A stretch of DNA of 42,136 nt from a virus. Positions 1 through 42,136 of this stretch are shown one piece after another (the first letter of the stretch is position 1; each line of letters starts with the position of its first letter). The stretch is from positions 1-42,136 of the IMG/VR virus record IMGVR_UViG_3300003322_001129; one strand, 5' to 3'. Both the position numbers and the translations under genes were made by a program. The notes under the pieces were generated by a model. It ran no database searches, had not been told where the DNA came from, and was given only the letters and a program-made list of their open reading frames with translations.

Positions 1-1
1 C

Positions 2-190
2 GAGCACTTCAAGAAGCCCACTCGCGTCAAGCAAGCGAAGGATGTGCTCACGGTGCTGGTTGAGCAGTTGGATGTTTATCTCTCCAGCTCGAATGCTGTT
101 GAAGATACTGGTGAATGCGCTCAACGCATTCGCAGCAAGTTTGATAAGTGGGCGAAGGAGGACGAGAAGTTTGATGTGTCTGCCCTGTAA
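2..190 (+). CDS. Unknown protein, 3' end only
   Basis: The reading frame is open from the first bases of the window to a TAA at 188-190, giving the last 62 residues of a protein whose start lies outside. The piece is rich in Lys, Glu and Asp and looks helical; it has a single Cys and ends in Val-Ser-Ala-Leu. I do not recognise a family. It is on the same strand as the genes that follow, but a gene-poor stretch of over 400 bases separates it from the next one. The same frame stays open for about 50 more codons after the stop, without a clear start, which may be chance. Confidence 0.7.
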   Translation, partial: EHFKKPTRVKQAKDVLTVLVEQLDVYLSSSNAVEDTGECAQRIRSKFDKWAKEDEKFDVSAL

Positions 191-619
191 GCCATAAGGC
201 TGGGCAATGAGAATTCCGGGGCTGCAATCGAGGTTAACGCTATTCTTTGGTTGCAACGTGTTCACCGGAAAAACTTCCTGGGTATGAAGAGAAACTGCCC
301 AACGCTTTCACACAACTACGTGGCAAAATCTAGTGCATTAGCCTAGTACTTATCTGTAGAGTGATACCCAGCAACATCATAGTTGCAAACGTACAGAGTA
401 GTTTTGTGAGAGCGGTAGTCTGTAGGACCAGTAATCCTTGCAGTCACGGAGTCGCATTTTTCTGTACTAGCCATGCGGTTGGATGCGGTAGCTGCTAAAA
501 ACTTAGTCTGGTTTCTCCTCCCTGACAGACGGCAGATTACCCCTCTCTCCAATTTATAACAGGCAGCTTTGGAGAATATCCTTAGCTGCTTTTTCTTTGA
601 TTCCTTTGGAGCTTGCCTT
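191..619. other. Gene-poor stretch between two plus-strand genes
   Basis: About 430 bases without a convincing gene. What can be seen: a 26-codon frame at 207-287 with an AAGG-type ribosome site, a frame that continues after the stop at 190 up to 343, and a 43-codon minus-strand frame at 343-474 listed separately. I found no strong hairpin with a T-run and no clear -35/-10 pair. It may hold decayed genes or a promoter for the next operon. Confidence 0.4.
343..474 (-). CDS. Possible 43-residue protein on the minus strand
   Basis: An ATG at 474 opens a 43-codon frame that ends in TAG. Its composition (many Thr, Ser, Tyr, Asp and Lys, mixed third positions) looks more like a coding sequence than a random frame. 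There is no ribosome site directly before the ATG; the GGAGGAG on this strand lies about 40 bases upstream, and the frame between it and the ATG is open but has no ATG, GTG or TTG at the right distance. It is the only minus-strand candidate in this plus-strand arm. It could be a relict, a small independent gene or chance. Confidence 0.25.
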   Translation of the reverse strand: MASTEKCDSVTARITGPTDYRSHKTTLYVCNYDVAGYHSTDKY

Positions 620-910
620 GTGTCAATTTCCAACCTCCAAAATGTATTCAACAAGATTCTCGCTGAAGAGGTAGTCTTTCTCTCTTTCACGACGAAAAAG
701 GATTATGACTCTTGTCGGGTAAACCTGCTGCGGAAATTCAAAAACCATAAGAAACTCTACGAATCACTTGGAGCGGACAATCCCTATCAAGATCGTTTCA
801 TTCAGTGCTCGTTCGACAAGGAGTTTGTGAGAGGGAAGTTTCAGTTAGCGGAAGAGGCAGACAGAAGGAATGTTCCAAATGCTGTCCGCTTTCAGGTAGA
901 AGAACTTTAG
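620..910 (+). CDS. Hypothetical protein (96 residues)
   Basis: The frame is open further upstream, to a TTG at 569, but GTG at 620 has a good ribosome site (TTTGGAG at 605-611) and gives a more natural N-terminus, so I chose it. The product is small and basic in its middle part (several Lys and Arg around a Lys-Phe-Lys-Asn-His-Lys run) with an acidic tail. I recognise no domain. It is followed after 35 bases by the next small gene, so it probably opens the plus-strand operon that leads into the replication genes. The start is the least certain part. Confidence 0.6.
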   Translation: MSISNLQNVFNKILAEEVVFLSFTTKKDYDSCRVNLLRKFKNHKKLYESLGADNPYQDRFIQCSFDKEFVRGKFQLAEEADRRNVPNAVRFQVEEL

Positions 911-945
911 AAGAACTATAACTCTTTAAACAATTAGGTGCATAA

Positions 946-1194
946 GTGGCTTATAAATATCAGGAAGTGTGGGACACAATTAAAGCCGAACTCTACGCTG
1001 AAGTAACAGTCAGTGAGGATTATGCATCGACATTGATTCAAGGAGTGAAGCGAACAAAGTGTGCAGAGAATGCGCACCGCAGTTCTGTAGGATTAATCCC
1101 CTGGAGTAAACTTGTAATCCACAAGGAACTCCTCAGCACCACTCGTAAACTCGTAAAGATAAGGTTTGAATTGCTTTATGACACAAGAATTTAA
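946..1194 (+). CDS. Hypothetical protein (82 residues)
   Basis: GTG start with AGGTG (936-940) in front. The product is a small mixed alpha/beta-type protein with no membrane segment and a basic C-terminal half. No family recognised. Its end overlaps the start of the next gene by 17 bases, the tight packing expected of a phage early operon. Confidence 0.65.
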   Translation: MAYKYQEVWDTIKAELYAEVTVSEDYASTLIQGVKRTKCAENAHRSSVGLIPWSKLVIHKELLSTTRKLVKIRFELLYDTRI

Positions 1195-1564
1195 CACTGA
1201 AGGCGGCAAGGTGAACAAGAAAAAACAGAACGTTAAAACAGCCAAGGTTGCCCCTAATGGAAAACTCATTCCCAAAGAAGGGCTGATTTATGTTTCATTT
1301 GGGTTTGATGGAAAACGCCATACCAAAGCGCATCAACTCAGTGATTTTGAAGTAAGGTATCTGAAAGAGATGCTGACTGAACACGGTGAGCAGACCGCAA
1401 AGAGTGCAATCAGCAAGGCCGCAATCCAGAACAGCGCAATTCTCTGTGAGAATGTATTGGCTGCTGCATTCCTTGCTTACATCAAAGACCACTGCAAACC
1501 TAAACCTGTTGAGGTGGCTAAGGACATGAAAGAGACTGAGGAAAATGACAATGCTGACAACTGA
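1178..1564 (+). CDS. Hypothetical Lys-rich protein (128 residues)
   Basis: I chose ATG 1178, preceded by AAGG at 1161-1164; TTG 1166 and GTG 1211 (after GGCGGCAAG) are in-frame alternatives. The N-terminal 35 residues are rich in Lys and Asn. The middle has a short beta-like segment followed by helices, and the tail is acidic (Glu, Asp, Asn). No membrane segment, metal site or known domain is visible. It overlaps both the previous and the next gene, so translation is probably coupled. Confidence 0.7.
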   Translation: MTQEFNTEGGKVNKKKQNVKTAKVAPNGKLIPKEGLIYVSFGFDGKRHTKAHQLSDFEVRYLKEMLTEHGEQTAKSAISKAAIQNSAILCENVLAAAFLAYIKDHCKPKPVEVAKDMKETEENDNADN

Positions 1565-1856
1565 ACAGAAGCCTGCACTTGCAGGAACAATCTCTCAAGA
1601 CACGATGCAGAAATTGCAAACTGCATTGACTTCTCTTGAGTCTGCACTTCTTGCAAAAGATCCTGAAATGAGAAACCATCTTCGGGAGAGTCATCGCCTC
1701 CTCATTAACTATCCTGAGACTGTGCACCTCTTGGAAGACAGTGAGATTGCAACTCTCTTGGATGCAGCGCAGAAAATCATGCTGACTAATATTGTCAGTG
1801 AGCCGGCAAAGAAGGCAAAGTCCACAAGAGCCAAGCCTTCAGTGGATGATCTTTAA
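1545..1856 (+). CDS. Hypothetical helical protein (103 residues)
   Basis: Starts inside the previous gene at ATG 1545 (second ATG at 1551), with GAGGAAA directly upstream. The sequence is rich in Leu, Ala, Glu and Thr with amphipathic spacing, so it is probably all helical. The C-terminus is basic (Lys-Lys-Ala-Lys-Ser-Thr-Arg-Ala-Lys) before a final Asp-Asp-Leu. Family unknown. The next gene begins 3 bases after its stop codon ends. Confidence 0.65.
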   Translation: MTMLTTEQKPALAGTISQDTMQKLQTALTSLESALLAKDPEMRNHLRESHRLLINYPETVHLLEDSEIATLLDAAQKIMLTNIVSEPAKKAKSTRAKPSVDDL

Positions 1857-1858
1857 TC

Positions 1859-2215
1859 ATGGAAGCGGTTGAAGAATCTGCCTCGATTGCTCGTATTGAT
1901 ACTAGGCGTGTAAGAGTTAATCACGCAGTTGCAATGATTGCTTATTACGTAAGGACCGGTGGCGGTAACAAGTGGAGTGCATTCATCCCACCTTTGTGGG
2001 ATTGCCCAATCTTTAATCACTGGTTCAATGATCCGCAATATGAACTTGTAGATTGTGGTTTTGTTCGTGGCTGCTTAGACACGTGGCCAAAAGAAAAAGA
2101 AGCTTATTTCCACGCCTATGCATTAGTTAGATTGATGAGACGCCACACCCCACAGGATCAGTACCAAATAATTTCAGGGCTAAGAATGTATCATGGATTC
2201 AATTTCAAATTCTGA
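1859..2215 (+). CDS. Hypothetical protein (118 residues)
   Basis: ATG start 3 bases after the previous stop. It has no strong ribosome site of its own, which suggests translational coupling. The protein is aromatic-rich (several Trp, Tyr, Phe, His) in its second half. No family is recognised. It overlaps the nuclease gene by 23 bases, so the two are likely translated as a pair, which is weak support for a role near DNA metabolism. Confidence 0.65.
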   Translation: MEAVEESASIARIDTRRVRVNHAVAMIAYYVRTGGGNKWSAFIPPLWDCPIFNHWFNDPQYELVDCGFVRGCLDTWPKEKEAYFHAYALVRLMRRHTPQDQYQIISGLRMYHGFNFKF

Positions 2216-3260
2216 TCTGCTGCAAGAGCTACTCTCATCAGACGTAAGTGCAAAGACTTCCACTGCAGTCAAGAAGGACAATTATCGTGATCTTGTTGCC
2301 TTTCAAAATGTAACAAGCTACTCAATGCAGCAGGTTCTCCATGCTTGCCCTCGTAAATTCCAACTTGCAAAACTTGGAGCAGATAATCGTGGAGAGGATG
2401 ACATCCGAGAAGGCAATTGCGACTTTGCATTTGGCCACGCAGTTGGTGCAGGAGTGGCAGTATTTGATGAAACGGGAGATGTTCGCGCAGCTCTATGGGC
2501 AGCCTTTCTCGCCTGGAACATTGATCTGCTTGCAGAACCCGTTAAGAAACCGAATCGCCCGCCAAGTGGCAAAACCTTTTTCCATGCGTTGTGGGCAATC
2601 AAAGTCTACGAAGTCTGGCGTGAGGAAGAAACGGATTTGTGCGAGTATGAGGTTCTCAAGTCTGAAGCGACCATCGCAGTAGATTTCGAAGACGGCCATT
2701 TCTATGTTGGACACGTGGATGAGCTCCTACGGCACAAAGAAACAGGACGATTGAAAGTAAAAGAAAACAAGACCACTGTCTACTCTGCTGTTGATCCTGC
2801 GATGTATGCAAACTCTGACCAGGCTTTGAGTTATGCACTTGTTGTGGATCAGCTCGGTGCTGCAGAGTATGATGTGATGTATACCATCTACAGTAGCACA
2901 GAAGAAAGATGGCTGCAGTTTGAGTTCACCAAGTCTGCATTGCAAAAAGCTGAGTGGTTGCAGGGACAATTCTTTCTACACGATCAAATTGAAACTTACG
3001 CTGACCACAATCTCTTCCCAAAGAATGGTGGAAGTTGCATTCAGTTTGGTCGGCGATGCGAACACTTCGAATCCTGTGGGATGAATCAGGATAAGATCTT
3101 CCAGAAGCAGTTTAAGGATTTGAAGGTGTTGAATAGTCTGGAAGACTTGGAAAATATCGAGGCAATCGATTATGCATTCACTCTGACAGACATTAAGAAT
3201 CGACTGAAGCACTCAGTGTCCCCATCCATCAATGACAATTCTGACCTTGAAGAAATGTGA
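2193..3260 (+). CDS. PD-(D/E)XK nuclease of RecB/Cas4 type with probable Fe-S cluster
   Basis: 355 residues. The core fits a PD-(D/E)XK exonuclease: a conserved Gly-His (FGHAVG) early, then Asp176 in GHVDELL, then Glu191-Asn-Lys193 in a KENK motif, and further on a QALSYALVV helix like the Q-x3-Y motif of the RecB family. Four Cys are placed as in Cas4/AddB nucleases: Cys52 before the fold (HACPRKF) and Cys282, Cys289 and Cys295 after it, so a 4Fe-4S cluster clamping the domain is likely. In phages such nucleases resect DNA ends for recombination. It lies two genes before a Sak4-like ATPase and near an SSB-like protein, which fits an exonuclease plus annealase unit. Family assignment is strong; the cluster is inferred from spacing. 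Confidence 0.85.
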   Translation: MDSISNSDLLQELLSSDVSAKTSTAVKKDNYRDLVAFQNVTSYSMQQVLHACPRKFQLAKLGADNRGEDDIREGNCDFAFGHAVGAGVAVFDETGDVRAALWAAFLAWNIDLLAEPVKKPNRPPSGKTFFHALWAIKVYEVWREEETDLCEYEVLKSEATIAVDFEDGHFYVGHVDELLRHKETGRLKVKENKTTVYSAVDPAMYANSDQALSYALVVDQLGAAEYDVMYTIYSSTEERWLQFEFTKSALQKAEWLQGQFFLHDQIETYADHNLFPKNGGSCIQFGRRCEHFESCGMNQDKIFQKQFKDLKVLNSLEDLENIEAIDYAFTLTDIKNRLKHSVSPSINDNSDLEEM

Positions 3261-3266
3261 GATTTC

Positions 3267-3863
3267 ATGAGCCACCTTAAACTTGCAGAGCTGCACGACC
3301 TTCGAAAAAGAAGTTTGCAGTTCGATGGGAACAGCCCTGGGTTTCCTCAACAGGGATTTTTCTTCAACTATGATTTGATGAGCGATCCTGAAACATTCGA
3401 ACATGAGCCTGCACTGCAGGTGAATTTTGCAGGGTTTCAATGTCTCTGTGCAGATGTGGAAGCAGTAAAGTTTTTTGATGCGATTTCTCCAGGCCCCCAT
3501 TGGGGAGTGCTGGGGTTTGGTGCAATCGTTTTCTCTTCTCGCATCATCAACAGCAAGGTGAAAGCGGAGTGGGATAGTGAAGACAGTTCATGGGTGAAAG
3601 CATTCGTGGCATCTGTATGCAGTGATGATTTCCAACTGAAAGAAGTAGCGGTTAGTTTTGGTTGCCAATTAAATCCTGAGAATGTGCAGGTTGCATATTT
3701 CATACTGACAAAACTTGTCACAGAAGAAGAGTGGGCCGCAATGTATCAGGCAAAGTCTCTTGAACTTACTGCGTCCACAAAGTACTTCGAACACGTGAAG
3801 GGGGTAGAAGTAGGAGAGTCGCCGCTTCCGCCTAACGTTTCCTTCGGCCGCACGCTGAACTAG
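3267..3863 (+). CDS. Hypothetical protein (198 residues)
   Basis: ATG 3267 is 6 bases after the nuclease stop. The protein has no membrane segment and looks like a soluble mixed fold with many Phe and Trp. No catalytic motif recognised. Sitting between nuclease and ATPase in a tightly spaced operon, it may act in the same recombination process, but that rests on position only. Confidence 0.7.
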   Translation: MSHLKLAELHDLRKRSLQFDGNSPGFPQQGFFFNYDLMSDPETFEHEPALQVNFAGFQCLCADVEAVKFFDAISPGPHWGVLGFGAIVFSSRIINSKVKAEWDSEDSSWVKAFVASVCSDDFQLKEVAVSFGCQLNPENVQVAYFILTKLVTEEEWAAMYQAKSLELTASTKYFEHVKGVEVGESPLPPNVSFGRTLN

Positions 3864-3873
3864 GAGAGTTGTA

Positions 3874-3996
3874 ATGGAATGCGCTCGTGAACTTAGTGTC
3901 ACAGGTAACATTGTGGTAGTAATGGTTGCTGGAACCTGCTGCTACATCGCAATTAAATTTGCAGGTGCAGTGATCAAAAGCTTCTTTGAGGACTGA
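3874..3996 (+). CDS. Small single-span membrane protein (40 residues)
   Basis: ATG 3874 has a clear TAGGAGAG ribosome site 4 bases upstream of the previous gene's spacer end, and the stop is 1 base before the next gene. The 40-residue product has a short polar N-terminus with Cys and Arg, a hydrophobic stretch of about 23 residues rich in Val, Ala, Gly and Ile with a Cys-Cys pair, and a charged end (Lys-Ser-Phe-Phe-Glu-Asp). A single-pass inner membrane peptide is the natural reading. Function unknown. Confidence 0.65.
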   Translation: MECARELSVTGNIVVVMVAGTCCYIAIKFAGAVIKSFFED

Positions 3997-3997
3997 C

Positions 3998-4816
3998 ATG
4001 AATCTCGACGAGTATGATGAAGTAAAACGAACTAAGGTTCTAGTGTACGGGGAACCAAAATCTGGAAAGACTGCAACAGTCGGCAAACTTGCAGAAGAAG
4101 GATTTCAGCTTCACTGGTTTGATCTGGAAAACGGAATTAAAACCCTGATGAATCCTGAAATGCTCAAGCCGGAATTCAGAAAGAACGTGCATGTTTATAA
4201 CATCCCAGACCACAAGGAGCTTCCTATTGCTCTCGACGCCTTGAGGAAACTTTTTCGTGGCGGTGCTCGTAAGTATTGTTATGTGCATGGAATAGATCGT
4301 TGCCCTGCCTGTGCAAAACAAGTAGGAAACAAGTGGAGCGATGAGATTGATCTTGCCACGTTTGGTGACAAGGACATTCTTGTCATTGATTCCTGGACTC
4401 AGGTTTCAAATTCTGCACTGAACAAGGTCATCGCAAAAGAATACAAAAAAGACGATGAGTACAAGCCTTCTTGGGATGACTGGCGTTTGCAGGGGAGTTA
4501 TCTCGATGAAGTACTCACCAAGATTCAAGTAGCGAACATCAACATTGTTGTGATTTCTCACGACGTGGATGTGGAGAAGGATGAGAAGAAAGAGAAGATC
4601 GTTCCCGTTGGCGGCACACGCAACTTCAGTCGCACAATGCCAAAGTATTTCGACGAGGTTGTGTACATGCAAAGGATGAATAAGCAACACAAAGCTTATA
4701 GCAGCACACTCTGGAATAACACCCACTTGACAGGCGGCAGAAGTGGTGTAGCATTGGAGAGCGACCAAAATCTTGGGCTTGCCAATCTGTTCAAGGGAAA
4801 AGGTAGCACTCCTTAA
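3998..4816 (+). CDS. RecA-like / Sak4-type single-strand annealing ATPase with CCHC-like finger
   Basis: 272 residues from ATG 3998 (GAGGA upstream). Walker A is GEPKSGKT at residues 18-25 and Walker B is ILVIDSW with Asp131; the tail VVISHDVD and GGTRNFSR segments fit the AAA_24/RecA-like phage ATPases to which Sak4 annealases belong. These promote annealing of single-stranded DNA during phage recombination. Between the two Walker motifs sits Cys94-x2-His97-x4-Cys102-x2-Cys105, a probable zinc-binding knuckle. It follows a PD-(D/E)XK nuclease and precedes an SSB-like gene, a gene trio expected for recombination. The ATPase call is firm; annealase activity is inferred from family and neighbours. 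Confidence 0.82.
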   Translation: MNLDEYDEVKRTKVLVYGEPKSGKTATVGKLAEEGFQLHWFDLENGIKTLMNPEMLKPEFRKNVHVYNIPDHKELPIALDALRKLFRGGARKYCYVHGIDRCPACAKQVGNKWSDEIDLATFGDKDILVIDSWTQVSNSALNKVIAKEYKKDDEYKPSWDDWRLQGSYLDEVLTKIQVANINIVVISHDVDVEKDEKKEKIVPVGGTRNFSRTMPKYFDEVVYMQRMNKQHKAYSSTLWNNTHLTGGRSGVALESDQNLGLANLFKGKGSTP

Positions 4817-4842
4817 TCTAGCAGTTCTTTCAGGAGGAACCT

Positions 4843-5478
4843 ATGGGCCCTGGCAATGGATACTGTAACAGTTTATCTTGTAGCAGTGACTATTGCAGGT
4901 GCGAACAAAAACGATACAATGATGCGTTGGAGAAGAAACGAGAGAGGGAAAATAAAAACCATCCGATGCGAAGGAAGTATGACGCACTTGAAAGTCAACC
5001 CGTTTATCTAGTAGGAAAGCGAACACACATGGACATTGAAAACCAAATCAATCGTGCGCAGGCAGTAATGACACAAATGGCACAGCAAAATCAGCAAACT
5101 GCTGCCACCCCTCGTGCAAGGATTCTGAATGAGGCAATGAAGATCACCCACCATGATCGCAATGCAAATTACGGAAATCCTGAAGACAATTTCCAGCACA
5201 TTGCAAATCTGTGGAATGACTATCTTCGTGTACGCCGCCCTCAGGCCGCCGTGATCACTGCTGGCGACGTTGCAGTAATGAACATGTTGATCAAGGTTGC
5301 GCGTCTGGGAAACAATGCAATGCATCGTGATTCTGTTGTGGACATCGCAGGGTACGCAGCCTGCATGGGAGATATTCAAGAAGGGAGTTTGAATAAACTT
5401 TCTGATGCAGCCAATCCAGTAAATGGTGCAGGACTTGCAACTTACATCCGTAAAGAATCTGAGTCTGGCCAACTCTGA
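4843..5478 (+). CDS. DUF6378-like phage protein (211 residues)
   Basis: ATG 4843 follows a strong AGGAGG site. The N-terminal 20 residues hold four Cys (Cys-x4-Cys-x4-Cys-x-Cys), possibly a metal knuckle. A basic linker leads to a C-terminal domain with signature pieces (HHDRNANYGNPEDNF, and VMNMLIKVARLGNN followed by a His-Arg-Asp segment and VVDIAGYAACM). I recall this pattern from the DUF6378/MazG-like all-alpha phage proteins. The function of that family is not settled; a role with nucleotides is possible. It sits between the annealase-like and SSB-like genes. Domain recognition is from memory and moderately sure. Confidence 0.65.
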   Translation: MGPGNGYCNSLSCSSDYCRCEQKRYNDALEKKRERENKNHPMRRKYDALESQPVYLVGKRTHMDIENQINRAQAVMTQMAQQNQQTAATPRARILNEAMKITHHDRNANYGNPEDNFQHIANLWNDYLRVRRPQAAVITAGDVAVMNMLIKVARLGNNAMHRDSVVDIAGYAACMGDIQEGSLNKLSDAANPVNGAGLATYIRKESESGQL

Positions 5479-5543
5479 TAACTGAACCCATCAGGCCAAT
5501 TTGTTTTGTTTGTTTTAACCTGAACTGATTGAAAGTGAATACC

Positions 5544-6017
5544 ATGAGTGACGCTCTGTTTGACAGTGTTGATGATCTGCTGAATGCATCGATGGATGAT
5601 CTGGATGATCTTCCGCCAGTTGGTGTCCCTCCCTCGGGCCACTATAATCTGACGGTGACGTTCGGTGTCAAGGAAATCGGTGAAGGCGACAAGAAGAAGG
5701 AAGTCATTGCAGCTGACTATGTTGTCGATGCAGTCAATGAACTGAAAGATAAGGAAGAAGCTGATGATGTGAAGCCAGGTCAAGCCTTCTCTGAGTTTTT
5801 CCACCTCACCAAGAAGGACGGTACCAAGAATACTTTCGGTATTGGCACGCTGAAGGAACGTCTGAAGCCTTTCGCTGAACGGTTCAACACCACCAACATC
5901 GGTGAGTTGATCAAGGAAGTGAAGCAGGTTTCCATCGCTGCCACGGTGATTCGCAAGGTGAACAAGAAGAACGAAGATCAATACAACATGAACCTGAAGG
6001 ATGTGATTGTTCTGTAA
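5544..6017 (+). CDS. Probable single-stranded DNA-binding protein (157 residues)
   Basis: ATG 5544 is preferred to the upstream TTG 5529. The N-terminus is very acidic (Asp repeats in a DDLLNASMDDLDDL run) and is followed by a compact domain of beta-strands typical of OB-like folds (GHYNLTVTFGVKE, then AATVIRKVNKKNEDQYNM). The placement directly after a Sak4-like ATPase matches DUF669-type SSB partners known from other phages. Codon use shifts here to AAG, CTG, GGT and CGT, unlike the neighbours, which suggests high expression. A strong terminator follows. The SSB call rests on context and fold impression, as no diagnostic motif exists. Confidence 0.55.
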   Translation: MSDALFDSVDDLLNASMDDLDDLPPVGVPPSGHYNLTVTFGVKEIGEGDKKKEVIAADYVVDAVNELKDKEEADDVKPGQAFSEFFHLTKKDGTKNTFGIGTLKERLKPFAERFNTTNIGELIKEVKQVSIAATVIRKVNKKNEDQYNMNLKDVIVL

Positions 6018-6054
6018 CCATTAATCGTTGAAGGATAACGAGTCCTGACGATTG

Positions 6055-6085
6055 AGCCTGCTGGTTTCGACTGGCGGGCTTTTTG
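6055..6085 (+). terminator. Rho-independent terminator with UUCG loop
   Basis: An 11-pair stem (6055-6065 with 6070-6080; 8 Watson-Crick and 3 G-U pairs) closes on a TTCG tetraloop and runs into TTTTT. It separates the SSB-like gene from the DNA polymerase gene, which is on the same strand and starts only about 30 bases further on. Confidence 0.85.
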
Positions 6086-6115
6086 GTTAGTGCTCCAACA
6101 ACTAAAGCTCGTGCT

Positions 6116-8422
6116 ATGAAAATTGGATTCTTTGGAATTGAAAATCCTCATCTAGGTGGCCAGCGTGATCGCCCATATTTGCAGAAGCTCGTGGAAATGG
6201 TTGGTCCCGGCCATTCGTGTAAGTATTCTCTTTCAGAAGATGGGTTAGAATTCTTTTCTGCATTTGCAGCCAAAGTTAAAGCGGTCGATCTGGATGCAAT
6301 AATCTGCACCGATCAACTCTTGATGACTGCCATTCTGAAGAGTCTTCCAGACTTCAAACAGTCCTACAACAAAAACGGCAGTGAGAAGAAACTCAGTCTC
6401 AACGATTATCACGGCAGTTTTATATCTGTCGCTGGCTTTAAGTTTGGCCGTGAGCGTGATCTTGATGTACTATTTCTTAATCCTCTGGAACATCTTCGCA
6501 CTGTTCCTGAAGCGCCTTTCATCTATAAGCGGTTCATTTCGAAAATTACTCACCCAGAAAAGTGGTTCACTCAAACAGACTTCACGTGGGAAGTAGCAAA
6601 CCATGACAACATCCATAATCTGTTTGAGTCTTTTAAGCTGGCTATTCTTATTGCTTGTGACATTGAAACGCCAGAGTACCCCGAAGCGCTTAAGGAACTT
6701 AGAACTATCGATTGCAGTGGCTATTGTGCTCTCTTTCCAGATGGCACTACTCATGCTGTTGTGATCCCTACTGATACGATGTGGGGGATCGAATGGATGA
6801 GACGCTTCAATTCTCTCCCTGCAGCAAAGGTGTTTCAGAATGGACTGTACGATAACCTGTACTACTTGCGGTTTGGATGTCCTGCGTATAACTGGCTCTG
6901 GGATACACAACATCTGTTTCACTCGTGGTATTCTGAGCTTCCAAAACGATTGGACTACATCACTTCGTTTGCATTGCGCCGTGTGCGGTTCTGGAAAGAT
7001 GATGGCAAGTCTGGAGGCAAGCTCGGCAAATATGAGTACAACGCACGAGACTGTTGGGCTACTCTTAACACCTGTCTCAGCCTTCTACTTGAGATGCCAA
7101 AGTGGGCGAAAGATAACTATCTGCAAGAGTTTCCAATGGTATTTCCATGTCTCCACTGTGAGGCTGATGGAATGGCTACTGATAAAGCTGCATTTGAAGC
7201 TTCCAAAAAATCCGTTGAAGATAAGCTTCGTCCGTTGGAAGAGAAATTGCAAAAGTGGATTCCGCGGTTCAACCCGGCAAGCTCGCCGCAATGCAAGAAT
7301 CTTTTGAAAGTTCTTGGGTGTGCAGACAAGCATGGAGAAGTAAAGAGCGCAGATGAGAAGGCACTTAATTTTGCAGCAGCTGCGCATCCATTGAATGCCT
7401 TGATTGTTGACTGTATCCTCGAAATTCGAGGGCTCCGCAAACTGCTCAGTACTTATCTGGTTTGGGAGAAGATGTGGAATGACAGACTTTATTGCAAGTT
7501 CAATCCAGCCGGAACTGATACAGGAAGACTGGCATGCATGGAGTCTAGCTTCTGGTGTGGACTATCTCTTCAAACTATTCCTGTACGGGATGGGCCAGTC
7601 ATACGATCGTTCCTTCGAGCTGATGATGGCTGGCTGCTTGGCGAGAATGATCAGCCTCAGTCAGAAGCACGGTGTGTTGGTTACCTCAGTGGATGTACTT
7701 CGCTTATTGACCTCGTTGAAGGGCCTCATGATTACCACGCATGGAATGCCCAGTCATTTTTCGGAGTGCCGTACGAAACAATATATGACGAGGTCAACAA
7801 GAAAACTCTTAATAAAGCACTTCGAGACCTATCTAAGCGAACTAACCACGGAGCCAATTACAACATGGGAGCCCAAGTAATGCTGGAGACAATGGGCCCA
7901 CTTAAGGTAGCTGAAGCAAAGCGAGTGCTTAAACTTCCAGTAAACATGAGTCTTCTTGATGTATGCCAGCACTTGCTCAATGCATATGCAACAACGTATC
8001 CAGAAGTGAAGAAAGACTGGTACGAGGACATCAAGCGCACAATTAAAATTTCCAAGAAGCTGGTGTCTCCACTTGGCTGGACAAGGTATTTCTTTTCTGA
8101 CCCAACTGCAAGCAAGCCAGCATTGAATGCCGCTGTTGCACACAGCCCGCAGAATCTGAGTGTTGGAATCATCAACAAGGTATTCTATTGGGTGTGGCAT
8201 AATAGTATTTACGGTGAATTGCGTGGCCGTGCAAGACTGAAGGCGCAGATTCATGACAGTATTCTGTACTGCTACAAAGGTGCAGAAATTCCAGGGCTCG
8301 TTAAACAAATGATGATCGAGCCTGTGGAAGTCACAGACATCAAAGGAGTGAAACGAACAATGGTAATCTATCCCGATGTTTCTGCTGGAGAAGGTAAAGT
8401 TTACTGGTCACAGCTTAAGTAG
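6116..8422 (+). CDS. Family A DNA polymerase with 3'-5' exonuclease domain
   Basis: 768 residues from ATG 6116; upstream in-frame TTG 6083 falls in the terminator tail and is unlikely. The exonuclease site is complete: Asp182-x-Glu184 (Exo I), Asn242-x3-Asp246 (Exo II), Tyr308-x3-Asp312 (Exo III). The polymerase motifs are present: motif A Asp512-x4-Glu517-x-Arg519, motif B Arg570-x3-Lys574-x3-His578-x3-Tyr582, motif C His713-Asp714-Ser715. In E. coli Pol I the residues matching His578 and Ser715 are Phe762 and Glu883, so this is a divergent PolA. It should copy the phage genome with the nearby helicase-like and SSB-like proteins. No 5'-nuclease domain is fused. No strong ribosome site is visible at the chosen start. 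Confidence 0.93.
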   Translation: MKIGFFGIENPHLGGQRDRPYLQKLVEMVGPGHSCKYSLSEDGLEFFSAFAAKVKAVDLDAIICTDQLLMTAILKSLPDFKQSYNKNGSEKKLSLNDYHGSFISVAGFKFGRERDLDVLFLNPLEHLRTVPEAPFIYKRFISKITHPEKWFTQTDFTWEVANHDNIHNLFESFKLAILIACDIETPEYPEALKELRTIDCSGYCALFPDGTTHAVVIPTDTMWGIEWMRRFNSLPAAKVFQNGLYDNLYYLRFGCPAYNWLWDTQHLFHSWYSELPKRLDYITSFALRRVRFWKDDGKSGGKLGKYEYNARDCWATLNTCLSLLLEMPKWAKDNYLQEFPMVFPCLHCEADGMATDKAAFEASKKSVEDKLRPLEEKLQKWIPRFNPASSPQCKNLLKVLGCADKHGEVKSADEKALNFAAAAHPLNALIVDCILEIRGLRKLLSTYLVWEKMWNDRLYCKFNPAGTDTGRLACMESSFWCGLSLQTIPVRDGPVIRSFLRADDGWLLGENDQPQSEARCVGYLSGCTSLIDLVEGPHDYHAWNAQSFFGVPYETIYDEVNKKTLNKALRDLSKRTNHGANYNMGAQVMLETMGPLKVAEAKRVLKLPVNMSLLDVCQHLLNAYATTYPEVKKDWYEDIKRTIKISKKLVSPLGWTRYFFSDPTASKPALNAAVAHSPQNLSVGIINKVFYWVWHNSIYGELRGRARLKAQIHDSILYCYKGAEIPGLVKQMMIEPVEVTDIKGVKRTMVIYPDVSAGEGKVYWSQLK

Positions 8423-8430
8423 GAGCCGCC

Positions 8431-9723
8431 GTGTCAGTAGTCCAATTGCCTGCGACACAACCAAAGAATCTCTTTGACCTCTATTTGGACTTCGTTCAAG
8501 ACACAGAATCGCCAGTCATCTATCATCGTTGGAGTCTTCTAACATGCCTCTCTGCAATGTTGGCGAGGCAGTGTTGGATTCCTTTTGGTACTGCAAGAAT
8601 TTTTCCGAATCAGTATGTGATGCTGATAGGTGAACCAGGCGCGAGAAAATCAAGTGCCATCAAGATGGCCAGGAAACTCTTCAGTGCTGCAGGATATAAG
8701 AACTTCTCCGCAACGAAGACGACAAAAGAAAAGTTCCTGATTGACCTTGAGGGACTGGAAGAACAGAGTGATGAAAAAGTTTCGAATTCTGCAGTAATGG
8801 AAAATCTTTTTGGTGAGCGAGTGAATGATGAACCAAAAGAAGTCTTTATTGTTGCAGATGAATTCAACGATTTCATGCGATGCTGTGACCTTGAGTTCCA
8901 CTCAATGCTGGGCGCGCTATGGGATTGGGACGATGAGAATGTCTGCTATGAACAGCGATTCAAGAATTCCCGTAGCATATCAATATTTCAACCGACTGTC
9001 ACCTTGCTGGGGGGAAATACACACACCGGTTTCGCGGAGATGTTTCCTCCTCAAGCGATCGGGCAGGGATTTCTTTCACGCTTATTACTCGTCTTTAGCG
9101 AACCTACCAATAAAAAGATTGCCTGGCCTACAACTCCCAGCCCAGAAGCACATCTTCAGCTGGTGAAAGAAGTTCAGGCAATCAGAGAAGTAATGCATGG
9201 TCCGTTGCAAATTACACCAAAAGCAAAGGAAATGCTGACTATTCTCTACAACAGCTATGAAGGATTTACAGATGTACGGTTCACAAGTTATTTCACAAGA
9301 AGACATACCCATTTGCTCAAGCTCTGTATTCTCTGCGCAGCTGTTGCAAAGACTACAACAATTGGTGCCTCACAAGTTCTACTTGCAAACACTATCTTAC
9401 ATTACACAGAACACTTCATGCCCAAAGCGCTTGGAGAGTTCGGAAAGGCAAAGCACTCAGATGTAGCAAATAAACTTCTTCAGGTTCTTGCGAAGACATA
9501 TAAGCCAGTTGATATTCCTGAACTGTGGAAGCAAGTGAGTTCTGACCTGGACAGACAGGAAGATCTTGCAAAACTCCTTGAAGGCCTGAAAGTTGCAGGG
9601 AAAATCAACTGGGTTCCGAAGTCAGTGCAGAACAGTAACCCTGGATTCTTGTTGATTCGTAAGCCACTGGGATCAGGGGAACTGTACACTGATTATTCTT
9701 TGTTGAAAGAGGCACAACGATGA
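8431..9723 (+). CDS. P-loop ATPase, DUF3987-like (putative helicase/primase-associated)
   Basis: 430 residues, GTG start with AGGAG just upstream. Walker A is GEPGARKSS at about 67-75 and the acidic Walker B is VFIVADEFNDF with Asp143-Glu144. A sensor-like Asn follows in LLGGNTHTGF and a probable arginine finger in GFLSRLLLVF. This order matches the DUF3987/YfjI-type ATPases found near phage replication genes, thought to be helicase-like. The last 80 residues look like a winged-helix region. It sits between DNA polymerase and a MazG-like gene and overlaps the next gene by 4 bases (ATGA). The exact role (helicase, primase partner or loader) cannot be read from sequence. Confidence 0.75.
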   Translation: MSVVQLPATQPKNLFDLYLDFVQDTESPVIYHRWSLLTCLSAMLARQCWIPFGTARIFPNQYVMLIGEPGARKSSAIKMARKLFSAAGYKNFSATKTTKEKFLIDLEGLEEQSDEKVSNSAVMENLFGERVNDEPKEVFIVADEFNDFMRCCDLEFHSMLGALWDWDDENVCYEQRFKNSRSISIFQPTVTLLGGNTHTGFAEMFPPQAIGQGFLSRLLLVFSEPTNKKIAWPTTPSPEAHLQLVKEVQAIREVMHGPLQITPKAKEMLTILYNSYEGFTDVRFTSYFTRRHTHLLKLCILCAAVAKTTTIGASQVLLANTILHYTEHFMPKALGEFGKAKHSDVANKLLQVLAKTYKPVDIPELWKQVSSDLDRQEDLAKLLEGLKVAGKINWVPKSVQNSNPGFLLIRKPLGSGELYTDYSLLKEAQR

Positions 9724-9971
9724 AATACCGCTGGCTTTTTGTGCACGAAGACTACACCATCACTGGCACGAACGACGAGGCTATTGCACGTGAAATGGCA
9801 ACGTATGACAACATGCTCTGCGTTGAAACCGAACAAGGTATCACTCGGTGGGGAGGGGAAGACAGTGAGATTCACCCCATCGAAGAACAAGAAGCTTATT
9901 CTGAAGATGCTGAAGAAGAAAAGAATGAACTCGACTTCGACAACGATGATGGGTGCCCAAATGATAACTAA
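9720..9971 (+). CDS. Small acidic protein (83 residues)
   Basis: Starts in an ATGA overlap with the ATPase stop, so it is translationally coupled. The first 50 residues look folded (Tyr, Trp, Phe, Val and Ile spaced as in beta-strands). The last 35 are extremely acidic, with long Glu/Asp runs. Such a tail could mimic nucleic acid or bind a basic partner. Family unknown. It overlaps the MazG-like gene by 11 bases. Confidence 0.7.
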   Translation: MKYRWLFVHEDYTITGTNDEAIAREMATYDNMLCVETEQGITRWGGEDSEIHPIEEQEAYSEDAEEEKNELDFDNDDGCPNDN

Positions 9972-10488
9972 TTCTCTTAGCTACTTCCAACTTTACAATC
10001 TCTTTGCTGATGCCTGCAGCATTCCAAAGGGCTCCTTGCATGATCGACCCAATCTTCCTGCGGTGAATCTTGCATGGAACTTGGTGAATGAAGAGCATCA
10101 GGAAACTCGTGTAGCCCTTACACGCCACCTGGAAAACCCAAGTCTTGAGAATCTGGTGGAGGTTGCAGATGGAATCGCAGACACAATTTATGTTCTCTGC
10201 CAACTTGCACGATCTTTGGGAATTGATCTTGATGCTGTGTTTGCAGAGGTACAGCGATCCAATATGGCTAAGGTGATGCCTGATGGAAAAGTCAAGCGAA
10301 GGGAAGATGGGAAGATTCTCAAGCCTGACGGTTGGACTCCGCCGAATATTTTCAAGGTCCTACATGAACAGAGCAACCGTGAAGCTGTGCAGTGTGGAAC
10401 TCTTGGAAGTGAAAACTGGAATGAGTACAAGAAGCAAGTAAAGCCTCTCAAGGCAGATGACAACTATCCTGCTGCAAGTAACTCTTGA
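9961..10488 (+). CDS. MazG-like nucleotide pyrophosphohydrolase
   Basis: 175 residues from ATG 9961; in-frame ATG 9946 is possible. The all-alpha NTP-PPase signature is present: Glu44, Glu45 and Glu48 in NEEHQE, then Glu67-x2-Asp70 and Asp74 in EVADGIADTIY. A C-terminal segment with a repeated Lys-Arg-Arg-Glu-Asp-Gly-Lys pattern and a Pro-rich end is usual in phage and bacterial members of this subgroup. These enzymes split (d)NTPs to monophosphates and PPi, using Mg2+. Next to a DNA polymerase it probably adjusts the nucleotide pool; which nucleotide it prefers cannot be told. Confidence 0.85.
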   Translation: MITNSLSYFQLYNLFADACSIPKGSLHDRPNLPAVNLAWNLVNEEHQETRVALTRHLENPSLENLVEVADGIADTIYVLCQLARSLGIDLDAVFAEVQRSNMAKVMPDGKVKRREDGKILKPDGWTPPNIFKVLHEQSNREAVQCGTLGSENWNEYKKQVKPLKADDNYPAASNS

Positions 10489-10498
10489 ATAATACAGC

Positions 10499-10526
10499 CG
10501 CCTCCGGGCGATTTTCTTTTTTTTTT
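10499..10526 (+). terminator. Weak-stem, strong-T terminator after the replication genes
   Basis: A short 4-pair stem (CGCC/GGCG around TCCG) is followed by ATTTTC and ten T. The stem is weak but the T-run is long, so partial termination is likely. The ribosome site of the next small gene begins at the end of the T-run. Confidence 0.5.
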
Positions 10527-10536
10527 GGAGTAGGCT

Positions 10537-10683
10537 ATGATCAAATGGCTAAAACATGTTTACTGGTTATATACTCATGCGCACGATTGGCGCTGTTTCT
10601 GGCACTATGGCGGAGGATTAAAACGCTACAAATGCAAACAATGTGGCAAAGAAGTTTCTGCATGGTCACATCCAGACGAGTAA
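10537..10683 (+). CDS. Zinc-ribbon-like micro-protein (48 residues)
   Basis: ATG 10537 follows GGAG at 10527-10530. The 48-residue product is rich in Trp, His and Tyr and carries Cys-x2-Cys-Gly-Lys near its C-terminus, with a further Cys at residue 20 and several His (for example in CFWHYGG), so one zinc ion could be bound. The YKCKQCGKEV pattern resembles half of a zinc ribbon. It is the last plus-strand gene before the convergent late block and is probably expressed by read-through of the terminator just upstream. Function unknown. Confidence 0.7.
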   Translation: MIKWLKHVYWLYTHAHDWRCFWHYGGGLKRYKCKQCGKEVSAWSHPDE

Positions 10684-10706
10684 AAAAAATCCCCTCCGAA
10701 GAGGGG
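10682..10706 (-). terminator. Terminator of the late (minus-strand) block, UUCG loop
   Basis: Read on the minus strand, CCCCTC-TTCG-GAGGGG forms a perfect 6-pair stem with a TTCG loop, then A and a run of T (10682-10690 are A on the plus strand apart from one T). It lies 66 bases past the last late gene and abuts the stop of the last plus-strand gene. A short AGCC/GGCT hairpin at 10711-10722 is the only structure left in the gap. Confidence 0.88.
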
Positions 10707-10771
10707 TAAAGCCTCACGGCTCGTGCGAAGAACTTTTTATTTTCCCCTGTTTACCGCCCTGAGATTCACGC

Positions 10772-12415
10772 TTACCGAATACGCCTGACAGTCAATCGCC
10801 CAATCTTCATCGTAATCGTCCCTGCCGCATATGCCACTGCTTTAAAGTGCACAGAGAATTTTGTCATTGCAGTCAGATCTTTGGGAATGACAATGTCATC
10901 AGAACAGATAAGTCCCTTATACGGAACAAGCACTCGTGGATCAGGTGTAATGGTGTTGCTGTAAATTGCGCCGCCAAGAATGCAAGTCTTTCCTGTCTGC
11001 GGCAGCCCATCACTTGCACCGTATGACATGCCATCGCCAACTGCATAGCAGTCCATGTTCTTGATGCCAGTAGCAGAAGGCGTAACTTCCAGCATACAGT
11101 ACACCCTATAAGCAATCTCTTGTCCAGGAGATGCAGCCTTGTCTGCAAGAATCCGAGTTGCCATATTAGACGGACCAAATTCAATATCCACCACGTTGTT
11201 GTTCGCAGTGAATGTCACATCAACTTGTTGGTTGTATCCACAATCATCCCCGTCTGCCACAACAGTGCGTTGAACGACTGAGCAAGCTGCAGTAGTGCTG
11301 GCACCGTTAGTGGTGATGACAGTGACTTCAGGAACAACGTTGCCGCTTGCTGAGCCAGATCCAGTTTCAACAGTTGAGGCTGCAACCAGTCCACTATTTG
11401 TCCACAGCCCATCAAAGATGTTGTCACATCCTGCATCAGCAGAGCGGCGATCAAGAATACTCGATGCAAGCGGAGTTGCAGTGGGAAGCGGGAGTTGCCC
11501 GATAAGTATCTGATAAATGTCTGCAGCTCGCTTTATTGCAGCATCCCTGTTCGGGTGAACGTTATCCCCGTTGACAACATAATTTGCTTTGCATAGCCCA
11601 GTTGCAGGGTCAATACTCCATGCTGCAGGATCAGTGATATAGAAGAGCCTATTCACCACCATGAGCTTGTAAAGTTCTTTGTAGACTTTATTTGCCCATG
11701 CCCAATCTGCACCAGTTGCAACACGCGTTCCCATTGGGAGTTCACAAAGCACACGGATGCCATTACCAGTGAGATAGTTGACGAAGCCCTTCATCACTGC
11801 AATAGCGTCATCAGCGCTGACACCGCCAAGATAAAGGTTGCCAAGGCCAAGACTTCCAATTACGAAGTGCGGCTGCATTTCCACAATCTTCTGACAGCGG
11901 CTCATCAAGGCGAGTGTATTGGTTGAGCCAACACCAAGATTGGCAACAAGTTCTAGCCCACCACGATAAAGAGTCAACAGTTCACGCCAGCAAGAATTAT
12001 TGCTGAAGCGATTGGTGAACATGCAGTTCCAAACACCGCTGTTTGTCCCTACCGTGCCAGTATACGGAACAGTAAACTTGGTGTCGTTGATGACTGTGAT
12101 TTTCCCATAGGCGAAATTATTATCGAAACTGTTGCCTGGAACAGGGCACCCAAGAGATACTGGCATGCCTGAACAAATACTTTCTGTCGTCGCCAATTCC
12201 ACTGTCAGTGTGGTTCCATCACCAGTAACTTTACCTGCGTTAGCTTGAGCAGTCGCAGAATCTCTCGCATCGGTCGAGCCACCAATTCGAATAAATCGAT
12301 TACCACCTGAAAAGAACCCACCAGCTTTACGCAGACTTGCAGTATCTGCAGGATAGAGTTCAGCAATGGCAGTGGTTACTGCCGCAATCTGAGTAGAAAG
12401 AAGACCACTACGCAT
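10772..12415 (-). CDS. Tail protein with SGNH-hydrolase-like domain (547 residues)
   Basis: Last gene of the late block; ATG 12415 has GGAGAG upstream. Residues about 135-305 match the SGNH/GDSL esterase layout: a Gly block II in VANLGVGSTNT, block III Gly-to-Asn193 in GSLGLGN, and block V Asp284-x2-His287 in GDNVHPN. The block I GDS is not visible where expected (around residues 134-142, NRFSNNSCW). The last 220 residues are beta-rich and Gly/Thr-rich, as in phage fibre or receptor-binding domains. SGNH domains in tail proteins often deacetylate surface polysaccharides. I infer a virion-associated adhesion or deacetylase protein; catalytic competence is open. Confidence 0.7.
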   Translation of the reverse strand: MRSGLLSTQIAAVTTAIAELYPADTASLRKAGGFFSGGNRFIRIGGSTDARDSATAQANAGKVTGDGTTLTVELATTESICSGMPVSLGCPVPGNSFDNNFAYGKITVINDTKFTVPYTGTVGTNSGVWNCMFTNRFSNNSCWRELLTLYRGGLELVANLGVGSTNTLALMSRCQKIVEMQPHFVIGSLGLGNLYLGGVSADDAIAVMKGFVNYLTGNGIRVLCELPMGTRVATGADWAWANKVYKELYKLMVVNRLFYITDPAAWSIDPATGLCKANYVVNGDNVHPNRDAAIKRAADIYQILIGQLPLPTATPLASSILDRRSADAGCDNIFDGLWTNSGLVAASTVETGSGSASGNVVPEVTVITTNGASTTAACSVVQRTVVADGDDCGYNQQVDVTFTANNNVVDIEFGPSNMATRILADKAASPGQEIAYRVYCMLEVTPSATGIKNMDCYAVGDGMSYGASDGLPQTGKTCILGGAIYSNTITPDPRVLVPYKGLICSDDIVIPKDLTAMTKFSVHFKAVAYAAGTITMKIGRLTVRRIR

Positions 12416-12430
12416 TACGCTCTCCAGAAG

Positions 12431-15400
12431 TTATTCAGTTTCAGTGTTAGATTCAACAGGTTCTTGGGCGATTGTTGAGTAATCTCTCAGTTCTTCGCCT
12501 CCCATGATCATTTGAAGTTTCTTCCCATAAGGGCTACCAACACGATTTGCAATTTGATTGACGATGCTGGTATTTGCATCTTTGGACCAGCGCTGAAGGG
12601 AAGAAGAGAACGTCTCAATCCGCCCGCCTGCTCTTGCATAGTCCAGCATGAAATCTTCAAGCTCTTCAGGATCAAGCTGCTGATTGTTGCCAAGTTTAGT
12701 TTTGATCGTCTGTCCCAAGGCTTCAATCTTTGCTCTATCAGAAGCTTCGTACGTCTTGTTCCTATAGAGATTATTCAATGCTACAGCTTCATCCATTGGT
12801 TTTGCACCAAGAATCCTCTGCACTGCACCGAAGTTCACTACTCGATCCTGGATGCGTGCAAGCATGGTTGTGGTTTCCAAGTCGTTTGCAGCAGAAATCA
12901 GACTTCCGTTTCCAGTAGTTGATTGCCCCGCAAGAGACTGTGCAAATCCTGCAAGAGGACGATTCCATCCATGGTGTTCCAACGCCTGAAGCATGGCAGT
13001 TGAAATGTCGGCCCCCTGACTTACTTGCTTACCGAACTGAGCAACAGAATTAACCAGTTTAACAGAAGCAGAAACTGCTGGAATATCGAGAGGATTGACA
13101 GGAACAATACTCAGGTGGCGAGGATTGATGTCACCACGAGAATACAATGCAGGAGCCTTCTCTCCGAACAGAGGAAATGCACTAGCAGTTCCATACAGAA
13201 GCCAATCCCCAATTTCCTTATTTGCTGCAGGAAGAATAGAATAAGCGTCTGTATGGCCAGTGTTTCCTGATGCTTGCCCAATCAAATGCTGGTTAATTGC
13301 ATCGAAGAAAGGCAGGCCATTCATTCCATAGATGCTTGTTTGAAGTCCTGCAAAGGTGAGCATTGCTCTGGTGTCTCGCGCTTCAACATGACGGAACAAT
13401 TGCTGCAGGACATTAAATGCGTAAGTTTGGAATAGTCCAATTGCTGCTCCAGTAGTTCCCTGGAACAGAATGGGTCGTTGAGACGAGATATAATTTCCTT
13501 GCACTCGGTTGACGAAAGATGAGATGAATGCATTTTGCTCCTGCACAGAAAGTTTCTTTGCTGCAACCAGCGGATCAGACAGTTGGCGCATTACATCTGC
13601 AGAGATGAAACGAGTAAGTTCCTCAGAGAAATTGTTCCCAGTGATACTTGCTCCCTTCTCAACTGCTGCATCAAGCTTCTTTTGCCACTCCGCAACCTTC
13701 AAACCAGGCTTGTACGCAAGATCATCAAGCACCTCATGATAAAGCTGCGAGACGTGTTTGATGTCTCCATTGTCTGTGTAGCGCTTAATGAGGTCTAGTT
13801 TATCGGGACCAAAGTAATTCTTGATCGCCTGTCCGATGAGTTTAGTAGTGCTAGGAACTACAGCTTGTTGCCCAGGAACTTTCACCGACATCAATTCACC
13901 AAGCTTACCAAGCAGTTCAGGATCACGCTTGGCGAGAGTTTGGATACTTGCAAGTTCAGTGCCCAGCATGATCGGAGTGCTGATCACGTTCACCAAGCTA
14001 TTTGCAAAGTCAAACCTCAGCACCGTAGTAGCAAGCCAGTAATTAACCTTCTGCAAACTCGTCTTGATGAGATTTTTTGGCACCTTCTCGTTTGCGTCGA
14101 GATAGGTTTCCATAGTCTTGTAGGGTGTGCCAAGCCCATACTCATCCATGAGCTTGTTTGCAGTCTCCAGACTGGCAAGGTCCTTCCCTTTTGATCCGCG
14201 AAATGCTGCCCCAAGTTCATCCAGCTTGGAATAGAGCGTAGTGCCTACCTTGTCAACAAACTCGTTCATGCTCTCCATGATCGGAAATTCCGACTGCTTG
14301 GAAATATTCAATGCAGTTTTACGGTAGTCGTCAAACGGATCTGCGACATTCTTTTTGAGGATGCCCACTCCTTTGAATGCAGATTGACTTGCAGATTGAA
14401 ATTGCTCACTCAGAAATGCTAACTCATTAAAGAACTGGCGATACTTGAGTTGCACCGTTTGACGCAGAAGAGTATCGCTGGAATTGGCGTGCCAACGAAC
14501 ATAGTCTTCTAGCACGTTCTCTGCTCTGGTTTCAGGAAAGAAATCTCCCAGAATGCCACGTCGCTGCAGGGAAGAATTGACAGTTGATTCATTCAGTTGG
14601 AGATTGTAATCATACTGCCCTTGCGCCTTGAAGAATTTCTTGGTGTCTTCCTTGAAAATGACTTCGTGATCTTCTCCAACTTGAGATGCAAGCTTTCTAA
14701 GCTGTTCAGGATTCTTTGCAGTGATCATTGCCACATCAGTGTTTGCACCGAGTTTTTCTTTGGCAACAACAAATGCAAAGTGGGGATACCTACGAGTGTC
14801 TACAGGAGGTGCGTAAACTACTCGCGCATCCATTCCCCTACCAAGCCCCATGGCGTTGACAACAGTAGTTTGTTTACCTACACGATCAGCGTTAATTCGT
14901 GTGCTGGAATCCAGAAAATCAGTGACTTGCTTGTTGGTGATCTTATAGATTCCACGAATCTTTTCGTTCGGACCAGCAACTGAGCGAAGCATTTCCACGG
15001 CAGTCTCATAATCGTCAGTCTTACCCGATTCTACCAATTTTACTGCATCACGATCCACCAGCATGCCTTCACCAGTCAGATCATCTGCAACAAGATAGTA
15101 TTTCCTTGCGTCACGGCGAAGCGCAGTAGTCAGGATGCCAAGTTCTGCAGCAGCATCAACACTGTCTCGAATGGCGTTGATTTCTGAAGCCATGCTTGTG
15201 ATAGCTGCATCCCGCCACTTCTGTGAAACAAGTGCAGTATGCTTGCCAATATCCTGCACAAACAATTCTGCCCGCTTCCCATAGTCTGCATTGCTTGCAG
15301 CAAGCGTAGTTGCCCCCGCACCTTGCTCAGAAGTTTGTTTTGCAAGATCAGCTGGAGCGTCAACAAAGCGTTTAATATCCTCACCAAGAATTGCACGTGC

Positions 15401-17476
15401 GGCATTTTCTTGAATGTTCTGGTGAGTAACGAGATTGTAGTGGTGCCCTAAAACAACAGTGCTCATGTGGTTGGGACCGACAGGACCTTGCTGCACAACT
15501 GCTTGTTTGAGATTAGTGTCCCATTCTACAGCAACAGTGCGGGGCTTGAAATACGTAGCCAAATCTCTCACTTCACTCAGCAAGTCCTTACTAAATGCGA
15601 AATTCTGTGCAATTGCTTTCTCTACCCAATTAGTAGAAGCGTTGACTGCTGTAGAGATGTCTCGAAGATCGTAACCCTTAACTCTCTTACCAAGCTCTTC
15701 TTGCAGCCACTGAAGTTTCTGCTCATTGACAAAGCGAGGCAAATCAACAATTTCAGCAAGGGAAATCTTTCTCCCATCAGCAAGTTGTACACTGACTTTG
15801 TCAGAATTAGTCAGTTTGCCAGTGAGAAGTTTTGCGCGATCAAGCAACGGAAAATCATTCCAAAGAATGGTGCGATTCTTGAATGCGGAGTCTTCAAGTT
15901 TACTTGCCCACATGAAGCGAGCAGAGGCTTCAAGAGAAGATTTCTCCAAACTTGCAGCAACAGCATCAGCCTGCTTGAATTCTTTCTTGCCGATGTAAAC
16001 GGTATTCTTGAATGGCTTAAAATCATCAGCCTTCTTAATCAGATCCGCTCCAATAAGTTTCACTTCCGTGGTGAGGCTTCCAGATTCAAGATCCAAAAAG
16101 AACTGATTCCTGAGCGCGTTATCAGGAGTCTTGGAAATTACTTGGCTCTTCGGGTTGATTGCAATTTTGCCCGACGTTGTAAAGACAGCATCATATCCCT
16201 CAGCGAACGCTTCATCTGCGTTTGTATAACCGAGACGCGCAACTGATCCAAACTTGATTTTCGTTGGATCATCAGTTTTGAGATAGTATGCCTGCTTACC
16301 TGTGTTAGCTCCTCGTACTTCTGAGAAGAGGTCTCTCATTCCAGTAGGCGTCTCATTGATGAAGAACTGTTTTGGCGTAGTGGAAGTTGCGCTCTCTTCG
16401 GTGAGATTCGATACACGCTTAACACCTTGCAGGTAGCCACGGATAGTGTCATTGATCAACTCAGCATCTTGACCAGCATCCCGTCCAGCTTTCACCTTGT
16501 CAAGAATAAACTTGTACATGGCCTGCCCAGTGACTTCTCCACCCTCAGCAAGCTCATTAAACTTCAAGGCAAGCGTGTCGAATGCAACTTTTTCCGCACG
16601 TGCACGAATATCTTTAAACGCTCCAGTCGTATCTAGCACACGCGTGACAGGCTTACCGTCTTTCAAGTAAGTAAAATTGGTGTTGAAGAAGTCATCTGGC
16701 AGGTTGACAATGTTCTCTGTGAAATTCAATACTTCATCACTCTTCGTCAGCCCCATTTTCACTGGATCGAAAACAGTGTCAAACAGTCTACGGTTGCCTT
16801 CAATCTTTCGTTGCGCCTCTTTCAGAATGCCACGAGTTCCAGCATGCTCAACGAGCCCACCGATCGCTCCACCGAATAGTGCTCCGACTCCGACATTGAT
16901 TGCAAAGTCACCAAAATCTGACCCCTCAAAAATGGGGGAATCATTCATCGTTGCAACAACACCAAGCTCGAATGCAGCATTGGTGAGTGTTTGATCTGCA
17001 AGTGCCCAAGACAGTTGAGCGTATTTTGCAGAACGAACAGACGCAGTGACAGTGCCGCCAGAAGCTGCAAGTTCTGTCATCGCCTGCTCAAAATAGTAAT
17101 TCTTCCTGCTCGCTGCAAAATTCAGTGTACGGCCAATAGCACCAAGGGCATTGCCACTTTGTGCTAGTTTCAATCCCTTGATGCCAAGCGTGCCAGGGAC
17201 AAGGCTTGTTGCAACAAATCCACTAAGATCAATGATTTCTTTGTTTTCAGCATAGTAATCACCGTATTCATCGTCTACTTCACGAATGGTTTTTTCTGTG
17301 CTTACAGCTTCTTCCCCCGCATAATCTAGTGCGGTGTTATAAATGCTGAGTGCCCCAGAAATTGCAGCATCAGTAATGCCTTTGGTAGCGGCATCCTGTA
17401 GACGAGAAAAGAATCCACCTTGCCCGTCAACAGTATCAGAAGCTGCAACAACAGGGAAATCGTAGAGTTCAGCCAT
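12431..17476 (-). CDS. Very large putative internal virion (ejection) protein, 1681 residues
   Basis: ATG 17476 with AAGGATAATC upstream. It is the longest gene of the window, 12% of its length. The N-terminus has Gly-rich, Ala-rich helices including a GxxxG-type stretch (residues about 180-205) that could cross or bind a membrane. The middle is long, mixed and Lys/Asp-rich, and further Ala/Gly-rich hydrophobic helices follow in the last third. I could not find a lytic transglycosylase, protease or RNA polymerase motif. In podoviruses genes of this size next to tail genes usually encode core or ejection proteins that enter the host with the DNA. Position after the coiled-coil protein supports this; the sequence itself gives only indirect evidence. 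Confidence 0.6.
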   Translation of the reverse strand: MAELYDFPVVAASDTVDGQGGFFSRLQDAATKGITDAAISGALSIYNTALDYAGEEAVSTEKTIREVDDEYGDYYAENKEIIDLSGFVATSLVPGTLGIKGLKLAQSGNALGAIGRTLNFAASRKNYYFEQAMTELAASGGTVTASVRSAKYAQLSWALADQTLTNAAFELGVVATMNDSPIFEGSDFGDFAINVGVGALFGGAIGGLVEHAGTRGILKEAQRKIEGNRRLFDTVFDPVKMGLTKSDEVLNFTENIVNLPDDFFNTNFTYLKDGKPVTRVLDTTGAFKDIRARAEKVAFDTLALKFNELAEGGEVTGQAMYKFILDKVKAGRDAGQDAELINDTIRGYLQGVKRVSNLTEESATSTTPKQFFINETPTGMRDLFSEVRGANTGKQAYYLKTDDPTKIKFGSVARLGYTNADEAFAEGYDAVFTTSGKIAINPKSQVISKTPDNALRNQFFLDLESGSLTTEVKLIGADLIKKADDFKPFKNTVYIGKKEFKQADAVAASLEKSSLEASARFMWASKLEDSAFKNRTILWNDFPLLDRAKLLTGKLTNSDKVSVQLADGRKISLAEIVDLPRFVNEQKLQWLQEELGKRVKGYDLRDISTAVNASTNWVEKAIAQNFAFSKDLLSEVRDLATYFKPRTVAVEWDTNLKQAVVQQGPVGPNHMSTVVLGHHYNLVTHQNIQENAARAILGEDIKRFVDAPADLAKQTSEQGAGATTLAASNADYGKRAELFVQDIGKHTALVSQKWRDAAITSMASEINAIRDSVDAAAELGILTTALRRDARKYYLVADDLTGEGMLVDRDAVKLVESGKTDDYETAVEMLRSVAGPNEKIRGIYKITNKQVTDFLDSSTRINADRVGKQTTVVNAMGLGRGMDARVVYAPPVDTRRYPHFAFVVAKEKLGANTDVAMITAKNPEQLRKLASQVGEDHEVIFKEDTKKFFKAQGQYDYNLQLNESTVNSSLQRRGILGDFFPETRAENVLEDYVRWHANSSDTLLRQTVQLKYRQFFNELAFLSEQFQSASQSAFKGVGILKKNVADPFDDYRKTALNISKQSEFPIMESMNEFVDKVGTTLYSKLDELGAAFRGSKGKDLASLETANKLMDEYGLGTPYKTMETYLDANEKVPKNLIKTSLQKVNYWLATTVLRFDFANSLVNVISTPIMLGTELASIQTLAKRDPELLGKLGELMSVKVPGQQAVVPSTTKLIGQAIKNYFGPDKLDLIKRYTDNGDIKHVSQLYHEVLDDLAYKPGLKVAEWQKKLDAAVEKGASITGNNFSEELTRFISADVMRQLSDPLVAAKKLSVQEQNAFISSFVNRVQGNYISSQRPILFQGTTGAAIGLFQTYAFNVLQQLFRHVEARDTRAMLTFAGLQTSIYGMNGLPFFDAINQHLIGQASGNTGHTDAYSILPAANKEIGDWLLYGTASAFPLFGEKAPALYSRGDINPRHLSIVPVNPLDIPAVSASVKLVNSVAQFGKQVSQGADISTAMLQALEHHGWNRPLAGFAQSLAGQSTTGNGSLISAANDLETTTMLARIQDRVVNFGAVQRILGAKPMDEAVALNNLYRNKTYEASDRAKIEALGQTIKTKLGNNQQLDPEELEDFMLDYARAGGRIETFSSSLQRWSKDANTSIVNQIANRVGSPYGKKLQMIMGGEELRDYSTIAQEPVESNTETE

Positions 17477-17497
17477 GATTATCCTTGCACGATTATT

Positions 17498-19246
17498 TTA
17501 GCGAAATGCCGCAAATGGAGCATCACCAACACCAAATGGGCGCTCTTGCTGTTTGAGGTGCCACACAATTCCATTTTCCACTTCTGTAGGATTCATGAGA
17601 TTGAGTTTCTTGCGATTCGAATCTCCGAACGTCCCATTGAGCGTGAAGAAATAAGCTTCTTGTGAAGGAAGCCCAAATTGCTCAGGATGCGCAAGTGCGG
17701 AGTTATATCTGGTGGCCCCAACAAAGTAGGCAGAAATATCTGCTGCAGCTTTCTTGGGATCGAGTTGCCTCGCTTTAACTTTTTCAACGATGCCCTTGAG
17801 AATCTGTTGCTGCTGGTCAGCAGTGAGATTTTCTGCCTGAACCGCACCACTCTTCACGAAGTCATCAATAGTGCTTTTGACAATATTATTCTTCAGTGGG
17901 GCAAGGTCAGGATGCTGGTCCACTGCACGATTGAAACTCAAGAACTGTGCTTGATAAGGATTATACGTGGAGTCCCACTGCTTAGCTGAAAGGTCAACAT
18001 CTGATGCCCGAAGGTTTGCAGCATTGGATACTTCATTCTCATAGATTGAGAACGCTTTTTCCACTGCATCTTTTCGCGCGGGAGTCTTACCTTGATTAGC
18101 TGCAGCAAGCACCAGCGCGGCTTTCGATTCATAACCAAGTGCAGCCTGTTCCATCTTTTTTGCAGACTGGAATGCGCTTGCACCGCCAGTGGATTGAATC
18201 ACTGCACGGTTTCCACGGCCAAGATAGAATTCTAGCGAACTCCGCAGATCATCACCAAGTTGCCCAGATTGTGCAGCTTGCAGCCATGCCATCTGCTCTT
18301 TCTTATTCGTGAGAGTTTTCAGATGCTTTACAGTCATTGGTTCTTGCAATCCGAGCGCAGAACTAACTACTTGCAGGCGGGAATTAAGGCGGTCTTCCTC
18401 ATCTTTTGCTTCTTTCTTTGCAGAGAGCATTTCTTCCAACTGCATATTCCGCAGAAGTCTTCCTTCTTCACGGTCCTTTCTAGCCTCTTCACGAGCTAGG
18501 CGAGCATCTTCTCGCGCTTCAGAGCGAGCAGCAATTCCTGACACTGTGCCGATTGTCGCACGGCGATCATCATTCGCTTTGGCCTGCAAATTAAACAGCT
18601 GCATCTGGTTCAATGCAGTCTGATTAGCAACTTTTGCACGCTCCGTATCGAGTTGTGCATCTGCAAGAGCTTTTTGATTCTCTGCTTGTTTCAATTGCAG
18701 ATCCCTTGTGGCATCAGCGGTGTTTGCAGTGAGCGTATTCTTTGCTGCAGCAAGTTGTTGTGTACGGGTTTGGATGTTCTGCATGGCTTCATCTTCTGCG
18801 TCAGCCAATGCATTAACTTTTGCTGCCGCTGCAGGCATCTTCAACTGTGCCAGCAAATAGCCAATTGGATTAGTGAGTAGATCAGTACTTGCAAGTTGAT
18901 TATACTCTTCCCTCAGTGGGGCGCGAGCAGCCCTGGCCTGATCTACTACTGCCAAACTCTTTGCAATTTCATTGTCAACATCGGACTGATCCATGTTGAA
19001 TGATTTTTGCAGATTTTCTACCAACTTATTTTGCTGATAAACAATATCTGCTTGGGCAGCAGCATTCACTGCAGCAGTATCTACTACTTGCTGCTGCTTT
19101 GCCACGCTCTGTTGTGCAAACTGCTCTGACTGCCCAAACAGACTCCCAACCGATTCAATGGTCTGCTTAGTTTGCGCTTCCTGCTGCTGTTGATTTGCCA
19201 GCAAGGCTTGGATCAGACTCTGTGGGTCAAGATTAAGTGTAGCCAT
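17498..19246 (-). CDS. Coiled-coil, Gln/Ala-rich putative internal virion protein (582 residues)
   Basis: Starts 1 base after the previous late gene ends. The first 300 residues are rich in Gln, Ala, Glu, Lys and Arg with heptad-like spacing, including an Ala-Arg-Glu-Glu-Ala-Arg-type charged helix (about 238-265). They read as a long coiled coil. The C-terminal part looks more globular. No enzymatic motif. It lies between a Gly-rich virion protein and the giant virion protein, the usual place for internal core proteins in podoviruses, where such proteins line up to form an ejection conduit. Role inferred. Confidence 0.6.
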   Translation of the reverse strand: MATLNLDPQSLIQALLANQQQQEAQTKQTIESVGSLFGQSEQFAQQSVAKQQQVVDTAAVNAAAQADIVYQQNKLVENLQKSFNMDQSDVDNEIAKSLAVVDQARAARAPLREEYNQLASTDLLTNPIGYLLAQLKMPAAAAKVNALADAEDEAMQNIQTRTQQLAAAKNTLTANTADATRDLQLKQAENQKALADAQLDTERAKVANQTALNQMQLFNLQAKANDDRRATIGTVSGIAARSEAREDARLAREEARKDREEGRLLRNMQLEEMLSAKKEAKDEEDRLNSRLQVVSSALGLQEPMTVKHLKTLTNKKEQMAWLQAAQSGQLGDDLRSSLEFYLGRGNRAVIQSTGGASAFQSAKKMEQAALGYESKAALVLAAANQGKTPARKDAVEKAFSIYENEVSNAANLRASDVDLSAKQWDSTYNPYQAQFLSFNRAVDQHPDLAPLKNNIVKSTIDDFVKSGAVQAENLTADQQQQILKGIVEKVKARQLDPKKAAADISAYFVGATRYNSALAHPEQFGLPSQEAYFFTLNGTFGDSNRKKLNLMNPTEVENGIVWHLKQQERPFGVGDAPFAAFR

Positions 19247-21064
19247 TTATTTCCCCATGTGGTCGTGCATCATCGCTTGGAGATTGTCAAAGAAATCAAC
19301 TCCAAGTTTTTCTACCACATCGGCAGAAATAACATACTCTCCGCGAGTGAGTTTGGCTTTAACAGTGTCGCTTCCTGAAAGGTCAGTTTTACCTGGAACA
19401 CGGCCACCATTTTTCATTCCACCATCACCACCCCCGCCGCTTCCGCCTCCGCCATCTGATCCACCTGATCCCCCATCACTACCATAACCACCATTACCGA
19501 ATCCTGCTCCAGCTGCAGCACCTGCAGAAGATCCAACACCCCATCCACCTGTACCAGTACCGAAACCAAATCCAATACCACCTAAGCCCCCAAGACCTGC
19601 ACCATTACCGCCAAGTCCTTGACTATCAAAACCAGTGTCCGAACTAGTTGAGACTGGGCCAGTACCAAAAGCGTTAGTCAGCCCCATCGCTGCATCAAGT
19701 GCATCAATAGAGTTGTTAGAGATGGCAGAAATCGCATTGGCTGCAGCGGCAATAGAGTCTGAATTCATAGCAGTAGCAGCTTCAGGACTCACCCAACCTT
19801 GTGCAACAGCGAGGGCACCGATTGGATCATTCGCCTTATTGATTGCATCCATGGCATCTTGCTGCGTCAAACCTGCCCGGATTGCATTAATCGCAAAGGA
19901 AAGTGGAGAGCTAGTTACTCCAGGAATGCTCACTGGAGACATCATACCAAGCATTGACTTCTGTGCAGATTTTGCAACTGCGGCATCCATTGCAGCTTTC
20001 GCCGCTCCAAGAGGACCAACACCAAAAGTGAACCCATTACCAGATTCTGTTTCTGTGTCTCCTGCGTTTACCCCGCTATTCTCCTGAGTTGTTTGCACTT
20101 CTTTTTGCGTAGCTTTTTGTGGAAGAGGATTCAGTACAGTTCGATTCTGCTGCGCAATAGCTTGAATGATCTTATCGGGAGTGAATGACGGAGCAGCAGA
20201 CCTACGAGCACCACCTGCACGAGAAACAACTTGCCCACCGTCAGCATATTTCTGCTCTTTTTCACCGTCTCGACCAACGAGACCACCATTTGCAAATCCA
20301 AACAAGCTCGACCAGTCTGATGCATCACCTCCTGCATCAAGCACATCCCCACTCGCATCAGAACCAAAGTCAGCCCCAAAATCAAACCAGTCACCGCCAT
20401 TAGCAGCAGCATCCCCAAACACATCAGTTCCTGCAAACGACGAAAAGACATTGCCACTCCCGCTAGGTTCAACCAAGCTGTCGAAACCGAAACTAAAAGG
20501 TGCGTCCCCTGCTGCAGAACTTACATCAGTAGCAGGCGTATCTGAAGAGAAGAGCCCACCGAAAAGATCCTTACCCTTTTTAAAGAGGTCCGAATCCATT
20601 GCCTTGCCAAGAATTTGCAGACCTGCAAGACCTTGCGCAGCACGCTGGAAATTGGTGCCAGAATTAGAAACTTGTTTAGAGTTGAGCTGAGCAATCTTCC
20701 CTGCAATGTCACCTTGCAATTGAGAATTTGCCTGTTGCTGTTGCACAATCTGCTGTTGCCCACGCAATGCAGTCTGTTGAAGCAGACTATTCAGTGCAGT
20801 TTGAACAGCAGAATTACTGCCTGAACGCGCACCGACTGCATTTGCATAACGGGATTGCAGCCCAGGCATTTGACCTGCAGCTTGTTGAAAAATGCTGGCA
20901 AGAAGTTGAGAATAATCTTGTCCTTGCAGTTGACCAAGAATGTTCTTTAGTTGCCCAGTATCAGCAGAATTTTTCGTCGTGGTCTGCTTACCGCCAATCA
21001 GATTGAGGAGGTCAGTAATGCCACCAATACCACTACCAGCATCAACACGCTTCGGGTCAGCCAT
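19247..21064 (-). CDS. Gly/Ala-rich structural protein with C-terminal NGG/GEYVISADVV motif (605 residues)
   Basis: ATG 21064 has a good AGGAG site; the frame also opens at TTG 21085. The N-terminal 150 residues are Gln/Ala-rich helices. Two similar Gly boxes follow: FANGGLVG with YADGGQVV in the middle and MKNGGRVPG near the end, the latter leading to LTRGEYVISADVVEKLG. This end motif recurs in phage tail and internal proteins. Between them lies a low-complexity Gly/Ser/Asp run (plus-strand 19430-19590). It is the first gene after an internal terminator, so its transcription depends on read-through or a promoter near 21065-21200. Probably an internal or tail-associated virion protein. Confidence 0.6.
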   Translation of the reverse strand: MADPKRVDAGSGIGGITDLLNLIGGKQTTTKNSADTGQLKNILGQLQGQDYSQLLASIFQQAAGQMPGLQSRYANAVGARSGSNSAVQTALNSLLQQTALRGQQQIVQQQQANSQLQGDIAGKIAQLNSKQVSNSGTNFQRAAQGLAGLQILGKAMDSDLFKKGKDLFGGLFSSDTPATDVSSAAGDAPFSFGFDSLVEPSGSGNVFSSFAGTDVFGDAAANGGDWFDFGADFGSDASGDVLDAGGDASDWSSLFGFANGGLVGRDGEKEQKYADGGQVVSRAGGARRSAAPSFTPDKIIQAIAQQNRTVLNPLPQKATQKEVQTTQENSGVNAGDTETESGNGFTFGVGPLGAAKAAMDAAVAKSAQKSMLGMMSPVSIPGVTSSPLSFAINAIRAGLTQQDAMDAINKANDPIGALAVAQGWVSPEAATAMNSDSIAAAANAISAISNNSIDALDAAMGLTNAFGTGPVSTSSDTGFDSQGLGGNGAGLGGLGGIGFGFGTGTGGWGVGSSAGAAAGAGFGNGGYGSDGGSGGSDGGGGSGGGGDGGMKNGGRVPGKTDLSGSDTVKAKLTRGEYVISADVVEKLGVDFFDNLQAMMHDHMGK

Positions 21065-21099
21065 AAGAATCTCCTGCTTCAACAATTTTCAATACTGTA

Positions 21100-21123
21100 A
21101 AACAAAAGCCCCATTTCTGGGGC
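21100..21123 (-). terminator. Internal late terminator behind the lysis genes (GAAA loop)
   Basis: On the minus strand GCCCCA-GAAA-TGGGGC makes a perfect 6-pair stem with a GNRA tetraloop, followed by TTTTGTTTT. It stands 9 bases past the endolysin stop. The next late gene starts only about 36 bases further, so this site should lower expression of the last four virion genes unless it is read through. Confidence 0.85.
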
Positions 21124-21132
21124 CTAGCGAAT

Positions 21133-21492
21133 TCAAACGAAGCGCTCAAAATGTGGAGAGTCAATGAAAGTTGATTTCCCTGCTTCCACCAATCCTCTCC
21201 AACTTCCACCCCAACGGTTTACTTCTGCAAGAGATTCCCAATATTTTCCAATCGGCTTAATCTGATCAACTGTTGCCAGAACACCGTCCTTAAAGATGTT
21301 CAAGTCAATTGCAAGTTTTTTGAGATGCTGAGACTTTTCTGTCTTGCTTCGGCCAGTGCGAACATAGATGTCCTGCATTTCTTGGGGCCGCATCACTTCA
21401 CCAATCGAAAACTCAAATCCGTTTGCCCAAATGAAGTGAAAAAGTTTTGATACATCGTGAGTGAATGCAAATTGCTCATTGAGAAGACTCAT
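21133..21492 (-). CDS. Endolysin, M15 (VanY/L,D-type) peptidase (119 residues)
   Basis: The zinc peptidase signature is seen: His56-x6-Asp63 in SQHLKKLAIDLN and His114 in DSPHFE, with an Arg35 in EVMRPQEMQ. A GGSW turn follows the core, as in other short phage M15 endolysins. These cut the peptide stems or cross-links of peptidoglycan. No signal peptide is present, so it relies on the holin encoded just before it, with which it overlaps by 17 bases. Length is normal for a single-domain phage endolysin. A terminator follows directly. Confidence 0.88.
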   Translation of the reverse strand: MSLLNEQFAFTHDVSKLFHFIWANGFEFSIGEVMRPQEMQDIYVRTGRSKTEKSQHLKKLAIDLNIFKDGVLATVDQIKPIGKYWESLAEVNRWGGSWRGLVEAGKSTFIDSPHFERFV

Positions 21493-22003
21493 TTTTTGCT
21501 CCTACTAGAGTGCTGATAGTGCTATCTTTCTCTTTGCTGTTTTTGCTTGTCCCGTAATAATACCCAAGCACAAGAGTAATAGAGCTTGCAGCAACAAGTC
21601 TAATATCTGTGTCAGCTGCCATGACAAGCATCCAGCCACCACCGATCACAACGATCAGGGATAGCATGTGCTGAAAGGGTGGGATATACCACGGAGTTTC
21701 TTTTGGCCGGGTTTCTGCGATTTTAACTTCTCGACTTCGCGCAGACTCTCGATCAGCCAGTTCTGCTTTAAACTCATCAATGTCAAGCCTGCGGTTTTCA
21801 AGCGCAAACTCTCGAAGCTGTTGTTCTCTTGCCACTTCAAGTGCCTTTAGTTGTTCAACAAGCGCGGGATTTGCAAAGAGCGTATCTGGCTCTGGAAGCT
21901 TTACTCCAAGTTTCTCTTCCACAAACTCTTGCCCCTTGTTCAAAACAGCATTGCCAAGAATGGGCAAGCCAACTTTCAAAAGTGCAGCAACAAGAGGCAA
22001 CAT
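21476..22003 (-). CDS. Holin of the 3TM/GTA type (175 residues)
   Basis: The N-terminal 20 residues are hydrophobic (LVAALLKVGLPILGNAVL), a long charged helical arm follows (residues 50-105), then two membrane segments close together near the C-terminus (LSLIVVIGGGWMLVM, and AASSITLVLGYYYG). The YYYGTSKNSKEKD end matches the Tyr-Tyr-x-Gly-x-Ser-x-x-Ser-x-x-Lys ending known from the GTA_holin_3TM family. It precedes and overlaps the endolysin gene, the usual order of a lysis cassette. It should set the time of membrane opening. Confidence 0.75.
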   Translation of the reverse strand: MLPLVAALLKVGLPILGNAVLNKGQEFVEEKLGVKLPEPDTLFANPALVEQLKALEVAREQQLREFALENRRLDIDEFKAELADRESARSREVKIAETRPKETPWYIPPFQHMLSLIVVIGGGWMLVMAADTDIRLVAASSITLVLGYYYGTSKNSKEKDSTISTLVGAKNESSQ

Positions 22004-22013
22004 GATTTATCCT

Positions 22014-22574
22014 TTAGGCAGCAGTAATTTGAGAAGAGATACTCAGGAAAAAGCCAAGACTTCCAAGTCCCACACCGACTCCCTGAACCAAACTTCCGGG
22101 GGCAACAGGAGGAGTATTTTGCACCAGCCCTCCAGTGCTTAACCAATAAAAAGCACCAATTGTCGTCCCACTGATTCCATAGCTGTGGCCTTGCATCATG
22201 GTGATTTCACCATATTGCCCAGTGTCGATACCTTGTGTATTGGCAACGATTCCATGGGCTGGTTTTGTTAAATCAGTGGCATCTGCAAGTTGGGCTGCAA
22301 GTGCCCCAGAATCAAGTTTGAGATTTACAAGAGCCCCAAATGGGAGGTCTACAAGAGCCTTGGCAAATAGCCTATTCTGATGCTGTGAGTTGATGGAGGC
22401 AACCGCGCTTCTTTCTGCGAGCTCAACCTGGTCAAAAGTAACTTGCCCAGTCAAAGATGCAATCGGTTTAGTGAGCGCATTAATTGACTGGTAAATGGGC
22501 AGCAGATACGGAAAGAGATTTTCCGGTGCATTGGGAAGTTGAGGAAGTCCGCTGGTGATATTATACTGTGGCAT
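22014..22574 (-). CDS. Small structural protein, probably tail or fibre-associated (186 residues)
   Basis: The start at ATG 22574 shares one base with the stop of the preceding late gene (TGATG); GTG 22577 is also possible. The second half is Gly- and Thr-rich with beta character, including a HSYGISGTTIGAFYWLSTGG stretch like those in phage head-decoration or tail proteins. The N-terminal half contains helices. No enzyme motif. Its position between tail-hub-like and lysis genes suggests a virion role. Confidence 0.55.
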   Translation of the reverse strand: MPQYNITSGLPQLPNAPENLFPYLLPIYQSINALTKPIASLTGQVTFDQVELAERSAVASINSQHQNRLFAKALVDLPFGALVNLKLDSGALAAQLADATDLTKPAHGIVANTQGIDTGQYGEITMMQGHSYGISGTTIGAFYWLSTGGLVQNTPPVAPGSLVQGVGVGLGSLGFFLSISSQITAA

Positions 22575-24331
22575 CACAAGTTCCCGTCATTCACTGTTTC
22601 CAGCATCACCGTACTCAAATGAAATTGTCCCTTGATAAAGAGGGTGAAATTTTTACCTGTTGGAAGATCAAATCCCCATTCAGTGTAGTTTTCTGCAGCT
22701 TCTCGCAAATAGCCGGTATCCCGCTTAGTGTAAGTTGCACCGTTGTCACTAGTCAGTGCAGCAACTTCTGCAGTTGCTGCCGCACCTTCAATTTCTGCAG
22801 ACTGCAAGGAAACCAGCTTGCTTCTAGATAGCTGATTCCTGCCAAGAAGCACAAAGGAAGGATAGGTGTCTGTGTCAGGTTCACGCTCATCCATCACTGC
22901 AAGATCAATCTCTCCGTTTTCCAGCATGAATGCAATGGATTGGCGAGGATAGGTGAGATTGCCTCCTGCAAGCGTCAGTGCGTCGTACTCAATAGCATCA
23001 AGCATTTCATACGGAACGTCACCAAGCATGGAGTAGGTAATATCTGCAGGGAGTGAGCCATACGAGTAAGCAAAACAATCTCGATGAATGATTCTCAATT
23101 TACCCCAGCGATCCAGTACAGAATCATACACTAGAGCAAACCCATAGATTCCTGGATACGTACCATAGCTGAGGACAAGGAATCGATTAGCACAAACTGC
23201 CACTTTTACAAACATTTCAAGCGACATTGTACCTGTTTCAAAAGTCAATGCATCTTCATTGAAACGTTCAATAATTCTTGCACCAAGGAAATCTGTAGCA
23301 TCTGGAAACACACTTTCTGCACTATTAAGACTTACTTGTTGCATTCCAGAAGTTGTGTAAGCGTACAGGTCCCCCTTGTTACCGCCAACATCACTGACCT
23401 GCTCAAAACTTTCCACACCTCCGCAATTTTTGATTTCTGAGAAGATCCATGGGCTTGCAAAATTATTTGCATTATAGATTGCGGCCACTGCATTTTTCGT
23501 AGTCCAGATAATGAATCCACGTGCAACGGGGGTAATAGCAGTAATTGGGCCTTTTACATCTTCAGGAACTTGAAATCCTGCGCCAGTTACTTCCCCATTG
23601 GCATAGACACGAAAATCGAAGGCTGTCCCATTGTACGGAGCCCATGCAACTTTCAACCCGCTCCAGATGATCAGATATCCATTAGAACTTGCAATTCCAT
23701 CAAGCTCGTCACCAGCAATTCCTGCAGCTGTTCCAAGCGCAAGAATCATTGCATCGACTACAGGATCAAGTTCTGAAACAAGCGCCTGTGCAACAGGATC
23801 CCAATAAAAAAGACTCGCAGAAACGACAGTCACGCCACCATCATTAGTAGCAGCTAATCTGGAATAGCAGACAAAAGTTTTACCCTCCACATAGGCGCGA
23901 GTCACTTTAGAAAGTGCAGGATCACCTGACCAAAGAGTATATCCTTCTGCAGTGATTAGCGCAGTGGTAAGAGTTGAAACCCACCCAGTTGGAGTGAGTA
24001 CATAATTTTTCCCTTTGCTGGGGGAATAGAGGACAGTATTTTCATCCTCATCACGCAAAGGGAAAATCTGGTCAAAATCAGTTACACCTTCCAGCCCGTC
24101 ATCAATTTTAACGTAACTAACAGACTTTAGCCCTCCAGCAACAGGCACAAAGTTTTCTCCGTACAGCACCTGAGCAAGATTGAAATCAATATTTTCATCG
24201 CTTCCTTGAAATTGGCGCGGCTGCCTAGACGAAGTATCTGCACTTGGAACTACAACAGCACGGGCTCCCCAGCTACTGATGAAAGGAAACCTCGCATTGT
24301 TTAGTGCAATTCTATACCGATTAACAGCCAT
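22574..24331 (-). CDS. Tail hub/nozzle-like structural protein (585 residues)
   Basis: ATG 24331 follows a small gene by 18 bases. The sequence is a succession of beta-rich units with Trp, Gly and Asp turns (FYWDPVAQAL, VLDRWGKLRIIHRDCF, FAYSYGSLP), as expected of a beta-propeller tail nozzle or stabilisation protein. Such proteins seal the podovirus tail. It has few Lys and no membrane part. Neighbours are the tailspike and the small structural protein. The call is by fold impression and position, not by a motif. Confidence 0.6.
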   Translation of the reverse strand: MAVNRYRIALNNARFPFISSWGARAVVVPSADTSSRQPRQFQGSDENIDFNLAQVLYGENFVPVAGGLKSVSYVKIDDGLEGVTDFDQIFPLRDEDENTVLYSPSKGKNYVLTPTGWVSTLTTALITAEGYTLWSGDPALSKVTRAYVEGKTFVCYSRLAATNDGGVTVVSASLFYWDPVAQALVSELDPVVDAMILALGTAAGIAGDELDGIASSNGYLIIWSGLKVAWAPYNGTAFDFRVYANGEVTGAGFQVPEDVKGPITAITPVARGFIIWTTKNAVAAIYNANNFASPWIFSEIKNCGGVESFEQVSDVGGNKGDLYAYTTSGMQQVSLNSAESVFPDATDFLGARIIERFNEDALTFETGTMSLEMFVKVAVCANRFLVLSYGTYPGIYGFALVYDSVLDRWGKLRIIHRDCFAYSYGSLPADITYSMLGDVPYEMLDAIEYDALTLAGGNLTYPRQSIAFMLENGEIDLAVMDEREPDTDTYPSFVLLGRNQLSRSKLVSLQSAEIEGAAATAEVAALTSDNGATYTKRDTGYLREAAENYTEWGFDLPTGKNFTLFIKGQFHLSTVMLETVNDGNL

Positions 24332-24349
24332 GCCAATCTCCAGCAGTTA

Positions 24350-24610
24350 TTAGTGCTTTTCCAATTTTTCTTCAATCCTACGGATAGCACCGAAAATCTG
24401 ATCCAACACTTTATCCATTCGTGGATGAGTCACATAATTGGTTGCAACATCTTCTCGAAGTCTGTGCAGTTCACTTGTCATTTCTTTGTCGGACTTTTCA
24501 AGGTCACGCACACGCTCGAAAAGACTCTTCACAAACCACCCACCTAGGAACGTGATGAGCGCAAGTGCTAATTGAATAACGTCTGCAGCTGTTACAATAG
24601 TATTTCCCAT
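24350..24610 (-). CDS. Membrane-anchored coiled-coil protein (86 residues)
   Basis: One N-terminal membrane segment (VIQLALALITFLGGWFV) is followed by a highly charged coiled coil to the end. This topology is shared by phage proteins usually left as hypothetical next to tail fibres and, in outline, by inner-membrane spanins (Rz). It lies between tailspike and tail hub genes, not next to the lysis pair 2.3 kb away. I cannot decide between a spanin-like and another membrane role. Confidence 0.6.
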   Translation of the reverse strand: MGNTIVTAADVIQLALALITFLGGWFVKSLFERVRDLEKSDKEMTSELHRLREDVATNYVTHPRMDKVLDQIFGAIRRIEEKLEKH

Positions 24611-24625
24611 GAGCCGCCCTTGGAT

Positions 24626-26485
24626 TTAGGTGTTAAGAAGTTCTACATCCCATCCAGTTGCAGATGGAGTAGCACTTGCAGTTGACTGAACAGTCCCCAA
24701 AGTCGCTCCACTTTCTTGTCTTACTTGCAATTTCAATGCCACAGAGGCATCAGTTGCATCGATATAAACTACCTTCGTGGCAGTCAACACCACCAGATCA
24801 TTTTGTGCAGTAGCAGTTACACGTGTGGTAAGTTCTGCAATAACAGCCCCGTTAAGAAGCACACGCACAGCATACACTGCAGGCGTGCCAACTGCGTTAT
24901 GTTTGATGTTTACGCGATAATTAATCCGTACTTCTTGCCCACCAAACTTGAAGTTGCTCGTGAAAAGATCACTCCAAGCGGCTGCAGCTGCAACTGTCAA
25001 GTCTGCTGCAAGATTATCATTTGCAATGTAGGGTAGTTTCTGCGTGCGAGCATCAACTTTCACTCGCGCCTTGACAGAGCCTGCGGTATTTACAGAAAGA
25101 TACTCTTCGTTGTTGTTTCCACGGATGAAAATATTTCGTGCATTGGCATTTGCCTGCACAATCCGATTGAGTGAAGATCCCGAATTTGCGATGCAACGAT
25201 TAAGTTCTACGACTGCGTCACCACGATTCACCTGTACAAGGAAATTTTTACCTTGCAACTGTGAACGTGTAACTTGCAGATTTCCACTGAGCGACGCATT
25301 ATCGCCCCAGTCAATCAGCACCCCGTTGTAGTTGGAAACACCACTGCTATCCCAGACACAGTTATCAAAAAGCCCATTGATTGCAACTTTGTTCCCTGAA
25401 CAGTATACCTTAGAAATATACGTTTGACCTGGAACAGTGTAGAATTGGGTGTTTCTGACTACGAGATTGTACACTTTCTCACAGAGAATATCCCCATTGA
25501 TGTAGCTGTCGTTGATTTCAACAACTACACAGAGACCATTTGCAAGCGTAGGATTACCCGTATTTGCGTCTACGTCAGTGTCTTTTCCAAGCTTCAGCAC
25601 TGTTTGAGCAGTGAAGTTGCATCGGTTGAAAAAGATCGAACTGCAGCTCTTTGCAAAGATCATTTGCGCAGGCTGAACTGCAATTGTAGGGGCCACATAA
25701 AAAGAACAATCCTCGAACATGATGAAGTTCGTGGAGAAATTGTTCAGTGGAGGAACAGCAATAGACTCGTTTGCAGCAAAGAGAATAAAATTGGTCATCC
25801 CACTGACATTGTTCATGTCAAAGGTGAGACCTGCAATTTTAATGTACGCGTCAGAGGTAAGCACCCATGCAGCATCCGTGCCTCCAAGGCCTGAAAATTT
25901 CAGGTGGGAACGGCGCTTGGTAGGATCGAGAGTGCCAACACCCTTAATATCAATGCCACGCAAGCTGTTTGGTGCAATACGATCGTGGAGATAAATTCCG
26001 GCAGGGAAGTACAACCCTGGACGATCATTACCATTGGTAACCCCTGCAGACCATGCCAAGGCTGCATTGATTCCTGCAGTATCATTATCTACACCATTCC
26101 CTTTGACGCCAAAATCAGCGTCCATGACACTGCGATACTCTTTCAGTTTATCGCCAACAGTGCCATCTGCGTAAGTACGACCAGCATGATAACCAACAAG
26201 GCCACCACCTTGGTTGTCTGCAAGACTTGCAAGAGCAATGAAAACATCCGGAACGTTTACAACATTTGGTAGGAGATAGGTCAGATTGCCCAACGTATCA
26301 AACGCCAGGAGTTTTCCTGCTCTCGCTGCTGCTGAAGCAAGCTCACCAAGTGTTGCTTCTGCCTGAGGAAATTGTAGACTCTTCCTCCATGCAGACTTCA
26401 TCGTCCTAAATTCTGCAGCCGCAGAGCCTGCAAAGCGCCCACCCAGAGGCTCTGCAGTGTCATAAGAATTAGGAGTATATGCCAT
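24626..26485 (-). CDS. Tailspike with parallel beta-helix domain (619 residues)
   Basis: The N-terminal 110 residues are a virion-binding head. Around residue 140 comes DFGVKGNGVDNDTAGINAAL, the hallmark beginning of pectate-lyase-3-type beta-helices in phage tailspikes. About 300 residues of repeated short beta-turns with Asn ladders follow (for example LNRCIANSGSSLNRIV), and a separate C-terminal beta domain. Tailspikes bind and usually cleave the host surface polysaccharide. No catalytic pair can be named from the sequence alone. This and the SGNH-like protein are the two candidate receptor-recognition proteins of the window. Confidence 0.8.
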   Translation of the reverse strand: MAYTPNSYDTAEPLGGRFAGSAAAEFRTMKSAWRKSLQFPQAEATLGELASAAARAGKLLAFDTLGNLTYLLPNVVNVPDVFIALASLADNQGGGLVGYHAGRTYADGTVGDKLKEYRSVMDADFGVKGNGVDNDTAGINAALAWSAGVTNGNDRPGLYFPAGIYLHDRIAPNSLRGIDIKGVGTLDPTKRRSHLKFSGLGGTDAAWVLTSDAYIKIAGLTFDMNNVSGMTNFILFAANESIAVPPLNNFSTNFIMFEDCSFYVAPTIAVQPAQMIFAKSCSSIFFNRCNFTAQTVLKLGKDTDVDANTGNPTLANGLCVVVEINDSYINGDILCEKVYNLVVRNTQFYTVPGQTYISKVYCSGNKVAINGLFDNCVWDSSGVSNYNGVLIDWGDNASLSGNLQVTRSQLQGKNFLVQVNRGDAVVELNRCIANSGSSLNRIVQANANARNIFIRGNNNEEYLSVNTAGSVKARVKVDARTQKLPYIANDNLAADLTVAAAAAWSDLFTSNFKFGGQEVRINYRVNIKHNAVGTPAVYAVRVLLNGAVIAELTTRVTATAQNDLVVLTATKVVYIDATDASVALKLQVRQESGATLGTVQSTASATPSATGWDVELLNT

Positions 26486-26491
26486 GATTGT

Positions 26492-27103
26492 TTACACTTT
26501 GGAGCTGAGATAGGACGTCACAAGATAATCTTTAAACGGCATCACGTGCTGTTTTTGTGTATCGCTTGCCTGCTCCAGGAATCCGGTACGACTCCAGACG
26601 ATTCCTGCAGCCCATTGGGCAAGCTCATCAATGTGCATGTCTGCAATCCAACTTGAATAAGTCAACTCTGCAATATCTGGATTGCGATAGTAATACACAG
26701 TTGCACGCCCTGTAGGGTTACCGAAGCGGGCACGAATATTTTCACCTAGCTGGGTGAATACCGAAGTGAGCAGTTGGCTATCAACATCCCAAAAATCTTT
26801 CAGCTCATTCTTGTGCTCTAGAATTTCTACAGGCTGAAGAGAAACTGCGTCTTCCCCAACCATGTAATTCAGAGTGCGCAGAAGTGGAGCAGATGTATAG
26901 ATGTTTGGGATATCGACAAAGATTTGCAACCCACTTGGGACAGTGTAAGTTGCAACAAAACTGGAAAGATCCCGGGGGAAGAAGTCAACTCCATGGGCAC
27001 GAAGAGTTGCCATACGAATAGCACTATCCGTAACTGCAACAAGCTCTGGACGCTTGGTCTTTGCAATTACTGCATCTCGCATGTTTTGGAAAGTGGTCGG
27101 CAT
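26492..27103 (-). CDS. Head-tail adaptor protein (203 residues)
   Basis: Starts with a weak AGAAGAG site. The protein is helical at the start and has several Trp-containing segments near the end (HIDELAQWAAGIVWSRTGF). It looks like the podovirus adaptor proteins that sit under the portal (P22 gp4-like in position), by size, by order after capsid and before tailspike, and by composition. No sequence motif is decisive. Probably a structural ring protein joining portal and tail. Confidence 0.55.
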   Translation of the reverse strand: MPTTFQNMRDAVIAKTKRPELVAVTDSAIRMATLRAHGVDFFPRDLSSFVATYTVPSGLQIFVDIPNIYTSAPLLRTLNYMVGEDAVSLQPVEILEHKNELKDFWDVDSQLLTSVFTQLGENIRARFGNPTGRATVYYYRNPDIAELTYSSWIADMHIDELAQWAAGIVWSRTGFLEQASDTQKQHVMPFKDYLVTSYLSSKV

Positions 27104-27135
27104 GGCAACTCTTCTTTAGTACATCAACGCAACAA

Positions 27136-27840
27136 TTACTTCTTCACAATCGGGGTCGTACTGGAAGTCTTCGCCGCTTCAGTATGTTTAACCATGGCAT
27201 CCTTCACCGACTCATCAGACTTATCCGTTTTCACGAACGATTGATTCGACGACTGAGCGGTGTTGGTCTTGACAACGTTTTCTGCACGCTGCACTGCATT
27301 TTGTCCTGCAGATGCAGGCGATTGTGCGTGCGTGGGGTTCGAAGCGATTTGCGAGATTGCAGCGATTTCTTCAGGATTGAAGACTTGCTTCTGTTCCTGT
27401 TCAGGGTGGCTCACATCTTTTTCAGTGATCAGCTTCGAGCTGTTCGGATCATTCGATTCCAGGGAATCTTGACTCACTGCACGCGTAGGATCCACAACAC
27501 CATCTTGCCCCTTTTGGTCGCCAGGATTTACCATAGCAGCAAGAGCAGCCTGTCGTACTTCTTGTTGCTGTTGACGGCGTGACTCATTCTTGGTGTAAAC
27601 CATACTGCCACGCTTGTTGGCAACCTTGTCCAGATAAGCTTGAATCTCTGGATTTGCAGTAACAAACATACCACCACTGAAAGTGATCTGTGCACCGTCT
27701 GGAAGATGAGTCACAGCCCCCTTAACTTGGTGATAGTACGTCTTTGCATTAGGATCATTCAGCTCTTCCAGCGAAGAGACAATCTCTTCACCAGAGTTGA
27801 GAACACCAGAGTCAGATTGGTAGTTACGAGAGTTCAACAT
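27136..27840 (-). CDS. Gln/Asn/Asp-rich head-associated protein (234 residues)
   Basis: ATG 27840 has AAAGGACC upstream and was preferred over TTG 27855. The first 85 residues are compact and include a short beta-rich unit (LPDGAQITFSGGMFVT) resembling small phage decoration or head proteins. The remaining 150 are disordered-looking, rich in Gln, Asn, Asp, Ser and Pro, with few hydrophobics. It follows the capsid gene after a strong hairpin. Probable minor head protein; the role is inferred. Confidence 0.55.
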   Translation of the reverse strand: MLNSRNYQSDSGVLNSGEEIVSSLEELNDPNAKTYYHQVKGAVTHLPDGAQITFSGGMFVTANPEIQAYLDKVANKRGSMVYTKNESRRQQQQEVRQAALAAMVNPGDQKGQDGVVDPTRAVSQDSLESNDPNSSKLITEKDVSHPEQEQKQVFNPEEIAAISQIASNPTHAQSPASAGQNAVQRAENVVKTNTAQSSNQSFVKTDKSDESVKDAMVKHTEAAKTSSTTPIVKK

Positions 27841-27860
27841 AATAGGTCCTTTCAATTGGT

Positions 27861-27879
27861 TAAAGGGGCCGAAGCCCCT
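27861..27879 (-). terminator. Hairpin with UUCG loop behind the capsid gene
   Basis: On the minus strand AGGGGC-TTCG-GCCCCT forms 6 perfect pairs, followed by only three T (TTTAACC). The short T-run makes full termination doubtful; it may act as an attenuator or protect the capsid transcript end. It lies 20 bases past the capsid stop and before the ribosome site of the next late gene. Confidence 0.65.
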
Positions 27880-27898
27880 CTTGAAACTTACCGGCGTA

Positions 27899-29101
27899 TT
27901 AGCCAGCAGCTGCTGCGGTGAAGTTGTACAAGATACCGAATGCCTGTGGATTCTTGATCAAACAAGTCAACTCGGTGGTCAACGTGCCACCTTGAGCATC
28001 GATACCGTTGTCAACTTCCGCCCCCCTCGCATTGTATTCCGTGTTTTCCGTACGACGCAGATACGCCAGAGAGAAGGCATTCAGATCAACAACAACTGCC
28101 ATCTTTGCCCAAGTAGCAGAACTACCATAAGCATTGAACAGCGGATGTTCGATCATTTCAAACGTACCACGAGGAGTGCGAATGGTATCAATCTGCAGAC
28201 CCCACGAAGTGATATTGCTTTCGATTTGATAAGTCGAATTCAGACGAGCAATGTTGTGGATCACTCGACGAGCAACACCACCAACAAACATCGTGCGGAT
28301 GTTGCCAGTGCGACCATCAGCCATCGTCATCAGCGTAGGATCTAGTGCAGCTTCAAGTTGCGTCCAATTGGTGGTGGCACCAAGAGTCACAATATTGCTC
28401 GGAACGGCAGCAGTGACACGACCAATGATACCTTCCATGGTATGAAACGGTTGGCCATTACGCGTACCTTGGAATTTCTGACCAAAGAACAGCGCCTTTT
28501 CAATTGCCAACGCATGCAGACTTGCACAGTCTTGCCGACTCTCTGCAACAAGACCATCACCAGCAATCATCGGCATTGCGGCCAGCGTTTTGGTAACTGC
28601 CCAAGAATTGCGGAAGATTTGCGTATAGTTCAGATAGCGAACAGCAACAATCGAAACTGCACTTGGGCGGACAGAACCTTCTTCGAAGGCATTACCAACA
28701 CTGTACAGATTGACAGAGTTAGCAATTGCACCCGCAGCGACAGTACCAACACCACGCTGAACAGTCAGAGTAGTTGCATTGGGAACTGCAGTCACCAGAA
28801 CAATTTCACCGGTAGTATCTGCACGCAGCAGATCACCAACCACGATATCAGCAGTTGAAACTACAGTGAAACTGGTAGTCACACCGTCAGCAATTGCGCC
28901 GTTCAGCACAACTGCCGGAAAGATCATCGTTTTGGTGTAGTAACCATGTTCAATCTGAACTGCAGTTTCATCTTTCAGAAGCGCAGTCAAACCAAACAAG
29001 GGTGCCTGACCATTCGGCTGAAGCCGAGTCATCATTGCAGCATACGACTTCGCTGCCAGATCGGTCGGGACGTTAGCAGTGGAAATCAGACCAACAGCCA
29101 T
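27899..29101 (-). CDS. Major capsid protein, DUF5309-like (400 residues)
   Basis: ATG 29101 follows TGGAG. The sequence carries a domain-typical stretch, FEEGSVRPSAVSIVAVRY followed by LNYTQIFRNSWAVTKTL, which I know from the DUF5309/SU10-like phage capsid family, and a beta-insert between residues 60 and 130 (repeated Thr/Val strands). Order is scaffold, then capsid, as in podoviruses. It should form the HK97-type shell. Strong ribosome site and a downstream hairpin agree with high expression. Confidence 0.82.
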   Translation of the reverse strand: MAVGLISTANVPTDLAAKSYAAMMTRLQPNGQAPLFGLTALLKDETAVQIEHGYYTKTMIFPAVVLNGAIADGVTTSFTVVSTADIVVGDLLRADTTGEIVLVTAVPNATTLTVQRGVGTVAAGAIANSVNLYSVGNAFEEGSVRPSAVSIVAVRYLNYTQIFRNSWAVTKTLAAMPMIAGDGLVAESRQDCASLHALAIEKALFFGQKFQGTRNGQPFHTMEGIIGRVTAAVPSNIVTLGATTNWTQLEAALDPTLMTMADGRTGNIRTMFVGGVARRVIHNIARLNSTYQIESNITSWGLQIDTIRTPRGTFEMIEHPLFNAYGSSATWAKMAVVVDLNAFSLAYLRRTENTEYNARGAEVDNGIDAQGGTLTTELTCLIKNPQAFGILYNFTAAAAG

Positions 29102-29123
29102 TTCAAACTCCAGAAGTTAAGAA

Positions 29124-29966
29124 TTAAGAAGATTCACCGTCCAGGAAAGCAAGCCAGTTCATTTGTTGAGCTTGCTGTGAGTCATTTTGATTTGCGGGCT
29201 GAGCTGGGTTGAGCATCTTTCCGAATTCCGAAAACATCTCTTCGGCCTTCGCATGCACTTGGTCTGCATTCATACGCGGATTTGCAGTTGCAATCTGCTT
29301 CTTGATTGTTCCAAGCAATGCTTGACCAACAGGGTGCTGCAGTGCCGGGTTTTCACTATTCTTATTGCGCAGTTGCAAATCACGGAAACGCGAATCCAGT
29401 GTGGATGAGAAACGCTCGCTTCCAGTGTTCACTCCATGTTCAACCATTCCTTTCGTCATTTGCAGGCTGGAAGAGAAAGCATTCTGAGCAACTTGATTCA
29501 ACGTCTCCATGAATGCTTGTTGGTCGCCACCAAGAGCTTTTTGAACGGTCTCAGGATTCAGCCCAGCAGTAAAATTGGTTTGTGCAACTTGCTTTTGAAT
29601 AGTCTCATCGTTCAGATTGCCAAACAGTGGGGCAGTTTGTTGCTGCTGCTGACGCTGTTGAAACTCTTGAACATCCTTACTAGGAGTCATGAGTTGAAAA
29701 TAGGCGTCCAGAGGATTAATGGTTTGCTGCCCGCTCTGACCACCATTTCCACCGTTTGGCTGACCACCTTGATTACCCGGCTGAAATTGGGTATTAGCGG
29801 GTTGCTGCATGTTTCCTGCGGGACCAGCAGATCCATTACCATTCACAATTTGCTGTGGGATGTTTTGCCCGCCAGAATTACTAACTACACCCTGTTGCCC
29901 ATTAGGTTGTTGGGATTGTTGAGTTTGCTGGGGCTTATTACCAAAAACACCATTCAAAAAGGCCAT
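29124..29966 (-). CDS. Scaffolding protein (280 residues)
   Basis: ATG 29966 after GGAGC. Gln, Asn and Gly make up most of the first 100 residues (disordered), the middle is helical with many Gln, and the C-terminus has a helix-rich Lys/Glu/Gln/Met region (residues about 225-260). The acidic, flexible, low-aromatic composition and the position just before the capsid gene fit a scaffold that is removed from the procapsid. No protease motif is seen. Confidence 0.75.
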   Translation of the reverse strand: MAFLNGVFGNKPQQTQQSQQPNGQQGVVSNSGGQNIPQQIVNGNGSAGPAGNMQQPANTQFQPGNQGGQPNGGNGGQSGQQTINPLDAYFQLMTPSKDVQEFQQRQQQQQTAPLFGNLNDETIQKQVAQTNFTAGLNPETVQKALGGDQQAFMETLNQVAQNAFSSSLQMTKGMVEHGVNTGSERFSSTLDSRFRDLQLRNKNSENPALQHPVGQALLGTIKKQIATANPRMNADQVHAKAEEMFSEFGKMLNPAQPANQNDSQQAQQMNWLAFLDGESS

Positions 29967-30004
29967 GATTGCTCCAAGGTTGACGTTAGGAGTTTAAACA
30001 AGAG

Positions 30005-30295
30005 TTACTCTGATTCTGGCGATTCAGTAGATTGCTCTACCGGGGGTGCCAGTTCCCCCATGAGTTCTTCAAGAACTGCAACTTGCGCTTTGATCCGTTC
30101 ATGTTCTAGGATCGCAGCAAACATTTCTTTCTGGTCTGCAGCAGGGTCATATTGAAACTCTACTGCAGCACTTGCATAATCTGCAATTTTGTTTTGCAGG
30201 AACGCCCAGAAATAAGCATTGACATTTCTCGCTGCAGCCATGTCTACTGCATTGAGGTCAAATTTTTGAAACCGACCTGAGAGAATTGGTTGCAT
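30005..30295 (-). CDS. Small portal-linked protein (96 residues)
   Basis: Start and preceding portal stop overlap in TAATG, so it is translated by coupling. Helical with an acidic Pro/Glu/Ser-rich tail. It sits between portal and scaffold; a minor head or scaffold-helper role is possible. No family recognised. Confidence 0.6.
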   Translation of the reverse strand: MQPILSGRFQKFDLNAVDMAAARNVNAYFWAFLQNKIADYASAAVEFQYDPAADQKEMFAAILEHERIKAQVAVLEELMGELAPPVEQSTESPESE

Positions 30296-32223
30296 TATTG
30301 TGCCTGTGCTGGTTGAGTGTTTTCTGCTGCTGCTGCAGTCTTTTGATACATGTTCAGGAAATTCTGCTGAGCTTGCGGATCGCGTTTAAAGTCGTCAACC
30401 CAATAAGCACCTTGCATCTTGAGCCAGTAGATAAACATGCCAAGTACGTCATACTCTGTCATGACTACTGGGAGTGCCTGTGCATACTGGATAAACACAG
30501 TCATCAATTCCGAGTTAATCAACTTGCTTGCAGGCAGCAAACCATCTGTGAGTTTGAATTCCAGAATCTGTTCCCGGAACTTCACTGGGTCAACTTCAAC
30601 TTCTGTGCGATTTTCCCTGTTGAGATAAGTGTCCTTGTTTTGGTAAAGGAGAATGTTTCCCTTAATGACTTCTTTTGCGGGAGTCATGAACTGGTGTTCA
30701 ATCGTGAGACTCACAAGTTGTGGGCGCGCCTCTTGATTGCCCATAGTTTCAGTGAATTCCGTTTTTGTCTTGTTTCCTTTTTGGAATTGCCCACGAGTAA
30801 CTTTATTTTGTCCTGCAGCAACATCAGCCATTTGACTGATCATCTCACTCATCTGAAGGTTGCTAGAGGAATTATCTTCTCGATAAGGAATCTGATAGAC
30901 TGCTTTACCAATATCTTCCCCCTTGAACTGGCTGGCGTTCCTAAGAGGAATACGAGCTACAGAACTTGCCGGATCGATGTCCGCCTTGTTGATGAATCTT
31001 TCATTGTAGATGAGTCGATCAAATACCAGCCGTCTCTTAGACTCCAGACTAATATTCCAGAGTGCACTTGACATGTCTTGGAAGGGCAAGGCAGTATCCA
31101 ACATACTTTGGGTCTGGTATCCCAAATCATCTTCATTCGGCTGCATAATGAAGACAGGAAGATAGTCATGCGTCGAAATGAGTTCTTCAACATACACCAC
31201 CACCTGCCAGTTTACAATGATGCCAAAGTAGATTGTGGGAGTTCCACCGTTTCCAGGAATCCCAAAATCTGAAGGGAGTGCACGACAAACGAAAAAAGAC
31301 ACCACGTAGGCATCCTTGTAATTAATTCTTGCACCTTCCCGATTATTAGGGTCCATGCCAACCCACTGCATCCAGTTAGTGCCAATTGCCGGATTGTTAT
31401 TGATATTTAGGCTGGGGTTAATCTTGGGTACGTAAATGCCAAATGGGGAGTTTGCATCTGAGCCCGCACCGCCTTGGTATGCAGATTCAAATGCTTCCCG
31501 AAATGAATACGTGCGATCAGGATCAAGGGTGGCAAGAAAGCGCTTCAGGCCAATACGCGTATAGAGCTTATTCCAACCAAATGCTTCACCTTCTTCGTGG
31601 TGCTTAGCTGGAAGAACTCGAAAATCGAAGAAACAATTATAAACGTCAATAGACTCGATGCAGTTTCCACCGACAGTATTATATGACACTGCTGCACGTC
31701 CGGCAGTTGAAGTGTCTGTACTGGTGGTGACTTTTGGAATTTGATAACGCTTCCAGTGAACGAATGCTGGCCCAAAATTGTGTTTGAACCCATTGCGAAA
31801 TACTTTAATCAGCTCACGACTCCAACCATAACGAGTGGAATGGTTGCTGATTACTGTTTCAAACTGCATCGCGGCATCCGCATTTTTCGGAGTAGATACG
31901 ACTCCAAAGATTGGATGACTTGAAAGATACACTCCAGTTTGATATGCCACTGCAGACTCTACTTGCGGCATAACAATTGGGACATCAATATTCTTTACTT
32001 GTCGCTTAGCTGTGCCGCCAAGCCACTTTTTGATTTCATTGTATTTGTCAGTGGACTGATCAAGTTGCATCTGATATGCGCGATCCCGAAATTCCAGCAG
32101 ACTTCTAAAACTTCCAATGTCTGTTTGGCACTTCTCTGCAAATTTCTTTGCATAGAGAAGGAATGATTTTCGCTGGTTTGCTGTGAAGGTTTGGGTAAAT
32201 GGGGATCGAACAATGGTTGCCAT
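30295..32223 (-). CDS. Portal protein (642 residues)
   Basis: Follows TerL and precedes the scaffold, the usual portal place. The size of about 640 residues is usual for a podovirus portal. The N-terminus is helical (about 90 residues with Lys, Arg and Gln), followed by a mixed core with many Trp, Tyr and Asn turns. A likely stem/crown region of helices is at about 420-520, and the C-terminal 40 residues are Gln/Ala-rich. The portal is the DNA entry ring bound by TerL. Assignment is by order, size and composition, without a single diagnostic motif. Confidence 0.8.
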   Translation of the reverse strand: MATIVRSPFTQTFTANQRKSFLLYAKKFAEKCQTDIGSFRSLLEFRDRAYQMQLDQSTDKYNEIKKWLGGTAKRQVKNIDVPIVMPQVESAVAYQTGVYLSSHPIFGVVSTPKNADAAMQFETVISNHSTRYGWSRELIKVFRNGFKHNFGPAFVHWKRYQIPKVTTSTDTSTAGRAAVSYNTVGGNCIESIDVYNCFFDFRVLPAKHHEEGEAFGWNKLYTRIGLKRFLATLDPDRTYSFREAFESAYQGGAGSDANSPFGIYVPKINPSLNINNNPAIGTNWMQWVGMDPNNREGARINYKDAYVVSFFVCRALPSDFGIPGNGGTPTIYFGIIVNWQVVVYVEELISTHDYLPVFIMQPNEDDLGYQTQSMLDTALPFQDMSSALWNISLESKRRLVFDRLIYNERFINKADIDPASSVARIPLRNASQFKGEDIGKAVYQIPYREDNSSSNLQMSEMISQMADVAAGQNKVTRGQFQKGNKTKTEFTETMGNQEARPQLVSLTIEHQFMTPAKEVIKGNILLYQNKDTYLNRENRTEVEVDPVKFREQILEFKLTDGLLPASKLINSELMTVFIQYAQALPVVMTEYDVLGMFIYWLKMQGAYWVDDFKRDPQAQQNFLNMYQKTAAAAENTQPAQAQ

Positions 32224-32235
32224 AATGTCTTTCGT

Positions 32236-33741
32236 TTAGAAGGGCATTTCAATGTCTTGAGACTGGGTTGCGCTTATTCTGTCACGATCAGAAGTATCAA
32301 AAATGTCACGAATGATTTCAGTGTCGTGATTCTGCATTACATAGTCCACATATCCGACCAGATCAATCATGTCGTCTACATTGTCTGTCTTTAGGGGATT
32401 CCACTCCACATATTGCGTAACGATCAAGGAGCGGACACGTGGATGCAGGTAGATTTCAACTCTTCCTTCCTTGTTTGGACAGAGCTTCAAGAAACCATTT
32501 TTAATGCGGGTATTCTTTGCTTGCCCTTTTGGGGGAAGGGGGACGAATTGAAATCCTGTGATGACCCCTACACCATTCAATTCTGCGGTGCTGCAATACT
32601 TCTCAAACCAGAATAGAAGAGTTGATTGATATGCAACATCTTCCACTCCAATTAGTCTAGTATTCCTGCGAAACCCCATCTCAACAGCAGTGCGAATCGT
32701 GTCGATTGGTGTAAACTGCCCAGATGCAAGCTCGTCAAAAATAGGCATTGTGTCTTTTACTTCGAAATGACCAATCGTGCAGGCATCTCCTTTTTTCTTC
32801 CCACTTGATGGGTCAATGAGGATAAAACTTCCTTCTCCTTGTTCTTCCCCTGCAAGATATTCTGGGAGGAATGCAATTTTTGCGGGATCAATACCAGATG
32901 CAAGTGCAATTTCAGTAGAATTCAGTACCTCAGAAATAAACACTTCTGGGTGCCCCATGCTGGCAACCGACTCATATTCTTCCAGCAAATCTTCAATGGG
33001 TTTAAGTTCTTCCCAAAGACTTGTACCATCTGCAAGGATACCGCCAACAATAAAACTGGTCCACTGTTTATTCTGTTTGAGCTTGGCCAGGATAGAGTTT
33101 TGCGGGTACATATTCCCGATGAAAATGAAAGTGCACCCAAAAGGTGACTTTGCCATCATCAGAGTTGAAAGCATCCAGGTAGTAAGTGAGTCTGCAAGCT
33201 CTTTGTTCTTTGCATCTTCACGATCCTGAATGTCATCCATCACCATTACGTCAGGACGAGAATTCTTTCTGTTTACACCGCGAACACTGGTACCCGCACC
33301 TGCAGCCCAAAGAATAATCTCCCTTCCACGAAAGTGAAAGACCTTTGTGACTTGATTGTCTTCTTCAATATTTGCATCCCAGTGACCAAAGATCCTTCTA
33401 ATGTTCGGGCTGGACAGCATGTCGCATACGTCTGCAAGAATGGCAACTGCCTTCTTTTCACTTGCAGAGATGATCAGGATGAACTTGCGGCTGCTGAAGA
33501 GCACGTACCAGACACACAGGATCTTGACAAAGGTAGTCTTTGCAAAACCGCGTGGAATGCCAATTGCAAAGTACTCAAAACGGGACTTGAACTCTGTTAG
33601 GAGTTTGAAGAGAACGATGTAAAAGTTCGGAAACAGAAATAGAAACTGCTCAGCTAAACACAGTGCACCGAGAAAGTTAAAGTCTACTTTTGCAGCTTCT
33701 GCAGTGTCTGATGCACTGACTGCATATTCCTGAACACTCAT
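32236..33741 (-). CDS. terL: Terminase large subunit (501 residues)
   Basis: Starts in ATGA with the TerS stop. Walker A-like P-loop GIPRGFAKTT at residues 61-70; Walker B VMVMDD at 165-170; the coupling motif region follows (FIFIGNMYP). The nuclease domain has Asp310 in FILIDPSSG and a second acidic stretch in LIGVEDVAYQS at about 360-370. It pumps DNA into the procapsid through the portal and cuts the concatemer. Headful or site-specific packaging cannot be decided here. Motif-supported, high confidence. Confidence 0.93.
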   Translation of the reverse strand: MSVQEYAVSASDTAEAAKVDFNFLGALCLAEQFLFLFPNFYIVLFKLLTEFKSRFEYFAIGIPRGFAKTTFVKILCVWYVLFSSRKFILIISASEKKAVAILADVCDMLSSPNIRRIFGHWDANIEEDNQVTKVFHFRGREIILWAAGAGTSVRGVNRKNSRPDVMVMDDIQDREDAKNKELADSLTTWMLSTLMMAKSPFGCTFIFIGNMYPQNSILAKLKQNKQWTSFIVGGILADGTSLWEELKPIEDLLEEYESVASMGHPEVFISEVLNSTEIALASGIDPAKIAFLPEYLAGEEQGEGSFILIDPSSGKKKGDACTIGHFEVKDTMPIFDELASGQFTPIDTIRTAVEMGFRRNTRLIGVEDVAYQSTLLFWFEKYCSTAELNGVGVITGFQFVPLPPKGQAKNTRIKNGFLKLCPNKEGRVEIYLHPRVRSLIVTQYVEWNPLKTDNVDDMIDLVGYVDYVMQNHDTEIIRDIFDTSDRDRISATQSQDIEMPF

Positions 33742-34334
33742 AGCATGTCTACACTAAGAATGTCTGCACGACTCCGCTTCTTGGAGACAGGGCGAATATT
33801 TTCAATGGCTACAAGAGCTCGTTCAGATTGAATTGCTTCCAGCTTCTCTGCAAGTTCTGGCTTTTTCGCGGCCACTAGTGCGTCAAGACTTTTTGGCGTG
33901 GCACTCACCATGGTCTTGCCTTCTACTTCCACAATTTCAGATTGCTGATTCATGAGATATTTTGGAGCGATAACTACGGGAAGCGTGATGTTTACTACTG
34001 CTCCAATGTTCTGCATTGCAGGTTGCAGACTCCGTTCCTTCTTTCGCTTCGCTGCGTTAAGAATCTTAAACGCCTGCATTGACTGTTGCAGATTTGCCAT
34101 CCCAGCTTTCTGCTCAATGCGGTCAAGATAGATTTCTTCAGTGCGTGCAAGTTTATCATCATATTTTTGGTCTTCTTGTGATTGTTCAACTCGCCTCGCC
34201 TGAACTGCAGCGGCGAAATCTTCATCCCCCATCAATTGGCTGACATAAGATTCAGTCACACCAATAGTTGCTGCCACCACAGAAGATGGCAATCCTTGAG
34301 AGAGCATTTCTAAGGCAAGATCTTTCGCAGACAT
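33738..34334 (-). CDS. terS: Terminase small subunit (198 residues)
   Basis: I start at ATG 34334, which has CCAGGAG 8 bases upstream; the frame opens at 34394 but with a poorer site. A DNA-binding helix-turn-helix is visible at about residues 16-42 (ASVVAATIGVTES-type spacing with YVSQLM), followed by helical oligomerisation segments rich in Lys, Gln and Glu. It recognises phage DNA and feeds it to TerL, whose gene overlaps by 4 bases. First gene of the late block. Position, length and fold agree. Confidence 0.82.
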   Translation of the reverse strand: MSAKDLALEMLSQGLPSSVVAATIGVTESYVSQLMGDEDFAAAVQARRVEQSQEDQKYDDKLARTEEIYLDRIEQKAGMANLQQSMQAFKILNAAKRKKERSLQPAMQNIGAVVNITLPVVIAPKYLMNQQSEIVEVEGKTMVSATPKSLDALVAAKKPELAEKLEAIQSERALVAIENIRPVSKKRSRADILSVDML

Positions 34335-34791
34335 TTCACAACTCCTGGTGGGTGGGGCCGCCTCAGTTAATGCAGTGATTCTATCTTTCATCATTGAGAT
34401 TTCCAGGTTGCGAATTGTGAGGTGATTAAATCGTTTTGTGGATGGAGGACGATTGAAAAAGTTTAGAAAATTGGGGAAAACGTCAGTAGGTATAACGACA
34501 TCACTGCCTTCAAAAAGGTCCCTCCCCCTCCTTTAAATGACGATGAGAATGAGAGTAGTTATCATTCAATGTTGGGGAAGGAAGTGAGTGCTTACTAGTA
34601 GATAATGAATGCACTGATGAAATCGGAAGAGGATAGCTGAAGGATAGATGAAATGCATTGAGTAGGAGAAAAGATTGAAAGACTCAATGAAGTGTTACAA
34701 AAGAAATGGAGAGAAAGACTTGACAACAGGATTGGAGTGACGAAAATAGAGCCATCGACACAAGAGTTGAAACGAAGGAAAGGAGAGAGTG
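34335..34791. other. Divergent control region between late and early genes
   Basis: About 450 bases with no sure gene. On the minus strand there is a purine-rich run at 34519-34531 (GGAGGGGGAGGG) between AAAGG and CCTTT. TTTAAT at about 34432-34437 on the minus strand could be a -10 for the late genes but lacks a good -35. The plus half holds GGATAG repeated at 34631 and 34643, a candidate promoter at 34720 and a possible small gene (34674). Promoters for both directions should lie here. Confidence 0.5.
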
Positions 34792-34805
34792 ATGTTCAAG
34801 TTTGA
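34674..34805 (+). CDS. Possible small basic protein with ATT start (43 residues)
   Basis: A 43-codon frame runs from ATT 34674, with AGGAG at 34664-34668 (5 bases spacing), to a TGA that overlaps the next gene by 14 bases. The product would be charged and helical, rich in Lys, Arg and Glu. The in-frame GTG at 34692 is an alternative start without a good ribosome site. ATT starts are rare, and a one-base shift (TTG 34675) gives a 21-codon peptide. Coding status is uncertain. Confidence 0.3.
   Translation: MERLNEVLQKKWRERLDNRIGVTKIEPSTQELKRRKGESDVQV
34720..34747 (+). promoter_or_regulatory. Candidate sigma70-type promoter for the right early genes
   Basis: A perfect TTGACA at 34720-34725 is followed after 16 bases by GAAAAT (34742-34747; four of six bases of TATAAT). 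It lies 45 bases before the first sure gene of the early arm. Only the -35 box is strong, and it falls inside the possible ATT-start frame. Confidence 0.35.
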
Positions 34806-34914
34806 ATCGCAGGTTGCAGAATGTCTGATCAGAAACATCAGCTACTGCATCATTGAAGAGAGTTTCTACTGGTGGAGCAGTGCCAGGGAACAATGGGTCG
34901 AATGGAAAGTCTGA
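34792..34914 (+). CDS. Small hypothetical protein (40 residues)
   Basis: ATG 34792 directly follows AAAGGAGAG. The 40-residue product is rich in aromatic residues, with two Trp pairs or near pairs, two Cys and a charged end (EWKV). It is too short for a domain call. It probably heads the right-hand early operon. Its ribosome site and position are good; function is unknown. Confidence 0.6.
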   Translation: MFKFESQVAECLIRNISYCIIEESFYWWSSAREQWVEWKV

Positions 34915-34943
34915 CAAACTGAAAGCACTGAAAGGAAATCATC

Positions 34944-35090
34944 ATGTTCCGTGTTACTTGGATCAACGCTTATAACGAACTTCAATCCCTTACTTCTCCC
35001 TCACTTGAAACACTCAATGATGTGTACTATGTACTCAGAGTCTATTATCCAACCCGCCTATGGGACAGAGAAGGCCATCTGATCACCTGA
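34944..35090 (+). CDS. Small hypothetical protein (48 residues)
   Basis: ATG 34944 follows AAAGGAAATC, a good site, 29 bases after the previous gene. The product has Tyr, Trp, Leu and Arg in a helix-like pattern and no Cys. It ends at TGA 35088-35090. No family recognised. It sits among several similar micro-genes, typical of early phage genes that act on host proteins. Confidence 0.65.
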   Translation: MFRVTWINAYNELQSLTSPSLETLNDVYYVLRVYYPTRLWDREGHLIT

Positions 35091-35197
35091 ACGTCTGGTC
35101 TTCTGACAATTCATCCGCCATGGAGTTGAGAAGTTATTCGACTCCATTGGGATGCACTGTCGCATCGCACTCCACTATCAATCTAGGAGTTTCCATC

Positions 35198-35815
35198 ATG
35201 ACTAAGTCTTTCCGTGTCCACACTTCTATCGCCTCGGCAATGACTGTCAAGGCAGTCGGTGAAGTTGTCATTTCTGCCAAGTGGAAGGAAACCAAGAATC
35301 AGAAATCCATGGAACGTGCAGTCATTCTCCCCATGGAATGTCTCAAGGCGCCTGATGTGGTTGAGAGTTTCAGGACGCTGGTTGAATCTGCACTGCTCTC
35401 CACTGCTGAAGGCATCCTCAAGAAGCATTGCAACGAAGAGCCGAACAATTTCGAAATCCTCGCAAACATGTTCGATCGCCCCAATCTCTGTGAAACCTTT
35501 ATCTCTTCTGGCAATTCCTGGATGAGTAAAGAAGAACTGGAACTGGCATTCACTGGCTCTGCAACCTGGAAGAGAATCACGAGCAGAATCGAATTCCAAA
35601 ACAATAAGACCTACCAACAGGCTGCAAACTATTTCAAGGAATCCATTCTCAAACTTACAGGAAAGGCAACGAAGATTTCCGCAGAAGAATGTGACAAGAT
35701 CATTTCCAAGATTGAAGATTCTGATCTGGAAACAGAGTTTGGGAGTTTTGTTGTCAAGCGGCTGACCAGCATCAAGAGCAACAATACTGAAACCTTCGAT
35801 CTTGATTCACTCTGA
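35198..35815 (+). CDS. Hypothetical early protein (205 residues)
   Basis: ATG 35198 follows TAGGAG and was chosen over the upstream in-frame ATG at 35060, whose leader would be Ser/His-rich and without site. The protein is soluble, mixed fold, with a helical second half rich in Lys, Glu and Ser. No motif of an enzyme or DNA-binding fold is obvious. It is directly followed by the large structured gap, so it may be the last gene before a replication or regulatory region. Function unknown. Confidence 0.7.
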   Translation: MTKSFRVHTSIASAMTVKAVGEVVISAKWKETKNQKSMERAVILPMECLKAPDVVESFRTLVESALLSTAEGILKKHCNEEPNNFEILANMFDRPNLCETFISSGNSWMSKEELELAFTGSATWKRITSRIEFQNNKTYQQAANYFKESILKLTGKATKISAEECDKIISKIEDSDLETEFGSFVVKRLTSIKSNNTETFDLDSL

Positions 35816-35857
35816 AATTCTCACGAAAAACACAAAGAAATAAAGGTTTCAGAATTC

Positions 35858-35950
35858 AAGCTCCCATGAACCAGAAGATTTAATTCTGGAACTCTGTAAC
35901 ATTTGGTTACATTGATTCACGGATTGTTTGATGAATCTTCATGGGAGTTT
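35858..35950 (+). ncRNA. Four-way (cloverleaf) structure of unknown family
   Basis: Outer stem AAGCTCCCATGAA (35858-35870) with TTCATGGGAGTTT (35938-35950): 13 pairs, one G-U. Inside it three perfect 6-pair hairpins: CCAGAA/TTCTGG (35871-35889, 7-base loop), TGTAAC/GTTACA (35895-35911, 5-base loop), GATTCA/TGAATC (35914-35937, 12-base loop). The first and third hairpins touch the outer stem with no spare base. A pyrimidine-rich TCTTCT follows the 3' arm. It is not a standard tRNA: the first arm stacks directly on the outer stem and I see no T-loop motif. It could act as RNA or as a DNA cruciform; on which strand it is transcribed is assumed. Confidence 0.6.
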
Positions 35951-35993
35951 TCTTCTGCGATTGAAGAATTGTAAAATGATTTATTTTTGGGGT

Positions 35994-36252
35994 TGTAGCG
36001 TGTAGCCTGTAGCATTTGGGGTACCCCTCCCTCCCCAACTATTCCTTCTATTCTTTCTCTCTTATTCCTTTTCCCTCTCGTGGGAGTTCTTTTATTTGTG
36101 TAACTGATTGTAACAGAGAATTTTAAAGAACCCCCTCTAAAAAAGCAATCCAATATCACCCAACACAACAATAATAACCACAACAATAACAAGACCCCAA
36201 GGGGGCATGAGGGACCAGGGGAGGTGAAATGCTACATGCTACATGCTACAGC
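35994..36252. repeat. Inverted triplets of a TGTAGCN heptamer
   Basis: Three tandem heptamers TGTAGC(G/C/A) stand at 35994-36014 and, as the reverse complement ATGCTAC three times, at 36231-36251. With the flanking T and A the arms are 24 bases each (35994-36017 and 36229-36252) and differ at 2 positions, both the seventh base of a heptamer. About 211-215 bases lie between. Inverted iteron blocks like this are typical binding sites for an initiator or a repressor; no binding protein is known here. Confidence 0.75.
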
Positions 36253-36374
36253 CCCTCAGGGATTGTTGTTTTCTATTCTCTCAACAACACCAACAGCCAA
36301 GAGGAGCGAAGCGACGAGGATACAAACCTCTTAACGTTTTACGCTCAAGATCCAAGCGACGAAAGGAACTCATC

Positions 36375-36524
36375 ATGTATGAAAGTCTCAAGCGCCCACT
36401 GTTGCACGAAGTAAGCAATGCCTATTATTTATGGTGGCATCAAATGCAAAACTGGACATGGCCGCAATACTGGATTTGCGGAGATGATGAATGGGAAATG
36501 TATCTAATGGGAGGAGAACTTTAA
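36375..36524 (+). CDS. Small Trp-rich protein (49 residues)
   Basis: ATG 36375 follows AAAGGAAC; the frame is open further upstream but into the repeat region. The product has five Trp, three Tyr and several Met in 49 residues and ends Gly-Gly-Glu-Leu. Such composition suggests a small folded or membrane-interface peptide. No family recognised. Confidence 0.6.
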   Translation: MYESLKRPLLHEVSNAYYLWWHQMQNWTWPQYWICGDDEWEMYLMGGEL

Positions 36525-36668
36525 ATACTCAACATTCATTCTCCACTTGACAGCCTGCCCACAAAATGAGAGCATTGAAATGCCACCAGGCAACCCGTGC
36601 GATTGTTAGTGGGCACTCACGTCAATCCTTCAATCCTTTTAACTCTTTTCAATGCTGGAGATTTAACA

Positions 36669-37034
36669 ATGCCGACAGTCTGCTCAACCTGTGGAAGAAC
36701 TTCTGGAAAGTGTGAATCCTGCACGGGTGCATGGACACCAGATGAAATCACACAGATTCAGGATCAAAGTCAAGCATCCAAGGTATACCTTGTTTCAACG
36801 ATCCTTGCATCCTCATTCATTGCGGCAACAATCATTTCAGGATGCTCAACAACTCCTCCTGAAGCAGTTCAAAAACAACAACAGCAAGAGGAACAGCGCG
36901 CCAAGAAAGGAAACCCGCACGATCAGCCACAAAATCAAAACCCACAAGGAAGCAACACCAGCGGCACAAAAATCAAATTTGATCTTGAGGATGTGATTGA
37001 TTACGGAATCCAGTTGGTTCTGAAAGGGCGCTGA
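36669..37034 (+). CDS. Zinc-ribbon protein with internal lipobox-like membrane segment (121 residues)
   Basis: ATG 36669 with GGAG 13 bases upstream. The N-terminus carries Cys5-x2-Cys8 and Cys15-x2-Cys18 (CSTCGRTSGKCESC), a compact zinc knuckle. After about 20 polar residues comes a 20-residue hydrophobic segment (VYLVSTILASSFIAATIISG) ending in Gly-Cys-Ser-Thr, a lipobox-like site for lipoprotein processing. The rest is a Gln/Asn/Pro-rich linker and a short helical end. A lipoprotein signal normally starts near the N-terminus, so about 40 residues before it are unusual. It could be an outer-membrane-type spanin with an extra domain or an inner-membrane protein with a zinc head. Function unknown. 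Confidence 0.6.
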   Translation: MPTVCSTCGRTSGKCESCTGAWTPDEITQIQDQSQASKVYLVSTILASSFIAATIISGCSTTPPEAVQKQQQQEEQRAKKGNPHDQPQNQNPQGSNTSGTKIKFDLEDVIDYGIQLVLKGR

Positions 37035-37064
37035 AGAAAAGAGCATAATTTCCGAGATATAAAT

Positions 37065-37121
37065 TGGAGAGTAACCCCTCTTAAACTTATAAGCTCTCCA
37101 CGATCCTTTCACGATCTTTTC
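37065..37121 (+). repeat. Hairpin TGGAGAG/CTCTCCA followed by an 11-base tandem repeat
   Basis: TGGAGAG (37065-37071) pairs perfectly with CTCTCCA (37094-37100) around a loop that contains the palindrome CTTATAAG. It is followed by ACGATC(C/T)TTTC twice in tandem (37100-37110 and 37111-37121, one difference). The T-rich repeat could aid termination after the preceding gene or be a regulator site. Confidence 0.5.
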
Positions 37122-37148
37122 ATCCCACAAACTGTTGGAGAAACAATC

Positions 37149-37412
37149 ATGCCACTGCAAACACCGGCTCAAAGATTCGAAGCTCCACACGTTAAATTTC
37201 ATCCACGGTGGTTCAAAATCAGCAGCGATAACACCGGGGCAGTGACTACTTGGTATCATCCAGATCCCAAAGAGGTCATTCAACGATGGCTGAAAGCAAT
37301 TCAAGACCCGATTTGGATGAGGTTGTTTGAGATTATGGAATCTCCACGAATCACTGCTCATCGCGTACATCTGCCGCCGAAAAAGCAAAGACCCAACAGT
37401 TCGGAATTCTGA
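37149..37412 (+). CDS. Hypothetical protein (87 residues)
   Basis: ATG 37149 after TTGGAGAAA. Rich in Pro, His, Trp and Lys/Arg; basic. No family recognised. Followed by a terminator hairpin, so it ends one small transcription unit of the right early arm. Confidence 0.65.
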   Translation: MPLQTPAQRFEAPHVKFHPRWFKISSDNTGAVTTWYHPDPKEVIQRWLKAIQDPIWMRLFEIMESPRITAHRVHLPPKKQRPNSSEF

Positions 37413-37439
37413 CATTTCTACTTTCAATATTATCAAGTT

Positions 37440-37480
37440 CATCCCCTAGGGCAACAAGCTTTAGGGGATGCATTTCTTTC
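37440..37480 (+). terminator. Terminator hairpin in the right early arm
   Basis: A 13-pair stem (37440-37452 with 37458-37470; 11 Watson-Crick, 2 G-U) around an AACAA loop is followed by CATTTCTTTC. The stem is very stable, the T-run broken, so termination is likely but may be partial. It lies between two small same-strand genes. Confidence 0.7.
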
Positions 37481-37520
37481 AAGTGCATCATCCTCAACTC
37501 AACTGCGTGAAGGAATAATC

Positions 37521-37772
37521 ATGCCGAACAAGTATACTGAAGCGCTGTACAATGAAGAAGCATTTACCTTACTATCCGCTATAGCTAAAGGATTAAATAT
37601 TTCATCCGATCATGTAAGGGATTACATGGCGACGGAAATTGCTATCCCCAGTCATGACTGGGATAGTTTTTGGGCTTTATGGACTTGTTTCTTGGCAGAA
37701 GTGGATGACGACACTGTTGAAGCGCTTAGGCTTGAAATGATTTTGGGGATTCTTTATGTTGAACAAAACTAA
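37521..37772 (+). CDS. Small acidic protein, paralogue of the gene at 38273 (83 residues)
   Basis: ATG 37521 after GAAGGA. It starts Met-Pro-Asn-Lys-Tyr-Thr and contains Asp-Trp-(x)n-Trp and LAEVDDDTVEAL near its end. The protein at 38273 begins Met-Pro-Asn-Arg-Phe-Thr and has LLAEVDDETINAIL in the same place, so the two are related copies. Both are acidic and helical. Function unknown. The end overlaps the next gene by 17 bases. Confidence 0.68.
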   Translation: MPNKYTEALYNEEAFTLLSAIAKGLNISSDHVRDYMATEIAIPSHDWDSFWALWTCFLAEVDDDTVEALRLEMILGILYVEQN

Positions 37773-37959
37773 ACTTCGCAACCCCACAAACCTCAACTCA
37801 CGAGAGTTTCAACTCTTCATGGACACTCGTGCACGAAATCAGAAACTTCTAGAGAGTGCATACTGGGTGGTTTCATTTCTTCTGATTCTCTTGTTCACTC
37901 TGTTTCCTGAGCAAATTGTGGGTTTCTGGGGAATCATTGTGAAGAGTTATTTGTTCTAA
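37756..37959 (+). CDS. Small membrane protein (67 residues)
   Basis: ATG 37756 lies inside the previous gene, with GGGGA upstream. The first 33 residues are polar and basic; then two short hydrophobic segments follow (WVVSFLLILLFTLF and IVGFWGIIV) separated by a Pro-Glu-Gln turn. Likely a hairpin or single-span inner-membrane protein. Holin-like size, but far from the lysis genes and in an early block, so an early membrane function is more likely. Confidence 0.6.
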   Translation: MLNKTKLRNPTNLNSREFQLFMDTRARNQKLLESAYWVVSFLLILLFTLFPEQIVGFWGIIVKSYLF

Positions 37960-37974
37960 CAGCTGGAGAAAACA

Positions 37975-38232
37975 ATGTCTTCTGTTCGTATTGCTCTCGA
38001 TGACTACAATGTTTGGCTCCGCCAACAGGTCAAAAAATTCGACAATGGATCGACACAATCAACGATCCGTCAACTCTGGTCTGCACGAACAATGCATGCT
38101 TTAGAAGAGGAAATGAAATATCAAAAAGCACTCTTTCCTCCTGATGGTTATGGCACCACAATCAGAAATGTGCGACAAGAAAAAACAGGAGAATGGACCT
38201 GCACATTTGTTCGTTGGATGAGTTGTGATTAA
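37975..38232 (+). CDS. Hypothetical protein (85 residues)
   Basis: ATG 37975 after CTGGAGAAA. Soluble, mixed composition, with a helical middle (Met-His-Ala-Leu-Glu-Glu-Glu-Met) and a beta-like, Trp/Cys-containing end. No family recognised. Its position between the two paralogous acidic proteins suggests duplicated early modules. Confidence 0.65.
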   Translation: MSSVRIALDDYNVWLRQQVKKFDNGSTQSTIRQLWSARTMHALEEEMKYQKALFPPDGYGTTIRNVRQEKTGEWTCTFVRWMSCD

Positions 38233-38272
38233 TTGTTTAATCATTTACGCAATGTAATTAGGAGAGTATCTC

Positions 38273-38506
38273 ATGCCAAATCGGTTCACTAATCAAATTG
38301 ACACCTCAAATGTTGATGAGGTTAATGATTACGCATTGCAGGTAACGAAAGAAATTTTAAGCCGCCCAAAATTTCATCTTCGTACTGATCCTGAAGTATA
38401 TATTGAGTACGGACCTGAGTGGGATCGTCAATGGAGAGACTATCTCGATCTTCTAGCTGAGGTAGACGATGAAACAATCAACGCAATCCTAGACGAAACA
38501 GTATGA
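38273..38506 (+). CDS. Small acidic protein, paralogue of the gene at 37521 (77 residues)
   Basis: ATG 38273 after TAGGAGAG. It shares the Met-Pro-Asn start and the W-x-x-(Y/W)-x-x-x-LAEVDD(D/E)T end with the 83-residue protein at 37521. The middle parts differ, so the copies have diverged. Acidic and helical, with a Glu-Tyr-Gly-Pro-Glu-Trp loop. Function unknown; small acidic early phage proteins often bind host enzymes, but nothing here identifies a target. Confidence 0.68.
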   Translation: MPNRFTNQIDTSNVDEVNDYALQVTKEILSRPKFHLRTDPEVYIEYGPEWDRQWRDYLDLLAEVDDETINAILDETV

Positions 38507-38550
38507 TTGACTTCTCTTTCACCTTTAACGCACTATCTGGAGAGTAGCTC

Positions 38551-38901
38551 ATGCCTCAACTATTTGATCCTGTACAGCCTTGGAAAACTGTTGGTGATCC
38601 TGAGCAGCCAGTACAGCCATTCCAATCAAAAATCCCCTTCACTCAAGGCCAACAGCACGACACATTTGAAATCACAGAAATTTACCTGCAACGTCCAATC
38701 TCGCTGCGGGACCTGAAACTTTCACAGTGGTTTTGCCTCGCACATGGACTGCAAGATTGGGAACTGCAAAATGCTGCATCTTTGGGAGATTGTAAGCGCC
38801 AGATGCTCAATAAGGGATACGTGTTTCTTTCTCTTGAACCACTGAAAAAATTCAATAAGGAATCAGCAATCACTGAACTCAAACAGCGCTGCGGAAAATA
38901 A
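38551..38901 (+). CDS. Hypothetical protein (116 residues)
   Basis: ATG 38551 after CTGGAGAG. The first 40 residues are Pro/Gln-rich and probably flexible. A folded part follows with beta and helix segments and two Cys. It ends Cys-Gly-Lys. No family recognised. A short gap of about 40 bases separates it from the large unknown gene. Confidence 0.65.
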   Translation: MPQLFDPVQPWKTVGDPEQPVQPFQSKIPFTQGQQHDTFEITEIYLQRPISLRDLKLSQWFCLAHGLQDWELQNAASLGDCKRQMLNKGYVFLSLEPLKKFNKESAITELKQRCGK

Positions 38902-38944
38902 CAGTAAACAGCATTGTACATTCAATTCTCTTGGAGTCTCCACT

Positions 38945-40105
38945 ATGGAATCCGCTACAGCACCGGTCAAAAGCCCTGCAACTCCTAGTACATCAAAGAC
39001 ACCACTGATCAATCCTTCTCTTCTTCATCCTGTTGATGATCCTGCAGATCCAAAAGGTCATCCCAATACCAGCGTCAGTAAAAATATCTACTGCCAAAAT
39101 TCTGGTGTGATTCTCGGGCGACTGGACATCTGCATCTTCGAAGGCCACCTCGCTTATTTTGAAGCGCATGCAGAATCCACATACTTCCACCCTTTTTATC
39201 GTCTCTCTCATCTTGTCCTCCTGAAGAAACTTGAAGAGTCTCTCCATTCTGCGCAGGAAAAAGGATGGGCATTGACCTGGAGAGAACAGCAGAGACTTCA
39301 ACTTTTGGTCTCTGCAACAATGGTCAATCTTGGTTGCCTCAAACAGCAACTCCCTACTCTCCCAAGTATCGCAATCGCCGCTGGATCAGCGGGCAGACTT
39401 TTGGGATTGGCAAAGTGGTTCTTTTTTCTTTCCTCCCAGCGCTTCGAGTTCCCTACTTATTCTGTCAGCAAGCTCAATGGAAATCTCCAGTGGGAGAACT
39501 TTTCAGTCTGGCTTGACGCAGCATTTAACATTCGCCACCAGTGGACAAAAAACAAGCGCGCAATCGAACTCGACGCAAAACGCAAAGCACAAGAGATTGC
39601 AATAAAGGAACTCACCGATGAAGCAGTCTACAAAAAAGTAGACATTCGCAAAATCTGGAGCTGGATTGCATTGCAGCTTGAACTTCATTATTCTCCTGGA
39701 AGAGTTGAAACCTTTAAGAATCTCTTCCTGAATGGAGATCTTGAAGCCTTCTACTGGACAGAAGATGATGTGGATGATCTTTCTGTTGCCCTGGTGGAGC
39801 ATTGCGATTGTGGAAATGAAATCATGTTCTTCATTCGCAAGCGTCTCAATGGAATTCTTGGGCTGATCAAAGACTATCGTTCAAGTTTTACTCTCATCAA
39901 CGCCACGCAGAAAGAATTTCAGGAATCCGAACAAACTCCTCAAGAGGCATTGTTCATTGGAGAGTATGACAAAAAGGTTGAAGCTCTTGACGCTCTTCCT
40001 GAACGCCCAAAGAGGGAAAGTTTCGCAACGATGGGATTGTTCCTCAAGGCAGAAGCGCAATGGAATATCCTTGCAAGAAGGTTCAAACAACTGAAGGGGC
40101 AGTAA
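38945..40105 (+). CDS. Large unknown early protein (386 residues)
   Basis: ATG 38945 after TTGGAG. The N-terminal 45 residues are Pro/Ser/Thr-rich and disordered; the rest is mostly helical with many Trp, Phe, Leu, Lys and Glu. A conspicuous segment is GLAKWFFFLSSQRFEFP at about 155-172. No ATP site, nuclease or DNA-binding fold is obvious. It is followed after 2 bases by a small gene and then a helicase, so it might be a replication accessory protein; position is the only support. Confidence 0.7.
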   Translation: MESATAPVKSPATPSTSKTPLINPSLLHPVDDPADPKGHPNTSVSKNIYCQNSGVILGRLDICIFEGHLAYFEAHAESTYFHPFYRLSHLVLLKKLEESLHSAQEKGWALTWREQQRLQLLVSATMVNLGCLKQQLPTLPSIAIAAGSAGRLLGLAKWFFFLSSQRFEFPTYSVSKLNGNLQWENFSVWLDAAFNIRHQWTKNKRAIELDAKRKAQEIAIKELTDEAVYKKVDIRKIWSWIALQLELHYSPGRVETFKNLFLNGDLEAFYWTEDDVDDLSVALVEHCDCGNEIMFFIRKRLNGILGLIKDYRSSFTLINATQKEFQESEQTPQEALFIGEYDKKVEALDALPERPKRESFATMGLFLKAEAQWNILARRFKQLKGQ

Positions 40106-40107
40106 TC

Positions 40108-40344
40108 ATGATGCTCGAAACGCTTCGAGAAAAATACAGCATTCCAAAAGAAGTGCACACTATAGGTGCAGTATTTGATTGGTGCCTTCAAGATCCAACC
40201 ATCGAAAAGGGTTTTGCTTGCTTAGAGTGCATTGATTTAGTAAAGCAAACCTACCATCTGACAAAAGACGCTTTCGCTGGTATGGAATTGTATCGCGAAT
40301 ATTTTTATCTTCTTTGTATTTCACTTCATGAGCATGACTCCTAA
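40108..40344 (+). CDS. Small hypothetical protein (78 residues)
   Basis: ATG 40108 (or 40111) after AAGGGGC. Helical, with four Cys including Cys-Leu-x-Cys, but not in a zinc-finger pattern I know. Overlaps the helicase gene by 17 bases, so it is probably translated with it. Unknown role. Confidence 0.6.
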   Translation: MMLETLREKYSIPKEVHTIGAVFDWCLQDPTIEKGFACLECIDLVKQTYHLTKDAFAGMELYREYFYLLCISLHEHDS

Positions 40345-42130
40345 ACTCGCAGCGCTCATTGCAGAAGCAAAGCGCAAACACGCAGAGAAGCAAGCTGTTG
40401 AAACTTCTCAACAATCCTCAATTCTCAAAGAAGTCTCTGCACAGAATATTCTCCACCTCAAAAAGCAGGATTCCACTGTTCAGTCGGTGCTTACATCGGC
40501 GGCAAATCATTTCGCTGCCACCATTGGAGTTGATCTGAATGAGAAGCAAACAGAAGCTGTCGAACTTGCAATGCGCGGTAAAAGTTTCAATCTCATTGGA
40601 GCTGCTGGTACAGGGAAAACCACAACAACTAGAGAAATTATTGGCCAGCTTTCTAGACTCCCCCACATCACCCCAATTTCGAAGAGCACTAAATACCTCT
40701 CTCAAGGTGCACCGGGTATCGTCATTGTCTCTTTCACTAATAAGGCAGTAAACAACATTAAAAAGTTCCTGAGCCCAGAACTCCAAAAGCACTGCATCAC
40801 CTATCATAAACTGTTGGAATATGCTCCGGTTCAGTATCTTGATGAACCAGGAAACCCATTCGGTAAGAAGACAATGCGGTTCGAACCAAGTTTCGACATT
40901 GAAAATCCGCTGCCGCATATTTCTTGTGTGATCGTTGAAGAGTCTTCTATGGTTTCTGCCATGAGAGGAGACATTCACGACAATCTGATGCGGGCACTGC
41001 CCAATCCAGATGCAACACAGTTCATTTTCCTTGGAGACTTGAATCAGCTTCCACCAATTTTCGGGCCAAGCATTCTCGGTTTCAAGCTTCTTGAACTTCC
41101 AACAGTGGAACTAACTCATGTCTACCGACAAGCTCTTGAGTCCCCAATTATCACGCTAGCCCATAAAATTCGTGAAGGAAGGGGAATACTTCACCTCTCA
41201 GATGAGACAACAACTGATGACCGAGGAGAACATGGAAAGGTCACAATCCGACCATGGAAAAAGAAAATCGAATCTGGTCCAGCCTGCAAAGTTCTACTCC
41301 ACAACTTCCTCATTCCCCTCGTTACAAAAGACGGATACGACTTTACTGAAAACGTTATTCTCTGCCCTTTCAATAAGTCGTTTGGAACAATTGAACTCAA
41401 TAAGGCAATTGCAGACGCGCTTGGAAAAAAGAGAGGAGCAGAAGTTTTTGAAGTCATTGCCCGTGGGAACCGATCTTACTGGGCAGTGGGAGATAGAGTG
41501 TTGGTGGATCGACGCGAAGCCATCATTCTACGAATTGAGCCAACACCAGGATATACTGGCCCAATACCTGAACCAGCTTCGAAAACTCTGGATAGGTGGG
41601 GTCGCGATTCTACTCATCAAGAGGACCATAACAGTGTTGATCGACAAATCAAACTCGCTGCAGCAATGGAAGTCTTAGAGTCTATGAACGTTGGAGATGG
41701 AGAGGAGCAGAAAAATGCGGCCAGCCATACCATCACTGTTGAGTTTGTGGATAGTGGAACAGTGGAATCACTGTCTAGTGCTGGGGCAATCAACCAGATG
41801 CTCTTTTCCTATGTTCTCACAGTTCATAAGTCCCAAGGTTCAGAATGGAAAAGAGTTTTCATCCTTCTTCATTATTCACACAACACAATGCTCTCAAGAG
41901 AGCTTCTATACACAGCAGTCACTCGCGCGAGGCATGAACTCTTTATCATATGTGAACCCGATCGCAAAGAAGTCTATAATTCAATCACCAGGGCTGCGAA
42001 GTCGCCGGAGATACAGGGGGTAACGCTTGCAGAAAAGGCGCTGTACTTCCAAAATAAAAAGAAAAGCATGAGGAGTCTGGAAGGTAGACAGGCAAAGGTT
42101 GAAGAAGGAAACATTGGAGAGGAAATGTAA
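40328..42130 (+). CDS. SF1B DNA helicase, RecD/Dda-like (600 residues)
   Basis: Start at ATG 40328 (alternative 40334), no strong ribosome site, hence coupling to the preceding gene. Motif I is GAAGTGKTTTT with Lys97; Ia SFTNKAVNNI; II VIVEESSMV with Glu204-Glu205 instead of the usual Asp-Glu; III FIFLGDLNQLPPI; IV region HVYRQ; V/VI THKSQGSEW and YTAVTRARHEL. This set marks a 5'-3' SF1B helicase. In phages such Dda-like enzymes open the fork at origins and remodel replication and recombination intermediates. The N-terminal 80 residues are Lys/Glu/Gln-rich linker. Strong assignment. Confidence 0.92.
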   Translation: MSMTPKLAALIAEAKRKHAEKQAVETSQQSSILKEVSAQNILHLKKQDSTVQSVLTSAANHFAATIGVDLNEKQTEAVELAMRGKSFNLIGAAGTGKTTTTREIIGQLSRLPHITPISKSTKYLSQGAPGIVIVSFTNKAVNNIKKFLSPELQKHCITYHKLLEYAPVQYLDEPGNPFGKKTMRFEPSFDIENPLPHISCVIVEESSMVSAMRGDIHDNLMRALPNPDATQFIFLGDLNQLPPIFGPSILGFKLLELPTVELTHVYRQALESPIITLAHKIREGRGILHLSDETTTDDRGEHGKVTIRPWKKKIESGPACKVLLHNFLIPLVTKDGYDFTENVILCPFNKSFGTIELNKAIADALGKKRGAEVFEVIARGNRSYWAVGDRVLVDRREAIILRIEPTPGYTGPIPEPASKTLDRWGRDSTHQEDHNSVDRQIKLAAAMEVLESMNVGDGEEQKNAASHTITVEFVDSGTVESLSSAGAINQMLFSYVLTVHKSQGSEWKRVFILLHYSHNTMLSRELLYTAVTRARHELFIICEPDRKEVYNSITRAAKSPEIQGVTLAEKALYFQNKKKSMRSLEGRQAKVEEGNIGEEM

Positions 42131-42136
42131 TGGAAC
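42130..42136 (+). CDS. Start of a following gene (7 bases only)
   Basis: ATG at 42130 overlaps the helicase stop (TAATG) and follows GGAGAGGAAATG. Only the first two codons are inside the window, so the product cannot be described. Confidence 0.5.

Follow-up and report, generated by a model that had tools for sequence, protein, structure and literature searches.

A four-way RNA cloverleaf behind an early gene of a podovirus-like phage: a candidate branched intrinsic terminator

What is the function of a very stable cloverleaf behind an early phage gene? The window analyzed here is a 42-kb IMG/VR virus record (42,136 nt), and the noncoding gap that follows one of its early genes, referred to below as gene X, holds a four-way cloverleaf of 93 nt. 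Computation establishes the structure of this element, its position, and its strand preference. We propose that it forms the 3′ end of the gene X messenger and that it probably acts as a branched intrinsic (Rho-independent) terminator. That it ends transcription and shields an origin-like region located downstream is what we infer from the textbook terminators that related phages carry at the same site. Most likely, the role of the cloverleaf is an ordinary one, that of an unusually branched end-of-message signal, and it represents no new class of RNA.

Structure and setting of the cloverleaf

The genes for packaging and the head in the window (large terminase, portal, and head protein) are podovirus-like, and the window also encodes a primase and a DNA polymerase of family A. 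Its large terminase shares ~34–35% identity with those of phage 119X and its relatives. The late gene block runs leftward from 34.4 kb, and the early block runs rightward. Gene X has no match in Pfam or PHROGs and no relative among 50,697 phage records or in bacterial and archaeal genome contigs; a fold search of its predicted structure (mean pLDDT 82) against viral structures returned no significant match. The original prediction placed the cloverleaf in a noncoding gap, and this gap indeed extends from the gene X stop at 35815 to the next plausible start at 36375. Within it, the cloverleaf begins 43 nt 3′ of the stop codon and ends 38 nt 5′ of a large inverted repeat. The features of the region are listed below.

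35198–35815, + strand: gene X, a 205-residue early protein with no assigned family; orthologues in ~30 related contigs
35858–35870, + strand: outer stem, 5′ arm, AAGCTCCCATGAA
35871–35889 (35871–35876/35884–35889), + strand: hairpin 1, CCAGAA/TTCTGG, loop of 7, flush with the outer stem
35895–35911 (35895–35900/35906–35911), + strand: hairpin 2, TGTAAC/GTTACA, loop of 5
35914–35937 (35914–35919/35932–35937), + strand: hairpin 3, GATTCA/TGAATC, loop of 12, flush with the outer stem
35938–35950, + strand: outer stem, 3′ arm, TTCATGGGAGTTT
35948–35956, + strand: T-rich tail, TTTTCTTCT, directly after GGGAG and overlapping the three outermost pairs of the outer stem (T-tail score 4.79)
35989–36017, + strand: three TGTAGC units that make up the left iteron array and one arm of the inverted repeat, outside the cloverleaf
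36018–36226, no strand assigned: origin-like core, a C/T-rich stretch followed by an A+T-rich stretch beside a run of C (from the sequence and from the same layout in the relatives L088, L092, L096, and L091)
36227–36255, − strand: three GCTACA units that make up the right iteron array and the opposite arm, outside the cloverleaf

In the RNAfold MFE structure (−35.3 kcal/mol), positions 35858–35950 of the + strand fold as an outer stem around three hairpins, which reproduces both the coordinates and the four helices originally proposed, one of 13 pairs and three of six. The earlier claim that every helix is free of mismatches holds for the inner hairpins, each of which consists of six Watson-Crick pairs, and has to be amended for the outer stem, where one of the 13 pairs, G35860-U35948, is a G·U wobble. 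Pair probabilities are ~1 in the core of all helices, also when the folded sequence includes up to 800 nt of context. The outermost A-U pairs of the outer stem fray, and the last of them has a pair probability of ~0.4–0.6; the CUCCC/GGGAG part that closes this stem directly 5′ of UUUUCUUCU pairs with a probability of 1.0.

A chance origin of the cloverleaf is excluded, in keeping with the original judgment that such a fold would be hard to explain by chance. In a z-score scan of 841 segments of 100 nt, all on the + strand of the window, the cloverleaf segment ranks first with a z of −7.3 (runner-up, −5.4), and the MFE fold of 113 nt that include the cloverleaf has a z of −5.0. The motif, defined as an outer stem of at least 10 pairs enclosing three hairpins of at least six, occurs in none of 150 dinucleotide shuffles of the whole window, and a second cloverleaf of this grade was not found in the ~1.8 Mb of partly redundant loci that were fetched. 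No Rfam family matches the cloverleaf at gathering or permissive thresholds, a blastn search of phage records with the region gave no match, and a search of viral contigs for the exact DNA sequence of the 5′ arm was likewise negative. Literature searches on cloverleaf or multibranched terminators and on iterons in podoviruses found no paper. We also note three further strongly folded 100-nt stretches on the + strand of the window: 4603–4702 (z −5.4); 35103–35202 (z −4.5), which sits just 5′ of gene X; and 37403–37502 (z −4.3), which contains the hairpin CATCCCCTA/TAGGGGATG and lies 3′ of a small gene.

The gene X site in related phages

Relatives of the window can be detected with alignments, unlike with single-sequence queries. 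Single-sequence scans of viral contigs with gene X and the small terminase found none, and alignment-based scans with gene X, the large terminase, and one early gene further right recovered gene X orthologues from ~30 further contigs. We compared the site by inspecting the 200 nt 3′ of each orthologue's stop codon. In this stretch the cloverleaf is present in no relative (gene X identity, 33–63%, none closer having been found); it is replaced whole by another structure and not altered helix by helix. By a strict scan, simple terminators lie past the gene X orthologue in 16 of 32 records, compared to a mean of 1.9 and a maximum of 6 in shuffles, with the 32 records being partly non-independent (L130 equals L135 over the stretch examined). 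Examples are found in L134, L126, L105, L091, and L089, and that of L134 is a textbook terminator, CCCGCC-GAAA-GGCGGG-TTTTTTTT. The terminator of L150 carries a hairpin inside its loop (GCCCAC-[..ACGC-GCAT-GCGT..]-GTGGGC-TTTTTT) and shows how a branched form could arise at the gene X site.

The nearest relatives of the window have two-tier or twin hairpins at the site. For example, the hairpins of L086, L087, L094, and L096 are two-tiered, and a short run of T (TTTC) follows their inner stem; in L087, the best fold is at most 1.1 kcal/mol more stable than a three-way junction. In the close relatives L088 and L092, the hairpins are long and strong but lack a T-tract. The hairpins of L087 and L094 are followed by what looks like a small reading frame that has a plausible ribosome site, and several more distant relatives have no terminator, the next reading frame apparently starting close behind gene X. 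The hairpins lacking a T-tract and the reading frames behind hairpins suggest that the site may have a role other than termination.

Pseudomonas phage 119X (Fredfastierviridae) provides a comparison from a named phage. A GCCCCCTAGTCGAAAGGCCAGGGGGTTTTTT terminator follows its gp01, the positional equivalent of gene X, although homology between gp01 and gene X is not detectable. As in the window, the small terminase and a short block of early genes point away from each other, and the site lies between the last gene of this block and a C/T- and A+T-rich region. Unlike the cloverleaf, the 119X terminator is a plain hairpin with T6.

Two side observations concern the surroundings of gene X. First, in distant relatives (L128, L108, L145, and others), gene X, encoded on the + strand of the locus, and the large terminase are co-directional, while in the clade of the window the two genes diverge; the gene X block has apparently been inverted or relocated. 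Second, a palindromic AATGATTCNNATT element recurs near gene X or the terminase genes in many relatives at the positions below, whereas the part of the window inspected contains no such element. The element resembles the bacterial Fur box, the site of an iron regulator, and a Fur box in a phage control region would be unusual.

L089: 7406–7418 and 7445–7457
L091: 6957–6969 and 6999–7011
L119: 615–627
L131: 3622–3634
L147: 851–863
L150: 1000–1012
L105: 709–721

Termination, processing, or an independent RNA

We propose the following sequence of events. Host RNA polymerase would complete gene X, and the three small hairpins would fold upon emerging, pulling the far-apart arms of the outer stem toward each other. 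This stem would then close via CUCCC/GGGAG just before UUUUCUUCU, the polymerase would let go, and transcription would stop short of the iteron-bounded origin-like region. Host-type termination is expected because no RNA polymerase gene was recognized among the proteins scanned in the window and because a canonical intrinsic terminator (CCCCTCTTCGGAGGGGATTTTTTTT, 10682–10708, − strand) ends the late operon, after the last late gene and between the converging gene blocks.

How closely does the cloverleaf match known terminators? Like intrinsic terminators, it lies shortly after a stop codon, has a stable stem whose G-C-rich base stands immediately before the tail, and has a T-rich tail directly after that stem. 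The tail is of moderate quality only: TTTTCTTCTGCGATT has a T-tail score of 4.79 versus 5.38 for the textbook terminator of L091, other bases interrupt its T-tract, and three T residues take part in outer-stem pairs. Unlike in intrinsic terminators, the stem of the cloverleaf spans a 67-nt interior that contains three hairpins. Terminators have been defined by a loop of at most 13 nt and a total length of at most 59 nt, with typical loops of ~4 nt (PMC12207403). The cloverleaf, with 67 nt between its arms and 93 nt in total, exceeds the TransTermHP limits (loop ≤13 nt, hairpin ≤59 nt), and simple-terminator scans of the window did not flag it. Clusters of hairpins 3′ of stop codons have been reported as terminator units in which a T-tract is not always present (PMC8355165). 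The cloverleaf likewise has several hairpins past a stop codon, its termination as a unit being a prediction; in contrast to the neighboring hairpins of those clusters, its three hairpins are enclosed by a common stem.

The main rival to termination is a processing or stabilizing role, in which the cloverleaf would be a 3′-UTR element, either an RNase III or RNase E processing site or a knot that holds off 3′ exonucleases, and the message would be cut here or would end further downstream. The great stability of the fold is consistent with such a role, as are the long hairpins of L088 and L092 with no T-tract and the small reading frames and plausible ribosome sites behind the hairpins of L087 and L094. 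However, textbook terminators prevail here across the wider family, and in the window a T-rich tail comes after the stem, so that we consider processing or stabilization possible but on balance unlikely. The suggestion in the original prediction of an unknown phage RNA or processing signal fits best of those it made, in the modest form of a 3′-end or terminator structure of the upstream mRNA; its extension to a conserved new class of RNA is unsupported, the cloverleaf occurring in no relative across the 33–63% range of gene X identity.

The cloverleaf could also, or instead, be an independent small or regulatory RNA of the phage, a four-way junction with a function of its own. The quality of its fold, first of 841 segments and unmatched in shuffles, is far beyond what a terminator needs. 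Such an RNA is nevertheless conserved in no relative, matches no Rfam family, and shows no sign of its own promoter, and we regard it as doubtful. We attach the same low probability to a phage-specific structured RNA, whether a small RNA, a decoy, or a nuclease-resistant 3′ end, that would have newly arisen at a fast-evolving terminator site.

Strand preference and the adjacent origin-like region

The cloverleaf was originally described as lying directly before inverted repeats in a probable control region. These repeats are the paired iteron arrays 38 nt downstream, whose 29-nt arms occupy 35989–36017 and 36227–36255. Inverted iteron pairs are found in five phages (the window, L088, L092, L096, and L091), with arms 209–257 nt apart; those of the four relatives are located as follows.

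L088: 8692–8715/8944–8967
L092: 6687–6713/6966–6992
L096: 8713–8729/8987–9003
L091: 8549–8575/8826–8852

The iteron unit varies among these phages (TGTAGC, TGTATC, TGTAAC, GTGACA), the layout is constant, and the arms match within each phage. From this pattern the iteron-flanked core looks like a replication origin whose repeats would be co-evolving with a putative initiator, both sides changing together.

Does the structure act as RNA or as DNA? In all nine loci of the inner group, the complement folds less stably than the gene X-sense strand, whose z is better in seven of the nine; the contrast is clearest in L092, where the sense strand has a z of −3.7 versus +0.1 for the antisense strand. 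Because the sense strand folds better in nine of nine loci, the evidence favors a structure that acts as RNA in the gene X sense rather than as a DNA cruciform. In the window itself, both DNA strands of the cloverleaf fold with a z of ~−5, and G·U pairs, which form on one strand only, account for part of the strand difference.

These data bear on the proposal that the element is a cruciform at an origin, or more broadly a cruciform or single-strand DNA structure belonging to the neighboring origin, for example a loading site for a protein or primase. The iteron arrays only 38 nt away and the z of ~−5 on both strands of the window would fit such a structure. Equal structure on both strands across relatives is not what we observe, however: the sense strand is preferred at every locus, the antisense strand of L092 has no excess structure, and L091 and L089, which have iteron arrays in the same place, carry an ordinary terminator at the site. 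A role as origin DNA thus appears highly improbable. Finally, we rate a tRNA-like element low, as was anticipated from the absence of tRNA loops: ARAGORN calls no tRNA, Rfam has no match, and the likeness to tRNA and tRNA-like cloverleaves is confined to the four-way outline, the outer stem having 13 pairs.

The comparison across relatives shows that the structures at the 3′ end of gene X turn over fast in these phages while their position stays fixed. If the cloverleaf does act as a terminator, then a terminator can have arms ~70 nt apart, provided that hairpins folded beforehand span the distance, and branched terminators of this kind would escape standard programs that limit the loop to 13 nt.
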